From Dehalococcoidia bacterium (lineage in GTDB: Bacteria; Chloroflexota; Dehalococcoidia; Dehalococcoidales; Fen-1064), in contig DUEV01000004.1 in NCBI GenBank assembly GCA_011170375.1, positions 62,001 through 126,000 of the forward strand: a DNA stretch of 64,000 bases. The letters run 5' to 3'. Of this stretch, positions 1 through 64,000 are shown piece after piece. The notes under the pieces are model-generated. The model had not been told where the DNA came from. It searched no databases and saw only the letters and a list, made by a program, of their open reading frames with translations. Position numbers and translations under genes: made by a program. Each line of letters starts with the position of its first letter. Within the stretch, counting starts at the first letter, position 1.

Positions 1-377
1 GTGCCCCCTTCAAATTCGTCCCACAATTCTCGAATTTCCTGAGCCTGCCCGGCAGGTAGCAGCCCAAAGATACGCCCAGCCGCCCGGTCTTCCCGCTCAG
101 CCTTGTCTATAGCGCCGATTCTATCGTAAATACCAGTATCCCCGGCATCTATCTCAACAATATCGTGGACGAGCAGCATTTTAATAACCCGGAGCAGCTC
201 AATCTCTTCCTGACAGTGCTCAGCCAGGAGCAGTGCCGTGGTTGCCACATGCCAGCTATGCTCGGCTGAGTTTTCCCGTCGACTGGCATCTGCGATGTAT
301 GCCCTTCGAAAAACAGTTTTCAGCCTGTCAATCTCCATTAAGAACTCAATCTGTTTTGATAGACGCTCTTCAGACAT
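1..377 (-). CDS. HD-domain phosphohydrolase (HDDC2/YfbR-like), partial
   Basis: Read on the minus strand from ATG at 377 with a GAGGGG ribosome site just upstream. The gene runs off the left window edge after about 125 codons. Visible motifs are AEHSWHVA and [13 protein letters not shown], the metal-binding H...HD signature of the HD_3 family, which includes 5'-deoxynucleotidases. The preserved part ends in WDEFEGG, matching the family's C-terminal half, so most of the domain is present. The family hydrolyses nucleoside monophosphates; the substrate here is not shown. It is transcribed away from the pantothenate operon. Confidence 0.8.
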
Positions 378-441
378 TACTCTTGCCCCTCTAAAGTACT
401 AATCATCGTAAAATACCCTGATTGCCCTCGTGAATTGCAGC

Positions 442-450
442 ATTATAGCA
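442..450 (-). promoter_or_regulatory. extended -10 promoter of the HD-domain gene
   Basis: On the minus strand TGC-TATAAT forms a good extended -10 element about 65 bases before the HD gene start. No strong -35 hexamer is visible, as is usual for extended -10 promoters. Confidence 0.5.
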
Positions 451-492
451 TAAATAGGCGTCACTACGTAGCCTAAAACAGAGCTGGTGCTA

Positions 493-521
493 TTGACAAA
501 TCCGCCTGCACCTGATAGTAT
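493..521 (+). promoter_or_regulatory. promoter of the pantothenate operon
   Basis: TTGACA at 493-498 and TAGTAT at 516-521 with exactly 17 bases between them. Transcription would start near 528, giving a leader of about 175 bases before the first gene. Confidence 0.75.
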
Positions 522-527
522 TCAAGT

Positions 528-680
528 ACCGGTGAGAACAAGGCCACCAACCGGGCAGGTGGTGAGCCGCCGGGGTGTTTAACAACAGATGGTCGCTTGG
601 ATCGGATACGACCGAGACGGCAAAAATAAGAAACGTTTTGATGCCCTCTCTGGTAGTACCTGAGAGGGTATTTTTATTCC
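528..680 (+). ncRNA. structured leader RNA with antiterminator/terminator choice upstream of pan genes
   Basis: Three elements are visible. A 5' stem-loop (529-573) pairs CCGG 529-532 with 570-573 and GGC-CACC 542-548 with GGTG 558-561 and GCC 566-568. A hairpin pairs GGTCG 591-595 with CGACC 609-613. Two mutually exclusive stems follow: GAGACGGCA 614-622 with TGCCCTCTC 642-650, or CCCTCTC 644-650 with GAGAGGG 662-668 followed by a T-rich run. This is the layout of a transcription attenuator. Bacterial 'pan' motif RNAs are known upstream of pantothenate genes, including in Chloroflexota. I cannot confirm a match to that consensus from memory. No T-box sequence is present. Confidence 0.55.
644..676 (+). 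terminator. intrinsic terminator inside the pan leader
   Basis: CCCTCTC 644-650 pairs with GAGAGGG 662-668, with a nested GGT/ACC stem in the loop, followed by TATTTTTATT. It lies 26 bases before the first coding sequence, so it must be conditional for the operon to be expressed. Confidence 0.7.
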
Positions 681-702
681 GGGCTTTGGAGTGAGGTGCG
701 AA

Positions 703-1593
703 ATGCCAAAGCTGGGATTTATCGGAGCTGGAACAGTAGGAACGGCACTGGCAATCAGGCTGAGTGAACGTGGCCAATCAGTGGTCGCAGTCTCCAGTCG
801 AAGCCAGACATCAGCCGAGAAGCTGGCGCAGGCTATTGACGGCTGTCGTGCCCTTGACAGTAGCCAGGCAGTGGCTGATGTCGCCGAGCTGGTCTTCATC
901 ACCACCCCAGATGACGCTATCGCCACCGTAGTATCCACCGTAAACTGGCACTCCGGCCAGAGCGTCGTTCACTGCAGCGGCGCTGATTCGGTTGATACCC
1001 TTGAGCCAGCCAGAAAGCAGGGTGCCAGCGTTGGCGCCATTCACCCTCTTCAGACCTTTGCCAGCGTTGAGCAGGCAATCAACAATATCTCCGGCTCGAC
1101 CTTTGCGCTTGAAGCCCAGGAACCTCTGCTGAGTACCCTAAAAGAAATAGCCACCACCCTTGATGGAACCTGGATAGAACTGACAGCCGATGACAAGGTG
1201 CTCTACCACGCCGCCGCCGTTATCGCCTGTAACTACCTCGTTACTCTGGTCAAACTGGCCACCGACCTGTGGCAGACCTTCGACGTCCCACCAGAGCGAG
1301 CTACTCAAGCATTACTCCCGTTGCTGCGTGGGACGATTGCCAATATCGAAAGAGTGGGCATACCAAAATGCCTCACCGGCCCGATTGCCCGAGGTGACAC
1401 CGGCACCATCAGGAAACACATTGATGCCATGAAGAAAGCAGCCCCAGACCTGCTCCCCACCTATCTTGACCTGGGCCGACAGACTATTCCGATTGCTCTG
1501 GCCAAGGGGAGAATTGACCAGCACCAGGCGGAGGAACTGCAAAAGTTACTTACGAATTCTACAGAAAAGGTTAAAATAACGGAACGAACATGA
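703..1593 (+). CDS. Rossmann/DUF2520 oxidoreductase, possible ketopantoate reductase
   Basis: 296 residues from ATG 703; a GTG at 691 in the same frame is rejected because GAGGTG at 693-698 is the ribosome site. The N-terminus shows a dinucleotide-binding fold ([14 protein letters not shown]). The C-terminal half is the helical DUF2520 domain. It is the first gene of an operon with panD, panB and panC, and the operon lacks panE, the usual ketopantoate reductase. An NAD(P)H-dependent reduction of ketopantoate to pantoate is therefore the natural inference; alternative reductases such as PanG are known from other bacteria. The sequence alone does not prove the substrate. Confidence 0.8.
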
Positions 1594-1609
1594 CACGAGG
1601 GGAGATACG

Positions 1610-1981
1610 ATGAGAATTATGCTGAAGAGTAAAATCCACCGGGCCCATGTCACTGACTGTAACATCGACTACGAGGGTAGCATAACCATCGACCGAAAGC
1701 TCATGGAGGAAGCCGACATCCTGCCCTACGAACAGGTGCAGGTGCTCGACATCAACAACGGCTCCCGCTTCACCACTTATGCTATCGAGGGGGGCCCGGG
1801 TGAGATTTGCATCAACGGTGCCGCTGCCAGGTTGGTCTCCGTCGGAGACTTAGTCATTATTCTCTCCTACTGCCATCTAAGAGACGACGAAGCCCGCCGT
1901 TTCAAACCGACACTGGTCCACGTCGACGCTAATAACATCAGCACCTCGGTACGACGAACCATCGAAACCGCTCCAGTCTAA
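1610..1981 (+). CDS. panD: aspartate 1-decarboxylase
   Basis: 123 residues, the usual size for the family. PanD converts L-aspartate to beta-alanine, one of the two halves of pantothenate. The self-processing Gly-Ser site is visible in YEGSITID (about residues 22-29), where cleavage generates the pyruvoyl cofactor. The conserved NGAAARLV segment is also present. It starts 16 bases after the DUF2520 gene with GGGGAG as ribosome site and is followed by panB after 11 bases, so it belongs to the same transcript. Confidence 0.95.
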
Positions 1982-1992
1982 GGAGGGGGACA

Positions 1993-2841
1993 ATGCGTAC
2001 CACTATCAACCAGATAAAAGAGATGAAACAAAACGGTGAGAAAATCGTCATGCTCACCTCCTACGATTACTCAACCGCCAAGCTCGTCGATGAGATAGGC
2101 ATACCACTGATTCTCGTCGGTGACAGCCTCGGGATGGTCGTCCTGGGATATGAGTCGACCATTCCAGTAACGATGGAAGTAATGCTGCACCACACCAAGG
2201 CAGTGGTCAGAGGCACCGAGCACGCGCTAATTATCGGTGATATGCCCTTTATGACCTACCACGTCAGCGTTGAGGACGCCATACGCAACGCAGGTCGTTT
2301 TATCCAGGAGGGCGGCGCTCAGGCCGTCAAACTGGAAGGCGGCATTACCGTTGCTGAAAAAGTAAGGAAAATCGTTGATTGTGGTATCCCCGTAATGGGG
2401 CACATCGGTCTGACTCCCCAGTCGGCCAACCAATTGGGTGGCCTCAAGGTACAGGCTAAGTCCATTGATGCGGCCAAGCATCTGGTAGAGGATGCTAAAG
2501 CACTTGAGCAGGCCGGAACCTTCGCCATCGTACTGGAAGCTGTCCCCGCTCGACTTGCTGCCATCGTAACCGAGACGGTGGGTGTTCCCACTATCGGCAT
2601 CGGCGCTGGTCCAGACTGCGACGGCCAGGTCCAGATCGTAAACGATATCCTGGGACTTTACACCGAGTTCGTGCCCAAACACGCCAAACAATACGCCAAC
2701 TTGACCGACACCATGCGAAGCGCCCTCACGAAATACTTCAACGAAGTAAAGGACGGTATCTTCCCCACCAGTGAGCACAGCTTCCTCATCAGCAAAGACG
2801 TACTGGCTCAGCTAAAGGCAGAGTACGCAGCCAAGAAGTAA
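1993..2841 (+). CDS. panB: 3-methyl-2-oxobutanoate hydroxymethyltransferase
   Basis: 282 residues, full length for PanB. The enzyme transfers a hydroxymethyl group from methylene-tetrahydrofolate to 2-oxoisovalerate, giving ketopantoate. Recognisable blocks are MLTSYDYSTAKLVDE near the N-terminus, LVGDSLGMVVLGY (metal-binding Asp), VKLEGG, MGHIGLTPQS and IGIGAGPDCDGQVQI. AGGAGGGG precedes ATG 1993. It lies between panD and panC, with only 6 bases to panC. Confidence 0.96.
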   Translation: MRTTINQIKEMKQNGEKIVMLTSYDYSTAKLVDEIGIPLILVGDSLGMVVLGYESTIPVTMEVMLHHTKAVVRGTEHALIIGDMPFMTYHVSVEDAIRNAGRFIQEGGAQAVKLEGGITVAEKVRKIVDCGIPVMGHIGLTPQSANQLGGLKVQAKSIDAAKHLVEDAKALEQAGTFAIVLEAVPARLAAIVTETVGVPTIGIGAGPDCDGQVQIVNDILGLYTEFVPKHAKQYANLTDTMRSALTKYFNEVKDGIFPTSEHSFLISKDVLAQLKAEYAAKK

Positions 2842-2847
2842 ATAGCA

Positions 2848-3681
2848 ATGCAGATTGTTGAAACAATCACCGAAATGAAACGGCTGCGGCTTCAATTGCC
2901 GGAGCCATTGGGTTTTGTTCCGACGATGGGATACCTCCATGAAGGCCACATTTCGCTGGTAAGGCGCGCCAGAGAAGAGAACGCCTCGGTAGCAGCCAGT
3001 ATATTCGTCAACCCCACCCAGTTCGGGCCGACCGAGGACTTCGAGGACTACCCCCGTGATACCAAGCGTGACCTCGCTATGCTTGAGGAGGCCGGTACGG
3101 ATGTCGTCTTCACACCGTCCGTCGCCGAGATGTACCCGGAACGCTTCAGTAGCTGGGTGGAAGTAGGCAAACTCACGGAGCGACTTGAGGGTGCTGCCCG
3201 ACCAATCCACTTTCGCGGAGTGACCACCATCTGCACCAAGCTGTTCAACATCGTCGAGCCGACACGGGCCTATTTCGGGCAGAAAGATGCCCAGCAGGCA
3301 CTGGTACTCAAGAAGATGGTGGCCGACCTCAACATGAACCTTGAAATTGTTGTCTGCCCCATCATCCGCGAGCCTGACGGCCTTTCCATGAGCAGTCGCC
3401 ATGTCTACCTGAATCAAGAGCAGCGTTGGGCGGCCGTGTCTCTCTACCAAGCAATAAAACTCGCCGAGGAACTGTGGGCACAGGGTGAAAGGGACGCCGA
3501 GCGCCTGCGGCAGGTAGTAATCGAACATATCCAGCAGCAACCACTGGCCGAAATAGAATACGTCAGCATTGCCGACACGGAGATCTTAGAAGAACTTGAA
3601 ACAATTACTTCCTCTGCCCTGCTGTCACTGGTGGTAAGGTTCGGCAAGACGAGGCTGCTCGATAACACGATACTTAAATGA
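2848..3681 (+). CDS. panC: pantoate--beta-alanine ligase
   Basis: 277 residues. PanC joins pantoate and beta-alanine using ATP through a pantoyl-adenylate. Nucleotidyltransferase motifs are visible: VPTMGYLHEGHISLV (HxGH-type site), FVNPTQFGPTEDF, YFGQKDAQQ and the KMSKS-like LSMSSRHVYL. It is the last gene of the pan operon and starts 6 bases after panB without a clear ribosome site of its own, which suggests translational coupling. The operon supplies every pantothenate step after 2-oxoisovalerate if the DUF2520 protein is the reductase. Confidence 0.96.
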   Translation: MQIVETITEMKRLRLQLPEPLGFVPTMGYLHEGHISLVRRAREENASVAASIFVNPTQFGPTEDFEDYPRDTKRDLAMLEEAGTDVVFTPSVAEMYPERFSSWVEVGKLTERLEGAARPIHFRGVTTICTKLFNIVEPTRAYFGQKDAQQALVLKKMVADLNMNLEIVVCPIIREPDGLSMSSRHVYLNQEQRWAAVSLYQAIKLAEELWAQGERDAERLRQVVIEHIQQQPLAEIEYVSIADTEILEELETITSSALLSLVVRFGKTRLLDNTILK

Positions 3682-3710
3682 GATAACCTGATACAGCCAC
3701 ACCAACGGGA

Positions 3711-4631
3711 TTATGCACCCCCGATAAACTCCCCCACCAGCCTCTTTGCCTCTGCCTTAATGTCGTTCCTTATGTCAAGCCAATGTATCCGCTCGTCTTT
3801 CAGACCGAACCAGTTATACTGCTGGCGCACCAAACGGTGGGTCTTTACCTTTATCTGCTCTATCGCCTGTGCCAGGTCAAGCTCCCCGAACAGGTACATG
3901 CCAACCTGCTTGTAGCCGATGCCGGACATCGCCGGGAGGTCAAGTTTGTAACCCAGCCCCACTAACCGTCTGACCTCATCGACAAGACCACGGTCAATCA
4001 TCTCATCCACCCTGGCATCCGTGCGCCGATATAGCTCTGCCCGGTCTGCAGTAAGGCCTATGATAAGGGAGTTATATGAAGTTGTCCTCTTTCCCCGAAG
4101 TTCAGGAACAGGGACTCTCACATGACGGTTTATCTCAAGCGCCCTGATAACGCGGCGTATGTTACGTGGGTCAATCCCCCGCGCCGCCACTGGGTCAACC
4201 CTGACCAGTTCCTGATAAAGCCGGGCGATACCAAACTGAGCAGCCTGCTTCTCCATGTGGTTCCTGAACTCGACGTCAGGCGGGACCCTGGGTATCTGCC
4301 AACCCTCCAGCACCGCCCACACGTACAGGCCGCTACCACCTACCAGTAACGGCAAGCGACCACGCTGCTGGATGCTCTCAATAGCTTTACAGGCAAGCTG
4401 CTGATACCTACCCAGGCTAAAATCCTCGCTAGGACTGACTACATCAATCAAATGGTGGGGAACCACCGACGGCTCTTCGGAGGCGTGTTTAGCGGTACCA
4501 ATGTCCAAGTAACGGTACACCTGACGGCTGTCGGCACTGACAATCTCGGCGTTGAAGTCCTGAGCAAGATGAAAGGCCAGGCGACTCTTGCCTGTTCCGG
4601 TAGGCCCGATTATGGCAACCAAACGGTTCAT
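3711..4631 (-). CDS. miaA: tRNA dimethylallyltransferase
   Basis: 306 residues, typical MiaA. It prenylates A37 in tRNAs that read codons starting with U. The P-loop IIGPTGTGKSRLAFHLA, the SADSRQVYRYLDIGTAKH block and YPLLVGGSGLY-like LPLLVGGSGLYVWAVL are visible, and the C-terminal KTHRLVRQQYNWF matches the family. It converges on panC with a 29-base gap and stands 55 bases downstream of tpiA, so it may be the last gene of the pgk-tpiA transcript. Confidence 0.95.
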   Translation of the reverse strand: MNRLVAIIGPTGTGKSRLAFHLAQDFNAEIVSADSRQVYRYLDIGTAKHASEEPSVVPHHLIDVVSPSEDFSLGRYQQLACKAIESIQQRGRLPLLVGGSGLYVWAVLEGWQIPRVPPDVEFRNHMEKQAAQFGIARLYQELVRVDPVAARGIDPRNIRRVIRALEINRHVRVPVPELRGKRTTSYNSLIIGLTADRAELYRRTDARVDEMIDRGLVDEVRRLVGLGYKLDLPAMSGIGYKQVGMYLFGELDLAQAIEQIKVKTHRLVRQQYNWFGLKDERIHWLDIRNDIKAEAKRLVGEFIGGA

Positions 4632-4686
4632 CTTTTTGCCACAACCAGAGGTACTCCAGCAGAATGCGGTAGCCTCGCCCAGGGGG

Positions 4687-5481
4687 CTACCATGGAATCA
4701 AGTCCTTGGTCGGCGGGTTATTCGGGAAATAGATATATTCTGCCTGCTCGACCATACTGATAAACTGGTCAGCCTTGAGACTGGCCCCACCGACAAGAGC
4801 ACCGTCTATCTCCGACTGCTCCAGAAACTCGGCGATATTTTCGGCAGTAACACTACCACCATAAAGAATACGAATACTGTCAGCTGTCTCCTGATTAGAT
4901 AGTTCAGTAAGGATACGCCGGATAAGGGCAGCGGTCTCGTTTACCGGCTTACCGTGGGCCGCCTTACCGGTGCCAATCGCCCAGATTGGTTCATAAGCAA
5001 CAACCAGGTCAGCAAAAACATCAATCCCCGCCAGGGATGACCGCAATTGCTCGGTCACCACCTCCGCCGTCCGGCCTGCCTCGTTATCTTCAAGCTTCTC
5101 CCCGATGCAGAGAATGGGCTTTAGTCCGGCCCTCAGGGCTGCACCTATCTTCTTGTTAACAATCTCCCCCGTCTCGCCGAAATACTGACGGCGCTCAGAA
5201 TGCCCGATAATGATAACCTCGCACAGGTCGGCGACCATCAACGGTGACACCTCTCCGGTATAAGCACCCTTATCTTCAAAGTGGAGATTCTGCGCCCCAA
5301 GCTTGATTGAAGTACCTTTGAGCGCCTCCTTCACCGCTGCCAGAGAAACAAATGGCGGGCAGACCACGACTTCAACACTAAAGGCACTGCTGATTCCCTT
5401 ACGGAGCTGGCCCACCAGTTCGATGGCTTCAGTCACCGTGGTATTCATCTTCCAGTTGCCGGCAATTATCGGAAAGCGCAT
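4687..5481 (-). CDS. tpiA: triosephosphate isomerase
   Basis: 264 residues. It interconverts dihydroxyacetone phosphate and glyceraldehyde 3-phosphate. Catalytic residues are visible in their usual contexts: Lys in AGNWKMN, His in IIGHSERRQYF and Glu in VAYEPIWAIGTG. The phosphate-binding YGGSV is present too. The last dozen residues (after YIYFP) extend slightly beyond the usual end. A GGAGGTAG ribosome site precedes ATG 5481. pgk lies 37 bases upstream on the same strand, so the two glycolytic genes form an operon. Confidence 0.96.
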   Translation of the reverse strand: MRFPIIAGNWKMNTTVTEAIELVGQLRKGISSAFSVEVVVCPPFVSLAAVKEALKGTSIKLGAQNLHFEDKGAYTGEVSPLMVADLCEVIIIGHSERRQYFGETGEIVNKKIGAALRAGLKPILCIGEKLEDNEAGRTAEVVTEQLRSSLAGIDVFADLVVAYEPIWAIGTGKAAHGKPVNETAALIRRILTELSNQETADSIRILYGGSVTAENIAEFLEQSEIDGALVGGASLKADQFISMVEQAEYIYFPNNPPTKDLIPW

Positions 5482-5518
5482 TCTACTACCTCCGCAAAGG
5501 GACTACGTGCCCGACGCA

Positions 5519-6724
5519 TCAGCTCCCTGCAGGACTTTCTTTGTCAAGCAGAGCATCAACGCCGGGTAAGCTCTTGCCACCGAGGAACCGCAGCGAGGCC
5601 CCGCCACCGGTAGACACGAAGGTCATCTTATCAGTCAGTCCCATGTCTGCTACTACCTCAGCGGTAGACCCTCCACCGATAACGGTCGTTGCCTGGCTCC
5701 CCGCCAGCAATTTAGCCAGATCAATTGTTCCTTCGGCAAATATGGGTATCTCATAGACACCCATCGGTCCATTCCAGAATATCGTCTTACAGCCTCGCAG
5801 CTCCTCGCTGAAGCTCTTAACGGTCTGCGAGCCAATATCGGCAACCCTCATATCGGTGGGTATCTTATCAACAGGCACAACCTTGAATGTGGCCTCAGCG
5901 CTAATCTCGTTAGCAACCAACACATCATCAGGGAGTAGCAACCGTATCCCGCTTCCTGTTGCTTTTTCCATGAGGTCAGTGGCAGTCTCAAGCATCTCTC
6001 CTTCAATTAAGGATAGACCAACCTCAAGATTTCTCGCCTTCAAAAAGGTGGCCGCCATGCCACCACCAACCAGGATACAGTCCACCTTCCCCATGATGTT
6101 CTCCACCATGGCTACCTTGTCACTGATTTTAGCCCCGCCAAGCAGAGCGGCAAAGGGGTGACTCGGTTTATCAAGAATGTCTCCCAGCATCGTCAGTTCT
6201 TTTTCCAGCAGCAGACCGGCCACAGCCGGGAGGTGCTTGGCAACACCGACTATCGAGGCATGGCTTCGGTGGGCAGTCCCAAAGGCATCATCAACGAAGA
6301 TGTCGGCCAGCTTAGCAAGTCCTTGTGCAAAAATTGGGTCGTTCTCCTCCTCGGCAGTGTGAAAACGCAGGTTCTCCAGCATGACGACATCACCGTTCTT
6401 AAGGGAAGCTACGGATTCCTCTACCTCAGCACCAATACAGTCCCTGGCAGCCTTTACCGGTCTGCCCAATATCTGCGACAGTCGTTGAGCTACGGCTGTC
6501 ATCCGCAGTTTTTCGTCTACCTTCCCGTCGGGTCGTCCCAGGTGGGAGGCCAGAATAACTCTGGCCCCCTTCTCAATAAGATATCTGATTGTTGGCAGCG
6601 CCGCCTGGATTCGGCCATCATCAGTTATTACCCCGGTTCTTTCGTCAAGGGGGACATTAAAATCAACACGAACCAGGACTCGCTGACCACTGACATCTAC
6701 ATCCCTGACTGTTAGCTTATTCAT
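5519..6724 (-). CDS. pgk: phosphoglycerate kinase
   Basis: About 401 residues from ATG 6724; the GTG one codon earlier is less well placed relative to AGGGG. It transfers phosphate between 1,3-bisphosphoglycerate and ADP. Both lobes are present: VRVDFNVPLDE and LASHLGRPDG in the substrate domain, LLGGAKISDKVAMVENI at the nucleotide side, and the terminal GGGSTAEVVADMGL and STGGGASLRFLGG. It is the first gene of pgk-tpiA, possibly with miaA following. Confidence 0.96.
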   Translation of the reverse strand: MNKLTVRDVDVSGQRVLVRVDFNVPLDERTGVITDDGRIQAALPTIRYLIEKGARVILASHLGRPDGKVDEKLRMTAVAQRLSQILGRPVKAARDCIGAEVEESVASLKNGDVVMLENLRFHTAEEENDPIFAQGLAKLADIFVDDAFGTAHRSHASIVGVAKHLPAVAGLLLEKELTMLGDILDKPSHPFAALLGGAKISDKVAMVENIMGKVDCILVGGGMAATFLKARNLEVGLSLIEGEMLETATDLMEKATGSGIRLLLPDDVLVANEISAEATFKVVPVDKIPTDMRVADIGSQTVKSFSEELRGCKTIFWNGPMGVYEIPIFAEGTIDLAKLLAGSQATTVIGGGSTAEVVADMGLTDKMTFVSTGGGASLRFLGGKSLPGVDALLDKESPAGS

Positions 6725-6785
6725 CACATGCCCCTGTGTAAACTAACTTCGTGAGCCTGACTGTAACCTGTGGAGTCCCAGGCAC

Positions 6786-8687
6786 TCATCCTGATAGTTC
6801 TGAGTACTCGGTCGTAGTTTTCGCTCGGTCAAGGGTAGGGAACGAAGTAAGTACATGACGGGCTATTCCCTCGGCATCCAGACCGTATCTCGAGCGGAGG
6901 GCTACCTGAGGGCCATGCTCGATGAATTCATCCGGAAGGCCGATGCTCTTTACCTGAATACCACCCCCGTCAGACTTATGGAGAAGGTCAGCCACGCTAC
7001 AGCCGAAGCCACCGTTAAGGGTATTCTCCTCAACAGTGACCACCCGTCTGGTACGCCCGGCGACCTCCAGAATAAGCTCGCGGTCCAAGGGCTTAGCAAA
7101 ACGAGCATTGACCACGGCAACCTCAATACCACCCGCAGCCAATTCCCGGGCTGCATCTAGAGCCGGGGCCACCATAGAACCGAGGGCTACTATGGCAACG
7201 TCTGCTCCATCTCTAAGCAGTTCGCCCCTGCCTATGGGGATTGAGTGGAATTCGGTATCCAGTTTCACCCCGAGCCCGGCACTACGAGGATAACGTACTG
7301 CCATCGGGTGTTTAGACTCGGTAGCAGTATAAAGCAGATGCTGCAACTCATCCTCATCCTTGGGAGCAGCCACAATCAGGTTAGGAACCAGTGTTAGATA
7401 AGAGATATCAAAGGCACCCTGGTGGGTCTTGCCATCATCGCCCACAATCCCGCCACGGTCGATGGCAAAGACCACTGGCAAGTCCTGAAGGCAGACATCA
7501 TGGATAATCTGGTCGTAGGCACGCTGCAGGAAGGTTGAGTATATGGCCACCACCGGGACAAAGTCCTCTGTAGCCAGTCCAGCAGCAAAGGTAACGGCAT
7601 GCTGTTCACAGATACCGACATCCAACACTCTCTCTGGAAACTCAGCGGCAACAATACTCAGGCAGTTCCCTTCTGGCATAGCCGGTGTTATTATTACCAG
7701 CCGTGGGTTCTCGCGAGCCAGTTGAAGCATGGTCTGAGCGAATACTTCACTATAAGTTGGGATTGTCCCATTATCAATCCCCTGGGCCGGAATCCCGTGA
7801 AAGTAGACGGCATCCCCCTCGGCCGGCAGGTAGCCCTTACCCTTGGTGGTAACAACGTGCAGCAGGATTGGTTCCGGACGGTAGTCACGTGCCTGGGCTA
7901 GTGCCATCTCAAGCTCATGGACATTATGTCCATCGACCGGCCCCATGTAGGCAAAGCCAAACTCCTCCCAGAAGGTAGTCGGCATGAACATCCCTTTGAC
8001 CCCACTCTCTACCTGTTTACCCGCCGCCCAGACTCTGTTTCCCAGTGGTAGCTTGGTAACAATCCGCTTACCCTTGTCCTTAGCACGACGGTAGCGATCA
8101 TCAAACCGTATTTTCCCAAGCAGTCTGGCCAGAGCACCTACCGTCGGTGAAATCGACATGCCGTTGTCGTTAAGTACCACTATCAGTCGCGACCCGAGGT
8201 GTCCCACCTGGTTCATCCCTTCCAGTGCCATCCCGCCGGTGGCAGCACCATCACCAATGACAGCAACCACGTTATAGTCATCACCAGCCAGGTCACGGGC
8301 AACCACCATACCTAGGGCTGCCGAGATTGAGGTACTGGCATGACCGGCACCGAAGTGGTCATGCTCACTCTCATTGCGGTCGGTAAAACCAGATATTCCA
8401 CCAAACTGCCGAAGGGTAGAAAAACGGTCTCTTCTTCCGGTAAGAAGCTTATGGGTGTAGGCTTGATGCCCTACATCCCAGACAATCTTGTCCTTTGGAC
8501 TTTCAAAGACACGGTGCAGGGCAATGGTCAACTCGACGACACCCAGATTGGAGGCCAGGTGCCCTCCATTAGCGGAAACGACCGATACCAGCTCCTCCCG
8601 GATTTCAGAAGCGAGTTGCTTTAGCTCTGGTTTTGACAGCTCCTTCAGGTCCGCAGGACTATTGATTTGGTCTAAAAGTTTCGCCAT
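6786..8687 (-). CDS. dxs: 1-deoxy-D-xylulose-5-phosphate synthase
   Basis: About 633 residues, the normal Dxs size. It condenses pyruvate and glyceraldehyde 3-phosphate with thiamine diphosphate, the entry step of the MEP isoprenoid pathway. Visible blocks are DVGHQAYTHKLLTGR, GHASTSISAALGM, the ThDP motif GDGAATGGMALEGMNQ with LNDN, and DRGGIVGDDGKTHQG. The start is set at ATG 8687 (MAKLLDQI), because the longer frame to 8732 would run through its own promoter at 8704-8732. The transcript would then have only about ten untranslated bases. GGGAG directly abuts the start. Confidence 0.96.
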   Translation of the reverse strand: MAKLLDQINSPADLKELSKPELKQLASEIREELVSVVSANGGHLASNLGVVELTIALHRVFESPKDKIVWDVGHQAYTHKLLTGRRDRFSTLRQFGGISGFTDRNESEHDHFGAGHASTSISAALGMVVARDLAGDDYNVVAVIGDGAATGGMALEGMNQVGHLGSRLIVVLNDNGMSISPTVGALARLLGKIRFDDRYRRAKDKGKRIVTKLPLGNRVWAAGKQVESGVKGMFMPTTFWEEFGFAYMGPVDGHNVHELEMALAQARDYRPEPILLHVVTTKGKGYLPAEGDAVYFHGIPAQGIDNGTIPTYSEVFAQTMLQLARENPRLVIITPAMPEGNCLSIVAAEFPERVLDVGICEQHAVTFAAGLATEDFVPVVAIYSTFLQRAYDQIIHDVCLQDLPVVFAIDRGGIVGDDGKTHQGAFDISYLTLVPNLIVAAPKDEDELQHLLYTATESKHPMAVRYPRSAGLGVKLDTEFHSIPIGRGELLRDGADVAIVALGSMVAPALDAARELAAGGIEVAVVNARFAKPLDRELILEVAGRTRRVVTVEENTLNGGFGCSVADLLHKSDGGGIQVKSIGLPDEFIEHGPQVALRSRYGLDAEGIARHVLTSFPTLDRAKTTTEYSELSG

Positions 8688-8703
8688 CTCCCAACCTGAT
8701 TCC

Positions 8704-8732
8704 ATACTATCAATGTCCTGAAACTGTGTCAA
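8704..8732 (-). promoter_or_regulatory. dxs promoter
   Basis: On the minus strand TTGACA (8727-8732) and TAGTAT (8704-8709) are spaced by 17 bases. This near-consensus promoter fixes the dxs start at 8687 and lies back to back with the plus-strand promoter at 8745-8773. Confidence 0.8.
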
Positions 8733-8744
8733 GGCGTTTCACGC

Positions 8745-8773
8745 TTGACTGCCCAGTACGCATTTGCTACACT
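8745..8773 (+). promoter_or_regulatory. promoter of the small exporter gene
   Basis: TTGACT 8745-8750 and TACACT 8768-8773 with 17 bases between them, 30 bases before the GTG start at 8804. The two divergent -35 elements are only 12 bases apart, so the two polymerases would compete. Confidence 0.65.
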
Positions 8774-8803
8774 CCAGCAAGACTGGGGGTAGTAAGGAGG
8801 AAC

Positions 8804-9301
8804 GTGTCACCTGAATGGCTTCAAAGCATAGGCCTACCCGGAGAGCTGGTAGTGCTCATCACTTCCGCCCTTCCAATACTGGAGCTTCGTGGCGGAATAC
8901 CGGTGGCCATGGCTATGCTGGACTACCCCTGGTACTACGCCTTTTTACTCGGCGTAATCGGGAACCTGCTGCCGGTACCCTTTATCCTGCTCTTTCTGGA
9001 CTATATTACCCGATTGCTGAGCAAGGTGCGCTTCTTCGAGCGCATCCTGAACTGGCTCTTCGAGCGTACGCGCCGCCGCGGAAAAATCATCCAAAAGTAT
9101 GAGAGAATTGGTCTGGTTCTTTTCGTCGCTATCCCCCTGCCGATAACCGGCGCCTGGACCGGTGCACTGGCAGCGGTCATTTTCGGTCTGAGATTCAGGC
9201 ACGCTTTCTTGTGCATCACCATTGGCGTGCTGATTGCCGGGATAATCGTCACCTGCCTGTCCTACTTCGGACTGGCTATCGTCGGCATGTGGCAGGGTTA
9301 G
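8804..9301 (+). CDS. small multi-drug export protein family membrane protein
   Basis: 165 residues from GTG 8804, placed by AAGGAGG at 8794-8800; a longer frame from 8726 overlaps the promoter. The protein is very hydrophobic, with about four membrane segments. It contains the family hallmark LPILELRGGIPVAMAMLDYPWYYAFLLG and a PLPITGAWTGALAA segment, as in the Sm_multidrug_ex family (COG2426). The transported substrate is not known from sequence; the family name rests on limited evidence. Confidence 0.8.
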   Translation: MSPEWLQSIGLPGELVVLITSALPILELRGGIPVAMAMLDYPWYYAFLLGVIGNLLPVPFILLFLDYITRLLSKVRFFERILNWLFERTRRRGKIIQKYERIGLVLFVAIPLPITGAWTGALAAVIFGLRFRHAFLCITIGVLIAGIIVTCLSYFGLAIVGMWQG

Positions 9302-9370
9302 GAAGACAATATACATATTTTCTTGACTGCTCACGCCCGTGATGATAGAGTAACAATGACTGCAAAGCCC

Positions 9371-9447
9371 GTCCCTGTAGCTCAGCAGGATAGAGCGGCT
9401 GCCTTCTAAGCAGCGGGTCGCAGGTTCGAATCCTGCCAGGGACGCCA
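9371..9447 (+). tRNA. tRNA-Arg(TCT)
   Basis: Complete cloverleaf with acceptor stem GTCCCTG/CAGGGAC, anticodon stem GCTGC/GCAGC around loop CTTCTAA (anticodon TCT at 9405-9407), GGTTCGAATCC T-arm and encoded CCA. Its last 20 bases are the integration site of the element that follows: the same 20 bases recur at 14444-14463 and 17 of them, plus two bases beyond, recur at 19840-19858. Confidence 0.95.
9428..9447 (+). repeat. att core copy 1 (inside tRNA-Arg)
   Basis: GAATCCTGCCAGGGACGCCA, the 3' end of the tRNA gene. The reading phase CCT-GCC-AGG-GAC-GCC here is the same as at copy 2, which matters for the recombinase gene that crosses it. Confidence 0.85.
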
Positions 9448-10266
9448 TTGATTTAGCTTCAGATTGTTCACAAAGAGGTTGTGAACTTTTCACAGAAGAA
9501 CTGCTTGATAACTTCCTCAGTTCGAGAGCCTCAGGCACTAGTCCTAAGACCATCAAGATTTATCACTTGGCTCTCGACAACTTCATTGACTACCCCATTA
9601 CTCCCGAAGGTATAAACCGCTATCTTAATTCGCTAACCTGCGGTAATGCCAAGCACAACTATTATAGATGCATCAAGACTCTTTGTAGGTGGCTGTATCA
9701 TACTGACCAGCTTCCTAGTAATCCGATTGAAAAGGTGTTACCACCTAGAAGACAGAAGAGACTACTACCTGCCGTCAGCAGAGCAACTAGATATCCTACT
9801 TGATAATTGCCTATCTGAAAGAGATAAGGTCATTCTTAGTCTATTGTGGTATTCGGGTATGAGATTATCAGAGGTAGCTAATGTCAAAGCTTCCGATTTC
9901 GATTGGGATGAAGGAACAGTAATCACATTGGGTAAAGGAAATCGCTATCGCAAAGCCCTTGCTGGTAACGGTTTAGTGAGGGAATGGTTCCAGAATCACG
10001 ACAGCCTAGAAATGACCGAAGATGGCATTTCAACTATGCTGAAAAGGTTAGGTTATACTACAGGCATACACTGCAATGCCCATAGCTTTAGGCGTGGTTT
10101 CCGTGTACACAATGTAAAGTCAGGTTTATCCAACAAAGTCATCCAAGCTTTAGGTGGCTGGGAATCTCCTAGTATGGTTAGCCACTATGCACAATCACTA
10201 ACATTTGAGGAAGCCTTGGAACTATACCATAAGGTAAATGGTAGACCAATACACAAAGTCAATTAG
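9448..10266 (+). pseudogene. tyrosine recombinase/integrase, start-less in integrated state and frameshifted
   Basis: Reads open from the att core. The N-terminal SAM-like domain (TEELLDNFLSSRASGTSPKTI) is followed by the catalytic domain with Arg in GMRLSEV, Lys in GKGNRYRK, HxxR in NAHSFRR, Trp of GGWES in the second His position, and Tyr in MVSHYAQ. The frame breaks near 9762-9780: up to RRQKR it is in one frame, and from LPSAEQLDILL it is in the next. No ATG, GTG or TTG lies in frame between the stop at 9378 and TTG 9567, which is already inside the N-terminal domain. The missing start seems to lie at 14415. The frameshift could be genuine decay or a sequence error. Confidence 0.8.
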
Positions 10267-10314
10267 GTTTGAGGACAGTTTAAAGTTGTACTCTGCGATT
10301 GTAGACTGATAGAG

Positions 10315-10339
10315 GAAGGCTAGCAGACCATTGAAGACC
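10315..10339 (+). repeat. module-boundary repeat R1
   Basis: GAAGGCTAGCAGACC followed by ATTGAAGACC. First of four same-orientation copies; it lies 49 bases after the recombinase stop. It is followed by an 8-base inverted repeat, TGCCGTAG (10345-10352) with CTACGGCA (10383-10390), not seen at the other copies. Confidence 0.8.
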
Positions 10340-10475
10340 TGCCCTGCCGTAGACATTTTGAAAGAATCAAGGTGTTAAGACACTACGGCAACCGACACCC
10401 TGACTTCATGTTTTACTATCCAAACACCAAACTATTATTGTGATATAAAAAGGTTAATGCAGTAATCACTCTTTA

Positions 10476-10970
10476 CTAATTAGAGGCTCTCATGAGGGCG
10501 AAGAAAGTTTCACCTTCCTCTGAAGAGACCCAAAACATCGCCCCATCCTCTTCATTATTTTTGGCATAGTACGCCCAGGCTACTCCCTCGGCTTCCATCC
10601 ACATTATTTCATCCCAACCCTCATCAGGCATTTCGGCTCTGTAAAAAGAGGCTACATCACCTGCACTGTCATCGGACTCGTAGTAGCGCCATTCCACATT
10701 CGACCATTCGCCTTGCTCTGCTGGTATTGACCAAGCTCCCTTCGCCACCCGACTAGCCCCAGAGTAAATGGGAATATCACCCCAAGTAAGGTCTTCCTCT
10801 TCCTCCTCTTCCTCTTCTTCCTCTTCCTCCTCTTCCTCTTCCTCCTCCTCCTCTTCTTCCTCTTCTTCCTCTTCTTCTTCCTCACCAGTCTGTGTTCCGC
10901 CGCATGACCATGCAACGAGTGTTACTGCGATGATGCAACATAATGACAACCATAAGATTCTTCTCTTCAT
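10476..10970 (-). CDS. lipoprotein with 30-glutamate tract
   Basis: 164 residues from ATG 10970, chosen by GGAGG just upstream; a frame to 11006 adds 12 residues without a ribosome site. The N-terminus MKRRILWLSLCC leads to a lipobox AWSC, so the mature protein should be lipid-anchored outside the membrane. Next comes an uninterrupted run of 30 Glu, encoded by an irregular mix of GAA and GAG (10794-10883). A C-terminal domain of about 100 residues has DIPIYSGA, SFYRAEMPDEGWDEI and FWVSSEEGETFF. This domain pattern resembles small exported Chloroflexota lipoproteins of unknown function. I cannot assign a role. Confidence 0.75.
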   Translation of the reverse strand: MKRRILWLSLCCIIAVTLVAWSCGGTQTGEEEEEEEEEEEEEEEEEEEEEEEEEEEEEEDLTWGDIPIYSGASRVAKGAWSIPAEQGEWSNVEWRYYESDDSAGDVASFYRAEMPDEGWDEIMWMEAEGVAWAYYAKNNEEDGAMFWVSSEEGETFFALMRASN

Positions 10971-11192
10971 AACCAACCTCCTTTGTCGGTCTTGGATGGA
11001 ATTCACCTATCGTAAGCAAAGGATACCATTGCAGACGTGCGAAGTCAAAGGGGGATATAGGTAGAGTGGGAGCCATATTAGAGAATCTAATTGAATAGGT
11101 AGCAACGAGCGTGAGTTATACAAGAGAATGTACCTAGGTTGTCACCAAGAACGGGCATTGCAGTTGAATAATTGGGTACACATCAACTTCCG

Positions 11193-11390
11193 CTACTTAA
11201 TTTCTTCTTGAAGCATAGCAACGATATCTTCTCGACTGAATCGCCTATCACCCCTAGGACCAATGCGGTAGGACCTGAGTATACCACTGTCACTCCAACG
11301 TCTTGCGGTATTTACGTGGATATTGAGAAGACGGGCCACCTCTCGGATTGGCAGTATAGGGGCAGATTTATGTAGGTTTCTGCGTGCCAT
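11193..11390 (-). CDS. excisionase-like MerR/HTH_17 DNA-binding protein
   Basis: 65 residues from ATG 11390, chosen because AAGGTG lies 9 bases upstream; the ATG at 11402 sits too close to it. The fold is a winged helix: PIREVARLLNIHVNTARRWSDSGIL followed by RRFSREDIVAMLQEEI. Small proteins of this type include phage and island excisionases as well as regulators. Being encoded with a tRNA-targeting recombinase, it is a good candidate for the recombination directionality factor; that role is inference. It shares the module with the poly-Glu lipoprotein on the same strand. Confidence 0.75.
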   Translation of the reverse strand: MARRNLHKSAPILPIREVARLLNIHVNTARRWSDSGILRSYRIGPRGDRRFSREDIVAMLQEEIK

Positions 11391-11865
11391 ATTACCATAC
11401 ACCTTTACAGTTTTTACCCAATCATAATTGCCACAGGTTAGGAATAGGTGAGGTTATGGTAGTAAATGGGTAGAATTGTTAGGTAACCAACATAGAGTAA
11501 TGGCGTGTGTCATATGTAGATGGTGCCGTGAATGTGAGAATTCAAAGGGAGGATAGAAGAAGGCTAGCAGACCGTCGAAGACCTGGTAGCCAACTATATG
11601 TGATAATCCGCTACTCACCTAGTATGCTTTTTTGAAGGTAAGTCAGTGTCTTTTCAGGATGTGGTGTACCAACGTTGGATTTGAACCTATGAACTAGTCA
11701 AGGTAAGCGACGGTAAATCACTAACCATATACTAACGGAAATCATACCTGTTTATAACGCACAGAAAGTAGAATATATCTACATTATGACACGCGATCTC
11801 TCAAGTACCTGTAGATTGAAGCAATTTCTACGTAGTGATCCAATCACGATAGTGCGGTAAATCAT
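11391..11865. other. intergenic stretch holding repeat R2
   Basis: About 470 bases without a convincing gene on either strand. Apart from repeat R2 at 11556-11639 I see no promoter of good quality or further structure. Confidence 0.5.
11556..11639 (+). repeat. module-boundary repeat R2
   Basis: The first 28 bases (11556-11583) are identical to R3. GGCTA 11562-11566 can pair with TAGCC 11587-11591. After a variable centre comes CTCACCTAG (shared with R3), where ACCT 11617-11620 can pair with AGGT 11636-11639 around a T-run. Confidence 0.8.
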
Positions 11866-12735
11866 ATGTTCGAAGAGTTTAAAAAAGTCCACGACGTATT
11901 CAGAAGTAGTGGAATCGAGGACCCTATATCTGAAACGCTGAACTTGTTCAATATCCTCTCAGGAGGGGCATTAAATTATATCGACAAACCTTTTCTTGAC
12001 TCCCTGCATATTAACCTTTCGCAGGTGGCACAAGAGAGGAAAGAAGGTATTCCTCTGGAGTATATCATCGGGAGAGCTTCCTTTGCTGGTTTTGACTTTG
12101 ATTGCTCAAATGATACACTCATACCCACTGAATGTACCAAGCTCCTTGTCGAAGTTACCCTAGATTTTATTGAGGAAAGGCAACAGTCAAAAAGACAACA
12201 GACTGTCATTGAAGTAGGCACAGGATGTGGCAACGTTGCTGTTTTACTAGCATTGCTCACTGAAGACGTGAAAATCATCGCCTCCGACATTAGCCCTGAG
12301 GCTATCGGCGTAGCCCGTAAAAACGTGTATAAATACAACCTGAGTGATTCCGTCAGGCTTTTATGTGGAGATATCTTTTCACCTTTACGCGGTCTGGGAT
12401 ATGAAACTGAAATAGACATCGTTGTCTGCAATCCACCCTATATCCCGACGGAGTTGCTGAATAAGTTGCGACCTGAAATAGTCGAATATCAACCGAGGAT
12501 TGCCCTTGATGGAGGCCCTTACGGCATTAGCTTCTTTCAGAGATTGGCCAATGAAGCCATACGCATCTTGAAGCCTGGTGGGATACTGATATTTGAAATA
12601 GGTGAGAGACAGGAGAGGCTAGCTGCCCGGATATTAAGTCGGCATGGCATTTACAGAAATATCCAGTACTTTAAAGACAACGATGGATATGTTAAAGTCA
12701 TCAGTGCCTTCAAAAACAGTGTGCCTCATACCTAA
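11866..12735 (+). CDS. PrmC/HemK-like class I methyltransferase
   Basis: 289 residues. The N-terminal helical domain is followed by a SAM-binding fold with VIEVGTGCGNVAVLLALL and the catalytic VVCNPPYIPTELL (NPPY motif of N5-glutamine methyltransferases). The late blocks LDGGPYGISFFQRLANEA and LKPGGILIFEIGERQ follow PrmC closely. The usual LIPRPETE block reads LIPTECTK, so this is a divergent member. PrmC methylates peptide release factors; this island copy may act on another target. It occupies one module alone, between repeats R2 and R3. There is no clear ribosome site before ATG 11866. Confidence 0.75.
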   Translation: MFEEFKKVHDVFRSSGIEDPISETLNLFNILSGGALNYIDKPFLDSLHINLSQVAQERKEGIPLEYIIGRASFAGFDFDCSNDTLIPTECTKLLVEVTLDFIEERQQSKRQQTVIEVGTGCGNVAVLLALLTEDVKIIASDISPEAIGVARKNVYKYNLSDSVRLLCGDIFSPLRGLGYETEIDIVVCNPPYIPTELLNKLRPEIVEYQPRIALDGGPYGISFFQRLANEAIRILKPGGILIFEIGERQERLAARILSRHGIYRNIQYFKDNDGYVKVISAFKNSVPHT

Positions 12736-13213
12736 GTCAAGCATCCCTGACCTATCCCTGTATAGAATACCACTGTTCGAGTTGTAGCAAGAGACACTAT
12801 ACCTAATTCGCAATTTAAGTGAGCAAGACTGCTATGACTATGGCACCTGATTCTCCGGAATGTCATAAATCTTGTACATTGCACTCAGGATTTCGCGAAA
12901 AAGTGCACTGAGAGTGAGCAGAATCAAGATTCAGACGGGTTTTGCAGTTTGATGAAAATGCCAAACAATACTACCGCAAGAGTGGTTAAGTCAAGATGAA
13001 GAAGGCTAGCAGACCGTCGAAGACCCGCTAGCAAATAATATTCGTAGTACCTTGCCACTCACCTAGCCTATTTTGGGGATAGGTCAACAGTTACTCGTAA
13101 CTCTAACCAAATATTCACCTCCATCTAACATTTAGCTTATTTAATAGGTATTATAGTAAGACTTGAGCGCATTAAATATATAACATCTACAATCAATTTA
13201 ATGAGGGGAAATA
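12736..13213. other. intergenic stretch holding repeat R3
   Basis: About 480 bases. It contains repeat R3 (12998-13084) and a weak inverted repeat around 12878-12912 (GCACT/AGTGC). No gene is convincing. Confidence 0.5.
12998..13084 (+). repeat. module-boundary repeat R3
   Basis: 28 leading bases identical to R2. GCTAGC 13005-13010 can pair with GCTAGC 13027-13032, at the same place where R2 pairs GGCTA with TAGCC. ACCTA 13061-13065 can pair with TAGGT 13080-13084. The two foldings are kept although the paired bases differ between copies. Confidence 0.8.
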
Positions 13214-13906
13214 ATGCCACGTAGACCAAGCACCTTTATCAATCGAGTTAAGGATATTTATCAGAAAAATGGATTTTTGGCCACAATCAAGAGGGTACTT
13301 GTTTTCATAATATCCATATTGTACCAAAATGAGATATACCACGTTTATGGGCGTGCATTGAAAGAAGATAATAACGAGGCTAACCGTATGCCAAAGATTC
13401 AGAACATCACTCATAGGATGGTAGAGACGGTGCAGCAGCTGGATGAATTATCAGATGAAGGTTTTGATTTGTCTCTAATAGATATTGATTTATACCGTCA
13501 TAGATTACAAAAAGGAGCAACATCGAATTTGATTTTTGTTAATCATGAGCTTGGCTTCGCAGGTTGGGGGGCTCTAACTGAGGAAGCTATGAAATCTCTT
13601 GTTCGATACCCACTTAAGATTGATTTCGTTAACAATGAGGCTTTTGGTGCAGAAGCTTGGACAAATCCAAAATATCGCAGACAAGGCTTCCATAATTATG
13701 CTGGGTATAAATGGGATAAATATTGTATTGAAAAGGGAGTCACCAAAGACCGCTCAATAATATTGTCAAGTAACGTTGCCAGTCAAAGGTCAACTACTAA
13801 GATGGGCAGTAAGTTACTCGCCAAAGCTCGTTACATTAGGATATTTGGCATACAACTTTGGAGGGAAACACCAGTTAAGTCGACTAACAGCCAAAGCAAT
13901 TACTAG
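13214..13906 (+). CDS. GNAT-like protein of unknown function
   Basis: 230 residues from ATG 13214 with AGGGG 6 bases upstream. A basic, hydrophobic N-terminal stretch (residues about 20-40, LATIKRVLVFIISILY) precedes a domain that looks like an N-acyltransferase: EAWTNPKYRRQGFHNYAGY resembles the acetyl-CoA pyrophosphate loop, and SSNVASQRSTTKMGSKLL resembles the following N..S..KMG element of GNAT enzymes. The substrate is unknown. It is more A+T-rich than the flanking genome and sits in the last module of the element, between R3 and R4. Confidence 0.6.
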   Translation: MPRRPSTFINRVKDIYQKNGFLATIKRVLVFIISILYQNEIYHVYGRALKEDNNEANRMPKIQNITHRMVETVQQLDELSDEGFDLSLIDIDLYRHRLQKGATSNLIFVNHELGFAGWGALTEEAMKSLVRYPLKIDFVNNEAFGAEAWTNPKYRRQGFHNYAGYKWDKYCIEKGVTKDRSIILSSNVASQRSTTKMGSKLLAKARYIRIFGIQLWRETPVKSTNSQSNY

Positions 13907-14015
13907 TATGGTAAAGTTTTGCAGAGACATACTTTGTCTTTCAGCGTAGCTGGGTGTTCTACAAGTCGCCGTAATTTACCTAGTGGTTTCTGGAATATCA
14001 GGCTGCGTGTATAAA

Positions 14016-14177
14016 TCAAGGCTCCAAATAGAATCCAATATTATTAGTGCCAGTACTAACACTATTTCCGGAGTCTGGGACAACTACGCCGAAATAGATG
14101 CCCAGAAACATAAGAATAGCTACAATGATAGCGGCACTAATTATCCATCTCCGAGAGCTTAATAACCAACTGATCAT
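14016..14177 (-). CDS. small single-pass membrane protein, 53 residues
   Basis: ATG 14177 follows GGAGG with 8 bases between. The product starts MISWLLSSRRWIIS and has one membrane segment of about 20 residues (about 12-32, IISAAIIVAILMFLGIYFGV), followed by a short polar tail. A basic N-terminus suggests the tail faces outward. It is too short for family assignment. It lies in the last module, convergent with the GNAT-like gene. Confidence 0.55.
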   Translation of the reverse strand: MISWLLSSRRWIISAAIIVAILMFLGIYFGVVVPDSGNSVSTGTNNIGFYLEP

Positions 14178-14333
14178 TGATGCGTCCTCCTATGGTAATT
14201 ATGCCTGCACTATATTTGTTTTTTGTCATAAATTGGTATGAATTCGGGATGAATTTTACCTTCCAGACGCAGTAGGTTTTTCAGGATAGCTTGAAGTTTT
14301 ACAAGGCACCGTTGTCGTAGACGCTGAAATGAA

Positions 14334-14370
14334 AAAGGCTAGCAGACTATTAAAGAGCTATACTACTCAC
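14334..14370 (+). repeat. module-boundary repeat R4
   Basis: AAAGGCTAGCAGAC with a diverged continuation; TAGC 14340-14343 can pair with GCTA 14357-14360, and CTACTCAC (14363-14370) matches the distal part of R2. It is the last copy, about 75 bases before att core copy 2. Confidence 0.7.
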
Positions 14371-14414
14371 AAGTTTAATACAATGGTATTCAAGGACATA
14401 AAATCAACTTCACT

Positions 14415-14462
14415 ATGTTTAACCTTCTGGAACCAGTCTCTTTGAATCCTGCCAGGGACGCC
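14415..14462 (+). other. recombinase N-terminal fragment, int(N)
   Basis: ATG 14415 opens a frame reading MFNLLEPVSLNPARDA that enters att core copy 2 in the phase CCT-GCC-AGG-GAC-GCC. At core copy 1 the same phase continues straight into the recombinase. Joining the two cores in a circle would give a complete recombinase N-terminus. No good ribosome site precedes the ATG; AAGGA lies about 18 bases upstream. Confidence 0.6.
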
Positions 14463-14463
14463 A
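14444..14463 (+). repeat. att core copy 2
   Basis: Identical over 20 bases to the tRNA-Arg 3' end at 9428-9447. The preceding TTTGAATCC differs by one base from the tRNA's TTCGAATCC. It lacks the rest of a tRNA, so it is a duplicated end and not a tRNA gene. Confidence 0.85.
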
Positions 14464-14663
14464 GCTCAGGCATTGCTCCAGACACCGGTGTTCAATACCC
14501 TCCGCAGTAAGACTTTTAAAAAGGCCACCTCTCCCGTGTTGGCTACTTCTGCTTCTGGATGCTACAATCATTATAGGCATGAAAAATGTCAGTGCTACGT
14601 GATAAGTTGGCACTGACGCTTTTTAGTTCCGAGCAAGCATCGCACTTACAGGAGGTCACATCA

Positions 14664-16094
14664 ATGGCAATCCATCCACTGGAGGAAATCCTTCATCCCA
14701 GAGCAATCGCGGTGGTTGGAGCTTCAGACAGCGGCGGACGGGGGTCGGGTTTTCTCGAACCACTCATCGAACTCGGTTACAAGGGACATCTCTACCCGGT
14801 AAATCCCAAGTACAAAGAGGTCATGGGTATCAAGGCCTACGCCAGCGTAAAAGACATCCCTGGCGCGGTCGACTACGTGATTTCGTCGGTTCCGGCATCA
14901 CAGGTCCTGGGCATGATTACTGATTGCGCTGAGAAGGGCGTGAAGGCGGTCCACCTCTACACTGCTCGCTTCAGCGAAACAGGACGCAAAGATGCGGCTG
15001 ACCTTGAGATAGAAATACTGAACCAGGCAAAGAAGGCGGGTATTCGGCTCATTGGACCTAATTGCATGGGGCTATATTACCCTGGCGAGCGGATCGCCTT
15101 CAGTGAAGGCATGCCCCTGGAGTCTGGACCAGTAGGACTGGCTTCACAGAGCGGCTCAGCGATTCACGAGATTGTCGACTTGGCAGTGCAGAAAGGTCTG
15201 TACTTCAGCAAAGCCATAAGCTATGGCAACGCCATCGACTTCAACGAGTCTGATTATCTGGAGTATTTCGCGCAGGACCCGAATACAAAAGTGATTTTGA
15301 TGTACATTGAGGGTGTGCGTGATGGCAGACGTTTCTACGATACGTTACGCCGCACGACAGCCAGCAAGCCGGTCATCATCGTTAAGGGCGGTAGGGGGCA
15401 ATCAGGAACCAGGGCAACCGCCTCCCACACGGCCTCTCTGGCTGGCTCCATGGAGATATGGGAAACGATGGTCAGACAGGCTGGAGCTGTTTCTGTCCGG
15501 CACCTTACTGAGCTGATAGATGTGGCGGCTGCGTTCCACCTCCTGCCACCAATTACCGGTCGCAAAGTAGGCGTAGCCGGGGGGGCCGGTGGTAGCAGTG
15601 TTCTTGCCGCCGACCTCTGCGAGGAAGCCGGGCTCGATGTTATCCCGCTGCCGGCGGAGATTCGAGAGGAACTGAAATCCCAGGGTAGTGAAATATGGGA
15701 CTGGATTGACAATCCGGCGGACATGTCAATCAGGATAGACAGAAGCTGGGCTGTTGGAGATATGTTGAAGATAATGGCCGCGAACCCGAACTTCGACCTG
15801 CTGATTACCTTCATACGCGGGCACTTTCATGGCGACCGGGAGAAGGTCTCGGCGGAGACATTCCTCGAACAGTACCGGCTGGACGAACTCGGCAACAAAC
15901 CGCTTCTGGCAGTGATAGAGGAGCACAGGCTACGTGGAAATGATGATGATGAACAGGCCTGGATACAGGAACTGTTGGAAGAAGTGAAGGCCGGTCTGAT
16001 AGCTGCCGGTGTCCCTTTCTATCCAAGCATCGAGCGGGCAGCTGAAGCCGGCAGCAAGCTGGTTGACTACTACCAGCGCAGGGAATCCCGGTAG
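14664..16094 (+). CDS. CoA-binding protein, ADP-forming acyl-CoA synthetase alpha-like
   Basis: 476 residues from ATG 14664, set by AGGAGG at 14650-14655; a longer frame from 14586 has no such site. It has a CoA-binding Rossmann domain (HPRAIAVVGASDSGGRGSG), then two succinyl-CoA ligase-like domains with LIGPNCMGLYYP, GLASQSGSAIHEIVD and ATASHTASLAGS. The His of the last motif corresponds to the phosphohistidine region of ADP-forming acyl-CoA synthetases. There is no ATP-grasp (beta) domain here or in the neighbours, so a complete synthetase would need a partner elsewhere. It stands in tandem with a homologue at 16253. Confidence 0.8.
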   Translation: MAIHPLEEILHPRAIAVVGASDSGGRGSGFLEPLIELGYKGHLYPVNPKYKEVMGIKAYASVKDIPGAVDYVISSVPASQVLGMITDCAEKGVKAVHLYTARFSETGRKDAADLEIEILNQAKKAGIRLIGPNCMGLYYPGERIAFSEGMPLESGPVGLASQSGSAIHEIVDLAVQKGLYFSKAISYGNAIDFNESDYLEYFAQDPNTKVILMYIEGVRDGRRFYDTLRRTTASKPVIIVKGGRGQSGTRATASHTASLAGSMEIWETMVRQAGAVSVRHLTELIDVAAAFHLLPPITGRKVGVAGGAGGSSVLAADLCEEAGLDVIPLPAEIREELKSQGSEIWDWIDNPADMSIRIDRSWAVGDMLKIMAANPNFDLLITFIRGHFHGDREKVSAETFLEQYRLDELGNKPLLAVIEEHRLRGNDDDEQAWIQELLEEVKAGLIAAGVPFYPSIERAAEAGSKLVDYYQRRESR

Positions 16095-16252
16095 CGTAAG
16101 GCCACTCGGTGGCGTTAACCACCTTGTTTTTTTACCACGTAGTTTGTCATTCGTAGTAATTGAATTACCACGGTGGAATGTCTACCAATAAAATAGGGTT
16201 TAGAATCTGTCCAGCCTGTATGTACAATTAATGGCAACAAGGAGAGTGTGAG

Positions 16253-17644
16253 TTGGCAAAGACTATAGATTTGGACAGGTTATTCAATCCGTCCACAATC
16301 GCTGTAGTGGGTGCATCTAAGGATAGCGGCAAAACAGGTAACAGGTACTTATCGAATCTTATAGACAACAATTTCCAGGGGAAGTTGTTTCCAGTTAATC
16401 CCCGTGAAGCCGAGATTATGGGGCTTCAAAGCTATTCTAGTATTTCAGATGTCCCAGTAGATATTGACCTCGCTATGGTAACAGTCCCGTCTGCAATTGT
16501 TCCCCAGGTTATGGAAGATTGTGCTCGGAAAAGGGTAAAGTTTGCCGTGGTCCATAGTGCTGGTTTCGCCGAGCTTGGTGACAAGGGACTGGAGTTGCAG
16601 GAGAAAATGCTTGCGGCTGCCCGGGAGGGGAACACACGTATCATCGGTCCAAATTGTATGGGTATTTATTCTCCACAAGCACGCATCAACACGATTGCTC
16701 CTGCTCCAGCGACCAAAGAAGCCTCCGGTGGAATTGCCTTTGCTGGCCAGTCGGGCTGGGTTGTTGAGAATGTTATGGTCATGGGTTACGAGCGCGGACT
16801 GCGTTTCAGTAAGGTAGTCAGCATCGGCAATCAAAGTGACCTTACTATTGAAGACTTACTGGAGTATTTTGCCACAGATAACGAGACGCAGGTCATTGGC
16901 TTCTATGTTGAGGGATTCAAGCGGGGGAAAGAGTTTCTACGGCTGGCCAGGCAGGTCTCTAGAGAGAAACCAGTGATAGTGTGGAAGGCAGGCAGAACGG
17001 AAGAAGGTGCCAGAGCTGCCGCCTCACACACCGGCTCGATAGCTGGCAGTGCCGTTGTCTTTGATGCCGCCCTTCGACAGAACGGTGTGACTGTCGCGAA
17101 GAATCTGCAGGAACTGATAGACCTGATAGTAGGTTTTACATCTCCCGTTTTGCCGCAAGGAAACAGGCTTGGTCTACTCGTAGAAGCTGGTGGTGGTGGT
17201 GTAGCTGCCGCTGATGCCGCCACGACACTGGATTTTGAATTACCTGTTCTCACTGCTGAGGCGCAGCAAGAAATGACGAATGTCCTTAGAGACGTAAGCC
17301 CTCCTTTTGCCAGCCCGAGGAATCCAGTTGATATTGTATGGGGCCCACCATCCGGCAGAGCTCAATTCTTTGTGCGGTGTTCACAGCCTATTATGAAGGA
17401 GGTGGACACTCTCCTATCAGTCAACTATGCAGTCAATGATGACGAATTTGCCGAAGCGGCATCTATGCTCAGGGACGAGACGAAGAAACCGGTCCTTCTG
17501 GTCCCTGGTCACCCCAGTCAGAGTAGAGAAGCGATGAGTCGGCTGACGATGAATGGGATACCGACATTTAACACCCCTGAGGATGCACTCGGAGCACTGG
17601 CAGCAATGCTCCGATATTCGAAGTACTGCAACAGTGATGATTAG
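16253..17644 (+). CDS. CoA-binding protein, ADP-forming acyl-CoA synthetase alpha-like (second copy)
   Basis: 463 residues from TTG 16253, with AAGGAG 8 bases upstream; no better in-frame start exists. The domains match the preceding gene: NPSTIAVVGASKDSGKTGN, RIIGPNCMGIYSP, IAFAGQSGWVVENVMV and AAASHTGSIAGSAV. It also lacks an ATP-grasp domain. Sequence divergence between the two copies is large, so they may form a heteromer or act on different acyl groups. The gene is 158 bases after the first copy. Confidence 0.8.
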   Translation: MAKTIDLDRLFNPSTIAVVGASKDSGKTGNRYLSNLIDNNFQGKLFPVNPREAEIMGLQSYSSISDVPVDIDLAMVTVPSAIVPQVMEDCARKRVKFAVVHSAGFAELGDKGLELQEKMLAAAREGNTRIIGPNCMGIYSPQARINTIAPAPATKEASGGIAFAGQSGWVVENVMVMGYERGLRFSKVVSIGNQSDLTIEDLLEYFATDNETQVIGFYVEGFKRGKEFLRLARQVSREKPVIVWKAGRTEEGARAAASHTGSIAGSAVVFDAALRQNGVTVAKNLQELIDLIVGFTSPVLPQGNRLGLLVEAGGGGVAAADAATTLDFELPVLTAEAQQEMTNVLRDVSPPFASPRNPVDIVWGPPSGRAQFFVRCSQPIMKEVDTLLSVNYAVNDDEFAEAASMLRDETKKPVLLVPGHPSQSREAMSRLTMNGIPTFNTPEDALGALAAMLRYSKYCNSDD

Positions 17645-17735
17645 ACAACGAGATTCAAGGTCTTATTTCTTTTGCAGTGTAGAGAGAGAAGATGCGACCT
17701 CTAGGCCACGTGTAGCTGGTAAGGGAAAGACAATA

Positions 17736-18992
17736 CTATTCGGGCAGATACTGGATGGTTGCGTCCGGGATTACTGCTACCTGCGCTTCGCCGGGATAAT
17801 CCTTGTCCAGATGTTCAAGGGCTTCAGGCCACGTTCTTGCCCAGGTGATTGAATCCAGTGGAGCGATGCGGTCGGCCTGCGCTCTGTCAGGGTACTCTGT
17901 TACCAGAATAAGCTTCCTAATACGAGAAAGCAGACGGGAACGTCGCTGCCAGTACCTGCCACCAATACCTCTTCCCCAGCTACCACCGAGATAATGGCTA
18001 ATAAAGCCTTCCGGGGTATTCACTATGATGACCAAGACACCACCAGCCTCGGTGAGCATTCGAGCACCCAGTGGAGAAGAGTGAAAAGGCTCGGTAGCCT
18101 TAGAGTAGGCATTGGCAATCACGATGTCCCTATCAGCTACGGGTTCTGTTGCATAGGACTCTTTAGCGAGTTTAACACCCTCAAGATGTGTCACTAGGGG
18201 TTCGCCGACAAATAGGGCCGTTATTTCCCTTCTGTCGTTGATTATTGCGTCTATTTTAATGTCCAGGCCTGCCATTTGTGCGGCCTCGGCTATGTCCAGT
18301 TGTAGTTCGTTTTCTTCGAATCCCAGGCCATAGGTCATTGAGCCGCTTCTCCCTCGTTCTCGTGCCCTCGCCGCCAGGGCGTGGTTGGCGGCAATGGTAT
18401 CCATTGAGGCCACCCCCGGTAGAATTATCTTCCCACCACCACCGAAGGACGCTGCCGCATGGGGAACAATAGAGCCAACGCCAATCTTCAGGTCGCAGCT
18501 CATCACCTCGCTGTTGATGGAGACGGATGTCCCTCTGCTTGTCTCGCCTACGAACGTGCAGTTCTCATAGGGATTGTGGTTATAGACGGGGAACCTGTCA
18601 ACCACCACCTCGCCCAGTTTCTTTGCAAAGTCGATTCGCGTGAGTCCTCTGTGCGCTCCAAGGGCTGCGATGAACCGTATGTGTGCATCGGAAATGCCGG
18701 CTGCCTCTAATTCATCCAAAATGTGGGGCACAATTTCGGCCACAGGCGTTGGTCTTGTCAGATCATCGAAAATTATTACCACCTCATTCTTACCTCTAGC
18801 CAGTTCTCTTATGGGTGGAGAGCCTATAGGGTGGCGGAATGCGCCCTCAATCTCGCTCCGGGTGAGTGGTAGCTTGCTATGCCCTCTCATTCGGCAGATA
18901 GTCACGTCCCAGCGAGAAGGAAGCTCCAGGTCAAGCTCCGTATCACCATACCAGGCTAACTGCGGGACCTTAACGATGTTGAATTCAGCCAA
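17736..18992 (-). CDS. LarA-like nickel-dependent racemase family protein
   Basis: About 418 residues from TTG 18992, chosen because AAGGAGG lies 5 bases upstream and the length then matches LarA; the frame continues to an ATG at 19103. Conserved blocks are FDDLTRPTP, ALGAHRGLT (His), IGVGSIVPHAAASFGGGGKIILPG (His and the pincer Lys) and HEPF-like ATEPFHSSPLG. LarA racemises lactate using a nickel pincer nucleotide made by LarB, LarC and LarE; none of those genes is in this window. Other family members act on other hydroxy acids, so the substrate is open. It converges on the acyl-CoA synthetase-like pair. Confidence 0.8.
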   Translation of the reverse strand: MAEFNIVKVPQLAWYGDTELDLELPSRWDVTICRMRGHSKLPLTRSEIEGAFRHPIGSPPIRELARGKNEVVIIFDDLTRPTPVAEIVPHILDELEAAGISDAHIRFIAALGAHRGLTRIDFAKKLGEVVVDRFPVYNHNPYENCTFVGETSRGTSVSINSEVMSCDLKIGVGSIVPHAAASFGGGGKIILPGVASMDTIAANHALAARARERGRSGSMTYGLGFEENELQLDIAEAAQMAGLDIKIDAIINDRREITALFVGEPLVTHLEGVKLAKESYATEPVADRDIVIANAYSKATEPFHSSPLGARMLTEAGGVLVIIVNTPEGFISHYLGGSWGRGIGGRYWQRRSRLLSRIRKLILVTEYPDRAQADRIAPLDSITWARTWPEALEHLDKDYPGEAQVAVIPDATIQYLPE

Positions 18993-19297
18993 TGCTCCTC
19001 CTTCGTGCCGCCGCCCTTGCTTAAGCACAGCTTGGTTCAGATTTCCACCAGTATACAACAGGCCTACGGAGGAATAAAGCAGTCTCTCTTCAATAGCATT
19101 CATCTGTACTAATCATTCAACTGCCAAGGACACCAAAGATTGGGGCTGGTTATTACCATCATGGAGTCGTCGGCATACTTGACACAACTAATTTCTTATG
19201 TATCATGGCATACAAACACTTGAAAATATTAGCGCATTTGTAGGTCACTCCACCAAAAATAGGAACATAGTGCGAGGGCTGTATCAGGGTATGAACT

Positions 19298-19783
19298 ATG
19301 TCACACGGTAACACCGGTCGTCGTGTAGCATTCATTATTGGACTGATTGCTGCCCTGATTATTATTCATGGCGTGTTCTCTCCCTGGTTTCACTGGGAAA
19401 AATCAATTGCTTATTTCTCGCCGATAAGTCTGGGGCAAGCCTCCGGATGGGACCTGGCAACGAGCGACGTCAGTTTTGGAGGCAGCGACATCACTCAGGA
19501 ACGCTCCATTATGCCGCTACTTGCCCTGGGAGGAGGTATCCTCTCTGTACTGTCAGCTGTAGGTGGCTTGTTTACTGCTAATAGATTCCTGGGTATTACA
19601 CTGGCTCTGGGAGGGATATTAACCCTTGTTGGTTTGGGGGCATCGATGTCAGGAGAAATAGCTCACTATCATGTCTTTGAGGGCTATAATGAGTATATCA
19701 AGAATGGTACAGGTCTCATCGAATGCGGTATAGCCGCATTCATAACAATTTTCACCGGCATATTTGCCATAAGAAGATTCTAG
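19298..19783 (+). CDS. four-helix membrane protein, unknown
   Basis: 161 residues. Hydrophobic segments lie at about 10-28 (VAFIIGLIAALIIIHGVF), 72-94, 98-118 and 138-158. The loop after the first segment contains SPWFHWEKS. I do not recognise a named family; the layout is common in small uncharacterised membrane proteins. It is the last gene before att core copy 3. Confidence 0.6.
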   Translation: MSHGNTGRRVAFIIGLIAALIIIHGVFSPWFHWEKSIAYFSPISLGQASGWDLATSDVSFGGSDITQERSIMPLLALGGGILSVLSAVGGLFTANRFLGITLALGGILTLVGLGASMSGEIAHYHVFEGYNEYIKNGTGLIECGIAAFITIFTGIFAIRRF

Positions 19784-19839
19784 CAATCGGTAGCATCAGC
19801 AGTAGCTGTTCAGTGATATTCACCTGTCCTGAGCATTCT

Positions 19840-19858
19840 TCCTGCCAGGGACGCCATT
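19840..19858 (+). repeat. att core copy 3
   Basis: TCCTGCCAGGGACGCCATT, identical over 19 bases to 9431-9449 across the tRNA end and the first two bases after it. It is shorter on the left than copy 2. Confidence 0.75.
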
Positions 19859-20018
19859 CCAAACTCTCCCGTCTACTTGTCTATTTAGGAGTTCTTTCCC
19901 TTCCACATGCGTCAATATTGCCTGAATCATAGTATAAAGAGTACAATCAAGGTCGGTCACCGAGAAGTGCCGCGTCAGTAAATGAATTACTCTCTATTAA
20001 AAAGGGAGCGCATAATCG

Positions 20019-20774
20019 TTGAGAAATAGGATAGAAACCGACCTGATACTCCTTAACCTGCTGGTCCTTTTCCTGGCTATCGTTATCCTGGCCTTTCCTT
20101 CCAACGTGATGCGGATTATCCTCGGCATTCCATCTGTGCTCCTACTTCCCGGCTATACCCTGGTATCGGCCCTTTTCCCCCGCAGGCAGAGCCTTGAGGA
20201 GATTCAGAGGATAGTCCTTATCTTGACGATGAGTCTCGTCGTCGTGCCGCTCATCGGACTGGTGCTCAACTATACATGGGGAATCACCCTAGAATCCATC
20301 CTTAGCTCGCTGGCTGCCTTCATCTTTGCCATGTCGGTTATCGCCTGGGTGAGGAGAAGTAGACTCCCGGCAGCGGAGCGGTTCGGTATCAGGTTCCGTT
20401 TTAGAATCCCGGGCTGGGAGGGGGGTGTCTGGGACAGAGTCCTTACGGTGGTACTGGTGGTCGCCGTGCTGGGGGCAATAGCGGCCGCCGGCTATACCAT
20501 CGCTAACCCGAAGACAGGCGAGCGGTTGACAGATTTCTATCTGCAGGACGAGTACGGAAAGGCCAGAGATTTCACCCGGAGGGTGACGGTCGGGCAGGAG
20601 TTAGAGGTGGCGTTCGGTGTTGCCAACTGGGAACATGAGACGGTCAGCTATCGGGTGGAGGTGTTACTGGACGGCGTCCTACAAACCGAATTCGGGCCGA
20701 AAGTGCTTGCTCACGATGAGGTGTGGGAAGAGACAGTGAATTTACCCCCCAACAGTCCGTGGGAGAGCACGTAG
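20019..20774 (+). CDS. DUF1616 membrane protein, C-terminus frameshifted
   Basis: Starts at TTG 20019 after AAGGGAG. There are four membrane segments in the first 110 residues (LILLNLLVLFLAIVILAF, IPSVLLLPGYTLVSALF and two more), another at about 140-160, and then an extracellular-type beta domain (GQELEVAFGVANWEHETVSYRVEVLLDG). This is the DUF1616 layout. The frame stops at 20774, but the expected ending continues in another frame as ECILYARGNDEPYRKPLRL to a stop at 20855-20857, overlapping the next start by 8 bases. A single-base change near 20765-20768 is likely, either real or a sequence error. Confidence 0.75.
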   Translation: MRNRIETDLILLNLLVLFLAIVILAFPSNVMRIILGIPSVLLLPGYTLVSALFPRRQSLEEIQRIVLILTMSLVVVPLIGLVLNYTWGITLESILSSLAAFIFAMSVIAWVRRSRLPAAERFGIRFRFRIPGWEGGVWDRVLTVVLVVAVLGAIAAAGYTIANPKTGERLTDFYLQDEYGKARDFTRRVTVGQELEVAFGVANWEHETVSYRVEVLLDGVLQTEFGPKVLAHDEVWEETVNLPPNSPWEST

Positions 20775-20849
20775 TGGAGTGCATTCTGTATGCACGCGGA
20801 AACGATGAGCCCTACCGAAAGCCGCTCCGGCTCGGGATTGAGGTAACCA

Positions 20850-21773
20850 ATGACTGATATACGAAAGCTGCCAGATATTGATTGTACCGTAATTGGCGAC
20901 GCCATGATTGACGTAGTGCTACCCCTGACGGATGTACAGGATATCGCCTCTCTGGCGGAGGGTGGGGTGACCAACACAACGAGGAGACTATTCGGGGGTG
21001 GGGCGGCCAACATCGCCCACCATGTCAAAAAACTTGGCGGCAGCTCCGCCTTTACAGGCAGGGTGGGAGACGACTATTTCGGGAGGCTGTTCCTGGACGA
21101 TTTGGAGAAAAACGGGATAGTAACAAATGTGGCCATTGACACAGGTGCGAACACGGGGACGGTATTCGCTCTCGTCTTTCCCAACGGACAGAGGTTCTTC
21201 ATCGATGACAGAGGCGCCAATGCCAACCTCCAATATAAAGACATCGACCTGAGCTTAATCAGGAGAAGTCGTTTCCTCTGTTTTCTGGGTTACTCTTACC
21301 AGGATGAAGGTTTTATGGACTGTATCGAAAAAGTGCTTGATGAACTCCCAGATGGGGTAGCCGTCGTATTCAATCCGGGAGCGCCAAACCTGGCAGCCAA
21401 ATATAGAACGGTGTTCACCGATGTCATCCGGGAACACGTCAGCGTCCTCATCCTTAATAAAGCCGAGGCCAAGAACCTGACCCAACGCGATTCAGAGAAG
21501 GATATGCTCGACTCCCTGCTTGCCATTGTTGATACTGTGGCCCTGACCAAGGGAGAGCAAGGAAGTATCGTAGCAACGAGGGATGAGTTCCACGAAATCA
21601 AGACCACTCCGTTAACACCACTGGACACAACCGGCGCCGGTGACGCCTACGCCGCCGGACTTGTCTACGGACTATCCCAGAACCAGGGGCTGAGGGAGAC
21701 GGGAAAGTATGCATCAAGAATTGCCGGCGGTGTCGTCACACATTTCGGTGCCAGAGAAAACAGCCTGGACTGA
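20850..21773 (+). CDS. PfkB-family carbohydrate kinase
   Basis: 307 residues. PfkB/ribokinase signatures are clear: the N-terminal DCTVIGDAMIDVVLPL, GGGAANIAHHVKKLGGSSAFTGRVGDDYFG, and the C-terminal PLDTTGAGDAYAAGLVYGL with the catalytic Asp and anion hole. It phosphorylates a sugar or nucleoside, and the exact substrate cannot be read from sequence. Its ATG overlaps the probable original end of the DUF1616 gene (ATGACTGA), so the two were probably translationally coupled. Confidence 0.85.
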   Translation: MTDIRKLPDIDCTVIGDAMIDVVLPLTDVQDIASLAEGGVTNTTRRLFGGGAANIAHHVKKLGGSSAFTGRVGDDYFGRLFLDDLEKNGIVTNVAIDTGANTGTVFALVFPNGQRFFIDDRGANANLQYKDIDLSLIRRSRFLCFLGYSYQDEGFMDCIEKVLDELPDGVAVVFNPGAPNLAAKYRTVFTDVIREHVSVLILNKAEAKNLTQRDSEKDMLDSLLAIVDTVALTKGEQGSIVATRDEFHEIKTTPLTPLDTTGAGDAYAAGLVYGLSQNQGLRETGKYASRIAGGVVTHFGARENSLD

Positions 21774-21805
21774 TTCTATATCAGGCAGGAGCTTAAGAAC
21801 CCGGC

Positions 21806-23548
21806 TCAGCCAATCTGAGGCCACCCTCTCAATCGGTAGTAGTCCGACAGCATCCGGTCGAAATCGGATTTCGCCAGTACCTTACCGCTGTCTTCCAGAG
21901 GTTCCTCGAAGAACCTCTTTGGCAGAGTATCGTCTGCGGCTGACATACCTTCACGAAGGTTAAATTGCCTGACCTCGTTAGTGACGTTGGCGGCTATCCT
22001 GCTCAGTTGTTCCTTGTCCAATCGCCTGCCGGTGGTACCTTCAATAATCAGCGACAGCATGTCCCAGGGATACAGGTCTCTGAAGAAGCGGCAGAGTATC
22101 AGAGAGTCAAAGAGTGTGTGCCTGTCCTCGAAATCAATCAGCACCTCTGCCTTGCCCTCAATCTGATCGGGAGCTATCATCCCTGACAGCTCCGCTTTGT
22201 AAACAGTCGCCCTCAGGTGACAGGCCCCTCTGTCTGACGTGGCATAGGCCAGCCCCATCCCTTTGAGTACCCTGGGGTCATACCCTGCCGGCTCCAGTCC
22301 CTTAACATGCACTGCCAGGTCTTCCAGCCTCCACTCCCGGCTGGCGTGGCGGATTCCTTCTGCGAGAGTAGCCCCGATACCTTTCCTCTGCACTATCTGA
22401 CGGAGCAATTCGGCAATGCTGTCAACATCACCGTAGTCAATCCTCTCGCTTATCACCCTGCGACGGGAGGCCTCAATGGCAAAGGCCGCCAGATTACCGG
22501 CTGTTATCGTATCAATGCCCAACCTGTCACACAAATCGTTGAGATAGGCAATCTCCCTGATATCGTCTATCAGGCACAGTCCACCGAACGCATAGATTGT
22601 CTCGTACTCCGGCCCCTCAATCCTGAGCCCCTTATGTCTTCCATCGACGAGCTCCGTCAGGTTACCGCAGGCCAGGGGACACTTGGGACAGGCCTTGGGC
22701 TTGACACGACACTGTTCGAGCAGAGCCGGAGCACTGATATTGCGCCAGTTTTCGAAAGTACCCCGGGACCAGTACCTGGTCGGGAAAGCCCCACTCTCAT
22801 TCGTGGTAGCGACCAGCATCGGCGTGCCAAGCCGACGGTAGTTCATAATGGCCGGGTCAGTCTTAGCCTTCTGTCCTGTCTCCTTCCACACATCCTCAAG
22901 GACTGCTGGCTTAGCCACCATCCGTCGCTTTTCTCCATGAAAAATTAGGGCCTTGACCTTCTTCGAACCCAGTACCGCTCCGGCACCGGTTCGACCAGCC
23001 GACCGCCAGTAATCGTTTTCAATTACAGCAAACCTTACAAGGTTCTCGCCAGCCGGACCAATCACGACAATTCCGACATCTTTCCGGCTGACCTCTTTTC
23101 GGATGATGTCTTCTGTCTCATAGGTCTCCTTACCCCAGAGATGACTGGCATCATAAAATTCGACACCTCCACTGGAGACCTCGAGGTATACCGGGCTTGC
23201 CGAAACACCACTGACAACAACGGCATCATAGCCTGTCCGGCTCAGGGGCTCAGCCACGCTACCCCCGGCGTAAGACTCACAGTACAGGCCAGTCAGGGGC
23301 GACTTGCAGAATACACCATATCGAGAAGAGCCGAAGACTCTGGTGTCGGTCACCGGTCCGGTGGCGAAAATAATCACGCTATCCGGTGAGTAGGGCTCAA
23401 AACCAGACTGCGTATGACTGAGCAACAGATGCGAGCCTAGCCCCTTCCCCCCCAGGAACTCATGAAATACCGTATCATCAATACGTTCTTCTCGCATAGA
23501 ACTCTGACCGACATCAACAAGCAGCACTCTGCCGTGAAAGCTCTCCAT
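21806..23548 (-). CDS. aldehyde:ferredoxin oxidoreductase family protein
   Basis: 580 residues from ATG 23548, chosen by GAGG 6 bases upstream; the ATG eight codons earlier has none. It shows the AOR N-terminus (GRVLLVDVG, EFLGGKGLGSHLLL), FGSSRYGVFCKSPLTG, and the 4Fe-4S ligands in CPKCPLACGN with a fourth Cys near SLILCRFF. The family binds a tungsten- or molybdenum-bispterin and oxidises aldehydes to acids with ferredoxin. The subtype is unknown. It converges with the PfkB gene and no dedicated ferredoxin lies beside it. Confidence 0.9.
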   Translation of the reverse strand: MESFHGRVLLVDVGQSSMREERIDDTVFHEFLGGKGLGSHLLLSHTQSGFEPYSPDSVIIFATGPVTDTRVFGSSRYGVFCKSPLTGLYCESYAGGSVAEPLSRTGYDAVVVSGVSASPVYLEVSSGGVEFYDASHLWGKETYETEDIIRKEVSRKDVGIVVIGPAGENLVRFAVIENDYWRSAGRTGAGAVLGSKKVKALIFHGEKRRMVAKPAVLEDVWKETGQKAKTDPAIMNYRRLGTPMLVATTNESGAFPTRYWSRGTFENWRNISAPALLEQCRVKPKACPKCPLACGNLTELVDGRHKGLRIEGPEYETIYAFGGLCLIDDIREIAYLNDLCDRLGIDTITAGNLAAFAIEASRRRVISERIDYGDVDSIAELLRQIVQRKGIGATLAEGIRHASREWRLEDLAVHVKGLEPAGYDPRVLKGMGLAYATSDRGACHLRATVYKAELSGMIAPDQIEGKAEVLIDFEDRHTLFDSLILCRFFRDLYPWDMLSLIIEGTTGRRLDKEQLSRIAANVTNEVRQFNLREGMSAADDTLPKRFFEEPLEDSGKVLAKSDFDRMLSDYYRLRGWPQIG

Positions 23549-23680
23549 ATTCGCCCTCGTCTCATAAGTCATTAAAAGCGGTTCTATTGTAGTCCTTTCC
23601 CGTAATTATCAACAACCCCTTAAGATCAAACCTGTGTAATTGACCAACGCATGGTCTCAGTGTTATAAATAGCTAGTCCA

Positions 23681-24238
23681 ATGAATAAGAAAAAGGCGGT
23701 AAATAGCTTTCTGGAGCATGTGGAGCACATTCGCCGTCTACCTCTAATTACCGATCCGGAGATGCATCAACTCTTTGGAGAGGAAATCACCACGGCAGTG
23801 GCAGAGATTGACCGTTTCAACCAGAAAGAGCAGATCTGTCTACGCTGCCAGAACAGGTGTTGTCCGGTGTGTGGTTGTGAGCTTTATGCTCCTGAGTTCG
23901 ATCAGTGCCCCATATACGAATTTCGACCCGTCCTCTGTAGACTCCACTTCTGCCACCAATTTAATACCGCCGGCCGCTCAGTGATTATAGAGCTCGGTGA
24001 CATCTTCTTCGAGAGCCTTCAAGCTGCTGAGCAAGCCGGCAGTACCAAGGTGAGGTTGTTTGAAAGCCCGCCGCTGGCAAGGTATGCACCTGACCTCGTC
24101 GAAACAACTGCCCCCTGGGTAGACGCGGTTAGAAAAGGCAGCCTCAATCCTGAACATGCCAGAAAATTGATTTGCACGGAGGCAGAAAAGTACCTTACCC
24201 CTGACACACTTGGAACCGCAATTGAAATCAACGGCTAA
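23681..24238 (+). CDS. YkgJ-family cysteine cluster protein
   Basis: 185 residues. Cysteines form the YkgJ/CxxCxxxCC pattern: ICLRCQNRCCPVCGCELY, then CPIYEFRPVLCRLHFC. The family probably binds a zinc ion or an Fe-S cluster, and its role is unknown. The C-terminal third is less conserved. A weak hairpin follows the gene. Confidence 0.75.
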   Translation: MNKKKAVNSFLEHVEHIRRLPLITDPEMHQLFGEEITTAVAEIDRFNQKEQICLRCQNRCCPVCGCELYAPEFDQCPIYEFRPVLCRLHFCHQFNTAGRSVIIELGDIFFESLQAAEQAGSTKVRLFESPPLARYAPDLVETTAPWVDAVRKGSLNPEHARKLICTEAEKYLTPDTLGTAIEING

Positions 24239-24282
24239 GCCGTACAGACAACTCCACGCACAAGAGCTCTTTGAAGAGATTA

Positions 24283-24306
24283 GGCTGTGCGCTGGGCACA
24301 GCCTTT
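24283..24306 (+). terminator. weak intrinsic terminator after the YkgJ gene
   Basis: GGCTGTG 24283-24289 pairs with CACAGCC 24297-24303, followed by only TTT. The short T-run limits confidence. Confidence 0.4.
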
Positions 24307-24386
24307 AAAGCTTACATAGGAATTTTACGGGGAAACTAAAAGTTCCCCAGTAAAAACTGGGGGGCAACTGGCACTCTAGAGGATTC

Positions 24387-24575
24387 TTATATGATATCCT
24401 TCAGGAATGCCCAGGGGTCTTTCTCTGAGCTTCCGTTGGATGGAACCTTAAGAGGTGTAGAGCTTTCAGCAATCACCAGCTTAGCCCCACACTCGCCACA
24501 GGTCTGATGTTCTGGTTCCCTTAATGCCCAGCCGTAATATCTGGCCCCACACTCAGGGCATGTGCCTTGTAGCAT
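24387..24575 (-). CDS. small zinc-ribbon protein
   Basis: 62 residues with two CxxC pairs, CPECGARYYGW and CGECGAKL, forming a zinc ribbon, then a Ser/Pro-rich linker and the ending DPWAFLKDII. Its ATG overlaps the stop of the upstream 68-residue gene (TAATG), so the two are translationally coupled. The function is not known. Confidence 0.65.
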   Translation of the reverse strand: MLQGTCPECGARYYGWALREPEHQTCGECGAKLVIAESSTPLKVPSNGSSEKDPWAFLKDII

Positions 24576-24781
24576 TATTCGTATTCAATCCCCTTGTCTC
24601 TAGCGATATCAATAATCTGTTTCAAATACTTTTGCGAGATTGTGGCCTGGGGAGTAGTATTCTCACCCTTCTCACGTTCAATTGCCCCATCAATCAACCT
24701 GCCCACCCAATAACCTTGTTCAAGACCCTGTTCAAAGGCTTTCTGGATTGCAGCATTGTAATCTTCGTCAGTTATCCACAC
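24575..24781 (-). CDS. small helical protein, unknown
   Basis: 68 residues from GTG 24781 with AGGAGAG 5 bases upstream. The sequence is charged and mostly helical (AAIQKAFEQGLEQGYWVGRL, ISQKYLKQIIDIARDKG). No family is recognised. It forms a two-gene unit with the zinc-ribbon gene at 24387. Confidence 0.6.
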   Translation of the reverse strand: MWITDEDYNAAIQKAFEQGLEQGYWVGRLIDGAIEREKGENTTPQATISQKYLKQIIDIARDKGIEYE

Positions 24782-24963
24782 AATATCTCTCCTAAGTTAG
24801 GAATATATTAACAAGGCCCGGTTAGAGTTGGGTGATACGAGGGTTAGAAGATGATAAAAATTTGTATGAATTTCCTAGAAATTGGGGCGTTTCCCACTTG
24901 GTTGTCATCACCCCCCTTTACTGCGACTTGTACCAAGCTCAGCTAGTCCAGACAAGACACTTC

Positions 24964-24972
24964 TGGTATAAT
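24964..24972 (+). promoter_or_regulatory. extended -10 promoter of the LOG-family gene
   Basis: TGG-TATAAT at 24964-24972, 52 bases before the ATG at 25025; no clear -35 element. Confidence 0.6.
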
Positions 24973-25024
24973 CTCGCTGCGGTAACTAATACGAAACTGT
25001 GCTACAACACTCAGGGAGGATGCT

Positions 25025-25708
25025 ATGGCATACGAATATGAAATTAATGAGATGGCCAAGGAAGAGTCCTGGCGGATGTTCCGAATAATGGGAGAGCTGG
25101 TCGAAGGATTTGACTCGTTGAGTGGGATAGAGCCAGCGGTAAGTGTCTACGGCTCGGCTCGAATCAACCCGGATGACGAGCTATACACCCAGACGCAAGA
25201 AATAGCCCGCCGCCTCGGCGAGAACGGCTTCTCCGTCATAACTGGCGGTGGTCCCGGAGTAATGGAGGCTGCTAATCGGGGTGCTATGGAAGCCGGTGTA
25301 ACCTCTGTAGGGCTTAATATCGAGCTACCCGAGGAGCAGTCCCCCAATATCTACACAACAAAATCAATACTTTTCCATCACTTTTTCGTACGTAAGGTGA
25401 TGCTGGTCAAGTACGCTACTGCCTTCGTCATCATGCCCGGTGGTATGGGAACGCTCGACGAAATGACCGAGGTGCTGACCCTGATACAAACTTTCAAGAT
25501 AAAGCCCTTTCCAGTGATACTATATGACAGTCGGTACTGGAATGGGTTTCTCGAGTGGCTGCGGAGTGTGGTACTACCCCGCGGATACGTTTCCGAAGAG
25601 GACTTTGACTTACTGAGGGTATGTGACGAACCCGACCAAGTGGTAGAAGCTGTCTGTGAATGGTACGTCAAGCAGCAGGTAGTCGGCAAAAGAGCGTTGG
25701 ACAGGTAG
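25025..25708 (+). CDS. LOG-family nucleotide-binding protein (TIGR00730-like)
   Basis: 227 residues, with GGGAGG before ATG 25025. The Rossmann core has VYGSARI, SVITGGGPGVMEAANRGAMEAG and the hallmark MPGGMGTLDEMTEV, the PGGxGTxxE motif of LOG-type phosphoribohydrolases. These cleave nucleoside 5'-monophosphates to base and ribose 5-phosphate; in bacteria the physiological substrate is often unclear. It is convergent with the beta-CASP gene, 10 bases apart. Confidence 0.85.
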   Translation: MAYEYEINEMAKEESWRMFRIMGELVEGFDSLSGIEPAVSVYGSARINPDDELYTQTQEIARRLGENGFSVITGGGPGVMEAANRGAMEAGVTSVGLNIELPEEQSPNIYTTKSILFHHFFVRKVMLVKYATAFVIMPGGMGTLDEMTEVLTLIQTFKIKPFPVILYDSRYWNGFLEWLRSVVLPRGYVSEEDFDLLRVCDEPDQVVEAVCEWYVKQQVVGKRALDR

Positions 25709-25718
25709 CACCCCGCAC

Positions 25719-27125
25719 CTAATCCAGTATGATTTCGTCACCATAATTGGGCACTGAGGTCTCCCAGCCAGTGCGTTCTGCTACAAAGTCAGCAAAACTC
25801 CGGGCAGAATCTTCCTCACCGTGGACAACAAACACCCGCCGCGGAGGCTTCCTCAAAGCAGACAACCATCGAAAGAGCTGGTCTCTATCGGCATGTCCTG
25901 AGAAACCGTTTAGCTGCACTATTTTGGCCTTCACCGGATAGTTTTGCCCCAGTATTCTGACCTCACTCTCACCATCAACAATCCGCCGTCCCAATGTTCC
26001 CGCCGCCTGATAACCGACAAAAAGTATCGTGCTTTCCGGGCGAGAGATGTTGGTGACAAGGTGATACTTTATCCTGCCACCGGTACACATGCCGGAACCG
26101 GCAATGATGATAACGCTGCCCTTAATATAATTAATCGCCTTTGACTGCTCGATTGTCCTCACCAGTGTCAGGCCGGGAAAGTCAAACGGCGATTTTTTCT
26201 CACGAATCAACTGAACCATCTCCTTATCAAACAGGTAAGGATGGTCTTCGAAGACATCGGTAATATTGACCGCCATGGGACTATCAACAAAGACCAGGAG
26301 ATCAGGCACCTTTTTCTGATGCAGCGCCTCATTAAGATAGTACAGGAGTTCCTGGGCACGCTCCAAGGCAAAGCTGGGGATGACAATATTTCCCCCTGCT
26401 TTCACAGTATTTTCAATGACCTCAGCAAGCTCATCCGCCATGTCGTCTACAGGCTCCAGAGACCGACTACCGTAGGTCGATTCCACCAAGACATAGTCAG
26501 CTTCGTCGAATGTTGAGGGGTTCCGGAGTATCGGTTTATCCCACCGGCCCACATCTCCCGAAAAAAGTATTGTCCTCTCCTCACCGCCTTGACGAATCCT
26601 AACCTTTATCATCGCCGAGCCGAGGACATGACCAGCATCGTGAAAGGACGCCTCGATACCTTCACCGATTTCCACCGTCTCTTCATATTTGACTGGTGAA
26701 AAAAGAGGCAAAACGGCTTCGGCATCGGATACTGTATACAGGGGGATTTCGGGATGGGGACCTTTTCGACCCTCCTTTTCGTGCCGCCGCTTTTTATACT
26801 CGGCATCCTGCTCCTGCAATTTCGCCGAATCTAGCATGATAATCTCGGCAATATCAGCCGTGGCCGCCGTACAGTAGATAGGGTTATGGAATCCCTCCCG
26901 CACCAGCTTGGGCAACAGCCCACAATGGTCAAGGTGGGCATGGGTCAGCAGGACAGCATCCCGGCTTTGTGGCGGTACGGGGAAAGGGTCCCAGTTCCGT
27001 GACTGAAATTCTCTTTCCTGGTAAAGACCACAGTCCACCAGAAAACGAACATCGTTGGCTTCTACCAGAAATCGTGAGCCGGTCACACTTTGGGCTCCGC
27101 CCATAAAGGATAGCTTAATTTGCAC
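25719..27125 (-). CDS. beta-CASP MBL-fold ribonuclease/hydrolase
   Basis: 468 residues from GTG 27125 (VQIKLSFMGGAQSVTGSR), which has AGGGG 7 bases upstream; the open frame continues to 27221 without a ribosome site. The metal-binding HAHLDHCG, FHDAGHVLGSAMI and FSGDVG motifs, the beta-CASP blocks (VPSFALERAQELLYYL-like, GSGMCTGGRIKYHL) and the terminal VHGEEDSARSFADF identify an RNA-processing exonuclease of the CPSF73/YSH1-like bacterial group. It acts on RNA; targets are unknown. Confidence 0.88.
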   Translation of the reverse strand: MQIKLSFMGGAQSVTGSRFLVEANDVRFLVDCGLYQEREFQSRNWDPFPVPPQSRDAVLLTHAHLDHCGLLPKLVREGFHNPIYCTAATADIAEIIMLDSAKLQEQDAEYKKRRHEKEGRKGPHPEIPLYTVSDAEAVLPLFSPVKYEETVEIGEGIEASFHDAGHVLGSAMIKVRIRQGGEERTILFSGDVGRWDKPILRNPSTFDEADYVLVESTYGSRSLEPVDDMADELAEVIENTVKAGGNIVIPSFALERAQELLYYLNEALHQKKVPDLLVFVDSPMAVNITDVFEDHPYLFDKEMVQLIREKKSPFDFPGLTLVRTIEQSKAINYIKGSVIIIAGSGMCTGGRIKYHLVTNISRPESTILFVGYQAAGTLGRRIVDGESEVRILGQNYPVKAKIVQLNGFSGHADRDQLFRWLSALRKPPRRVFVVHGEEDSARSFADFVAERTGWETSVPNYGDEIILD

Positions 27126-27463
27126 ATTCTCACCCCTAGTCGACATTAGCCTGTGCCTTAAGGCACCATCCAACGTATCAGATAGTATCAGAAAAGAGAA
27201 ACTCAGGCAAAGTGCCTGCAAAACCAGTAGTGCGCAATGGCAGCCACTATAAATTATGCCCCAACCCGATCATAATTATGAACCATTAGTGCTAGGCCAT
27301 TGTTCCACTGGGTTCGCTAGGTCGGTTCCTTCGACCTTTCTTTACTAGCTGGTCAGACCTTACTGGGGTCATTAACAGGTGAGACAATAATAGGGGCGTA
27401 GCCTGGCTCTTGAGGCAGACCAATATGTGACTTAGTCTTCAGGGTGGTAGACAGTAGCTAAAA
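27126..27463. other. divergent intergenic region
   Basis: About 340 bases between the beta-CASP gene (minus) and the histidine kinase (plus). It contains a short hairpin AGGTCG 27319-27324 / CGACCT 27332-27337 followed by TTCTTT, which could act as an attenuator or be chance. No gene seen. Confidence 0.4.
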
Positions 27464-29632
27464 ATGGACGTTTACCTGATAATACCACTGGTAGAAGTTA
27501 TCCTGACCGTGGTGCTGTTAGTGGTCCTGGCAGTAAGGGGTAAGCAGCATGCTGCCAGAAGGTCCTTCTTCCTCTTCCTCTTCAGTATGAGCCTCTGGGG
27601 TCTATTCATTTTCCTGATGCGTAGCTCCTCAAGCCTGACAAGTGCCCTGTTTTGGGAGCGATTTGTCTTCGCCGCGATACTTAGTGGCAGCCTCTTTTTT
27701 TACCGTTTCACCATCAGCCTCACCGGCATCAAGCCACGAAGAATCACACTATACCTGGTACACGCTTTCTACATCACCTGTATCGCCCTCATCCCAACCG
27801 ACCTCATCGTTAGCGGCATGCAAACAATGTGGTACGGTAAAGCCCCCGTCGTCGGACCCCTCTTCGCCGGTTACGTTGCCAGCGCCTACGTGCCACTGGT
27901 GCTGGGACTTATTATCCTCTTGAAAACCAATAAACACTCCGGCGACACAGACGAGAAGATTCGCGGCCAGTACATCATCGCCGGTATGATAGTTATGTTT
28001 ATCGGCGGTACTACCGACTACCTGCCAGCATTGGGCATCAGTATGTACCCCCTCGGCATCGTTGGCAATATCATCTTCTGTGCCCTGGCTACGGTCGCCA
28101 TGTTGAGGTACGATCTGCTCGAAATGAAAGTGATGCTTCGCAAGGGCATCGCCCATTCACTAGTCATTCTGCTGCTCTTCAGTGTATTCGGTGGTCTGAT
28201 ATTCCTGCTCAGCAGCATCTTCGAAACAGCCCTTAGCCCTGTCTCGCTGACGATTACCTTTGTCTCTGTACTCATTACCATCATCGCGATAACTCTGTTG
28301 CAACCAATGTTACATATCTTCCAACGCATTGTCGACCGGTGGTTTTTCCGCGAAAGATACAAATTCCTTAAAGAGCTGGAGGAGTTCAGCCAAGAAGCCC
28401 ATGACATACGTGACCTCAGGGAACTGAGTTCGTCAACGGTAAAACTGATAAGTCGGGCACTACAGACCTCCGGGGTTTATCTCTTACTCCTCTCGGAGTC
28501 TGGGGATTTCACTATTGTTGCCTCCACCGGACAAGAGTCCATCCAAATAAACTTGAGAAGTCAGACCCCTATCGTGCAATGGTTGCAGTCCCACAAGACG
28601 CCACTGCATTGGCGGGACATAGAGAAGGTACCTTATTTCCAGATGATGTCTGCCAAAGAGGCCAGTCAACTAGCAGCAATCCGAGCGGAATTATTCATCC
28701 CGTTGAAGAGTAAAGAAGGCGAGCTGGTAGGGCTATTCATCTTGGAGGAAAGTCTGTCCCGACAGCGTTATTCTGCAGAAGATGAACGTCTCGTCCTGAG
28801 CGTGGCCAGTCGTATGGCAATCGAATTGGAAAATGCTCGTCTCTACGCACTGGAAAAAAGCATGCGGAGAGAACTGCAAAGACAGGATGAGCAAAAGACG
28901 GAATTCCTGCACACGGTTGCTCACGAACTCAAGACCCCTCTGACAGCTATCATTTCTTCGTCAGACATGATGGTCACCGAAAAATCCGCCACTCCTGAAC
29001 AGAAGTTAAGGCTTATCAATAACATCAACCGCAGTGCCTGGCTGATGGATAAGAGAGTTGGTGAGTTGCTGGATCTTGCCAAAATACAGATCGGAGACCT
29101 TAATCTCCACCTAGAACCTCGCAGCATCGGTATTTCTGTAGACGAGGTAGCCTCGCAGCTTCAATCTCTTTTCTCCAACAAGGAGCAAACTCTCACCATG
29201 GATATACCCGAATCATTGCCAATGGTACTATTGGACAAGGAGAGGATAGAGCAGGTATTACTCAATCTTATGTCAAATGCCAACAAGTTCTCCCCCAGCG
29301 GGAGCGAGATAGCGCTGCGGGTAAGAGAAGGCGATGGCAGGCTACTGGTCTCATTGCAGGACTGCGCTAATGCCATCACCGAGGAGGACAAGGTCCGACT
29401 ATTTGACCCCTATTATCGTGGTGGGGGTGATGCCGAAAGGCAACGCGTCCCCGGACTGGGACTGGGATTAGCCATATCACGTAGAATAATTGAACAACAC
29501 GGGGGAAGAATCTGGGTAGAAAGCGAGACGGGAAAAGGTAACACATTTATTTTCTCGCTATGTGTCTGGGAAAGAGACCAGGGCAATCTGACCTATCCTG
29601 CTGTGGCAGCCGAAAACAGGAGAGAAAATTGA
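27464..29632 (+). CDS. membrane sensor histidine kinase
   Basis: 722 residues. About eight membrane segments fill residues 1-280 (7TM histidine-kinase N-terminal type). A GAF-like domain (about 320-470) follows. Next are HisKA with the phospho-acceptor His487 in VAHELKTPLTAII, and a HATPase domain with NLMSNANKFS and GLGLGLAISRRIIEQHGG. The signal is not evident; the membrane part suggests a lipid-phase or transmembrane cue. The stop codon overlaps the start of the response regulator gene (TTGA), so kinase and regulator are a coupled pair. Confidence 0.9.
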   Translation: MDVYLIIPLVEVILTVVLLVVLAVRGKQHAARRSFFLFLFSMSLWGLFIFLMRSSSSLTSALFWERFVFAAILSGSLFFYRFTISLTGIKPRRITLYLVHAFYITCIALIPTDLIVSGMQTMWYGKAPVVGPLFAGYVASAYVPLVLGLIILLKTNKHSGDTDEKIRGQYIIAGMIVMFIGGTTDYLPALGISMYPLGIVGNIIFCALATVAMLRYDLLEMKVMLRKGIAHSLVILLLFSVFGGLIFLLSSIFETALSPVSLTITFVSVLITIIAITLLQPMLHIFQRIVDRWFFRERYKFLKELEEFSQEAHDIRDLRELSSSTVKLISRALQTSGVYLLLLSESGDFTIVASTGQESIQINLRSQTPIVQWLQSHKTPLHWRDIEKVPYFQMMSAKEASQLAAIRAELFIPLKSKEGELVGLFILEESLSRQRYSAEDERLVLSVASRMAIELENARLYALEKSMRRELQRQDEQKTEFLHTVAHELKTPLTAIISSSDMMVTEKSATPEQKLRLINNINRSAWLMDKRVGELLDLAKIQIGDLNLHLEPRSIGISVDEVASQLQSLFSNKEQTLTMDIPESLPMVLLDKERIEQVLLNLMSNANKFSPSGSEIALRVREGDGRLLVSLQDCANAITEEDKVRLFDPYYRGGGDAERQRVPGLGLGLAISRRIIEQHGGRIWVESETGKGNTFIFSLCVWERDQGNLTYPAVAAENRREN

Positions 29633-30315
29633 AGGTACTGATTGTTGAAGATAGTGCCCAGATAGTGGAAGCCGTTTCCCTCTGTATCCAGTTACGGTGG
29701 CCCGAAGCAATATTGGCTTCCGCTGTCGAGGGGAGTCAAGGACTAAGCCTACTCACACGAGAGTCTTTTGACATGGTCATACTGGACATCAATCTCCCGG
29801 ATATAGACGGCTTTGAAGTCCTCAAACAGATTCGGGCATCCTCAGATGTACCCATCGTCATACTCACCGTGAGGGGTAGAGAAGATGAGCAGGCTAAAGG
29901 TCTGGAGCTGGGTGCTGATGACTACATCGTCAAGCCCTTTAGGCCTAAGGACCTGGTAGCCAGGGTTAATGCCGTGCTCCGCCGAAGTCATACACCTCAA
30001 ACAGGGGACGAGCAGCCAGGCACCGTTGGCAGTGGGCTACCGCTTGACCTCGGAAACGCTGATACAGGACTCGGAGACAGGACAATCAAGCTCACTCACA
30101 CCGAAGCCAGACTGCTCCATTTCATGGTAGAAAAATTCGAATTCACCCTGGCAAGTGAGCCCATATCTTCGAATATCTTGGGGGCAGTGTTCAACAACCC
30201 AGGTCAACTTAAGACCTCTATCAGAAGACTCAAAAACAGACTCTCCGAGAGCCTATCGCGCACAAATACCACCGACCATCACGGAGAAGACCACCAGTCT
30301 GTTAACCCTGACTAA
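29629..30315 (+). CDS. response regulator, OmpR-like with shortened output domain
   Basis: 228 residues from TTG 29629, preceded by AGGAGAG and overlapping the kinase stop; a frame from 29560 is inside the kinase gene. The receiver domain has ED near the start, phospho-acceptor Asp53 in VILDINLPDIDGFEV and Lys in DDYIVKPF. The output part (IKLTHTEARLLHFMV ... LKTSIRRLKNRLSESL) resembles a winged-helix Trans_reg_C domain, though its middle is divergent. It probably binds DNA; targets are unknown. Confidence 0.88.
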   Translation: MKVLIVEDSAQIVEAVSLCIQLRWPEAILASAVEGSQGLSLLTRESFDMVILDINLPDIDGFEVLKQIRASSDVPIVILTVRGREDEQAKGLELGADDYIVKPFRPKDLVARVNAVLRRSHTPQTGDEQPGTVGSGLPLDLGNADTGLGDRTIKLTHTEARLLHFMVEKFEFTLASEPISSNILGAVFNNPGQLKTSIRRLKNRLSESLSRTNTTDHHGEDHQSVNPD

Positions 30316-30329
30316 CAGACCCAGCATGA

Positions 30330-31508
30330 CTAGGCACCGACCGCTCCTGACCTGAGTAAAACTTCTATCTCACTATCATCATAGCCTATTTCATTAAGAA
30401 TCCCCTCTGTGTGAGCACCGTTGGGAACTCCCAGGTTTCTAATTTCTCCCGGGGTGTCGGAAAGCTTAATCGGCAAACCTATCTGCTTCACCTTGCCCAC
30501 CTTTGGGTGATCCACCTCCACCACCATCCTGCGGTGCAGCACCTGGGGGTCGGAGAAGGTCTCATTGAGATACTGGACTGGCCCAAAGCAGGTTTCTTTG
30601 TCCTTGAAGAACCGCCACCACTCATCCCTGCTTTTCGTGATGAAGACATCAGCAATCTCAGCCGTGACTTTGTCCAGTTCTCCAACCGGATAAGGCTGCC
30701 TCTGATACTGTATCAGGTCCTCACGACCGATTGCCTGACAAAGGTTGTCCCAGAACTGCGGCTCAATACAGGCCACCGTGATGTACTCCCCATCCTTGCA
30801 CTTGTAGACGTTCGTCCAGGGGTCACGCCCAGTGAAACCCGTTTCTCCCCGCCGCGGGACTTCACCGGTGCGGAAATAGTTGGGTGCCTCCAATGCCAGC
30901 AGTGAAATCACGCTGTCTAGATAGGCGATATCAACGAACTGTCCCTGGCCGGTTTTCTCCCGGGCGAATAGAGCAATCAGGATACCAATCAGACCATGCA
31001 GGGCAGCACCACCGATATCGGCAATGAAATTGCTCGGCAGATAGGGGGGGCCGTTACGTTGTCCGATAAGGCTCAGAACACCACCAAGAGAGATGTAATT
31101 CATATCATGTGCTGGTATCGAAGCGTAGGGCCCATCAGGGCCAAATCCACTCAGCGAGCAATAGATAAGCCGAGGGTTTACCTCTTTGAGGGTTTCGTAA
31201 TCAGCGTTAAGGCGGGCCATCACCCCCGGGCGGAACCCTTCGAGCAATACATCGGCTTTCTCAACTAACCTCCTCAGCACCACCTGCCCCTCTCTATTTT
31301 TCAGGTCAATAATGATGCTCCGTTTGTTTCGATAAACAGTCTGATATGCAGCCCACTCATCCTGGTTAATATCCTGTCCGAGAATCTGAGATACCGGCGG
31401 GTCAATCCGGATAACATCGGCACCAAAGTCCCCCAGGAACATGGTTGTGTATGCCCCTGGATATCCACGGGCGAAATCAAGAACCATCATTCCTTCGAAA
31501 GGTAACAT
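30330..31508 (-). CDS. CaiB/BaiF family CoA-transferase
   Basis: 392 residues; TAGGAGGTG precedes ATG 31508. Family III CoA-transferase blocks are present: VLDFARGYPGAYTTMFLGDFGADVIRIDPP, NKRSIIIDLKNREGQ, GFRPGVMARL, YCSLSGFGPDGPY, with catalytic Asp in HDMNYISLGG. It moves CoA between carboxylic acids. Dehalococcoidia genomes often encode many paralogues; the acids used here are unknown. It converges on the response regulator with a 14-base gap. Confidence 0.9.
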   Translation of the reverse strand: MLPFEGMMVLDFARGYPGAYTTMFLGDFGADVIRIDPPVSQILGQDINQDEWAAYQTVYRNKRSIIIDLKNREGQVVLRRLVEKADVLLEGFRPGVMARLNADYETLKEVNPRLIYCSLSGFGPDGPYASIPAHDMNYISLGGVLSLIGQRNGPPYLPSNFIADIGGAALHGLIGILIALFAREKTGQGQFVDIAYLDSVISLLALEAPNYFRTGEVPRRGETGFTGRDPWTNVYKCKDGEYITVACIEPQFWDNLCQAIGREDLIQYQRQPYPVGELDKVTAEIADVFITKSRDEWWRFFKDKETCFGPVQYLNETFSDPQVLHRRMVVEVDHPKVGKVKQIGLPIKLSDTPGEIRNLGVPNGAHTEGILNEIGYDDSEIEVLLRSGAVGA

Positions 31509-31606
31509 CGCACACCTCCTAAGGACTACTCAGCAGCGACATGATACTCCGCCATTCGGTACTATGCAACCAAGACTTTCAAACCACCGCATGAGACAAT
31601 GAAATA

Positions 31607-32980
31607 ATGTTTGACCATGTGACACTGCCTGACTATCAATCGTCAGGAAGCACCGTGAAGGTGTATACTGGTGAACAGGTATTCGACACCGCCACAATGA
31701 GGAGAACTGGCTTCTTGCCGCCAATGCCACCTACATATTCAGAGCTAAAACAACGCCTGAGCCGTGATGTTTTCGGTCGGTTCCCGCGTGGGGTATGGGT
31801 TATCTCAGGTACTCAGCTCTTTGCTTCAGCTGGTTTCTCCATCTGCCTTCCCTTTTTTGCCCTGTACCTGCACGAGGAACGCGGTTTATCAATGACATTG
31901 GTCGGGACATTATACCTTATCAGTGGTGTCTGTTCCTCCACAACCCAGTTGATAGGCGGGGTACTCGCTGACCGATTCGGCCGTCGACGTCTCATCCTCG
32001 GGGCTTCCATCACCAGGCTGTTCATCTACTCAGGACTGGCGGCGCTGGTTGCTGCCTCAGCGCCGGTCTGGGCGATAATAATTACCTATATCAGTGGACA
32101 GGCTGTGGGTATGTCAATGCGCCCCGCTATCGCGGCCATGATTACCGACCTGTCCCCACCCGACCGTCTTACCGAGACCTACGGCGTCCTGCGGGTGGGA
32201 CAGAACGTGGGATGGGCAGCCGGGCCAGCGCTGGGTGGCTATCTGCTAACCTTCCTACCCTATGCATGGCTCTTCGCAATTGCAGCCTTTGCCAGTGTCT
32301 TTACCTTTGTCTTCATCTTCTTCTTCCTCGGAGAGTCCTTCCACGGAACCGAAGAACGTGTAGCTCTCAGCAGCATGTTCTCCGTGACCAGCGACCGCTT
32401 ATTCCTGGTATTCACCGGTCTGAGCCTCATGGTGTTTGTTACCATGGGGCAGATGGGCAGCACCCTTTCTATCTTCACAGTGAACCGCCTCGGCTTTTCT
32501 GAGGCACAATACGGTATGTTACTAACCGCTAACGGAATCATTGTGGTGCTCTTCCAGTACCCGGTAGCCCGCTGGGCAGGTAAGCTACCTATAGCCAGAG
32601 GGTTGGCCTTGGGAAGCCTTTTCTATGCCTTGGGATACCTGTCAATGGGCGGAGTTCACAGCTTTGGCTGGGCTATGGCCGCGATGGTCGTCATCACGGC
32701 CGGTGAGATAATCTTCACCCCATTAACCCTCTCCGTAGTGGGGCAACTTTCGCCACCGGATTACCGCGGGCGCTACATGGGATTCTTTGGGTTAAGCCAG
32801 AGTATGAGTATGTCACTGGCTCCTTTGGTAGGTGGTGTCATGCTTGACGCTTTCCCACAAGGTCACTGGTCCGTCTGGGGGACAATCGCGACGATAGCCT
32901 TCGCCGCGACACTGGGGCTTCTGTGGTGGGGTAAAAATCCCCGTATAAGTACCTCCAACAATGAAAATGCGCAGCCTTAG
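31607..32980 (+). CDS. MFS transporter
   Basis: 457 residues if started at ATG 31607; an ATG at 31697 would give 427, and neither has a good ribosome site. Twelve membrane segments are predicted. The loop between helices 2 and 3 reads GGVLADRFGRRRLIL, the MFS motif A. It is probably a drug/proton antiporter-like exporter; the substrate is unknown. A perfect 10-base inverted repeat spans its stop codon. Confidence 0.8.
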   Translation: MFDHVTLPDYQSSGSTVKVYTGEQVFDTATMRRTGFLPPMPPTYSELKQRLSRDVFGRFPRGVWVISGTQLFASAGFSICLPFFALYLHEERGLSMTLVGTLYLISGVCSSTTQLIGGVLADRFGRRRLILGASITRLFIYSGLAALVAASAPVWAIIITYISGQAVGMSMRPAIAAMITDLSPPDRLTETYGVLRVGQNVGWAAGPALGGYLLTFLPYAWLFAIAAFASVFTFVFIFFFLGESFHGTEERVALSSMFSVTSDRLFLVFTGLSLMVFVTMGQMGSTLSIFTVNRLGFSEAQYGMLLTANGIIVVLFQYPVARWAGKLPIARGLALGSLFYALGYLSMGGVHSFGWAMAAMVVITAGEIIFTPLTLSVVGQLSPPDYRGRYMGFFGLSQSMSMSLAPLVGGVMLDAFPQGHWSVWGTIATIAFAATLGLLWWGKNPRISTSNNENAQP

Positions 32981-32991
32981 AGCTGCGCATT
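32966..32991. terminator. hairpin between convergent MFS and Hsp20 genes
   Basis: AATGCGCAGC 32966-32975 and GCTGCGCATT 32982-32991 form a perfect 10-base stem with a 6-base loop containing the MFS stop codon. No T-run follows, so it may only protect or insulate transcripts from both sides. Confidence 0.45.
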
Positions 32992-33036
32992 GAGTAAATC
33001 CGGCAGGACACGGGAAGTGGGACGGAGTTCAACAGA

Positions 33037-33531
33037 TTACTTACCGGTCTTCTCTCCCTTCTTAGATTTGACCGTTATCTTCTTCGGCTTGACTTCGGCC
33101 ATCTTAGGAAGGGTAATTTCGAGCATCCCGTCCTCGTAGTCAGCTTCAATCTTCTTGGCATCCACGTTCGAGGGGAGCCTTATCGTGCGGAGGAAGCTGC
33201 CATAGGTGCGCTCACTCCAGTGATAGTCCTCCTCTTTGACTTCTTGCTCGGTCTTCTTCTCCCCCTTGATACTCAGCGTATCGTCACTGACCGAAATATC
33301 CACGTCCTCTTCCTTCAACCCGGGGAGCTCTGCCTTAACAACGTATTTATCCTCTTTTTCGAAGACCTCCAATGCCGGCGACCATTCCCGCTCCTGGGCT
33401 GGCAGTCGGCGCCAGATTACAGGCCACAATGATGTCTCAAACAGGCTGTCAAACTGCCGCCCCGTTTCCTCAAGCTCCCGGAACAATCTCCACGGTAACC
33501 TTCTGGTCGGTTGCCATCTATCCAGTACCAT
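33037..33531 (-). CDS. Hsp20/alpha-crystallin small heat-shock protein
   Basis: 164 residues; GAGGAGG lies before the ATG at 33531. The alpha-crystallin domain runs from about residue 50 (PALEVFEKEDKYVVKAELPGL) through SDDTLSIKGEKK and GSFLRTIRLPSNVDAKKI to DGMLEITLPK, followed by a Lys-rich tail. Such proteins hold unfolding proteins in the cytoplasm. No CIRCE repeat is visible upstream. The divergent neighbour is a Crp/Fnr regulator, with a Crp-like site between. Confidence 0.92.
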   Translation of the reverse strand: MVLDRWQPTRRLPWRLFRELEETGRQFDSLFETSLWPVIWRRLPAQEREWSPALEVFEKEDKYVVKAELPGLKEEDVDISVSDDTLSIKGEKKTEQEVKEEDYHWSERTYGSFLRTIRLPSNVDAKKIEADYEDGMLEITLPKMAEVKPKKITVKSKKGEKTGK

Positions 33532-33615
33532 ACAAAGTCCTCCTCTTACACTTCTTCAACTAAGTCCCACTTCCCTGACTCAAAAACTATTTTAAAACCA
33601 GCGGCTTTCCCTGTA

Positions 33616-33631
33616 TGTGACCTACGTTACA
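33616..33631. promoter_or_regulatory. Crp/Fnr-type operator
   Basis: TGTGA-N6-TTACA, nine of ten half-site bases of the classical TGTGA/TCACA dyad, between the divergent hsp20 and crp/fnr-type genes. Its closeness to a Crp/Fnr gene supports autoregulation, which remains inference. Confidence 0.45.
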
Positions 33632-33734
33632 TTTCCACAGAGTACAATAACAAGCCGGTACCAGTTGCATTTAATGCCTGGCTGGTGTAATCTTACGAGA
33701 ACCTGCCGGTAAATCCGGTCAGTGCTCCTGAAAG

Positions 33735-34406
33735 ATGGCAACTAAACGAGAATTTTTAGAGTCCATACCCTATTTCACCGGACTGGATAACGCCGAACTT
33801 GACTCCATCAGCCAGCTCTTCTCTGAGAGGAAGGTCGAGCGAGGCGAGATAATCCAGCTCGAGGGGAAGCCTGCCGAGGCACTGTTCTTCGTTGCCTCCG
33901 GCGCTGTCAAGATATTCAAGATTTCCACCGAGGGCAAAGAGCAAATTCTTAGTATCGCTCGTCCAGGTGAATCATTTAATGACATTGCAGTCTTTGACGA
34001 CGGCCCAGCTCCAGCCAGTGTCGAGGCGATGACACCAGTTACGCTTTACCGAATAAGCAGGGACGAACTGCACACCATCCTTCATGAACACCCGGAGGTA
34101 GCTCTGAATACCACCCGAGTCCTCGCCGACCGGACACGACAACTGGTGTCACTGGTTGAAGACCTGTCCTTCAGACACGTCATCAACCGGGTAGCCAGGG
34201 TCCTTCTGGAGAACGCCGGTGACGGGTCGACCTCCGGAACACGACTCACTCAGCAGGAAATGGCTGCTATGGTGGGCTCTGTCCGCGAGGTGGTTGCCCG
34301 CTCACTCAAGGACCTCGAAGCTGAAGGGACCATTAGACTGGAGCGGCATCGCATCCGAATTACGGACAGAGAAGCCCTGGAGGAAATGGCAGAAGCAGCC
34401 ACCTGA
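33735..34406 (+). CDS. Crp/Fnr family transcription regulator
   Basis: 223 residues. A cyclic-nucleotide-binding-type beta barrel (about 10-130, with LEGKPAEALFFVASGAVKI and RPGESFNDIAVFDDGP) is followed by a winged helix (about 150-215, TRLTQQEMAAMVGSVREVVARSLKDLEAEG). There is no N-terminal Cys cluster, so it is not an oxygen-sensing Fnr. The effector is unknown. A ferredoxin gene follows 79 bases downstream on the same strand. Confidence 0.9.
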   Translation: MATKREFLESIPYFTGLDNAELDSISQLFSERKVERGEIIQLEGKPAEALFFVASGAVKIFKISTEGKEQILSIARPGESFNDIAVFDDGPAPASVEAMTPVTLYRISRDELHTILHEHPEVALNTTRVLADRTRQLVSLVEDLSFRHVINRVARVLLENAGDGSTSGTRLTQQEMAAMVGSVREVVARSLKDLEAEGTIRLERHRIRITDREALEEMAEAAT

Positions 34407-34485
34407 GCCAAAGCTTCTTATGAGACATATGTTACAGACAGACAATCGGCAGCGAGATTAAATTAAATTATGGAGGCCTGGTAAA

Positions 34486-34695
34486 TTGCCTGAGATGCCT
34501 AAAATTGACGAAGAGAAATGTGACTGCTGCGGTCTCTGTATCAGTGCGTGCACCTGCGGTGCTATTACAATGATTGATAATACCATAACTATTATTGAAA
34601 CCGATGAGTGCGGCTGGTGCACCATGTGCGAGCTAATCTGCCCCAATAATGCTGTCATATGTGCGTATGAAATAGTGTTTGATAAAGAAGCCTAG
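34486..34695 (+). CDS. 4Fe-4S ferredoxin-type protein
   Basis: 69 residues from TTG 34486 with GGAGG 9 bases upstream. It has two Cys clusters: CDCCGLCISACTCG, where the final CxxxCP is altered to CTCG, and CGWCTMCELICPNNA, a full CxxCxxCxxxCP. It probably carries one or two 4Fe-4S clusters and moves electrons in the cytoplasm. It may be co-transcribed with the Crp/Fnr gene. Confidence 0.85.
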   Translation: MPEMPKIDEEKCDCCGLCISACTCGAITMIDNTITIIETDECGWCTMCELICPNNAVICAYEIVFDKEA

Positions 34696-34875
34696 AGGGC
34701 TTTTCCCCTACAGTATCCACTTTCCACACTATCTCTACTACTAACTCAACCTACTCACTCCAGACGTGATGCTACTTCCCCCAACGAGACTTATGTCACA
34801 TACAACACTCCCTAACATGCGTAGAATTAAATAATACCTGAGAATGGGGACCATAGGGTGAAAGGGGTGAGGTAG

Positions 34876-35052
34876 ATGGTAACCTGGAGACTGAAGGACT
34901 GCCCCCGCTGTGGGGGAGACACATACATAGATAAAGACTTAGACGGGTGGTACCAGCAATGCCTCCTGTGTGCTTACAGGCTTGAGCTGAAGGAGCTAAA
35001 TTGCCGTAAGAAGCCGCTGGCGGTGACCATTTCGGACGAAGACGAGGACTAG
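34876..35052 (+). CDS. small zinc-ribbon protein, 58 residues
   Basis: ATG 34876 is preceded by GGTGAGG. The product has CPRCGGD and CLLC pairs that form a zinc ribbon (residues about 9-32), then the basic ELNCRKKPLA and an acidic tail SDEDED. It resembles small stand-alone zinc-ribbon proteins; the role is unknown. Confidence 0.6.
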   Translation: MVTWRLKDCPRCGGDTYIDKDLDGWYQQCLLCAYRLELKELNCRKKPLAVTISDEDED

Positions 35053-35108
35053 ATATAGAGTAGTGTTCGCCTGAATTGAAAAAACAGAGGCACAATCAGA
35101 AAACATCC

Positions 35109-35139
35109 TTGACAAAACCCTAGGGTTTTTAGGTATAAT
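35109..35139 (+). promoter_or_regulatory. promoter with palindromic operator of the XRE-ImmA pair
   Basis: TTGACA 35109-35114 and TATAAT 35134-35139 with a 19-base spacer. The spacer is almost filled by the perfect 16-base palindrome AAAACCCTAGGGTTTT (35114-35129). The predicted transcript start coincides with ATG 35146, so the message would be leaderless. Confidence 0.7.
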
Positions 35140-35145
35140 ACTTTT

Positions 35146-35523
35146 ATGAACAATAAAAAAGAACCCAAGATTGTGCCATTCCTGAAAGACTTGATGAGGC
35201 GCCGACGACGTCTGCCCAGTCAGCTAGCTAACGACGTTGGCGTCAGCCATCCCACGGTTGGCCGATGGCTGACCGGTGAGGACGCTCCCAGTACAACCTC
35301 CTGCCGCAAGCTGGCGGCCTACAGTGGCGTATCCGTGGAAGAGGTTCTAGCCATGGCTGGTCACCTGCCAGAGATCAAACCTGTGCCAGCCGCAGAATGG
35401 CCAGAATTCAGAGAGTACGCTAACACCAAGTACCCCGATTTGCTTGATGAAGACGTCATCATCATGATTGAAGACCTCATTGAGCGCCGGCGGGAGAAAA
35501 GGCTTGGCAAGAAAACTCCCTAA
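35146..35523 (+). CDS. XRE-family HTH regulator
   Basis: 125 residues. The helix-turn-helix lies at about 15-60 (RRRRLPSQLANDVGVSHPTVGRWLTGEDAPSTTS). The acidic C-terminal half (YPDLLDEDVIIMIEDLIERRREK) could mediate pairing. No ribosome site precedes the ATG, in keeping with a leaderless transcript. It overlaps the ImmA-like gene downstream. In such pairs the metallopeptidase inactivates or modifies the XRE repressor; the palindrome in its promoter is the likely operator. Confidence 0.85.
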   Translation: MNNKKEPKIVPFLKDLMRRRRRLPSQLANDVGVSHPTVGRWLTGEDAPSTTSCRKLAAYSGVSVEEVLAMAGHLPEIKPVPAAEWPEFREYANTKYPDLLDEDVIIMIEDLIERRREKRLGKKTP

Positions 35524-36190
35524 ATGGGAGGTTCAGCTCTGGTCTTACCTTACCATCGGTAATGGCATGCACTGCCCCCTACTTAACTGCTGCACCAGTA
35601 TGTTAAGAAGAGAGTGTTGTGCCGATACCAACCGTGAGAAGCTTAGCCTTCTGATTGCCAGCGACGGCCGGTTTGACCCCGATAACTTCGACCGGGGAAG
35701 GCCCTGCGGCGAGGGGGTAATGCCGTACGTCGAGAAGCTGGCAGAACAGCAACTCAGACGTGGTAAGGTAACAAGCATACCAGTGCCCACTGAACTTGTT
35801 CAACTGGTTGATGAAGGGCATCCTATCGAAGTGTGCCCACTCGACCTCAGGGCTTACTGCGCTGCAACCTGGCGTCTCCAGGACTGCTGGGTAATACAGG
35901 TACCCGATACAGCCTCCCCATCCCACACTCGATTTGCTTTATTCCACGAGGCCTTCCACATTATTGCCCACAACCGTTGTCAGTCCCCCGTCTTCAGTAA
36001 AAGGGGGACAAATCAAGGCGCCTTCAATGAGCTGCTGGCAGATTACTTCGCTATCTGTGTCCTGATGCCCAGAGAACATTTGAGAGAGAAGTGGGTGGAG
36101 ATTCAAGACGTACAGAAGATGGCGGATACCTTTGAAGTCCCTAAGTCAACCATGTGGCTCAGACTCAGGGAAATGGACCTGGTAGACTGA
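35504..36190 (+). CDS. ImmA/IrrE family metallo-endopeptidase
   Basis: About 228 residues from TTG 35504, chosen by GGGAG 7 bases upstream; TTG 35468 is an alternative. The zinc motif is RFALFHEAFHIIAHN (HExxH), with a downstream Glu in FNELLADYFAICVLMP, as in peptidase M78. Members cleave a partner repressor under stress or DNA damage. It overlaps the end of the XRE gene by 20 bases, so expression is coupled. Whether it belongs to a mobile element relic or a host stress switch cannot be told. Confidence 0.85.
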   Translation: MARKLPKWEVQLWSYLTIGNGMHCPLLNCCTSMLRRECCADTNREKLSLLIASDGRFDPDNFDRGRPCGEGVMPYVEKLAEQQLRRGKVTSIPVPTELVQLVDEGHPIEVCPLDLRAYCAATWRLQDCWVIQVPDTASPSHTRFALFHEAFHIIAHNRCQSPVFSKRGTNQGAFNELLADYFAICVLMPREHLREKWVEIQDVQKMADTFEVPKSTMWLRLREMDLVD

Positions 36191-36404
36191 GTCTGAGGAG
36201 CAGCAAGCCAACCGCAGGACACTCTTCTGCCTCTCTCCTACATGAGGCACCATCATCGCTTCTGTCCTGCACCAAGGCAAGCTTAACTACAGCTTAAGGC
36301 TGATCACAAGACAGTCATCCACTATTAATATCAGGTCGTTTTGCGCTATAGTCATCACAACACCAACACCACAGAGATAACGAGCGGACATTACATCGAG
36401 ACCA

Positions 36405-37826
36405 ATGCAAAATACCAGAAGCTCTTACAAATGGCTGGCACTACTGACCGTATCTATTGGTACCTTCATGGCCACCCTGGATGCCAGCATTGTTAACATC
36501 TCCCTGCCGAGACTGAGCGTTGTCTTCGATACAGAGCCATCGGTCGTGCTCTGGGTAACGGTTGCCTATCTCCTGGTAAGCGTCGGCTTGATGCTTGCAC
36601 TGGGTAAGATTGGTGACCTGTTCGGCAGGAAACGAGTCTATATCATCGGCCTGACAGTTTTTACCGTAGGGCTTGTCCTCTGCTGGATTTCGCAGAGCGT
36701 TGTCCAGCTTATCCTCGCCCGAATCGTACAGGCAGTAGGGGCCGCCATGACCGCTGCTCTGAGCAATGCCATCGTTACTGATGTCTTCCCTGACCAGGAG
36801 CGAGGCAAAGCATTGGGTATCCTGGGAGCATTGGTTTCCGCCGGTTTACTGAGTGGCCCTGTTCTGGGCGGTTTCCTGCTTGATGCACTCGACTGGCCTT
36901 CAATCTTCTATGTCCGCGTGCCTGTTGGTGTTATTGGCGTGATTATGGCCCTGGTATTACTTAAAGAACAAAAGGTAGTCAGTGCCGAGATGAGGTTCGA
37001 TTGGGCCGGTGCCGGCATTCTATTCGGTGGTCTTGCCTGCCTGCTGCTCTTTTTCAATCTTGGAGGTAAGCAAGGTTTCACCGATATCCCGGTCCTCGCC
37101 CTGTGCGCTGGCGCGGTGGTGCTACTTGGCTTCTTTATAGTAATCGAAAAAAGAGTCTCACATCCAATCCTCGACTTAAGTCTCTTCCGCAGTCGCATCT
37201 TTGCCAGTGGCATCGTTAGTATGGGCATCATGTTCCTCGGCATATCCGCCAACACCTTCCTCACACCTTTTTACCTCATTCATGGACTCGGCCGTTCCGC
37301 CGCACAGGCCGGATTACTACTCGCGGTCATCTCCTCTACTACCATTTTCGTAGGACCAGTCAGCGGCTGGCTCTCAGATAAGATAGGCTCGAGGATATTG
37401 TGTACCATTGGCATGACCTTTGTCACTCTTGCTCTCTTTCTACTCAGCAGACTGGTTACCGAATCATCCACACCGGAGATAATACTACGTTTCGTACTCC
37501 TCGGCTTCGGACTGGGCATGTTCTCATCGCCGAATAACAGCTCAATCATGGGCTCAGTACCCAGGCAGAGTCTCAGCACAGGGTCGGCCATGATTGCCAT
37601 GATACGACAGGTGGGGATGTCAAGTGGTATGGCCATTGCCGGGGCAATCTTCGCCTGGCTTACCGGGGATATTCCCATTAATACACTCGATGCCCCCTCC
37701 CTCGTCAACGCCTTTCAGAACAGCCTTCTGATTGCTGCCATCATTTGCAGTATTTCTATCATCACCTCCTGGGTTCGCGGTAGAAGCACGCCCGAAGCTT
37801 CGGAGACAACTCCACCCATCGGTTGA
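36405..37826 (+). CDS. MFS drug transporter, DHA2 (EmrB/QacA) type
   Basis: 473 residues with 14 predicted membrane segments, the DHA2 layout. Visible motifs are TFMATLDASIVNISLPRLS (helix 1, motif D), GKIGDLFGRKRVYIIGL (motif A) and the motif C segment GLLSGPVLGGFLLD. It probably extrudes lipophilic compounds by proton antiport. It is a single gene followed by an intrinsic terminator. Confidence 0.88.
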   Translation: MQNTRSSYKWLALLTVSIGTFMATLDASIVNISLPRLSVVFDTEPSVVLWVTVAYLLVSVGLMLALGKIGDLFGRKRVYIIGLTVFTVGLVLCWISQSVVQLILARIVQAVGAAMTAALSNAIVTDVFPDQERGKALGILGALVSAGLLSGPVLGGFLLDALDWPSIFYVRVPVGVIGVIMALVLLKEQKVVSAEMRFDWAGAGILFGGLACLLLFFNLGGKQGFTDIPVLALCAGAVVLLGFFIVIEKRVSHPILDLSLFRSRIFASGIVSMGIMFLGISANTFLTPFYLIHGLGRSAAQAGLLLAVISSTTIFVGPVSGWLSDKIGSRILCTIGMTFVTLALFLLSRLVTESSTPEIILRFVLLGFGLGMFSSPNNSSIMGSVPRQSLSTGSAMIAMIRQVGMSSGMAIAGAIFAWLTGDIPINTLDAPSLVNAFQNSLLIAAIICSISIITSWVRGRSTPEASETTPPIG

Positions 37827-37840
37827 CATCATTTGAGCCC

Positions 37841-37869
37841 ACAGGCATAATTGGATGCCTGTTTTATTA
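37841..37869 (+). terminator. intrinsic terminator after the DHA2 transporter
   Basis: ACAGGCAT 37841-37848 and ATGCCTGT 37855-37862 form an 8-base stem with a 6-base loop followed by TTTATT, 15 bases after the stop. Confidence 0.75.
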
Positions 37870-38041
37870 CAGTATCGGATTTATGAAAATACGTTCGAGG
37901 ACGGTCACGATGGCAGAGTAACTGTCTATTGCTCGAGGTAAGATGGCGATAATTGTTACGGACTGCCAGAAACGGTGACTCGGTTTGTTTGCAGAAGATT
38001 GCAGGTATGAGTTTTTAGTAAGGGCGACGGTAATATAAGAT

Positions 38042-38497
38042 ATGAGTAAAGAACACAGAATCGATGCTGGAGCCATAATAATACAGGAAAACAGAATTTT
38101 GCTTGTCAGATATAATGACCTACAAGGAAAGAGCTACTTGGTTGGGCCTGGTGGTGGTGTAGAAGATGATGAAAGTATTATCAAGGCTTTGACGAGGGAG
38201 GTAAAGGAAGAAACAGGGCTCGAGGTTAATCCTAGTAAAATACTGTTTATTGAAGATTTAGTTTCCAGCAAGTACAGATTTGTAAAGATATGGTTCTTAT
38301 GCGAGCCTGTTGGTGGACAACTGATGAACACCCAAGACGCAATCGATGAGGGAATTATTGAAGCCGGCTGGTACCGTAAAGAAAAACTTGAATCTGAGAC
38401 TGTTTATCCACCAATTATTATGGATATAAATTGGCGGGGGTTCTTCGAAGACAATTGGGAAGCCAAATACCTAGGTTTAAGATATGCTGATTTCTAA
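38042..38497 (+). CDS. Nudix hydrolase
   Basis: 151 residues. The Nudix box is complete (GGGVEDDESIIKALTREVKEETGL matches Gx5Ex7REUxEExGU, at about residues 38-60). It cleaves nucleoside diphosphates linked to another group; the substrate is unknown. Base composition is more A+T-rich than the flanking genes, which hints at recent acquisition. No clear ribosome site precedes the ATG. Confidence 0.85.
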   Translation: MSKEHRIDAGAIIIQENRILLVRYNDLQGKSYLVGPGGGVEDDESIIKALTREVKEETGLEVNPSKILFIEDLVSSKYRFVKIWFLCEPVGGQLMNTQDAIDEGIIEAGWYRKEKLESETVYPPIIMDINWRGFFEDNWEAKYLGLRYADF

Positions 38498-38530
38498 TAA
38501 TCATTTCCGCAACGAGCTAATATTAGTGAA

Positions 38531-39199
38531 ATGACCGACGAAACAAGCCTGAGACTTACCGGAGTACAGAAAGAGCCGCTGGACACCACCCAAACTGATG
38601 TCGTCCTCAGTACCTCACGTGGTGATATCAGAGGCATTCTTCATCCCGCCAGCGGCAGTGCCGGTGTCATCTGGGTCTGCGGTGCCCTCGGCGGACTCGA
38701 GGGCCCATCTTTCGGAATCTTCAAAGACCTGAGCCAAGAACTCACTACCGAAGGAATTACCTCCCTGCGACTCGACTACCGTCTTCCCGGATACGTTCCA
38801 CCGTGCGTCCTCGATGTGTTGGTGGGGATATATTTCCTCGGGCAGGAGGGGGTGGAGGACATTGGCCTTGTCGGGCATTCATTTGGTGGGGCGGTGGTCA
38901 TTCAGGCCGGGGTAATGAGCCCTCAGGTGAAGACGGTGGTGGGACTCTCCAGCCAGACCTACGGAGCACATCCAGTAGACAAGCTATCCCCGAAACCACT
39001 TCTACTGGTCCATGGGGAGCGTGACCAGAATCTGCCCGCCGACTGCTCCCGCCAGATATACCAGTGGGCCAGGGAACCAAAAAAACTGGTGATTTACCGG
39101 CATAACGGTCACTTTCTTCGCGAAAGCCACGACGAACTTCATGACCTCCTCAAAGACTGGCTGGTCAAGAAGCTCAAACAAGAGGCAGCCCAGACATAG
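38531..39199 (+). CDS. alpha/beta hydrolase
   Basis: 222 residues. The nucleophile elbow is GLVGHSFGGAVVIQ (Ser at about 118), an acid lies after the strand LLVHGERDQNLP, and the final His is in YRHNGHFLRES. The small size and lack of a large lid resemble dienelactone-hydrolase-like or acyl-peptidase-like cytoplasmic esterases. The substrate is unknown. Confidence 0.82.
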   Translation: MTDETSLRLTGVQKEPLDTTQTDVVLSTSRGDIRGILHPASGSAGVIWVCGALGGLEGPSFGIFKDLSQELTTEGITSLRLDYRLPGYVPPCVLDVLVGIYFLGQEGVEDIGLVGHSFGGAVVIQAGVMSPQVKTVVGLSSQTYGAHPVDKLSPKPLLLVHGERDQNLPADCSRQIYQWAREPKKLVIYRHNGHFLRESHDELHDLLKDWLVKKLKQEAAQT

Positions 39200-39238
39200 C
39201 ATAGGGTGATAAGTGAACTACTACGCAGGACTCTTTTG

Positions 39239-39247
39239 TGCTATAAT
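39239..39247 (+). promoter_or_regulatory. extended -10 promoter of the MaoC pair
   Basis: TG-C-TATAAT at 39239-39247, 47 bases before ATG 39294; the -35 region is poor. Confidence 0.6.
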
Positions 39248-39293
39248 GTCAGGCGAACATCAGCGACACGAATGAAATAAAGGAGGCTTATCC

Positions 39294-39761
39294 ATGGCAG
39301 AAGACTCAGTAATCACGGATGAGATGAGAGCCGCAATCGGTGTGGAGTCGGAGCCCTCCGAGTACGAGATTGAAAAAGAAGCAATCCGTAGGTGGGCAGA
39401 GGCAATTGGTGATACCAATCCTCTCTACCGGGATGAAGAGTACGCCAAGAGCAAGGGGTACCGCAGCATCATTGCTCCCCCGGGCTTCATTGCCAATTAT
39501 GCCTATCCTACCAAGGTTGGTGAAGGAGGGCGGCGTGGCTTCCGTAGTCCCTTTGCAATGGTGCTCAACGGTGGTAACGAGTACGATTTCCTCAAACCTA
39601 TCCAGGCTGGCGATAAGATAACATCCACCACCAAACTGGCTGAACTCCGAGAGCGCGAGGGCCGGCTCGGCAAGATGCTCTTTATGATTAACGAGACCAC
39701 GTATAAAAACCAGGATGGTGAGATTGTAGCCAAGTCTCGCGGCACCATAATCAGTTACTAG
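39294..39761 (+). CDS. MaoC-like dehydratase, N-terminal-type (FAS1-like) subunit
   Basis: 155 residues with AGGAGG before the ATG. It has a hot-dog fold with RRWAEAIGDTNPLYRDEEYAKSKGYRSIIAPPGFI, typical of the non-catalytic or half-active MaoC_dehydrat_N subunit. It is followed 28 bases later by the MaoC-type partner at 39790. Such pairs hydrate enoyl-CoA or dehydrate hydroxyacyl thioesters as heterodimers. Confidence 0.85.
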   Translation: MAEDSVITDEMRAAIGVESEPSEYEIEKEAIRRWAEAIGDTNPLYRDEEYAKSKGYRSIIAPPGFIANYAYPTKVGEGGRRGFRSPFAMVLNGGNEYDFLKPIQAGDKITSTTKLAELREREGRLGKMLFMINETTYKNQDGEIVAKSRGTIISY

Positions 39762-39789
39762 AGCCCGTGAAATGATAAGGAGTAGATAA

Positions 39790-40221
39790 ATGGCAGACCA
39801 AGTATACTGGGAAGACGTAGATGTTGGCACCGAGGTAACGCCACTGCAGAAGCAGCCTACCACACAACAGCTGGTGCGCTGGGCCGGAGGCTCCGGAGAC
39901 TTCTATCAGATACACTATGACAAGGACTTTGCTCTGGGCAACCAGTTACCCGGAGTGATTGTGCACGGGGCTTTGAAGAGCGCCTGGCTGGGGCAGCTAC
40001 TGGGCGATTGGGTTGGCGAGAAGGGTAAAATCAAGACCTACGGTTGCAGCTACCGCGGTATGGATGTCCCCGGTGATACCCTCACATGTAAGGGCACCGT
40101 CACTAAGAAATACGAAGAAGGTGGCGAACACCTGGTGGACTGTGATATCTGGCTGGAAAACTCCAAGGGTGAAAAAACGACACCAGGTACGGCCACATTG
40201 GTTCTCCCTTCGAAGGGTTAA
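39790..40221 (+). CDS. MaoC-like dehydratase, catalytic subunit
   Basis: 143 residues. The hot-dog domain carries QLVRWAGGSGDFYQIHYDKDFA (hydratase 2 motif with Asp and His, about residues 31-52) and GVIVHGALKSAWLGQLL. It should form the active site with the protein from 39294. Natural substrates may be R-hydroxyacyl-CoA esters. A terminator follows at 40296. Confidence 0.85.
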   Translation: MADQVYWEDVDVGTEVTPLQKQPTTQQLVRWAGGSGDFYQIHYDKDFALGNQLPGVIVHGALKSAWLGQLLGDWVGEKGKIKTYGCSYRGMDVPGDTLTCKGTVTKKYEEGGEHLVDCDIWLENSKGEKTTPGTATLVLPSKG

Positions 40222-40295
40222 CAACAGCGACAATAAGGCTAATTCTGATAAAGTGGCCCCGAAACAACCGAATCGGGGGAGGAGCCTGATATATC

Positions 40296-40327
40296 AAGTC
40301 GGAGACTTTCGTCTCCGACTTCTCTTT
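40296..40327 (+). terminator. intrinsic terminator after the MaoC pair
   Basis: AAGTCGGAGAC 40296-40306 and GTCTCCGACTT 40311-40321 form an 11-base stem with a TTTC loop, followed by CTCTTTT. It lies between convergent genes. Confidence 0.8.
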
Positions 40328-40335
40328 TCCAGCAA

Positions 40336-40959
40336 CTAAAACCTGTCCCCAAGACTCTTACGGCGGAAAAAACGACCCCAGTTGCCTGCCTTATCCCGCA
40401 TCTCTATAATCCTGGGAATGTATCTGATCAGTGGAATAAGCAGCAGTCCTACCGAGTATACAACCAGTTCCCATCTGTCGTACTTAAGCCAGCCAACAAA
40501 AGGAAAGCTTATCAGAGCAATGCTATAGCTTAGTGTGGGGAAGCGGGTGATAAGCAATAAGATACAGAAGATACCAAACGCAATCGGAAGACCCCACGGC
40601 ATCAGAACACAAAGAACACCGATACAGGTCGCACCGCCTCTACCACCACGAAACCCGAGAAACACCGGAAAGGCGTGTCCGAGCACTGCCGTTGCCCCCG
40701 CAACGAACTGCGCAATCTCACCCACTCCCAGGCCTATGGCAACACCCACCGCCGCCGCACCCTTCCCGACATCCGATATCAGGACTAAAAAACCCCACCA
40801 GAAACCGACAGTGTAGAAGACATTCATCGCCCCCATATTCCGAGTACCCGTTTCCCGTATGTCGGTACCCTTCCGCAGCCGCCCTATCAGGTAGGCGAAA
40901 GGGATAGAGCCAAGTAGATAAGCAATTATAATTGCCAGAGCAACGAGGAAACCTTCCAC
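40336..40959 (-). CDS. plsY: glycerol-3-phosphate acyltransferase PlsY
   Basis: 207 residues from GTG 40959, chosen by GGGGG 7 bases upstream; the frame extends to TTG 41004. PlsY acylates glycerol 3-phosphate from acyl-phosphate at the membrane, the first step of phospholipid synthesis. Motifs are AYLLGSIPFAYLIGRL, GTRNMGAMNVFYTVG, GHAFPVFLGFRGGRGGAT, with five or more membrane segments. It converges on the MaoC pair. Confidence 0.9.
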   Translation of the reverse strand: MEGFLVALAIIIAYLLGSIPFAYLIGRLRKGTDIRETGTRNMGAMNVFYTVGFWWGFLVLISDVGKGAAAVGVAIGLGVGEIAQFVAGATAVLGHAFPVFLGFRGGRGGATCIGVLCVLMPWGLPIAFGIFCILLLITRFPTLSYSIALISFPFVGWLKYDRWELVVYSVGLLLIPLIRYIPRIIEMRDKAGNWGRFFRRKSLGDRF

Positions 40960-41054
40960 ACCATTACCCCCAGATTCCGATTTCTGCCCAAGAGGATAGA
41001 CCAATCAAGCCTGCAATGTCAAACGTCCGTTGAGATGGCACTAATTATTGACGG

Positions 41055-41993
41055 ATGAAACACAGCGATGATACCATTGACGAAATGACGGCGGTTATCG
41101 AGGTCGAGCATCTCAGGAAAACATACGGCACCACCGTTGCCGTGGCTGATGTTTCTTTCCATGTCAACGAAGGGGAGATATTCGGCCTGCTTGGCCCAAA
41201 TGGTGCCGGTAAAACAACCGCAGTCGAGTGTCTTCAGGGTCTACGCCGACCCGATTCGGGCAATCTCCGTGTGCTCGGGCTTGACCCGCAGACAGAAGCA
41301 ACAACGCTACGACGGCGAATCGGCTCCCAGCTCCAGGAATCGGCTCTGCCCGACCGTATCAGGGTATGGGAAGCGCTTGACCTGTTCGCTTCAGTCACGC
41401 CCAACTCATCGGACTGGCAGCTACTGATGGAGCAATGGGGCTTGACGGATAAGCGTAAAGCGTCATTCTCCAGTCTCTCCGGTGGGCAGCGACAGCGTCT
41501 TTTCGTTGCACTGGCACTGGTAAATAACCCCGAGGTAGTCTTCCTCGATGAGATGACTACCGGCCTGGACCCGGCTGCCCGTCACGTAGCCTGGGAACTG
41601 GTACGCGCCATTCGTGAGCGTGGTACTACTGTATTGCTGGTGACCCACTTCATGGATGAAGCCGAGCAGCTCTGCGACCGGGTAGCCGTTGTGGACAAAG
41701 GCGAAATCGTGGCGCTGGACTCACCCCAAGGCCTGATTGCAACCCACGCAAGCGAGATTCGCGTTATCTTCAGTACCGACCGCACTGATCTGTCCTGGTT
41801 GGAGAAGATTCCACAAGTACACCAAGTGGAGCGTCTTGGGCCGCGGGTGGAAGTGGAAGGCAGCGGACCAGTACTGGCACTGGTCGCCACCGCCTTAGTT
41901 GAGCATGGTATCACACCCACCGACCTCCGTATCGAACAGCCGACGTTGGAGGACGTCTTCCTCAGACTGACTGGGCACGGTGTCCATGACTAG
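41055..41993 (+). CDS. ABC transporter ATP-binding protein (ABC-2 exporter)
   Basis: 312 residues. Walker A is LLGPNGAGKTTAVE, signature SLSGGQRQRLFVAL, Walker B VVFLDEMTTGLDP, with a C-terminal DUF4162-like region (about 220-310). It pairs with the ABC-2 permease at 42003. The couple resembles drug or lipid exporters of the DrrAB type; the substrate is unknown. Confidence 0.9.
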   Translation: MKHSDDTIDEMTAVIEVEHLRKTYGTTVAVADVSFHVNEGEIFGLLGPNGAGKTTAVECLQGLRRPDSGNLRVLGLDPQTEATTLRRRIGSQLQESALPDRIRVWEALDLFASVTPNSSDWQLLMEQWGLTDKRKASFSSLSGGQRQRLFVALALVNNPEVVFLDEMTTGLDPAARHVAWELVRAIRERGTTVLLVTHFMDEAEQLCDRVAVVDKGEIVALDSPQGLIATHASEIRVIFSTDRTDLSWLEKIPQVHQVERLGPRVEVEGSGPVLALVATALVEHGITPTDLRIEQPTLEDVFLRLTGHGVHD

Positions 41994-42002
41994 GGAGAGT
42001 TG

Positions 42003-42761
42003 ATGCGTACACTGGCCAAGCTAACCTGGGTAGAAATCAAGTTATTCATACGTGAACCAATCACCGTGGTTTTCACTATAGTCCTGCCACTCATTTTCCT
42101 CTTCGTTATGGCTGGAGTCTTTGGCAACACACCCGAAATTGACCCCGAAACTGGTAAAGAAATCTTCCGCGGCGTTGGTGCCACGGATTACTACATACCG
42201 GCATACATCGGCTTGGTCATCGCATCCATCGGTGTTGTTTCCTTACCGGTACACCTGACGGCTTACCGCGAGCGGGGGGTGCTACGCCGCCTCCGTGCTT
42301 CTTCAATACCTGTCTGGACCGTCTTCGGCTCGCAGGTGGTCGTTAGCTTCGCTATATCAATACTAGGCACCATCCTGCTCATAGCCACCGCCATACCAGC
42401 CTACGACGCGGCACTCCCTGAATCACCCGTACTCGTTCTGGCTGCCTTTGTCCTGAGCGTTCTCAGCTTCTCCGCTCTCGGCGTACTTCTTGGAGCAATA
42501 TTACCGACGACACGCGCTGCACAGGGCCTGGGCCTGATACTCTTCTTTGTAATGATGATACTGTCAGGTGCCGGACCACCCCGAGAAGTAATGACCGAGG
42601 CCATGCACTGGATTTCCGACGCCACACCTCTCCGTTATGTCATCCTAATGTTACAGGACCCATGGCTCGGCTTCGGCTGGAACGTACAGGCATCACTAGT
42701 TGTCCTCGGCATAATGGCCATGGCAGTGCTGCTATCAGCCCGATTCTTCCGCTGGGAATGA
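42003..42761 (+). CDS. ABC-2 type permease
   Basis: 252 residues from ATG 42003 with GGGAG 5 bases upstream. It has six membrane segments and the ABC-2 permease pattern (AKLTWVEIKLFIREPITVV near the start, VLSFSALGVLLGAILPTTRAAQGLGLILF in the middle). It starts 9 bases after the ATPase stop, so the two are one operon. Confidence 0.88.
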   Translation: MRTLAKLTWVEIKLFIREPITVVFTIVLPLIFLFVMAGVFGNTPEIDPETGKEIFRGVGATDYYIPAYIGLVIASIGVVSLPVHLTAYRERGVLRRLRASSIPVWTVFGSQVVVSFAISILGTILLIATAIPAYDAALPESPVLVLAAFVLSVLSFSALGVLLGAILPTTRAAQGLGLILFFVMMILSGAGPPREVMTEAMHWISDATPLRYVILMLQDPWLGFGWNVQASLVVLGIMAMAVLLSARFFRWE

Positions 42762-42798
42762 CCAGGGCTTCCTCCCAGTATCATATATGCCAAGAATT

Positions 42799-42807
42799 TG
42801 CTATGAT
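42799..42807 (+). promoter_or_regulatory. extended -10 promoter of the LonB-like gene
   Basis: TG-C-TATGAT at 42799-42807, about 64 bases before ATG 42871. Confidence 0.45.
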
Positions 42808-42870
42808 AACAAGTACACGTTTAGTAACACCACACCCCGGTGCGCCAAGGTAATAATAAGGAGGTAACGA

Positions 42871-45312
42871 ATGCCTGTGGAACTTACCGCCGAGCAGGTA
42901 AGAGAGAGATGTGATCCAAATCTATTCGAATGCGACTCTACCGCGGAATTAACACCAGCCGATAGCATCATTGGCCAGGAAAGAGCCCTCAGCGCTCTCA
43001 AGTTTGGCCTTCACATCCAGAAACCGGGCTTTAATATCTACGTCGCCGGACCTGCTGGGACAGGTAAGGCCACAGTGATAAAGTCTTTCCTGGAAGCACT
43101 GGCGGCTGACAAGGAGATTCCTCCAGATTGGTGCTACGTGCACAACTTCCGTGACCCCTATTGTCCCAAGGCGCTCAAGGTGCCTGCTGGCACGGGCCTA
43201 GTCCTGCAAAAGGACATGAAGCACGCCATCGAGAATGCCCGCAAGAGTCTGGTCCAGGCCTTCGGCAGTAAGGAATACGAAGAGAGACGCTCGGAGATAG
43301 TCCAGGAGTTGAGCAGAAAAAGGGAAACAGCGTTTAACTCCATCAGCGAGAAAGCACGGGAAAGAGACCTGATACTGAAAACAACTCAGATAGGACTGAT
43401 ACTGATGCCGGCTTCTAAGGGCGAAGCAATGAGCGAGGAAGAATACCAGAAATTGAGTCCCGAAGCCAAAGAAGAACTGGCTAACGCCCGAGACGAGTTG
43501 GGCAAAGAGCTCAAGGACCTAATCTCTGAATTGCAGACCGAGGAACGTGCCATTGAGCAAAAACTTGAGGACAGTGACCACGAGGTTGCTGAGTACGCCA
43601 TAGACCACACATTCCAGGAACTCAAAAATAAGTATCGCGAGCTTCCTCAGGTGGTCGCATATCTTGACGAGGTTGAGCAGAATATTATTGAAAACTACGA
43701 GCAGTTTAAATCAGAGCAAGCGACACAGGGCCCCGAGCCACTGCTTTCCGCCATGCAGGAACAGGCAAGAAAGAGATCCTTACAGAACTATGAAGTCAAT
43801 GTCGTGGTTGACAATTCTGAACTCAAAGGGGCGCCGTCAATCCTAGAGCTGAATCCTACCTTTAATAATCTCTTTGGCCTTATTGAGAAAGAGTCACAGT
43901 TCGGTGCTCTCTATACTGATTTCACCATGATTAGGGGTGGTTCTCTGCACAAGGCCAACGGCGGCTACCTTGCCCTCAGAATCGAAGACCTGCTCACCAA
44001 TTTCCTGTCCTGGGAAGGCCTGAAAAGAACCCTGCGTGACGGAAAGCTCTCCATCGAAGAAGTTGCAGAACGTCTCGGCTTCGTGGCTACCAAGACCCTA
44101 CGCCCAGAACCGATTCCACTGGACATCAAGGTCGTCATTATCGGCGAACCAATGTTCTATTACCTGCTACTGCGGGCTGATATGCAATTCCAGGAGCTAT
44201 TCAAGGTCAAGGCAGACTTCGACAGCCAGATGGACAAGAGTGAAGCCTGCCTCAAGCAGTATGCTTCTGTTATCTGCCGCCTCTGCCAGGAAGAAGAATT
44301 GCGACATCTGAAAAGTGATGCCCTGGCCAGGATTATCGAGCACAGCTCGCGTCTGGCCGGAGACTGCAACAAGCTCTCCACCCTGTTTGCCAACATCGCT
44401 GATATCATTCGCGAGGCCAACTTCTGGTCAGGAGAGGACGGTACGAAACTGATAGAAGCCGAGCATATCGAGAAGGCGATAGAGCAACGAGTTTACCGCT
44501 CTAACCTTATCCAGCAGCGCATCAGCGAAATGATAGAGACTGGCATGATTAGAATCGAGACCGAAGGCGAGGGCATCGGGGAGGTAAACGGCCTGGCAGT
44601 AATTGATCTCGGCGATTTTGCCTTCGGCCGCCCCAGCCGGATAACCGCCAGCGTCAGCGTCGGCAGAGAAGGGCTGATTGACATCGAGAGGGAAGCTAAG
44701 CTGGGAGGGCGCCTCCATACTAAAGGGGTAATGATACTCAACGGCTATATCCATGACAGATATGCCCGTGATATCCCCCTCTCCCTGTCTGCCCGCCTCG
44801 TCTTCGAGCAGAGCTACGAGGAGGTCGATGGAGATAGTGCCTCAAGTACCGAGCTATACTCTCTCCTGTCCTGTCTGTCTGGAGTACCGATAAAGCGGGG
44901 TATCGCCGTCACCGGCTCCGTCAATCAAAAGGGAGAGGTGCAGGCAATCGGGGGAATCAACGAGAAGATTGAGGGCTTCTTCGAGATATGTCGTACCAAG
45001 GGACTAAACGGTCACCAAGGAGTCCTGATTCCAGCCAGTAATATCAGAAATCTAATGCTCAAAGAAGCTGTTGCCGATGCCATCAAAGAAGGCCAGTTCC
45101 ACATATACCCGGTAAGTACCATCGACGAGGGAATAGAGGTTCTGACAGGACAAAAGGCAGGACAACTATTAGAAGAGGGCAACTACGAACCAGGCTCAAT
45201 TAATGACCTGGTGCAGAAACGCCTCATAAGCCTGGCAGAAAAGCTCCGTGACTTCTCTAAGGGTGAGGAAAGCCAGAACGGGGGACCGAAAAGCGGTGAC
45301 GACCAGTCCTGA
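42871..45312 (+). CDS. LonB-like ATP-dependent protease (AAA_32 family)
   Basis: 813 residues, with AAGGAGG before the ATG. The P-loop is YVAGPAGTGKATVIKSF; a long coiled region (about 100-260) is inserted as in this family. The C-terminal Lon protease domain carries the Ser of DGDSASSTELYSLLS and the Lys of IGGINEKIEGFFE. The order AAA-insert-protease without an N-terminal Lon substrate domain matches COG1067 proteins, soluble relatives of LonB. It degrades damaged or regulatory proteins; targets are unknown. Confidence 0.9.
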   Translation: MPVELTAEQVRERCDPNLFECDSTAELTPADSIIGQERALSALKFGLHIQKPGFNIYVAGPAGTGKATVIKSFLEALAADKEIPPDWCYVHNFRDPYCPKALKVPAGTGLVLQKDMKHAIENARKSLVQAFGSKEYEERRSEIVQELSRKRETAFNSISEKARERDLILKTTQIGLILMPASKGEAMSEEEYQKLSPEAKEELANARDELGKELKDLISELQTEERAIEQKLEDSDHEVAEYAIDHTFQELKNKYRELPQVVAYLDEVEQNIIENYEQFKSEQATQGPEPLLSAMQEQARKRSLQNYEVNVVVDNSELKGAPSILELNPTFNNLFGLIEKESQFGALYTDFTMIRGGSLHKANGGYLALRIEDLLTNFLSWEGLKRTLRDGKLSIEEVAERLGFVATKTLRPEPIPLDIKVVIIGEPMFYYLLLRADMQFQELFKVKADFDSQMDKSEACLKQYASVICRLCQEEELRHLKSDALARIIEHSSRLAGDCNKLSTLFANIADIIREANFWSGEDGTKLIEAEHIEKAIEQRVYRSNLIQQRISEMIETGMIRIETEGEGIGEVNGLAVIDLGDFAFGRPSRITASVSVGREGLIDIEREAKLGGRLHTKGVMILNGYIHDRYARDIPLSLSARLVFEQSYEEVDGDSASSTELYSLLSCLSGVPIKRGIAVTGSVNQKGEVQAIGGINEKIEGFFEICRTKGLNGHQGVLIPASNIRNLMLKEAVADAIKEGQFHIYPVSTIDEGIEVLTGQKAGQLLEEGNYEPGSINDLVQKRLISLAEKLRDFSKGEESQNGGPKSGDDQS

Positions 45313-45408
45313 TCCAAAGACGCCGATGTTCTCTTGGAGTAGATAATACTTGAACTGTGGACAGGATAACTTTGAAGAAAACCACAGCCAAACATTGGGA
45401 GGTATGAA

Positions 45409-46254
45409 GTGGCCAGAATAATCCGGCGAATTGTCCTGACGGCAATTATCGTTTTACCTATACTGGCACTAGGTGCATGTGGGAATAGTGATAGTGAAGA
45501 TATTAAGGTCGTGGTGAACTCATATTATGGAGCCTGGAACGACAGTGATTTCGAGGGTTGCCTGCAATTATTCTCCAGTAGTTTAGGCTACACCGAGGAT
45601 ACAATCGAAAGTATGAGCGAGGCTAGAGAGATAACCGGAGAACTTACAATCACAGACCTGGAAGAGCCAGTTATTACTGGAATAACGGCAACGATCATAG
45701 CTGAGATAGTCCCCCCAGACCAGGAGTCGGAATCTGTTGAGATTCCACTTGTCAAAGAAGATGGGAAATGGAAACTAGCTGGGGGTGGTCTCAGCAACCG
45801 ACCTGCCGAAGAAGGAGACACTGTCCGTGTCCATTACACTGGCACACTGGATGACGGCACTGAATTTGACTCCTCCCGGGACAGGCGACCTATGGAGTTT
45901 ACACTCGGTGCCGGAGGTATAATAACCGGATTTGAGAATGCCGTCTACGGGATGGAAAAGGGGCAAACCAAAACAGTGACCATCCCACCCGAAGAGGCTT
46001 ATGGCCCCCACGGCGATGAGCTATTGATAGAAATAGAGCGTGAGGACTTACCAGCAGGGGTAGTACTGGAGGTCGGCACATACGTCACTATCAAACTCTC
46101 AAGTGGCATGAGCCAGACCGTACCAATAGTCGAGGTAACGGAAACGACGGTTGTCCTGGATACCAACTACTGGCTCGCCGGCAAAGACCTTACCTTTGAA
46201 ATAACTTCAGTTGGGGTTGTGTCCCAGCTAGCTCCTTACGGTACCCCGCCTTAA
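45409..46254 (+). CDS. lipoprotein with FKBP-type peptidyl-prolyl isomerase domain
   Basis: 281 residues from GTG 45409 after GGGAGG. A signal peptide ends in the lipobox ALGAC (Cys24). Next is an NTF2/SnoaL-like segment (about 30-125: VVVNSYYGAWNDSDFEGCLQLF). Then comes an FKBP domain of SlyD type (about 135-281): GDTVRVHYTGTLDDGTEFDSS, GAGGIITGFENAVYGMEKG, PPEEAYGPHGDELL. It likely assists folding outside the membrane. Confidence 0.88.
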   Translation: MARIIRRIVLTAIIVLPILALGACGNSDSEDIKVVVNSYYGAWNDSDFEGCLQLFSSSLGYTEDTIESMSEAREITGELTITDLEEPVITGITATIIAEIVPPDQESESVEIPLVKEDGKWKLAGGGLSNRPAEEGDTVRVHYTGTLDDGTEFDSSRDRRPMEFTLGAGGIITGFENAVYGMEKGQTKTVTIPPEEAYGPHGDELLIEIEREDLPAGVVLEVGTYVTIKLSSGMSQTVPIVEVTETTVVLDTNYWLAGKDLTFEITSVGVVSQLAPYGTPP

Positions 46255-46409
46255 TTACCCCACACCGGTACCAACTAATAGAATCACCGTCATGGCACTG
46301 CTAAGCGCATAGACAAGAATGCCAGTTTCCATTAGCACATTCAACTATGCCCAGCGCCCACCCACAACAGTGGGGACAAGATAACCGTCAGAGCATCATC
46401 GATTAGTAA

Positions 46410-47174
46410 CTACTTAGCCTTGTAATTAGGTGGCCTTTTCTCAACAAAGGCGCGGGCTCCCTCCGCAAAGTCCTCGGTCGCCCGGCATTCAGCCACTTTC
46501 TCACGCTCAAGTGCCAGACCCTCGTCAAGGGTCAACTCGTAACCACGAATCATTGCTTCCTTACACGCTCTGACACCCAGAGGCGCTCGGGTGCAGATGG
46601 TGTTAGCAATTTCCACAGCCGTGGGCATCAATTGGTCACGTGGAACAACCCGGCTCACAAGCCCAACGCGAAGTGCCTCCTGAGCATCTATGCGGTTGCC
46701 GGTAAGTAGTATCTCAGCAGCTACCGCCCGCGGTATAAAACGTGGTAGCCTCTGGGTGCCACCACCGCCGGGCAAGAAACCAATATTTATCTCTGGTTGA
46801 CCAAACTGAGCATTATCCGCCGCTATCCTTATATCGCAAGTCATTGCCAGTTCCAGACCCCCACCGAGGCAATAGCCATGGATGGCAGCAATGAAGGGCT
46901 TCCATATTTTATCCGGTCTCACTACTTCTCCCGTCGCTCCAGCCGGCACCTCTCTGGGACCAGGGCGAAAACCCTTTATATCAGCACCAGCAGAAAACGC
47001 CCGGTCTCCGGCACCTGTCAGGATGGCAACCCACAGCTCCGGGTTATCCCGGAAATCTATATATGCCTCACGCAATTCTGCCGACACCTCGGCGCTGAGA
47101 GCATTCAATGCCTCAGGCCGATTGATTGTCATAATAGCAATAGGACCTTCCTTCTCATAGTTAACAACAGTCAC
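46410..47174 (-). CDS. enoyl-CoA hydratase/isomerase family protein
   Basis: 254 residues from GTG 47174 after GGAGG. Crotonase motifs are AFSAGADIKGF (oxyanion hole), IHGYCLGGGLELAMTCDIRIA (second oxyanion element and catalytic Glu region) and FGQPEINIGFLPGGGGTQRLPR with the second Glu. It should hydrate enoyl-CoA in fatty acid breakdown. It is a single gene. Confidence 0.9.
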   Translation of the reverse strand: MTVVNYEKEGPIAIMTINRPEALNALSAEVSAELREAYIDFRDNPELWVAILTGAGDRAFSAGADIKGFRPGPREVPAGATGEVVRPDKIWKPFIAAIHGYCLGGGLELAMTCDIRIAADNAQFGQPEINIGFLPGGGGTQRLPRFIPRAVAAEILLTGNRIDAQEALRVGLVSRVVPRDQLMPTAVEIANTICTRAPLGVRACKEAMIRGYELTLDEGLALEREKVAECRATEDFAEGARAFVEKRPPNYKAK

Positions 47175-47326
47175 GATAACCTCCTTTCATATCTATCGCA
47201 GCCCAAGCAACGAATGCTTGTCTGGCCAATGATTCTAGCAGACACGCTCTGATACGTCAAACGAAAACACCAAGTACCAGATACCTGTTCTATGCGAAAA
47301 GCATCCGAACCGCACATAAAACCTGC

Positions 47327-47355
47327 TTGACAAAGGTAATACTCCATGATAGAAT
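47327..47355 (+). promoter_or_regulatory. promoter of the oppDF genes
   Basis: TTGACA 47327-47332 and TAGAAT 47350-47355, spacer 17 bases, about 60 bases before ATG 47416. Confidence 0.75.
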
Positions 47356-47415
47356 CAGCCAGTCTGTGTGCCTGTCTGACCCAACCGCAGAAAGTTTCTA
47401 TAGTATAAAGGGGGT

Positions 47416-48468
47416 ATGAACGCAGGGATTAAGCTTGACGCCGGCATGATTCCTGAGTTATTCGTAAGAAAGATGACGACAACTGATGAGATAGTTCTCG
47501 AAGTCAAGAACCTGCAGACCTATTTCTACACTTCAGAAGGAGAGGTCAAGGCGGTTGATGGTCTCAGTTACTTCATCAGAAAGGGTGAGAGTGTTGGACT
47601 GGTTGGTGAGAGTGCTTGCGGTAAGAGCGTAAGTGCTCTTTCTGTTTTACGGCTTATTCCGTATCCCCCAGGTATTATCGTTGGCGGTGAGATTATCTTT
47701 CAGGGACAAGACCTGCTCAAGGTCTCTGAAGAAGAAATGCGTCACATCAGAGGCAACCGTATCGCCATGATCTTCCAGGAGCCCACAACCTCCCTGAACC
47801 CGGTACTCACCATAAAACGCCAGATATCAGAATCACTGGAACTGCACCGCGGCCTAGACAAAGAGCAGTCACTCCAGGAGACAATCAGACTACTGAAGCT
47901 CGTAGGTATATCGGATGCGGAACGTCGGGCTGACGGCTATCCCTTCCATTTCAGCGGCGGCATGCAGCAGCGTATCATGGTTGCCATGGCCCTGAGCTGT
48001 GACCCCCAACTTCTGATTGCAGACGAACCGACAACCTCACTTGATGTAACCGTTCAGGCACAGCTCCTTGAGATAATCGATGACTTACGAAGCCGCTTGG
48101 GTACGGCCGTCCTTCTTATCACACATAACCTGGGAGTCGTTGCTCGCTATGTAGACCGCGTTAACGTGATGTATGCCGGTAATCTGGTAGAGACAGCAGC
48201 AACTGATGAGATTTACGGTAATCCAAAACATCCCTACACTATCGGCCTGCTGGCATCAGTCCCACGGTTGGATAGTGAACGCAAAAAGAGTTTACGTATT
48301 ATCAAGGGCCTTCCACCCAATCTTGCCCGGCTACCTGGTGGCTGTGCCTTCCATCCCCGTTGTGAGTATGCCTTTGATAGATGTCGGGTGGAAACGCCAG
48401 TGCTCGAAGAAGTAAGCCTAGGTCATATGCGAGCTTGCTTCTACGATGTGGATAAACTGAAGAAATAG
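47416..48468 (+). CDS. oligopeptide/dipeptide ABC transporter ATP-binding protein, OppD-like
   Basis: 350 residues from ATG 47416; an ATG at 47473 (MTTTDEIVLE) is a possible shorter start. Walker A GESACGKSVSALS, signature HFSGGMQQRIMVAMA, Walker B LLIADEPTTSLDVT, and the family's C-terminal CAFHPRCEYAFDRC, a cysteine motif that binds Fe-S in some OppD proteins. It energises uptake of peptides or nickel. Neither permease nor binding protein lies beside it. Confidence 0.88.
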   Translation: MNAGIKLDAGMIPELFVRKMTTTDEIVLEVKNLQTYFYTSEGEVKAVDGLSYFIRKGESVGLVGESACGKSVSALSVLRLIPYPPGIIVGGEIIFQGQDLLKVSEEEMRHIRGNRIAMIFQEPTTSLNPVLTIKRQISESLELHRGLDKEQSLQETIRLLKLVGISDAERRADGYPFHFSGGMQQRIMVAMALSCDPQLLIADEPTTSLDVTVQAQLLEIIDDLRSRLGTAVLLITHNLGVVARYVDRVNVMYAGNLVETAATDEIYGNPKHPYTIGLLASVPRLDSERKKSLRIIKGLPPNLARLPGGCAFHPRCEYAFDRCRVETPVLEEVSLGHMRACFYDVDKLKK

Positions 48469-48493
48469 TTAGATAAGAGAGGGCTTTCCAATA

Positions 48494-49474
48494 ATGAGCA
48501 ATGGTGAGCACCTGGTTGAAGTAGAAAATCTTCACATGTACTTTCCGGTAACAGCTGGTGTCTTGCAGAAGAAGGTGGCCGACGTCAAGGCGGTCGATGG
48601 CATTAGCTTCTATATCAAGCGGGGCGAGACCCTCGGTCTCGTGGGTGAAAGTGGCTGTGGTAAGACCACCACCGGACGCTGCATCCTACAGCTCTATGAT
48701 GGTATACAGGGAAATGTATATTTCGACGGTGTAAATCTCTCCCAGCTTAAACAAGAGCAGATGAGGCGGATGCGACGGAACATGCAGTTGATATTCCAGG
48801 ACCCCTTCGCCTCACTCGACCCACGTATGACAGCCGGGGATATAATTGGCGAGCCCATCAAGGTCCACAACCTCGCCAAAGGACAGGAATATCGTGACCA
48901 GGTCGCTGAGTTGCTCCGGATGGTCGAACTGGAGCCATTCATGGCAGTTCGCTATCCGCATGAGTTCAGTGGCGGCCAGCGACAGCGTATTGGGATTGCC
49001 CGAGCCTTAGCAGCGAGACCCAGCTTCATCGTTTGTGACGAGCCTGTATCAGCACTTGACGTTTCCATTCAGGCACAGATTATTATACTCCTGCAAAGAC
49101 TTCGTGAGGAGCTTTCCCTCACCTACCTGTTCATCGCCCATGACCTTTCGGTTGTCCGCAACATCAGCGACCGAGTAGCCGTAATGTACCTGGGCAGGAT
49201 TGTAGAAATAACGGACAGTGATGAGCTCTACGCCAATCCGCTGCATCCGTACACAGTGGCGTTGCTTTCAGCAGTCCCAATACCCGACCCGGTTGTCGAC
49301 CGTACACGTGAACGGATCATTTTGGCTGGTGATGTGCCCAGTCCGATTATGCCTCCTCCAGGCTGCAATTTCCATCCTAGATGCCAGCAGGCAATTGATA
49401 TCTGCAAGGTAGAAACGCCACAACTGATCAACATGGGTGGGGAGCATTGGGTGGCATGTCACCTGGTCAAGTAG
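48494..49474 (+). CDS. oligopeptide/dipeptide ABC transporter ATP-binding protein, OppF-like
   Basis: 326 residues. Walker A is [15 protein letters not shown], signature [18 protein letters not shown], Walker [15 protein letters not shown], with the C-terminal cysteine motif [14 protein letters not shown]. It follows OppD after 25 bases and would form the ATPase heterodimer. The transmembrane partners must be encoded elsewhere. Confidence 0.88.
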
Positions 49475-49676
49475 GCTGTCGGTTTTTCGAACCCCAGCCA
49501 GCTGCCGACCAGATATCCAAGCTAGTTGAAGTTAATCTTAACAACTTCTTAACAACTCTATGCTACGTTGGCGATATGTGTCTACCAAGGTTACCATTTC
49601 AGCTAGTATCGTGGTGGTGTCGTGCCACCGGGCAGACCCGCAGATTTCTTAATACCCTAGAAAAGGCGAATTTTAA

Positions 49677-50690
49677 TTGGGCAGAAGACGTTCCAGCAGA
49701 AGGGCACTAGCGAGAGCTCCGGAGCCCAGACCAGAAAAGAAAAGACCATCGACCAGAAAAACCGCGATGATAATAATCGCAGCTTTTCTGGCCGTTATCA
49801 CCATCAGCATCGTTATTGGATTCTATTTCGCCGTTTGGAAAGACCTCTGGCGCCCCATCATCAGAATAAATGACGAGACCATCAACATGGACTACGTTCT
49901 CCGGAGGATGAAGTATCCCGAAACGACTAGTGATATCACTGCCATGCTTACAGTGATCACCGAGGAGGAATTCATCAGGCAGGGGGCACCACGCTATGGC
50001 ATCGAGGTAACTCCGGATGAAATCGATGAACGACTCAGGGACATTGCCCGGGGTAGTAATGCGACCATCTCCGAAAGCGAGTTCAAGGCATGGTACCACG
50101 ACCAACTTAGTGCAACCCAGCTCTCTGATGCCGAATTCCGTGAGTTGACACGTACCTATATGCTGGCAGAACGACTTAATGAGTATTTGGGGACGGCAAT
50201 GTCAGTGGTAGCTGAGCAGGTCCATGTGTATGTCATCTTCCTGGGTTCTTCTGAGGACGCATGGGCTGCCATAGACAGATTCGAAGACGGGGAGGATTTC
50301 TCAGAACTCGCCCGGGAACTGTCGTTAGATGAGGAGACTGCCGAGCAGGGCGGCGATTTCGGTTGGTGGCCTGAGGGTGGAGGTCTCCACGAAAACCTCG
50401 AATACTGGGCATTCGTCCTTGAGGTTGGCCAGGTCAGCGAGCCAACACTAATAGACGAGGACTGGCAAATCTATGCTATCTGCCTGGTTACGGAAAGAGA
50501 GGATGAGCGGCCAGTAGAAGAAGAAAAGCTGGAAGTGATGAAGGCGGGGGGAGCAATATTCGAGAAATGGCTTAACAATGAATGGACCACATATATACTT
50601 AAAGGTGAAGACATATGGCTCAATCTTAGCGGTGGTACATTCGATGATTACACCCTTCAGTGGATAAGTCTGAAGCTGTTAGAAGATTAG
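49677..50690 (+). CDS. membrane-anchored parvulin-type peptidyl-prolyl isomerase
   Basis: 337 residues from TTG 49677; the exact start is uncertain. An Arg-rich N-terminus precedes one membrane helix (about 30-50, MIIIAAFLAVITISIVIGFYF). A SurA N-like helical domain (about 60-165) is followed by a PpiC domain (about 180-275: AEQVHVYVIFLGS, DFSELARELSLDEETAEQGGDFGWW). It should fold proteins on the outer face of the membrane, like PrsA. Confidence 0.82.
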   Translation: MGRRRSSRRALARAPEPRPEKKRPSTRKTAMIIIAAFLAVITISIVIGFYFAVWKDLWRPIIRINDETINMDYVLRRMKYPETTSDITAMLTVITEEEFIRQGAPRYGIEVTPDEIDERLRDIARGSNATISESEFKAWYHDQLSATQLSDAEFRELTRTYMLAERLNEYLGTAMSVVAEQVHVYVIFLGSSEDAWAAIDRFEDGEDFSELARELSLDEETAEQGGDFGWWPEGGGLHENLEYWAFVLEVGQVSEPTLIDEDWQIYAICLVTEREDERPVEEEKLEVMKAGGAIFEKWLNNEWTTYILKGEDIWLNLSGGTFDDYTLQWISLKLLED

Positions 50691-50737
50691 CCAAGTGAAT
50701 TCTGCCGGGTTTCGGGAAATAAGGTAAGTAACGGACA

Positions 50738-51685
50738 GTGATAAGGGTTGAAAACCTCACCAAGTACTACGGGGAACATCTCGCCGTTGACAGTATCAGC
50801 TTCAACGTGAAAAAGGGTGAGATAGTCGGTCTCCTGGGACCGAACGGTGCCGGGAAAACAACCACGATGCGTATTCTCACAGGATTTATGATGCCCACCA
50901 GTGGTGACGCCTGGGTGGCCGAGTGCAACATGGCTACAAACTCCCTTGAGGGACGTCGCCACATCGGCTACCTCCCAGAAGCAATCCCACTCTACACTGA
51001 TGTCACCGTCCGCTCCTATCTGGACTTTGCCGGCAGACTGAGAGGACTGGACCCGTACCGAATCAAAGACAGGATTGATGATGTCGTAGAGATATGCCAC
51101 CTGGAAGATTATATTGATGTACTCATCGGCAAATTATCGCGGGGCTTCCGGCAACGTGTCGGCGTCGCTCAGGCAATCATCCATGAGCCAGAAGTTATGA
51201 TTCTGGATGAGCCAACCCTTGGTATCGACCCCATTCAGGTAACCCAGACCAGACGGCTCATCAAGGAGTTGGGGCAAGAACATACTATTCTTATCTCCAG
51301 CCATATCCTTCCAGAAGTGAGTATGGTCTGTGACCGGGTGGTTATCATCCACGAGGGACAGATTGTTGCCGAGGACCGGATTGAGAACCTTTCTACCATA
51401 CTTAAAGGTTCGCAGAGCATAAGACTGGAAGTGCGAGGACCGACAAGTGCAGTCACCAGAAGGCTCCAGCGGGTACAGGGCATCAGCCAGGTACGCTATG
51501 AGAAACCCTATCATATTGTGGAATGTCCGGTAGACCAGGACCCTCGTAGCAACCTTATGACAGCCATAGTTCAGAGCGGGTGGACACTACTTTCCATGGG
51601 TACAGTAGATATGAGTCTGGAGGACATTTTCCTCCAACTAACGGGTGAAGAAGACTTCGATGATGACGAGGAGCTTGAAGAGTGA
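50738..51685 (+). CDS. ABC transporter ATP-binding protein (GldA/NatA-like)
   Basis: 315 residues from GTG 50738. Walker A is LLGPNGAGKTTTMRIL, signature LSRGFRQRVGVAQAI, Walker B VMILDEPTLGIDP. It is the first of four genes; the permease start overlaps its stop (GTGA). The cluster ATPase, permease, GldG-like, DUF4340 is a conserved ABC-2 module. Its substrate is unknown and a gliding role is not implied. Confidence 0.88.
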   Translation: MIRVENLTKYYGEHLAVDSISFNVKKGEIVGLLGPNGAGKTTTMRILTGFMMPTSGDAWVAECNMATNSLEGRRHIGYLPEAIPLYTDVTVRSYLDFAGRLRGLDPYRIKDRIDDVVEICHLEDYIDVLIGKLSRGFRQRVGVAQAIIHEPEVMILDEPTLGIDPIQVTQTRRLIKELGQEHTILISSHILPEVSMVCDRVVIIHEGQIVAEDRIENLSTILKGSQSIRLEVRGPTSAVTRRLQRVQGISQVRYEKPYHIVECPVDQDPRSNLMTAIVQSGWTLLSMGTVDMSLEDIFLQLTGEEDFDDDEELEE

Positions 51686-52401
51686 AGAACACGATGCTCA
51701 TAGCTCTCAAGGAATTCAAGTCATACCTGACATCTCCTATGGCTTATGTCATCGCCTGTGTTTTCCTCGTGCTTTATGGTTCTCTCTTTATATGGTATCT
51801 GGAGGACACTCAATACTCAGACACAAGCATCAATGGCTACCTAGATATATGGGGTAATCTCGTTCTGATGCTGTTTGCCGCAGTCCTAGCGATGCGCCTC
51901 ATTGCCGAGGAAAAGAAGCTCGGCACCTGGGAACTACTACTCACCGCTCCCCTCAGGGATACCGAGGTGGTCCTAGGAAAGTTCCTCGGCAGCCTGGGTA
52001 TGCTCGTCTCCATGCTGGCACTAACCCTTTACTTCCCGCTACTCCTCAGGGTATTCGGTATCCCGGATGGCGGCCCGATTCTTACCGGCTATCTTGGTCT
52101 TTTTCTCCTCGGCGCAACCTCGCTAGCCATCGGGCTTTTCGCTTCATCCGTTACCTCCAATCAGATAGTAGCCGCCGTCGTTGCCGGTGGCATGCTAGCC
52201 ATCCTCTATTTCATCGGCATAGCCGGCGATGCCATAGGCGGTGCTGCTGGCAACATACTCTCCTACATTTCACTATACTCACACTTTTCGGCTTTTGTGA
52301 CAGGCATAATTGATACCAGAGCAATCATCTACTTTCTGAGTATCACTGCCCTCTTCCTTTTCCTGACGATAAGGTCCATTGAAACAAGCAGGTGGAGCTG
52401 A
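51682..52401 (+). CDS. ABC-2 permease (GldF-like)
   Basis: 239 residues from GTG 51682, overlapping the ATPase gene by four bases. Six membrane segments; the start KEFKSYLTSPMAYVIACVFLVLYGSLF and LIAEEKKLGTWELLLTAPL are typical of the GldF-type ABC-2 subunit. Its stop overlaps the next start (TGATG). Confidence 0.87.
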   Translation: MKNTMLIALKEFKSYLTSPMAYVIACVFLVLYGSLFIWYLEDTQYSDTSINGYLDIWGNLVLMLFAAVLAMRLIAEEKKLGTWELLLTAPLRDTEVVLGKFLGSLGMLVSMLALTLYFPLLLRVFGIPDGGPILTGYLGLFLLGATSLAIGLFASSVTSNQIVAAVVAGGMLAILYFIGIAGDAIGGAAGNILSYISLYSHFSAFVTGIIDTRAIIYFLSITALFLFLTIRSIETSRWS

Positions 52402-54071
52402 TGCAGACTGGACTGATAGCAATCCTTGGACTGGCCAGCCTGTTTATCGGCTGGATACTGACTTTTATCCTGCCCACGCTGAGCTATGTCGCCTGGGGCA
52501 TCATAGCACTGGGGGCAGTATTGATTATTCTAGCCCTCGTTTTCAACTACCGGCAAGTCGGCAGGGCTATCGCAAGCCGAAGGGGCAGGTTCAGTACCGG
52601 TGCCACTATCATGGTCTCCGTATTTATCGGCATCATCCTCCTCGTTAATGCCATCAGCTACGCCAACCACCAGCAGTGGGATGTCACCGGCCTGTCGCAG
52701 TATGTTCTTACATCCCAGACGAAAGAGGTCTTGACCAACCTCGACCAGGAGGTCGAGGTTATAAAATTCTTCACACCAGATGACCCGACCGGTGGTGCCA
52801 CCTACGCCACCATCCTACTTGATAAGTATGAAATCTACACCGACAAGCTCAATGTGAAGACAATAGACCCTGATGTACACCCGGAAAAGTTCAGAGAGTA
52901 TGAGGGCCTACAGGATTATTACGATTTCTACTACTATTTGTACGGCTGGCTTGAAATTCCGGCCCAGTCAATAGTGTTTGTCGGCGACTACGGTCAGCGT
53001 ATCATCATGGTAAACATCAACTTCGAGACATTCGTTGCCGAGGCAGAGCACGACTTTACCAGCGTCATCCTCGAGGTTACCGGTCAAGTCCAGAAAGCAG
53101 CCTACTTTGTCACCGGTCATGGCGAGGTCGACATCTCAGACACTTCGCCTGCAGGCTACAGCCTTGCTAATGACAGCTTGCGCGATAACCTTTATAAGAC
53201 CAGGTCTATTAACCTCCTGACTGAGGGGACTGTACCCGATGATGCCTCTGTACTGATAATAGCCGCGCCACAGACACCCCTGAGCAGCGCCGAGATAGAC
53301 ATCATCGAGGAATACCTGGAGCGTGACAGGCGGCTGATGGTTCTGGCCAATCCTGCCTCACCGGAGAGTTTTGAGCAGTTGTTGCAACCCTGGGGAGTCA
53401 AGATAGAACAGGGATTCATCTGGGAGAGTGGTACATCTTATCTTGCCTCAATCGGCCGTGACTGTCCTAGAGTGTCGGCGATGCTACACGTTATGTTGTT
53501 CCCGAACCTCTACTTCCCCGGCACCACCAGCATTAGCAGACCCCTCGAGGGATACGTACCGGGGCTAGTAGGTTCAGAAGAAGAGGAAGACCTCGAGCCC
53601 ATCTGGATTAACGAGGAATATGGAAAGATAATCAGGATTTCCCCATTAGTCACAACAAGTGAGGACAGTTGGCTGGAGAACTCCGGTACCATGACAGAAC
53701 CTCAGCTTGATGAGGACGTTGACACGGAGGGTCCCCTCGTTATTGCCTTACTGATTGAGTCCGTTCGAATTGAGCCGTCCGGAGAGGATCTGGTCGCCGT
53801 GCCGGATGGCCCCAGTTTAGTGGTGATAGGCGATTCCGATTTCGCCACCAACAAACATATCCAGAATGACAATAATGGTTACTTCTTCCTCAATTTGATA
53901 GGATACCTCACCACCGGGACGGAGCTAATTTCCATGGACCGCAAGGTTCTGCAATACCGCCCCCTCGTTATAGGCCCGGAGGCCAAGACGTTTATTACTA
54001 TCTCCAGTATCGGTCTGGTGCCATTGTTATTACTGGTAGCCGGAGTCATTGTCTGGTGGCGGCGAAGATAG
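52401..54071 (+). CDS. GldG-like ABC auxiliary protein
   Basis: 556 residues from ATG 52401, overlapping the permease stop; AGGTGGAG precedes it and GTG 52392 is an alternative. Two to three N-terminal membrane segments lead to a large external domain with SQTKEVLTNLDQEVEVIKFFT, ATILLDKYE, YFVTGHGEVDIS and LMVLANPASPESFEQLL (ABC_transp_aux, GldG pattern), and a single C-terminal helix ends in VWWRRR. It is likely the extracytoplasmic part of the four-gene ABC module. Confidence 0.82.
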   Translation: MQTGLIAILGLASLFIGWILTFILPTLSYVAWGIIALGAVLIILALVFNYRQVGRAIASRRGRFSTGATIMVSVFIGIILLVNAISYANHQQWDVTGLSQYVLTSQTKEVLTNLDQEVEVIKFFTPDDPTGGATYATILLDKYEIYTDKLNVKTIDPDVHPEKFREYEGLQDYYDFYYYLYGWLEIPAQSIVFVGDYGQRIIMVNINFETFVAEAEHDFTSVILEVTGQVQKAAYFVTGHGEVDISDTSPAGYSLANDSLRDNLYKTRSINLLTEGTVPDDASVLIIAAPQTPLSSAEIDIIEEYLERDRRLMVLANPASPESFEQLLQPWGVKIEQGFIWESGTSYLASIGRDCPRVSAMLHVMLFPNLYFPGTTSISRPLEGYVPGLVGSEEEEDLEPIWINEEYGKIIRISPLVTTSEDSWLENSGTMTEPQLDEDVDTEGPLVIALLIESVRIEPSGEDLVAVPDGPSLVVIGDSDFATNKHIQNDNNGYFFLNLIGYLTTGTELISMDRKVLQYRPLVIGPEAKTFITISSIGLVPLLLLVAGVIVWWRRR

Positions 54072-54105
54072 CCGGTTAATACATTACCTGTGAAGGAATA
54101 GACCC

Positions 54106-54657
54106 TTGAGGCTGAGAAACATTCTGATACTGGTAGCTGTCCTGGCTGTTGCCGCAGCTATCTACTTCGTCACCCGCCCGGGCGAAGAGCCCCCATCAGA
54201 GCCAGCCTCCGTAGTACGTCTCTGGAATTACGCGATGACGGACCTGAATCACATCGTGATCGAACTACCCCGGCTGGACATGCGTGAAGCATTCATTGAG
54301 AATGACCAACGATGGTACTTCGATTATCCGTCTGGACCAATGACTGACCCGGATCGGTGGGGAGGTGGTATTCCCCTTCTTGTGAGCGGCCCGTTCATGG
54401 ATAAAATCGTTGCCGAAGATGCCACTGAGGAACGTCTGGCTGACTTCGGATTCGCCCCGCCATCGATGAAAATAACCCTCACCGCCAGGGATGGAGCGAT
54501 TACCAACATCGAGGTGGGAGATGCAAAACCAGACGGCAGTGCCTACTACATCCGACTGGCCGCGTCCAACAACGTGTACACTATAGCCTATGAATGGTAT
54601 GATGCCCTTGAAGACATCGTCCTTGCCCCCCCCTATCGCCCTGAAGAGGAAGAATAG
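54106..54657 (+). CDS. DUF4340 protein
   Basis: 183 residues from TTG 54106. An N-terminal anchor (LILVAVLAVAAAIYFVT) is followed by a beta-rich external domain: VVRLWNYAMTDLNHIVIELP, WYFDYPSGPMTDPDRW, RLADFGFAPPSMKITLTARDG, and NNVYTIAYEWYDALE. This matches one repeat of DUF4340, shorter than many members. It closes the ABC module. Confidence 0.78.
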   Translation: MRLRNILILVAVLAVAAAIYFVTRPGEEPPSEPASVVRLWNYAMTDLNHIVIELPRLDMREAFIENDQRWYFDYPSGPMTDPDRWGGGIPLLVSGPFMDKIVAEDATEERLADFGFAPPSMKITLTARDGAITNIEVGDAKPDGSAYYIRLAASNNVYTIAYEWYDALEDIVLAPPYRPEEEE

Positions 54658-54759
54658 TCTGCCTTTCTGCCATCCGGCAGTTTTCCCACATCTCCAGAGA
54701 CAACCGTTTCACCACGTGCTAGAATATGTCATCACCCTGACACTTCTCATATAGAGACA

Positions 54760-55125
54760 ATGCAATATATCGGTGTCGATATCATAGAGATAGACCGCAT
54801 CCAGCAAGCTGTCGAAAGGTGGGGAGAGAGATTCCTGCACCGGATATACACCGACGCAGAGCTCAAGCTATGCCGCGGGAAGTCGGAATCACTGGCCGTC
54901 CGCTTCGCCGGTAAGGAAGCAGCAGTCAAAGCCCTGGGGACAGGCATACGTGGCGTTGGCTGGAAGGACATCGAGATACTGGCCGAACCAAGTGGCAAGC
55001 CGCTGGTCAACCTCTACCGCCAGGCTCCGAAGAAAGCCAACGACTTGGGGCTGAGAGGACTGGCCATCAGCCTCTCCCACTCAAGAGAATATGCGATTGC
55101 TTTTGTGGTGGGGGAGAAGGAATAA
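54760..55125 (+). CDS. acpS: holo-[acyl-carrier-protein] synthase
   Basis: 121 residues. AcpS moves phosphopantetheine from CoA to acyl carrier protein, the use of the pantothenate made by the operon at 703-3681. The motifs GVDIIEIDRIQ (metal-binding Asp) and RFAGKEAAVKALGTGI (Glu and Lys) are intact, with ISLSHSREYAIAFVV at the end. Single gene, convergent with nrdJ. Confidence 0.94.
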   Translation: MQYIGVDIIEIDRIQQAVERWGERFLHRIYTDAELKLCRGKSESLAVRFAGKEAAVKALGTGIRGVGWKDIEILAEPSGKPLVNLYRQAPKKANDLGLRGLAISLSHSREYAIAFVVGEKE

Positions 55126-55139
55126 GCAACGGTTGATTT

Positions 55140-57740
55140 CTAACACTTCGTATACCCGCAGGCGGGGCACTTGAAGCAGCCTTCTTCATAGGCCAGCAGA
55201 CCACCGCAGTCAGGGCACTGTCCGGCAATATTACGTATCAGACCGTAGTCCTGCATACTTGCCTCGTTGTCCTCAACCTCAACAGCAGCACCCCCCACGT
55301 GCTTTTCAAGGACACCGGCAATAGCATCGGCGCAGGACAATACCGACTTACCCTCTTCCCAGGCGATAGACGGGCAGCGGATACCTCGTAGGTGCTTGAT
55401 TACCGCCCCACCATCCACCCCGGACCGGAATGCCAACGTAATAAGTCGGCAGATAGCCTCAAGCTGGGCAGAGGCGCAGCCACCCGATTTACCAAGAGTG
55501 GCGAAGACCTCGCAGATACCCTGTTCATCCCAGTTTACCGTTACATATAGCGAACCGCAGCCGGTATTAACTCGCTCAGTGACGCCGGTAGTCGTCTTCA
55601 CCCGCCTACGGGGAGCAATCGCCACATCCTCTACCTTTTCTGAGGCACCGGTGCTCATCGGCTGTCCCTCGCGGCTGCCGTCCCGGTAAATGGTTATACC
55701 CTTCAGTCCCTCCTCATAGGCCATAAGGTACACCTTGGCAATATCCTCCTTAGTCGCCTCGCGGGGGAAGTTGACCGTCTTCGATACGGCATTATCAGTG
55801 TGTTTCTGGAAGGCGGCCTGCATCCGGACATGCCACTCTGGGCTGACCTCGTGTGCCGTCACGAACAACCGCTTGATATCATCAGGAATACCCTCAATTG
55901 TATGAAGCTGTGTGCCGGTAGCCAGGCTCTCCATAAGCTCATCGGAATAAAAGCCCTCTCTTCTGGCCACCCCCTCAAAGTAAGGGTCAACCTCCACCAT
56001 GTGAGCGCCATCCAGGATATTACGGACATAGCTCAGGGCAAAAAGGGGTTCAATCCCGCTAGAGCAACCGGCGATTATTGACAGAGTACCGGTTGGAGCG
56101 ATGGTGGTGCGTGATGCATTCCTCACCCTAGGAGCATCCGGGGCATCATAGATACTACCCTCGAAGACAGGAAATACCCCACGCTCCTCGGCTAGCTTAA
56201 CCGAAGCTCGGTCCGACTCCTCACTCAAGAAACCCATTACCTCCGAAGCAACCTGCAACGCCTCTTCAGAGTCGTAAGGCAGGCCAAGCTGTATCAGCAG
56301 GTCAGCGAAACCCATCACCCCCAACCCTATCTTTCGAGAATTGCGGGTCATTTCAGCTATATCCGGTATCGGGAACTCATTTACATCAATAACATCATCG
56401 AGGAACCTGACCGCCGTCCCGACCGTTTCTGCCAGCCGGGGATAATCTATCTCCATCTTACCATCGGTTGATTTAATCATCTTCGCCAGGTTAATTGAGC
56501 CAAGATTACATGATTCATAAGGAAGCAAGGGCTGCTCACCACAGGGGTTGGTGCTTTCAATCTTACCCAGCTCAGGCGTCGGGTTATCTTGATTTATGCG
56601 GTCGATAAAGACCACACCGGGGTCGCCCGTCTTCCAGGCATTGGCCACTATTATGTCAAATATCTCTCTGGCATTCCGCCTGCCCTCGACTTCACCAGTC
56701 CGTGGGTTTGTCAGGTCATAGTCACTCCCTGTCTTGACAGCCTCCATGAACTCGTTGGTAACCGCTACTGAGAGGTTGAAATTGGTGAAAGCGGTGGGGT
56801 CGTCCTTGGCCCGGACAAATTTTTCAATGTCGGGGTGGTCCACTCTAAGGATGGCCATGTTAGCCCCCCGGCGCATCCCTCCCTGCTTGATAACATCGGT
56901 AGCAGTATCGAAGGCACGCATAAAAGACACGGGCCCACTGGCAACACCACCGGTAGAACCGACCCGGTCGGTCGCCGGGCGAAGTCGGGAAAAGGAAAAA
57001 CCAGTCCCACCACCGCTCTTGTGGATGAGGGCTGTATTTTTCACGGCATCGAATATCGACTCCATCGAGTCCTCGACCGGCAGCACGAAGCAGGCAGATA
57101 GCTGCCCCAACTCGCGGCCAGCATTCATCAGTGTCGGTGAGTTAGGCAGAAACTCCAGGCTGGTCATCATGCGATAGAACTCTTCCTCCCAGCCTTCCAC
57201 ATCAGCATCGGAACCATAGTTAGCCTCAGCCGAAGCAATGGCCCGGGCCACCCGGCGGAACAGCTCCTCAGGCTTTTCAATAACATTCCCTTCCCTGTCC
57301 TTGCTGAGATACCTCTTCTCCAGCACCCGAAGAGCATTTTCTGACAGCTCTATGCCGGAAACCGGTGACCTTCCAATATCCACGTTCTTTATGACCTTCA
57401 CTGTTGAGTTAACCTCCTCCGTCTGTGCTGGTTCTCCGGCATCAAGAAACTCCTTTACCAGTGCCAGAATTTCAGACTCACTGGTCAGGTGCTTCTGCTG
57501 GCGAAAAGACTTGGGTAGCAGGTCTTCCATACCTGGGAATGGCTGGGCTGGACCCATATTCCCCCGTCTGATAACTGTTCTTCTTTGCTCCAGTCGCTCG
57601 ATTACCTGCCTGGTAAGCTGCTCGATACGGTTCCTGTCGGATATGCCCATACTCTCGGCAGCGGCAAACGTAGCCCGGGCAATCTGGGTGCTGCTCAGCT
57701 GGTTCATCTGGTTATGATTTTTCTCCCCCGACGTGCTCAT
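55140..57740 (-). CDS. nrdJ: vitamin B12-dependent ribonucleotide reductase
   Basis: 866 residues, class II. It makes deoxynucleotides with adenosylcobalamin and needs no oxygen. An N-terminal stretch of about 60 residues precedes the reductase barrel (SNPTLMNAG-like LPNSPTLMNAGRELGQLSAC, NPCGEQPLLPYESCNLGSINL, and the TIAPTGTLSIIAGCSSGIEP loop). A C-terminal zinc-ribbon with CPDCGG and CPACGYTKC ends the protein. The active-site Cys and Glu contexts are intact. The ATG overlaps the nrdR stop (ATGA) and GGAGG lies 8 bases ahead. Confidence 0.95.
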   Translation of the reverse strand: MSTSGEKNHNQMNQLSSTQIARATFAAAESMGISDRNRIEQLTRQVIERLEQRRTVIRRGNMGPAQPFPGMEDLLPKSFRQQKHLTSESEILALVKEFLDAGEPAQTEEVNSTVKVIKNVDIGRSPVSGIELSENALRVLEKRYLSKDREGNVIEKPEELFRRVARAIASAEANYGSDADVEGWEEEFYRMMTSLEFLPNSPTLMNAGRELGQLSACFVLPVEDSMESIFDAVKNTALIHKSGGGTGFSFSRLRPATDRVGSTGGVASGPVSFMRAFDTATDVIKQGGMRRGANMAILRVDHPDIEKFVRAKDDPTAFTNFNLSVAVTNEFMEAVKTGSDYDLTNPRTGEVEGRRNAREIFDIIVANAWKTGDPGVVFIDRINQDNPTPELGKIESTNPCGEQPLLPYESCNLGSINLAKMIKSTDGKMEIDYPRLAETVGTAVRFLDDVIDVNEFPIPDIAEMTRNSRKIGLGVMGFADLLIQLGLPYDSEEALQVASEVMGFLSEESDRASVKLAEERGVFPVFEGSIYDAPDAPRVRNASRTTIAPTGTLSIIAGCSSGIEPLFALSYVRNILDGAHMVEVDPYFEGVARREGFYSDELMESLATGTQLHTIEGIPDDIKRLFVTAHEVSPEWHVRMQAAFQKHTDNAVSKTVNFPREATKEDIAKVYLMAYEEGLKGITIYRDGSREGQPMSTGASEKVEDVAIAPRRRVKTTTGVTERVNTGCGSLYVTVNWDEQGICEVFATLGKSGGCASAQLEAICRLITLAFRSGVDGGAVIKHLRGIRCPSIAWEEGKSVLSCADAIAGVLEKHVGGAAVEVEDNEASMQDYGLIRNIAGQCPDCGGLLAYEEGCFKCPACGYTKC

Positions 57741-58276
57741 CTACGATTCCTCCGACGCTGCCCGCTTACCACCTCCAACTCCTCACCCAGCAGCAGCGGC
57801 AACTGGGCTGTCGGCGGCACTGGCTGAGCCTTGTTATCCAGCAAGGTATCGACCTCTTCCTTCAGGGCGGTAATATCAGCAAACTCCCGGTAAACGCTGG
57901 CGAAACGAATATAAGCAATGTGGTCAAGGTCTCTTAGCCGCCTCATCACCATATCACCAATCATCCGGCTGGCTACTTCTGCTCTCCCCAAACGATAAAG
58001 CTCAGCCTCAATATCATCGGCCAGCTTGTCCATCGTATCGGCCGGCAATGGACGCTTCTCGCAGGCCTTACGAATCCCATTCAGTACCTTCTGTCGGTCA
58101 AACAGTTCCCGCCGGTTGTCCTTCTTGATAATAAATAGACTGACTGGCAGAATCCGCTCATAGGTGGTGAAGCGTGACTCACACCTGAGGCACTGGCGAC
58201 GGCGACGTATCCCCTCATCGACATCGCGAGAATCTATCACCCGAGAATCATCATAACTACAATAAGGACAGTTCAT
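57737..58276 (-). CDS. nrdR: transcriptional repressor NrdR
   Basis: 179 residues from ATG 58276 (MNCPYCSYDD); GTG 58285 is possible but has no ribosome site. The zinc ribbon CPYCSYDDSRVIDSR and CLRCESRFTTYE is followed by an ATP-cone (SLFIIKKDNRRELFDRQKVLNGIRKACEKRP). It senses nucleotide state and represses ribonucleotide reductase genes. It is the first gene of nrdR-nrdJ and has two NrdR boxes in its own promoter, so it should control itself and nrdJ. Confidence 0.95.
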   Translation of the reverse strand: MNCPYCSYDDSRVIDSRDVDEGIRRRRQCLRCESRFTTYERILPVSLFIIKKDNRRELFDRQKVLNGIRKACEKRPLPADTMDKLADDIEAELYRLGRAEVASRMIGDMVMRRLRDLDHIAYIRFASVYREFADITALKEEVDTLLDNKAQPVPPTAQLPLLLGEELEVVSGQRRRNRR

Positions 58277-58301
58277 AACAATCACTATCTACCACTGCAA
58301 A

Positions 58302-58317
58302 TATCTATATATAGACA
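58302..58317. promoter_or_regulatory. NrdR box 2
   Basis: Partial match around a CTATATATAG core to the known NrdR box acaCwAtATaTwGtgt. Its centre is exactly 31 bases from that of box 1, the spacing typical of NrdR box pairs. Confidence 0.55.
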
Positions 58318-58326
58318 CAGACCGTA

Positions 58327-58355
58327 ATTAAACCACAATATATGGTGTTTGTCAA
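58327..58355 (-). promoter_or_regulatory. nrdR-nrdJ promoter with NrdR box 1 in the spacer
   Basis: Minus-strand TTGACA (58350-58355) and TTTAAT (58327-58332), spacer 17. The spacer is filled by CCACAATATATGGTGT (58333-58348), 14 of 16 positions of the NrdR consensus. Confidence 0.8.
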
Positions 58356-58546
58356 GTACTTTTAGGAGGAAAAATGTGATAGATTCGGGCCATTAGTTCC
58401 AGAAAACCAAGAAGAGGCCATAAAGCACGTAAGCAGCAATTTCAAATGATAAAACAAGAAATCGCACTCTACTCCAGCACGATTTCACAAAAGGTCAACC
58501 GCACATTACTATCTACGGTTTACCCGCTATCCCATATGCCCGTTAT

Positions 58547-58580
58547 GGGCCGGGGTCAGGTTAGGTGGCACCCCCGGCCC
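58547..58580. other. strong hairpin after ftsZ
   Basis: GGGCCGGGG 58547-58555 pairs with CCCCGGCCC 58572-58580. There is no T-run on either side, so I do not call it an intrinsic terminator; it may stabilise the 3' end of the ftsZ message. Confidence 0.4.
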
Positions 58581-58613
58581 AAAACTTATATTCTTGGCCA
58601 GCAACCCGCCGAC

Positions 58614-59741
58614 TTATTGGGCGAACCGTCGAACCGGCGGGCTGCTGGTCTTAGGGGGGACGGAGAGACGTCGTTGGTTATAAAGTGGACGGCGGAGAAA
58701 TGCAGGGATATCTAATTGGTCTTCGCTCTTCCACTCCTTTAGAAATTCAGTGATTTCGTCTTCTTTATTATCACCGGGCATTTCGTTCCTGGCGGCAAAT
58801 CCGGTGGCAATCAGGGTAATCTTTATCTCCTTGTCCATTGCCGGGTCATGAACGACGCCAAAGATGATGTTGGCTTCAGGGTCTACTGCGTTCTTGATTA
58901 CATCGGCAGCCTCATTCACCTCAAACAGAGTGAGGCTTTCACCACCGACAACATTGAACAGCACCCCTTTAGAACCAGCCACGGAAACATCCAGCAAAGG
59001 ACTAGCCAGGGCTTCCTTGGCAGCATCAACCGCCCGGTTCTGACCGGTTCCTTTGCCGATTGACATCCAGGCCGGTCCGGCATCTTTCATCACTGCCTTA
59101 ACATCGGCAAAGTCAAGGTTAATCATTCCAGGAACAGTGATAACCTGAGCGATTGCCTGGACACCATGGCTGAGAACATCATCAGCCAGCTTGAAGGCTT
59201 CGTCCACTCCTGTCTTCGGGTCACAGAGTTCAAGCAGTCGGTCATTCGGGATAATTATCAGGGTGTCAACCACCTTGTCAAGCAACCTAGCGATACCCTC
59301 ATTGGCTACCTGTCCCCGATTTGTGCCCTCAAAAGTAAACGGTTTTGTTACCACGGCAATGGTCAGCGCACCAGCCTGCATGGCGAGATCAGCAACCACT
59401 GGAGCCGCGCCGGTACCACTACCTCCACCCATACCAGCAGTGATAAATACCATGTCGGCTCCGGTGACAAACTCCCTGATCTGGTCACGGCTCTCCTCCG
59501 CTGCCTTCTGGCCCTGGACTGGGTCGCCACCGACTCCTAGTCCTTTGACCAGTTTCTCACCGAGCTGGACACGCATCGGGGCCTCAGTAATTGCCAGAGC
59601 CTGAGCATCGGTATTCATCGCAATGAATTCCACGCCCCTGATGCCATCCCTCACCATACGGGTGATTGCATTACAACCGCCACCACCAAGGCCGATGACT
59701 TTTATCTTTGCCGGATTTGGAGCAAAACTAGTTTTTGCCAT
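58614..59741 (-). CDS. ftsZ: cell division protein FtsZ
   Basis: 375 residues; GGAGGAG precedes ATG 59741. The tubulin-like GTPase polymerises at mid-cell. The G-box FITAGMGGGSGTGAAPVVA, the N-terminal KVIGLGGGGCNAITRM and the T7 loop NLDFADVKAVM are intact. The conserved C-terminal peptide DIPAFLRR is followed by an unusual Arg- and Pro-rich tail of about 25 residues. It lies directly after ftsA. Confidence 0.96.
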   Translation of the reverse strand: MAKTSFAPNPAKIKVIGLGGGGCNAITRMVRDGIRGVEFIAMNTDAQALAITEAPMRVQLGEKLVKGLGVGGDPVQGQKAAEESRDQIREFVTGADMVFITAGMGGGSGTGAAPVVADLAMQAGALTIAVVTKPFTFEGTNRGQVANEGIARLLDKVVDTLIIIPNDRLLELCDPKTGVDEAFKLADDVLSHGVQAIAQVITVPGMINLDFADVKAVMKDAGPAWMSIGKGTGQNRAVDAAKEALASPLLDVSVAGSKGVLFNVVGGESLTLFEVNEAADVIKNAVDPEANIIFGVVHDPAMDKEIKITLIATGFAARNEMPGDNKEDEITEFLKEWKSEDQLDIPAFLRRPLYNQRRLSVPPKTSSPPVRRFAQ

Positions 59742-59780
59742 CTTCTCCTCCTCTTTTCTCGATATCTGTTTCTCAACTAG

Positions 59781-60998
59781 CTACCTGAATAAACGCTTGA
59801 TCCGGGAAACCAAGCTCCGCAAGTTGGTCCCAAACATGCTGGTCTTCCAGCTGGGAGCACTCTTGGGCTTCAGACCCCAGAGTAAGAGGCCAACACTGGT
59901 AGCATATGCAGGGTCTTGCAGGATCTCGGAAATACCGTGGATACTGACCGGCGTGCCAATCCTTACCGGCAACCGTGTTATGTCACGCCCAAGAATATCA
60001 ATACCGGAAAGGTTAGAACTTCCGCCGGTGAGTACCAGACCAGCCGGAACCAGCGCCGGCAATTCATTACGCGGTAGTTCCAGCATGATCAGCCTGACAA
60101 GTTCCTCAACCCTGGCCCGGATAACATCGCACAGACCTTGATAAGAAATACTATGACCATTCTGTGCAATGGCATCAGTACCCGACGGCCCGCCTTCGTA
60201 GACTGGCATGACACTGCCATACTTCCTCTTCATCTCCTCGGCTACTTCGAACGGCAGACCCAGGCCAATGGCGATGTCACGGGTGAACTGATAGCCAGCT
60301 ACCGGGATAATGGCACTATGCCAGATGCTTCCGTCCTTGAAAACAGAGATGTCCGTCGTGCCTCCACCGATGTCGGCCAGGATGACTCCAGCCTCTTTCT
60401 CATCATCACTCAGCACAGCCTCGCTGCTGGCCAGCGGTTCGAACACGAGGTCCTCGATGTCAACACCAACAGCGCGGATGCACTTGACCAGATTCTGTAC
60501 GGAAGAGATAGCAGCAGTAATGACATGCGTCTCAACATCCAGCCTGAAACCATACATGCCCACCGGATTCCTAACCCCTTCCTGCCCATCAACCGCATAG
60601 CCTCTCGGGATAAGGTGGAGCAGCCGTTCCTCATTAGAAAGGTTCACACTCTGGGCAGTCTGTAGAACCCGCTTCAGGTCATCCGACCGTACCAACCGGT
60701 CATTCCGCGTGATAGCAACAACCCCTCGATTGTTACGTGCGCTGATGTGTCTCCCGGTAACGCCAACATAGGCCGTTTCGATCTTGTAGCCACTGGCGTG
60801 TTCCGCTTTCCTTACTGACTCGCGGATCGATTCTTTGGCCTCATTGATGTTGACTACCAATCCCTTATGCAGTCCCGTAGATGGAGTTAAACCCACCCCG
60901 GCGACTCGCATGAGACCACCCTCACTTACTTCAGCGACGATGGTACACACCTTGGTAGTGCCAACATCTATAGCACATAATGTATTCCGCTTGCTCAT
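59781..60998 (-). CDS. ftsA: cell division protein FtsA
   Basis: 405 residues with GGAGGGG before the ATG. Actin-like fold: CAIDVGTTKVCTIVAE (phosphate 1), ILADIGGGTTDISVFKDG (phosphate 2) and VLTGGSSNLSGI. The last residues (SLVSRIKRLFR) form the amphipathic membrane-binding helix. FtsA anchors FtsZ to the membrane. It follows rsmH after about 95 bases with no ftsL, ftsI or mur genes between. Confidence 0.95.
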   Translation of the reverse strand: MSKRNTLCAIDVGTTKVCTIVAEVSEGGLMRVAGVGLTPSTGLHKGLVVNINEAKESIRESVRKAEHASGYKIETAYVGVTGRHISARNNRGVVAITRNDRLVRSDDLKRVLQTAQSVNLSNEERLLHLIPRGYAVDGQEGVRNPVGMYGFRLDVETHVITAAISSVQNLVKCIRAVGVDIEDLVFEPLASSEAVLSDDEKEAGVILADIGGGTTDISVFKDGSIWHSAIIPVAGYQFTRDIAIGLGLPFEVAEEMKRKYGSVMPVYEGGPSGTDAIAQNGHSISYQGLCDVIRARVEELVRLIMLELPRNELPALVPAGLVLTGGSSNLSGIDILGRDITRLPVRIGTPVSIHGISEILQDPAYATSVGLLLWGLKPKSAPSWKTSMFGTNLRSLVSRIKRLFR

Positions 60999-61094
60999 TC
61001 ACCCCTCCTTACTATGGTACATTTTGTCCCATCGAGCATGTTTGCATTTTCACATTTCAAATGTCCCCCCTTTTCTGGCAGGGTTTTCTGCCTG

Positions 61095-62111
61095 TCAGTT
61101 TTCTGAAAAACGCATCCTCCCGGCAAAACCGGGATTATGCCCGTTAGTCACTCCGGTCAGGTTATTCCATTCAGTAATGCGCTCAGCTGCCCTCAACTTG
61201 GCACTCCGACTGCACGGGTTAAGCCGGACCTCATCGGCAGCAGGAGTTATCACCCGTTTATTGACCAATCTAAGACTGGCTTTATGCCCGCAAACACAGA
61301 CAGGTACATCTGGCGCGCAAATACAATCACTTGACTCCCGCTGGATGAACTGCTTCACAATGCGGTCTTCTAAAGAATGGTAGCTGATGACAACCAGCCG
61401 TCCGCCAAATCCAAGTAGGCTCAAAGCCTGCTCCAAACCAGCCTCCAGGTATTGAAGCTCCCGATTCACCGCAATCCGCAATGCCTGGAACGTCTTGGTG
61501 GCCGGATGAATCTTCCCCCTTCTCCCACCAACTGCCAATTCAATCATTCTGGCAAGCTGAAGCGTCGTTTTTATGGGGCGTTCCTCAACAATGCGATGGG
61601 CTATCTTGTGGCTATAGGCTTCTTCACCGTATGTTCTTATAAGATGAGCAAGTTCAGTCTCGGGAAGTTGGTTAATGATATCCTCAGCAGTAGCTTCCTG
61701 TTCAGGACTAAGACGCATGTCCAGGGCAGACTCACGCTGAAAACTGAAGCCCCGGGCATCACTGCTCAATTGAAAAGATGACAACCCCAGATCAAAGAGG
61801 ATGCCATGTACCGGGGAAAAATCATGTTCTCCAGCAACGCTTAGCAAGTTAACAAAATTCTCGTTTCGGAGCAACGCAGAGTCACGATATGCCTTAAGTT
61901 GCACACGGGCAACATTGATGGCATCAGGGTCAGCATCAAGACCTAGCAACTGACCGCCCGGCGAGCTGTGTTCCAGGATAGCCTCTGCATGCCCACCCCC
62001 GCCAACCGTGCAGTCGATGTAACGGCCACCGGGTCGGACAGCCAGTGCCTCAACGACCTCCCTGACCAGGACCGGTATATGGGTTGGTGCCAATACCCCT
62101 AAGCTCCTCAA
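61095..62111 (-). CDS. rsmH: 16S rRNA (cytosine1402-N4)-methyltransferase
   Basis: 338 residues from TTG 62111, whose first base precedes the mraZ stop (TTGA overlap). It shows [49 protein letters not shown] and [21 protein letters not shown], all typical of RsmH. It methylates the ribosomal P-site. Length is slightly above the usual 310. Second gene of the reduced division cluster. Confidence 0.95.
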
Positions 62112-62533
62112 CGTCGTTCAAGACCTTCAATAATCTGCCAGGCTTGTTCCAGAGCAGCGGCCCTCTCCGCCACCCAAAGCTCTTTGTTCCACATCTCAAA
62201 GCAGGTGTTTGCCCCGACAACAACCAGCTCATCCTCAATCCGTGCGTACTCTCTTAATGTAATTGGCAGGGCGACTCTTCCTTGCCCATCGAGATTCAGA
62301 CTATACGCAGTGGCAAAAGTAGCCCGGCCCAGTCTCCTCAACTTGGATGGTGCCAGTGAGCCAGTGGTCAGGGTCTCCGCCATTTTCTTCCACTCCGCCA
62401 GACCGTAGGCCACGATACAGGTCTCGGGCCCGAGCGCCAGCACTAGCCCCTCCCTCAGCTCTCTCCTGAACTTGGGTGGTACGGGCACCCTGCCCTTGTC
62501 GTCTATTTTGTATTCATATTCACCGAGGAACAT
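62108..62533 (-). CDS. mraZ: transcriptional regulator MraZ
   Basis: 141 residues. Two SpoVT/AbrB-like halves are visible: [22 protein letters not shown] and [20 protein letters not shown]. MraZ binds repeats upstream of its own operon. It opens the division cluster, with two matching boxes upstream (62598-62612). It precedes rsmH by a four-base overlap. Confidence 0.94.
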
Positions 62534-62597
62534 TTACTCACTTCCCCCCTGCTTAAATGAGGGTCCAGGTTCCCGGTTAGAATCCAAGCCTGATATT

Positions 62598-62612
62598 CCC
62601 CACTTTTCCCCA
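62598..62612 (-). promoter_or_regulatory. MraZ-type boxes
   Basis: Two TGGGG repeats on the minus strand, 10 bases apart (CCCCA at 62598-62602 and 62608-62612), the TGGGN-N5 pattern of known MraZ sites. They lie about 20 bases after the expected transcript start, so binding would block early elongation. Confidence 0.6.
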
Positions 62613-62631
62613 CAATCTACTAATTCTCACC

Positions 62632-62660
62632 ATTCTGCCACACAAAAATCCATTTGTCAA
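62632..62660 (-). promoter_or_regulatory. mraZ operon promoter
   Basis: Minus-strand TTGACA (62655-62660) and CAGAAT (62632-62637), spacer 17 bases; the leader to ATG 62533 is about 90 bases. Confidence 0.65.
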
Positions 62661-62757
62661 TACCTTTTTTCAGTTTTTTTCAAAATTCATTAAAAATCAT
62701 TATTTGAATCCCCAGCTTTACTCTCAAAATTCATCGTTTTTTCTATGGTCATGTTTA

Positions 62758-62766
62758 TGGTAGAAT
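62758..62766 (+). promoter_or_regulatory. extended -10 promoter of trmD-rplS
   Basis: TGG-TAGAAT at 62758-62766, about 120 bases before the trmD start; no good -35. Confidence 0.45.
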
Positions 62767-62889
62767 GGGACAGTGGCTTTCGCAGAGTACTGATGCACGG
62801 TGTTACCCTAAGCGTCCTTCAACCACCAGAGTGCTCAAGAACAGAATGCAACTGAGCCGGGGTTCAGCAGACCTAGAGGACATAGTTTG

Positions 62890-63636
62890 ATGCAATTTGA
62901 CATCCTGACCCTGTTCCCTGACATGTTCCAGGGAGCATTAAGCACCGGGCTTTTGCAGCGAGCAGTCTCTCACGGGCTGGTCGTCGTTAACCTGCACAAC
63001 ATCAGGGATTACACTCACGACCGACATCACACGGTTGATGATTACCCGTATGGAGGTGGTGCCGGCATGGTACTCAAGCCAGAGCCAATCTTCGAGGCGG
63101 TGGAGTCGCTACAATCTGACATACCCTCGGAGCAAGCCGCAATGCTTCCCATAATTCTACTCACCCCGCAGGGACGCCTTTTTTCCCAGCAGATTGCCGA
63201 GGAGCTATCCCGACACGCTCAGCTTGTCCTGATTTGCGGGCGCTACGAGGGTATAGACGAGCGTGTACGTGAGCACCTGGTTACCGATGAAATCAGCATA
63301 GGTGATTACGTCCTCGGAGGTGGTGAACTGGCAGCAATGGTAATTGTCGACGCTGTAGTCAGATTATTACCGGGGGTACTCGGCTCAGAGGAGTCTTTAC
63401 TGGACGAGTCACATGCCACCGGCTTATTAGAATACCCCCAATATACCCGCCCCCCGGTATACCGCGACTGGCCAGTACCCGAAGTCCTGCTCTCAGGGGA
63501 CCATGGCCAGATTGCCAAGTGGCGCCGCGAGCAGGCAATCATGCGGACTCTACAGCGCCGTCCTGAAATGCTAGACCGGGCGCAGCTAGATAATAAGGAA
63601 GAACGCTTAATCGAGCGGTTGAAGCAACTTCGATAG
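62890..63636 (+). CDS. trmD: tRNA (guanine37-N1)-methyltransferase
   Basis: 248 residues from ATG 62890 (an in-frame TTG one codon earlier is less likely). It methylates G37 next to the anticodon. The trefoil-knot motifs are clear: [45 protein letters not shown] and [23 protein letters not shown]. It is followed 40 bases later by rplS, the usual partner, without rpsP and rimM upstream. Confidence 0.95.
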
Positions 63637-63676
63637 AGGTTGTGGCAACACCACAAACTACAGGGAGTCTTATAAA

Positions 63677-64000
63677 ATGAACATTGAAACACTGGTCGAA
63701 TCAAAACCAAACCCAAATATCCCAACTCTGGCCCCCGGTGATACGGTGAAGGTCAGCTCCAAGGTTGTTGAAGGAGATAAAGAACGCATCCAGGTATTTC
63801 AGGGTGTAGTCATCCGGATACGAAATAGCGGGGCCGGCTCCAGTTTCACCGTTAGGCGGGTCGCCTATGGCGTAGGTGTCGAGCGGACCTTTCCTCTATA
63901 TTCACCCCTGATCGAGAAGGTCGAAGTAGTCCGACACGGCAAGGTACGCCGCGCCAAACTGTACTATCTACGTGGACTCAGTGCCAAGAAGGCCCGCATC
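63677..64000 (+). CDS. rplS: 50S ribosomal protein L19, partial
   Basis: The 108 residues present before the window ends cover most of L19 (usual length about 115). Typical blocks are [50 protein letters not shown] and [19 protein letters not shown]. The protein lies at the 30S-50S interface. GGGAG is upstream of ATG 63677, and a short TTGTGG/CCACAA hairpin separates it from trmD. Confidence 0.95.

Follow-up and report, generated by a model that had tools for sequence, protein, structure and literature searches.

A pan-motif leader before a pantothenate operon of Dehalococcoidia, and a putative antiterminator shared across the pan RNA class

In OFF riboswitches such as those for TPP and lysine, the 3′ strand of the aptamer is shared with an antiterminator and the conserved domain is followed by an intrinsic terminator, while in the pyr leaders bound by PyrR small RNA hairpins decide between antiterminator and terminator ahead of a biosynthetic operon. 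The pan motif (Rfam RF01749) was presented by Weinberg et al. in 2010 as an RNA class found upstream of panB, panC and panD in Chloroflexi, Firmicutes and delta-Proteobacteria; the main text of that paper mentions no terminator, antiterminator, kinase or transporter genes in connection with the class, and its supplementary files are said to annotate predicted terminators (PMC2864571). In the literature that we searched there is no published function for these RNAs: the Bacillus and Paenibacillus papers that name the pan RNA list it in transcriptomes only, and it goes unmentioned in a 2024 study of B. subtilis CoA synthesis. A 2022 review notes that no riboswitch for CoA is known and calls this puzzling (PMC9971707).

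Here we analyse a stretch of 64,000 nucleotides from a Dehalococcoidia bacterium (the window), for which a preliminary description had proposed an attenuator with mutually exclusive stems in front of the pantothenate genes. The features that matter for the argument, in window positions, are the following.

493-521, + strand: promoter, TTGACA (493-498), 17 nt, TAGTAT (516-521) with TG ahead of TAGTAT; from a consensus scan and family members
542-568, + strand: pan motif hairpin 1 with bulged A550 and A565; Rfam RF01749 alignment, 9 of 10 pairs changed on both sides among 65 leaders
593-620, + strand: pan motif hairpin 2 with bulged A601 and A617; Rfam alignment, nearly invariant, 97% of cells paired in 65 leaders, -15.6 kcal/mol
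611-622, + strand: predicted antiterminator strand 1, the 3′ strand of hairpin 2 plus tail, pairing with 642-654; conserved complementarity
642-654, + strand: predicted antiterminator strand 2, the terminator 5′ arm plus loop edge, pairing with 611-622
641-677, + strand: intrinsic terminator, stem 641-671 (outer pairs to 640-672), then a U-rich tract; -20.2 kcal/mol, in nearly all relatives
703-1593, + strand: Rossmann/DUF2520 protein (Pfam PF10727, PF10728), a putative PanG-like ketopantoate reductase; start taken from relatives
1610-1981, + strand: panD, aspartate 1-decarboxylase (TIGR00223)
1993-2841, + strand: panB, ketopantoate hydroxymethyltransferase (TIGR00222)
2848-3681, + strand: panC, pantoate-beta-alanine ligase (TIGR00018)

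By homology, the segment 542-624 appears to be a member of the pan class. The preliminary description had wavered between a pan RNA and a new class and had proposed a run of the Rfam model, which returns a full-length match (1-92) of 35.5 bits (E 2e-4 for the stretch); this lies 0.7 bits below the curated cut-off of 36.2, so a standard scan misses the leader. Scored with a hold-out covariance model, built from 30 leaders from outside the window's family, the segment reaches 69.3 bits (E 3e-15), and no other place in the window exceeds 6.2 bits. With both models agreeing on pan, the new class was dropped. The two-part stem-loop noted upstream turns out to be the hairpins 542-568 and 593-620, the halves of the motif, each with its two bulged A's, and the core GCYUGGAUC ... 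GACCGRGAC, at 595-603 and 610-618, is invariant or nearly so in 65 leaders. The locus thus shares with the described class the two bulged-A hairpins, the conserved core and the pantothenate genes downstream, and differs in falling just short of the Rfam cut-off. It is the only match to the Rfam pan model in its genome, its orthologue in a genome of the same genus reaches 39.2 bits, and a search of the leader against plasmids gave no match. Elsewhere in the window, a tRNA gene (9371-9444, + strand) is the sole family over its Rfam cut-off.

The leader stands in the 5′ UTR of an operon (703-3681) with the order DUF2520 (PanG-like)-panD-panB-panC, the first gene of which most probably starts, judging from its relatives, at ATG 703 and not at GTG 691; DUF2520 proteins have been tied to the ketopantoate reductase PanG (PMC4572677). 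Other family members keep the same promoter in the same place, so transcription is expected to start near 528. The attenuator had been proposed on the understanding that transcription begins before 680 and that relatives keep the stems; the promoter indeed lies upstream of the motif, and the stems are conserved.

The Rfam pan model is positive in 57 of 101 relatives and in 20 of 400 genomes of the window's phylum, and every one of the 13 DUF2520 loci found in the family carries the motif (the hold-out model scores them at 31 to 72 bits), including ones that Rfam had missed. Scanning contigs with the core pattern yielded mostly chance matches, with a pan match in 5 of the 21 genomes tried. In line with a phylum Chloroflexota, named Chloroflexi and Dehalococcoidia records hold loci with pan matches, and the DUF2520 protein of a named Chloroflexi record is 58% identical to that of the window. 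When the leaders are aligned for covariation, as had been suggested, the stems are kept with compensatory changes: of the pan cells in 65 leaders, 97.1% are paired, and changes on both sides are seen in 11 of the 21 pairs, a count reached by 0 of 500 shuffles. This covariation comes mostly from hairpin 1, hairpin 2 being almost invariant, and the outcome is unchanged when the alignment includes the terminator. In five loci of the same family hairpin 1 is degenerate, with hairpin 2 and the terminator intact, which raises the question of whether one hairpin is enough. At one of them (L268, genome G005) the DUF2520 gene contains two in-frame TGA codons, reflecting a pseudogene, an assembly error or recoding.

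Downstream of the motif, the antiterminator that had been described (614-622 with 642-650, eight of nine pairs) is present exactly as claimed, and the strong terminator with its T-run is borne out by the stem at 641-671 and the U-rich tract after it. We find that the antiterminator extends to 611-622 with 642-654; this longer duplex, at -14.7 kcal/mol, has 11 pairs, a mismatch at C618 x C646 and a bulged T651. Since it takes one strand from hairpin 2 (the 3′ one) and the other from the terminator (the 5′ arm), it excludes both hairpins, and the conserved stems with their shared strands support the proposed attenuator. Only 3 of 200 shuffles fold better than the whole leader (z -2.9), and among the 127 terminator-like hairpins on both strands of the window that of the leader ranks second in pairing with the pan 3′ strand.

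The same arrangement recurs across the class. Nearly every leader has a terminator-like hairpin after the pan motif: 68 of 71 in the window's phylum, 44 of 45 in Firmicutes and 20 of 20 in Desulfuromonadales, some of the hairpins picked for these counts not being the proximal one. The searches were centred on named records (Pectinatus and Desulfuromonadaceae), from which the group labels Firmicutes and Desulfuromonadales derive. In all three groups the terminator 5′ arm and the conserved pan 3′ end are complementary, in registers that differ: the window's group has GAGACGGCA with UGCC(C/U)UCUC, both Firmicutes and Desulfuromonadales have CGGAAGG with CCUUUCG, and Bacillus-type leaders have CAGAGGGA with UCCUUCUG. 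Compensatory sets include CAGAGGGA/UCCUUCUG and CGGAAGGU/GCCUUUCG.

The first controls were shuffled 5′ arms and reverse-complemented 3′ arms; swapped leaders were then preferred, since in them the terminator sequences remain real ones. Over all groups the pan 3′ end pairs with its own terminator at -12.75 kcal/mol, versus -11.50 kcal/mol with swapped ones (z -7.5, matched in 0 of 5000 permutations, a statistic that ignores kinship among leaders). The excess holds in Firmicutes alone (z -4.6, 0 of 5000) and is modest in the window's phylum (48 of 5000); Desulfuromonadales alone show no excess (1340 of 5000), their sequences being too alike.

Within the window's phylum the antiterminator is paired in 80.3% of alignment cells, against 40 to 61% for versions slid along the alignment, and the pairs changed on both sides, counted in the window's own group, do not rise above shuffles (201 of 500 reach the count). 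We read the antiterminator as conserved and not covarying inside this phylum, the covariation being contributed by Firmicutes and by the comparison across phyla. The core of the terminator 5′ arm is nearly fixed there save for the arm ends and the third base of CC[C/U]UCUC, and this varying base sits opposite C618, the unpaired base of the antiterminator. Asymmetry between the arms is suggestive only, as G-U pairs can also produce it. The Rfam pan consensus, moreover, ends in a conserved tail, GAaGG, that is largely unpaired in Rfam's model, and pairing with the terminator would explain its conservation. Taken together, these comparisons, made with about 180 relatives, indicate that the conserved 3′ end of the pan RNA may double as an antiterminator across the class.

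It could be argued that the terminator is constitutive, setting the level of expression or ending an upstream transcript, and that its complementarity to the pan 3′ end is incidental; the partners do hardly vary in the window's group, and conservation alone is no proof of pairing. We consider this improbable given the outcome of the swapped-leader test across phyla and in Firmicutes, the second rank of the pairing among the window's terminators, and a promoter only about 120 bases upstream with no same-strand gene in between.

Hairpin 2 and the antiterminator are close in stability, as a switch needs, with means over 67 leaders of -13.5 and -12.8 kcal/mol. We propose that the nascent leader would fold into its two bulged-A hairpins, and that 611-622, the 3′ strand of hairpin 2, would have an alternative partner in the terminator 5′ arm (642-654). 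An effector that stabilises hairpin 2 would let the terminator form, and polymerase would stop before panG-panD-panB-panC (OFF); with no effector, the antiterminator would form and the operon would be read. As far as sequence can establish them, the pan structure, the terminator and their conserved mutual exclusion appear secure, and the arrangement is of the riboswitch type in that expression platform and conserved domain exclude each other. That the switch goes OFF upon stabilisation of hairpin 2 we infer from the anatomy of the leader and the nature of the genes it controls.

The opposite polarity deserves weighing, because in the window leader (hairpin 2 at -15.6, the antiterminator at -13.9 and the terminator at about -20 kcal/mol) the terminated fold is favoured at equilibrium. 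Termination might then be the default, an effector or a starvation signal freeing the 3′ strand of hairpin 2 for the antiterminator. Such an ON switch seems unlikely to us: what is strictly conserved is hairpin 2 in its folded form, the expected target of stabilisation by an effector, and a regulon of biosynthesis and uptake suits feedback repression. Since the terminated fold wins thermodynamically, an OFF switch would have to work kinetically or through a balance that is invisible to these energies.

Control through translation was considered as well. An ATG at 589 opens a 24-codon frame, the translation of which might steer the terminator, but in relatives of the same family the ATG and frame are lost or shifted, and the frame has no run of relevant codons; we rejected this leader-peptide attenuator as scarcely credible. 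In seven Bacillus-type leaders an additional hairpin covers the Shine-Dalgarno region; the bases immediately preceding that hairpin are able to pair with the pan tail at -12 to -17 kcal/mol, which could add a second, translational layer. A pan leader ahead of an ECF component and then coaX (L327/L344) is without terminator, and its ribosome site lies under a hairpin whose loop contains AUCCCG, the complement of the pan CGGGAU. For the ECF leader L281, a translational version was tried and abandoned, its fold having given no support.

The genes behind pan leaders extend beyond synthesis. Most of the leaders precede DUF2520, panB, panC or panD, and others precede a PanS-like transporter (301.6 bits over its full length, under the equivalog cut-off of 400), PanF (653 bits, cut-off 328) or an ECF substrate component. 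Pantothenate kinases appear in several arrangements: the type II enzyme (CoaW) after an OPT transporter, coaX behind an ECF gene or at the end of panC-panD-birA-coaX (six genomes of the Pectinatus class), and coaX at the head of coaX-panG-panB-panC, which a distant member of the window's phylum carries with a weak pan match of 34.8 bits. If pantothenate itself gave the feedback, repression of the very kinase that uses it up would be surprising; the simplest choice is therefore an effector lying downstream of the kinase, most likely CoA or a close derivative, whether it is sensed directly or by way of a bound protein. Our preferred reading, to which we assign a probability of roughly 70%, is that the leader is a cis-acting transcription attenuator of the pan class, OFF when an effector holds hairpin 2, the effector most likely lying downstream of pantothenate kinase.

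Several further leaders stand before less expected genes. At five loci a peptidase S58 (DmpA-like) gene lies between the pan leader and panG-panD-panB-panC, and this enzyme might release beta-alanine, a precursor of pantothenate. One leader (L209) precedes a secreted acid phosphatase of the e(P4) 5′-nucleotidase family, possibly serving salvage of CoA or phosphopantetheine, and a Chloroflexi bacterium record has a pan match before a gene that, judged by eye, is ECF transporter ATPase-like. The second pan leader of one genome (L046, genome G428, 1501-1577), with terminator, precedes a molybdopterin oxidoreductase, outside known CoA function.

What holds hairpin 2 may also be a protein. In that account the pan hairpins form the binding site of a dimeric regulatory protein that stabilises them and so causes termination, and the RNA itself binds no metabolite. 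In its favour, two similar bulged-A hairpins stand in tandem, the structure is small and simple for a riboswitch, and the discoverers of the class suggested a dimeric protein (PMC2864571). Against it, our analysis found no candidate, and the relatives with degenerate hairpin 1 and intact hairpin 2 and terminator speak weakly against an obligatory pair of sites. We judge the protein account a serious contender with a little under an even chance; because it differs from our preferred reading on the effector only and shares the attenuation, confidence in the two overlaps. To our knowledge, no pan-binding protein has been described. That pan RNAs are instead the missing CoA-responsive riboswitch class, sensing CoA or a post-kinase intermediate directly and controlling pantothenate synthesis, uptake and phosphorylation in several phyla by OFF attenuation, is a more speculative extension that we hold to be unlikely.

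The window leader itself is an ordinary pan RNA, and it is the class-wide switch and the wider regulon that are of interest. Neither is described in the main text of PMC2864571; their novelty is not certain, since the supplements of that paper and most subscription literature lie outside our comparison. The complementarity between the terminator 5′ arm and the conserved pan 3′ end gives the class a definite, testable switch, and a regulon that takes in pantothenate kinases and importers besides panB, panC and panD directs attention beyond pantothenate, to coenzyme A. Combined with the missing CoA riboswitch, these two observations make what the pan RNA senses directly testable.

Among known systems, pan RNAs resemble the TPP and lysine OFF riboswitches in sharing a 3′ strand with the putative antiterminator and in placing the terminator after the conserved domain, and differ from them in that the domain consists of two simple hairpins, with no complex fold and no known ligand. 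With PyrR-type attenuators they have in common small hairpins that would decide between antiterminator and terminator ahead of a biosynthetic operon, whereas the tandem arrangement of bulged-A hairpins is specific to pan.

Follow-up and report, generated by a model that had tools for sequence, protein, structure and literature searches.

A putative autorepressed XRE repressor/M78 peptidase operon with a predicted leaderless start in a Dehalococcoidia genome

The genome of an uncultured, anaerobic Dehalococcoidia bacterium carries a gene pair in which an XRE-family repressor gene is followed by a gene for an M78 (ImmA/IrrE-type) metallopeptidase. The promoter layout, which is conserved among relatives, strongly suggests that the repressor mRNA is leaderless, and a perfect palindrome is located within the promoter. 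We consider it probable (roughly 0.6) that the pair is a compact autorepressed repressor/anti-repressor operon resembling ImmR/ImmA, DdrO/IrrE or CapH/CapP. The peptidase also carries an N-terminal cysteine motif, C-x5-C-x8-C, which was not mentioned in the earlier note on this DNA. The pair was studied in a stretch of 64,000 nucleotides (hereafter the window) from a source genome of 2.28 Mb in 17 contigs, which is about 95 percent complete. The features are listed in Table 1.

Table 1. Features of the repressor/peptidase locus (positions in the window; peptidase residues numbered from 35468)
Feature	Positions	Strand	Evidence
-35 hexamer TTGACA	35109..35114	+	6/6 consensus; exact TTGACA in 14/28 hand-set promoters, window counted
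Perfect 16-bp palindrome AAAACCCTAGGGTTTT, proposed auto-operator	35114..35129	+	16/16 symmetric; 14/16 in sister L074, which keeps ACCCTAGGGT
-10 hexamer TATAAT	35134..35139	+	6/6 consensus; ends 6 nt from ATG
Predicted transcription start, A of ATG (leaderless)	35146..35146	+	inferred from -10 position; layout conserved among relatives
XRE-family repressor, 125 aa, HTH_3 / HTH_31 and two-helix C-terminal tail	35146..35523	+	Pfam; AlphaFold2 model, mean pLDDT 85.6
Conserved C-terminal tail, residues 85-119 (helices 88-95 and 102-119)	35398..35502	+	conservation; model
Candidate cleavage region: loop joining the two C-terminal helices, residues 96-101	35431..35448	+	model; analogy with ImmR F95-M96 (PMC8960796)
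GGGAG, Shine-Dalgarno-like, 7 nt before TTG 35504	35492..35496	+	sequence
M78 (ImmA/IrrE-type) peptidase	35504..36190	+	PF06114, E 1.3e-10; 20-nt overlap with the XRE gene, given the chosen start TTG 35504; longest ORF from 35468
Cys-rich N-terminal region: Cys 36, 42, 51, further Cys 80	35573..35707	+	alignment of 23
HEAFH zinc-binding motif, residues 160-164	35945..35959	+	H160, E161, H164 invariant in 23/23
E188 codon	36029..36031	+	invariant in 23/23

The XRE promoter consists of two perfect hexamers separated by a 19-nt spacer. The earlier note had placed a palindrome between -35 and -10, and this was borne out: the palindrome takes up most of the spacer and shares one base with the -35 hexamer, the first A of AAAACCCTAGGGTTTT being the last base of TTGACA. 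The promoter scanner used on the window accepts only spacers of 16-18 nt and therefore omits this promoter. The predicted +1, 7 nt past the -10 hexamer, coincides with the A of the XRE ATG. This ATG is the earliest in-frame start codon, an in-frame GTG at codon 10 being a possible second start, and no Shine-Dalgarno-like site is present upstream of it. The first T of TATAAT lies at -12, which agrees with a published criterion for leaderless genes, a -10 hexamer some 12 nt ahead of the start codon (PMC3160421).

Among 156 genomes of the order, 20 carry a relative of the XRE gene (E up to 1e-20), as do 11 of 393 genomes sampled from the class (E up to 1e-15), the source genome being counted in both. 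Relatives were also found at 35 loci in named Dehalococcoid or Chloroflexi MAGs, some of which have two. By a mechanical rule (T-A---T with at least four of six matches, mechanically chosen starts), 19 of 32 relatives have a -10 hexamer whose end lies 5-7 nt upstream of the start codon, compared with a mean of 1.63 and a maximum of 7 in 1000 in the shuffle control. The 32 relatives are not all independent of one another (for example L082/L084, L076/L077 and L091/L095). This count omits L085 and L089, which have no start codon by the rule, and the distant L107 and L108. The layout is missing in the remaining 13 by the same rule; among the exceptions, L104 and L105 look leadered and L090 has no -10 hexamer in place. 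When the starts were set by hand, the gap between -10 and start was 6 nt in 18 of 28 loci and 7 nt in four, and none of the 28 starts was preceded by a Shine-Dalgarno-like site. These starts, covering 28 of the 36 loci (L085, L089, L094, L098, L104, L105, L107 and L108 are omitted), were chosen after the sequences had been seen, and the mechanical count is the more trustworthy. They include an ATT start (L091), the start of a broken upstream copy (L100) and an interrupted XRE frame (L106). In L100, the intact XRE gene is directly preceded by a broken duplicate of its 5' end.

Leaderless genes do not appear to be a habit of the whole genome. In 464 kb of the source genome, at most 8 of 295 long ORFs have a -10 hexamer at that place, without a peak, although taking the first ATG as the start blurs any peak in this control; 118 of the 295 have a Shine-Dalgarno-like site. 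An XRE paralogue in the same genome (L031) has GGGGGAG before its ATG. The claim of the earlier note that the transcript starts at the ATG is thus supported by the conserved -10 position, by the hand-set starts and by the lack of a peak among the long ORFs. Of 12 Chloroflexi genomes, 4 have been predicted to contain leaderless genes, on average 4.7 percent (PMC3160421), and a leaderless gene in this phylum is therefore uncommon but not new.

The palindrome itself is less readily interpreted. Perfect 16-bp palindromes occur seven times in 464 kb of the source genome (about one per 66 kb) and once in the window. Since one per 64-kb window is the chance rate, only its position is notable: as the strongest inverted repeat among the 50 nt upstream of the XRE start, the palindrome has a z of 3.88 (p 0.01, 200 shuffles). 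The nearest named relative found, a Dehalococcoidales MAG (L074) whose XRE protein is 90 percent identical, shares this promoter, in which the palindrome has shrunk to ACCCTAGGGT. Identity between the two is 40/45 bases upstream of the ATG and 40/53 at fourfold sites in the gene, a modest excess. In more distant relatives the spacer sequence differs, and the family as a whole shows hardly any excess of inverted repeats (combined z of 1.64 for 32 loci, about 1.0 without the window). An operator conserved across the family was therefore rejected, as the palindrome is not kept and the inverted-repeat signal is weak. It is conceivable, though rather unlikely, that the palindrome arose by chance in a single lineage and that the leaderless operon is controlled by XRE binding elsewhere or by another factor. 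The chance-level frequency and the poor conservation would agree with this, whereas the position of the palindrome and the core kept within a nearly identical upstream block in the sister genome argue against it. The earlier proposal of a repressor site is plausible: its core is retained in the sister and is unrecognisable elsewhere, and we read the palindrome as a putative lineage-specific auto-operator of XRE.

A spacer of 19 nt with a central dyad is the layout of promoters activated by MerR-family proteins. The present promoter shares it, with both hexamers perfect and spaced wider than usual, and the dyad might be untwisted by such an activator rather than bound by XRE. However, no MerR protein was recognised among the ORFs of the window (six examined by Pfam, the rest by eye), and a 19-nt spacer is present in only 4 of 28 relatives, so that we regard this explanation as highly improbable. 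The 19-nt spacer was also rejected as a family trait, as 23 of the 28 relatives have 17-18 nt by a scoring that favoured these lengths, and the suggestion that it signals special activation or DNA bending is not supported.

The earlier note had also suggested that further copies of the palindrome would reveal a regulon, and the genome did not bear this out. The scan of the whole genome returned one exact copy, one place with two mismatches and six with three, and a control pattern read backward returned one match. About six palindrome-like places were expected genome-wide (window shuffle mean of 0.16, scaled), and the eight found are therefore no clear excess over chance. The sequence CCCTAGGG occurs twice in 464 kb of the source genome. 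The palindrome has no second exact copy, and stop-to-stop frames of 110 aa or more overlap five of the seven near matches; degenerate sites may exist. Further targets, if any, are not marked by exact palindrome copies. The two near matches outside long open frames, at 1501-1516 of L004 and 1501-1516 of L007 in the source genome, each have three mismatches and are possible degenerate operators; TATAAT directly precedes the one in L004. An MFS transporter gene lies downstream of the pair on the same strand (36405-37826), as it does in L074 and L075, and is a possible target gene.

The first ORF was assigned to the XRE (Cro/C1) family by an HTH_3-type domain (30.4 bits against a cut-off of 23). 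Its C-terminal tail is more conserved (0.80-0.85) than the HTH region (mean 0.73), which fits a cleavage or dimer interface. The tail is retained, wholly or partly, in XRE loci without a following peptidase, which argues against a role solely as peptidase substrate. In a fold search with the XRE model, the best row had an E of 4.9e-4, and DdrO (6jq1) had an E of 0.18. Elsewhere in the source genome (L109, C1:524-619), the same tail is present on a 105-aa ORF in which no HTH was recognised, near an ORF that resembles, by eye, a 4Fe-4S oxidoreductase subunit.

The second ORF matched PF06114 with 41.5 bits against a cut-off of 22, and all 23 aligned peptidase members matched this family. The HExxH motif and the downstream glutamate are intact, and E188 is presumably the third zinc ligand by homology with the M78 family. 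The peptidase model (mean pLDDT 81.4) aligned best with CapP in VIA-align (Z 13.5 over 147 residues, rmsd 3.3), followed by PprI and IrrE (Z 10.8-11.6; best PprI 11.6, best IrrE 11.4). Entries titled 'Mycobacterium tuberculosis transcriptional regulator', which we take to be MtPrpR, gave Z 10.2-10.9, and the next unrelated row had a Z of 4.0. Foldseek alone gave TM-scores below 0.5. The PADLOC profile of capP matched residues 88-236 of the peptidase with an E of 9.8e-14. The XRE gene comes first and the adjacent M78 gene second, as in the ImmR/ImmA type, and the repressor with an overlapping metallopeptidase described earlier was thus confirmed, with its catalytic residues intact.

An ORF for an HExxH peptidase lies downstream of XRE in 23 of 36 loci, and an ORF of the same similarity cluster in 29, remnants and contig-cut ones included. 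Nine of the 36 loci have no intact or contig-cut peptidase, and two more have a decayed peptidase only. In L076 and L077, the peptidase is decayed and the XRE gene is intact. In three genomes (L091, L095 and L060), an XRE paralogue that lacks an intact peptidase partner precedes a gene that is hisH-like by eye. Two overlapping genes with the peptidase second also resemble a type II toxin-antitoxin pair, in which XRE would be the antitoxin and the peptidase the toxin, and such a role has been proposed for a ZnMP/HTH-Xre pair of Brucella (PMC10538038). This role is very improbable here, as XRE genes exist without a peptidase or beside a decayed one, and the fold and profile matches are to peptidases that cleave repressors.

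It is also possible that the pair is the retained remnant of a switch from a mobile element or prophage. ImmR/ImmA is carried by such an element (PMC8960796), and PHROGs matched both proteins (phrog_3949, E 5.4e-8; phrog_87, E 1.4e-11). However, the scanned neighbours are Crp-like, ferredoxin-like, HSP20 and MFS proteins, and inspection by eye of the neighbour clusters listed revealed no integrase or phage gene. A phage origin was also set aside: the peptidase alignment, run once against viral contigs by a pattern-based method, returned no relative. We consider this origin improbable and retain the reading of an autorepressed operon.

The N-terminal region of the peptidase distinguishes the family. 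C36 and C42 are each conserved in 22 of 23 members and C51 in all 23, while the column of C80 holds a cysteine in five. At least one extra cysteine follows C51 in the N-terminal region of 21 of the 23 without a fixed column (best 12/23). A survey of 61 related genomes for M78 peptidases gave 33 matches; 30 loci were fetched and 28 examined, L133 and L149 having given no ORF. The motif is present in seven of the 28, all seven being members of the present family; L148 shows no XRE gene in its locus. In six of the seven, the cysteines lie at -124, -118 and -109 from HExxH, and in L154 they are shifted by 4. The 21 loci without the motif include L142, a fragment of a family member. As the family query contained the cysteines, the motif can be taken to mark the family but not to have arisen for it. 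In a search of the phylum, the full-length members with the motif, L160 and L161, appear to be the same proteins as the already aligned L094 and L102 and added nothing independent; the motif is absent from the shorter readable matches.

Searches with the cysteine region itself returned little. Pfam, up to an E of 5, gave nothing for eight of nine segments and one weak zinc-ribbon row (E 0.07) for the ninth. In a PDB sequence search, a designed helical bundle matched positions 42-87, past the three cysteines, with an E of 5e-4, and all other matches had an E of at least 0.13. Model confidence is low in this region (pLDDT 60-76). Some structural alignments start at model residues 81-86 and others at 30-49; the fold of the region is therefore barely probed, and no new fold is claimed. 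A small zinc-ribbon-like ORF (CPRCGG..CLLC) lies just upstream of the promoter (34876-35052) and clusters, among the 36 loci, with L074 and L075 only.

From these features, we infer how the operon might work. RNA polymerase would start at the A of the XRE start codon and produce a leaderless repressor mRNA. An XRE dimer bound to the spacer palindrome would then shut off its own operon. Autoregulation by dimers bound to palindromes is common among XRE regulators (PMC12565409). Once activated, the M78 peptidase would cut XRE and lift the repression, a step suggested by the behaviour of ImmR/ImmA, DdrO/IrrE and CapH/CapP. The cut would most likely fall in the loop between the two C-terminal helices, since ImmA is reported to cut ImmR in the linker between helices (PMC8960796). 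Activation might be sensed by the family-specific cysteines through a bound metal, either zinc or an Fe-S cluster, and the region may thus serve as the sensor of a stress that triggers destruction of the repressor.

The activation of M78 peptidases is incompletely understood; the published signals include zinc release (PMC7907104) and single-stranded DNA (PMC10904395). Very tentatively, an M78 peptidase with its own N-terminal metal or Fe-S site might serve anaerobic Chloroflexota as a switch that responds directly to oxygen, redox state or metal. The protease would be turned on once the metal is lost, and the leaderless message would restore repression even if normal translation initiation were impaired. 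Because the conserved cysteines are on the peptidase itself, direct sensing by the protease is testable with two purified proteins. The locus is also an example of a -10 hexamer that holds its place at the start codon in relatives throughout a class, with spacers that differ in sequence.

No published report of this Chloroflexota pair was recognised among the matches listed for leaderless Chloroflexi genes, ImmA/XRE and IrrE, the last being unspecific terms, and one may still be in print. Several described systems share parts of the arrangement. The regulator genes lambda cI, PaaR2, C.PvuII and C.Csp231I are likewise transcribed from the start codon or a position adjacent to it (PMC8630535, PMC2997769, PMC4824078), but they have a phage, toxin-antitoxin or restriction-modification setting, and the consulted portions of these reports mention no coupled peptidase. 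MtPrpR of Mycobacterium tuberculosis combines an IrrE-like fold with a cysteine-bound [4Fe4S] cluster (PMC6765138). Its cluster motif, however, is C-terminal (C-x2-C-x4-C plus one Cys) and its peptidase residues are reported as unconserved (PMC6765138), whereas the motif here is N-terminal and the residues are intact.

The CapH/CapP system of CBASS likewise consists of an HTH repressor and an M78 peptidase, with CapP-type activation by ssDNA (PMC10904395), and CapP is the best match of the peptidase both in structural alignment and among PADLOC profiles. The extra N-terminal cysteine region sets the present peptidase apart. No CBASS genes were recognised beside the pair (six ORFs by Pfam, the rest by eye), and PADLOC gave no capH row for XRE, although its library may hold no capH model. 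In the DdrO/IrrE (PprI) system of Deinococcus, an M78 peptidase also cleaves the repressor, and a palindromic motif and leaderless expression also occur, pprI having a -10 motif at its start codon (PMC12340547). However, the repressor gene ddrO has a classical promoter and RBS (PMC12340547), and in D. radiodurans some 20 genes are preceded by the RDRM (PMC5552922), whereas the palindrome here has no second exact copy. IrrE/PprI also has a C-terminal part without a counterpart here, as the alignments end at chain residues 169-179, which correspond to the last residue of the peptidase.

ImmR/ImmA of ICEBs1 in Bacillus subtilis resembles the present pair: its XRE repressor has 127 aa (125 aa here) with two helices predicted in the C-terminal part, and its anti-repressor is a metallopeptidase (PMC8960796). 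On its conjugative element, ImmR is reported to bind two promoters at six sites in all (PMC8960796), in contrast to the one spacer palindrome here; compared with that system, the leaderless start and the Cys-rich N-terminal region are found only here, where no element genes were recognised. An XRE repressor with an M78 peptidase is thus a known kind of pair, and the combination described here is a variant of ImmR/ImmA, DdrO/IrrE and CapH/CapP.
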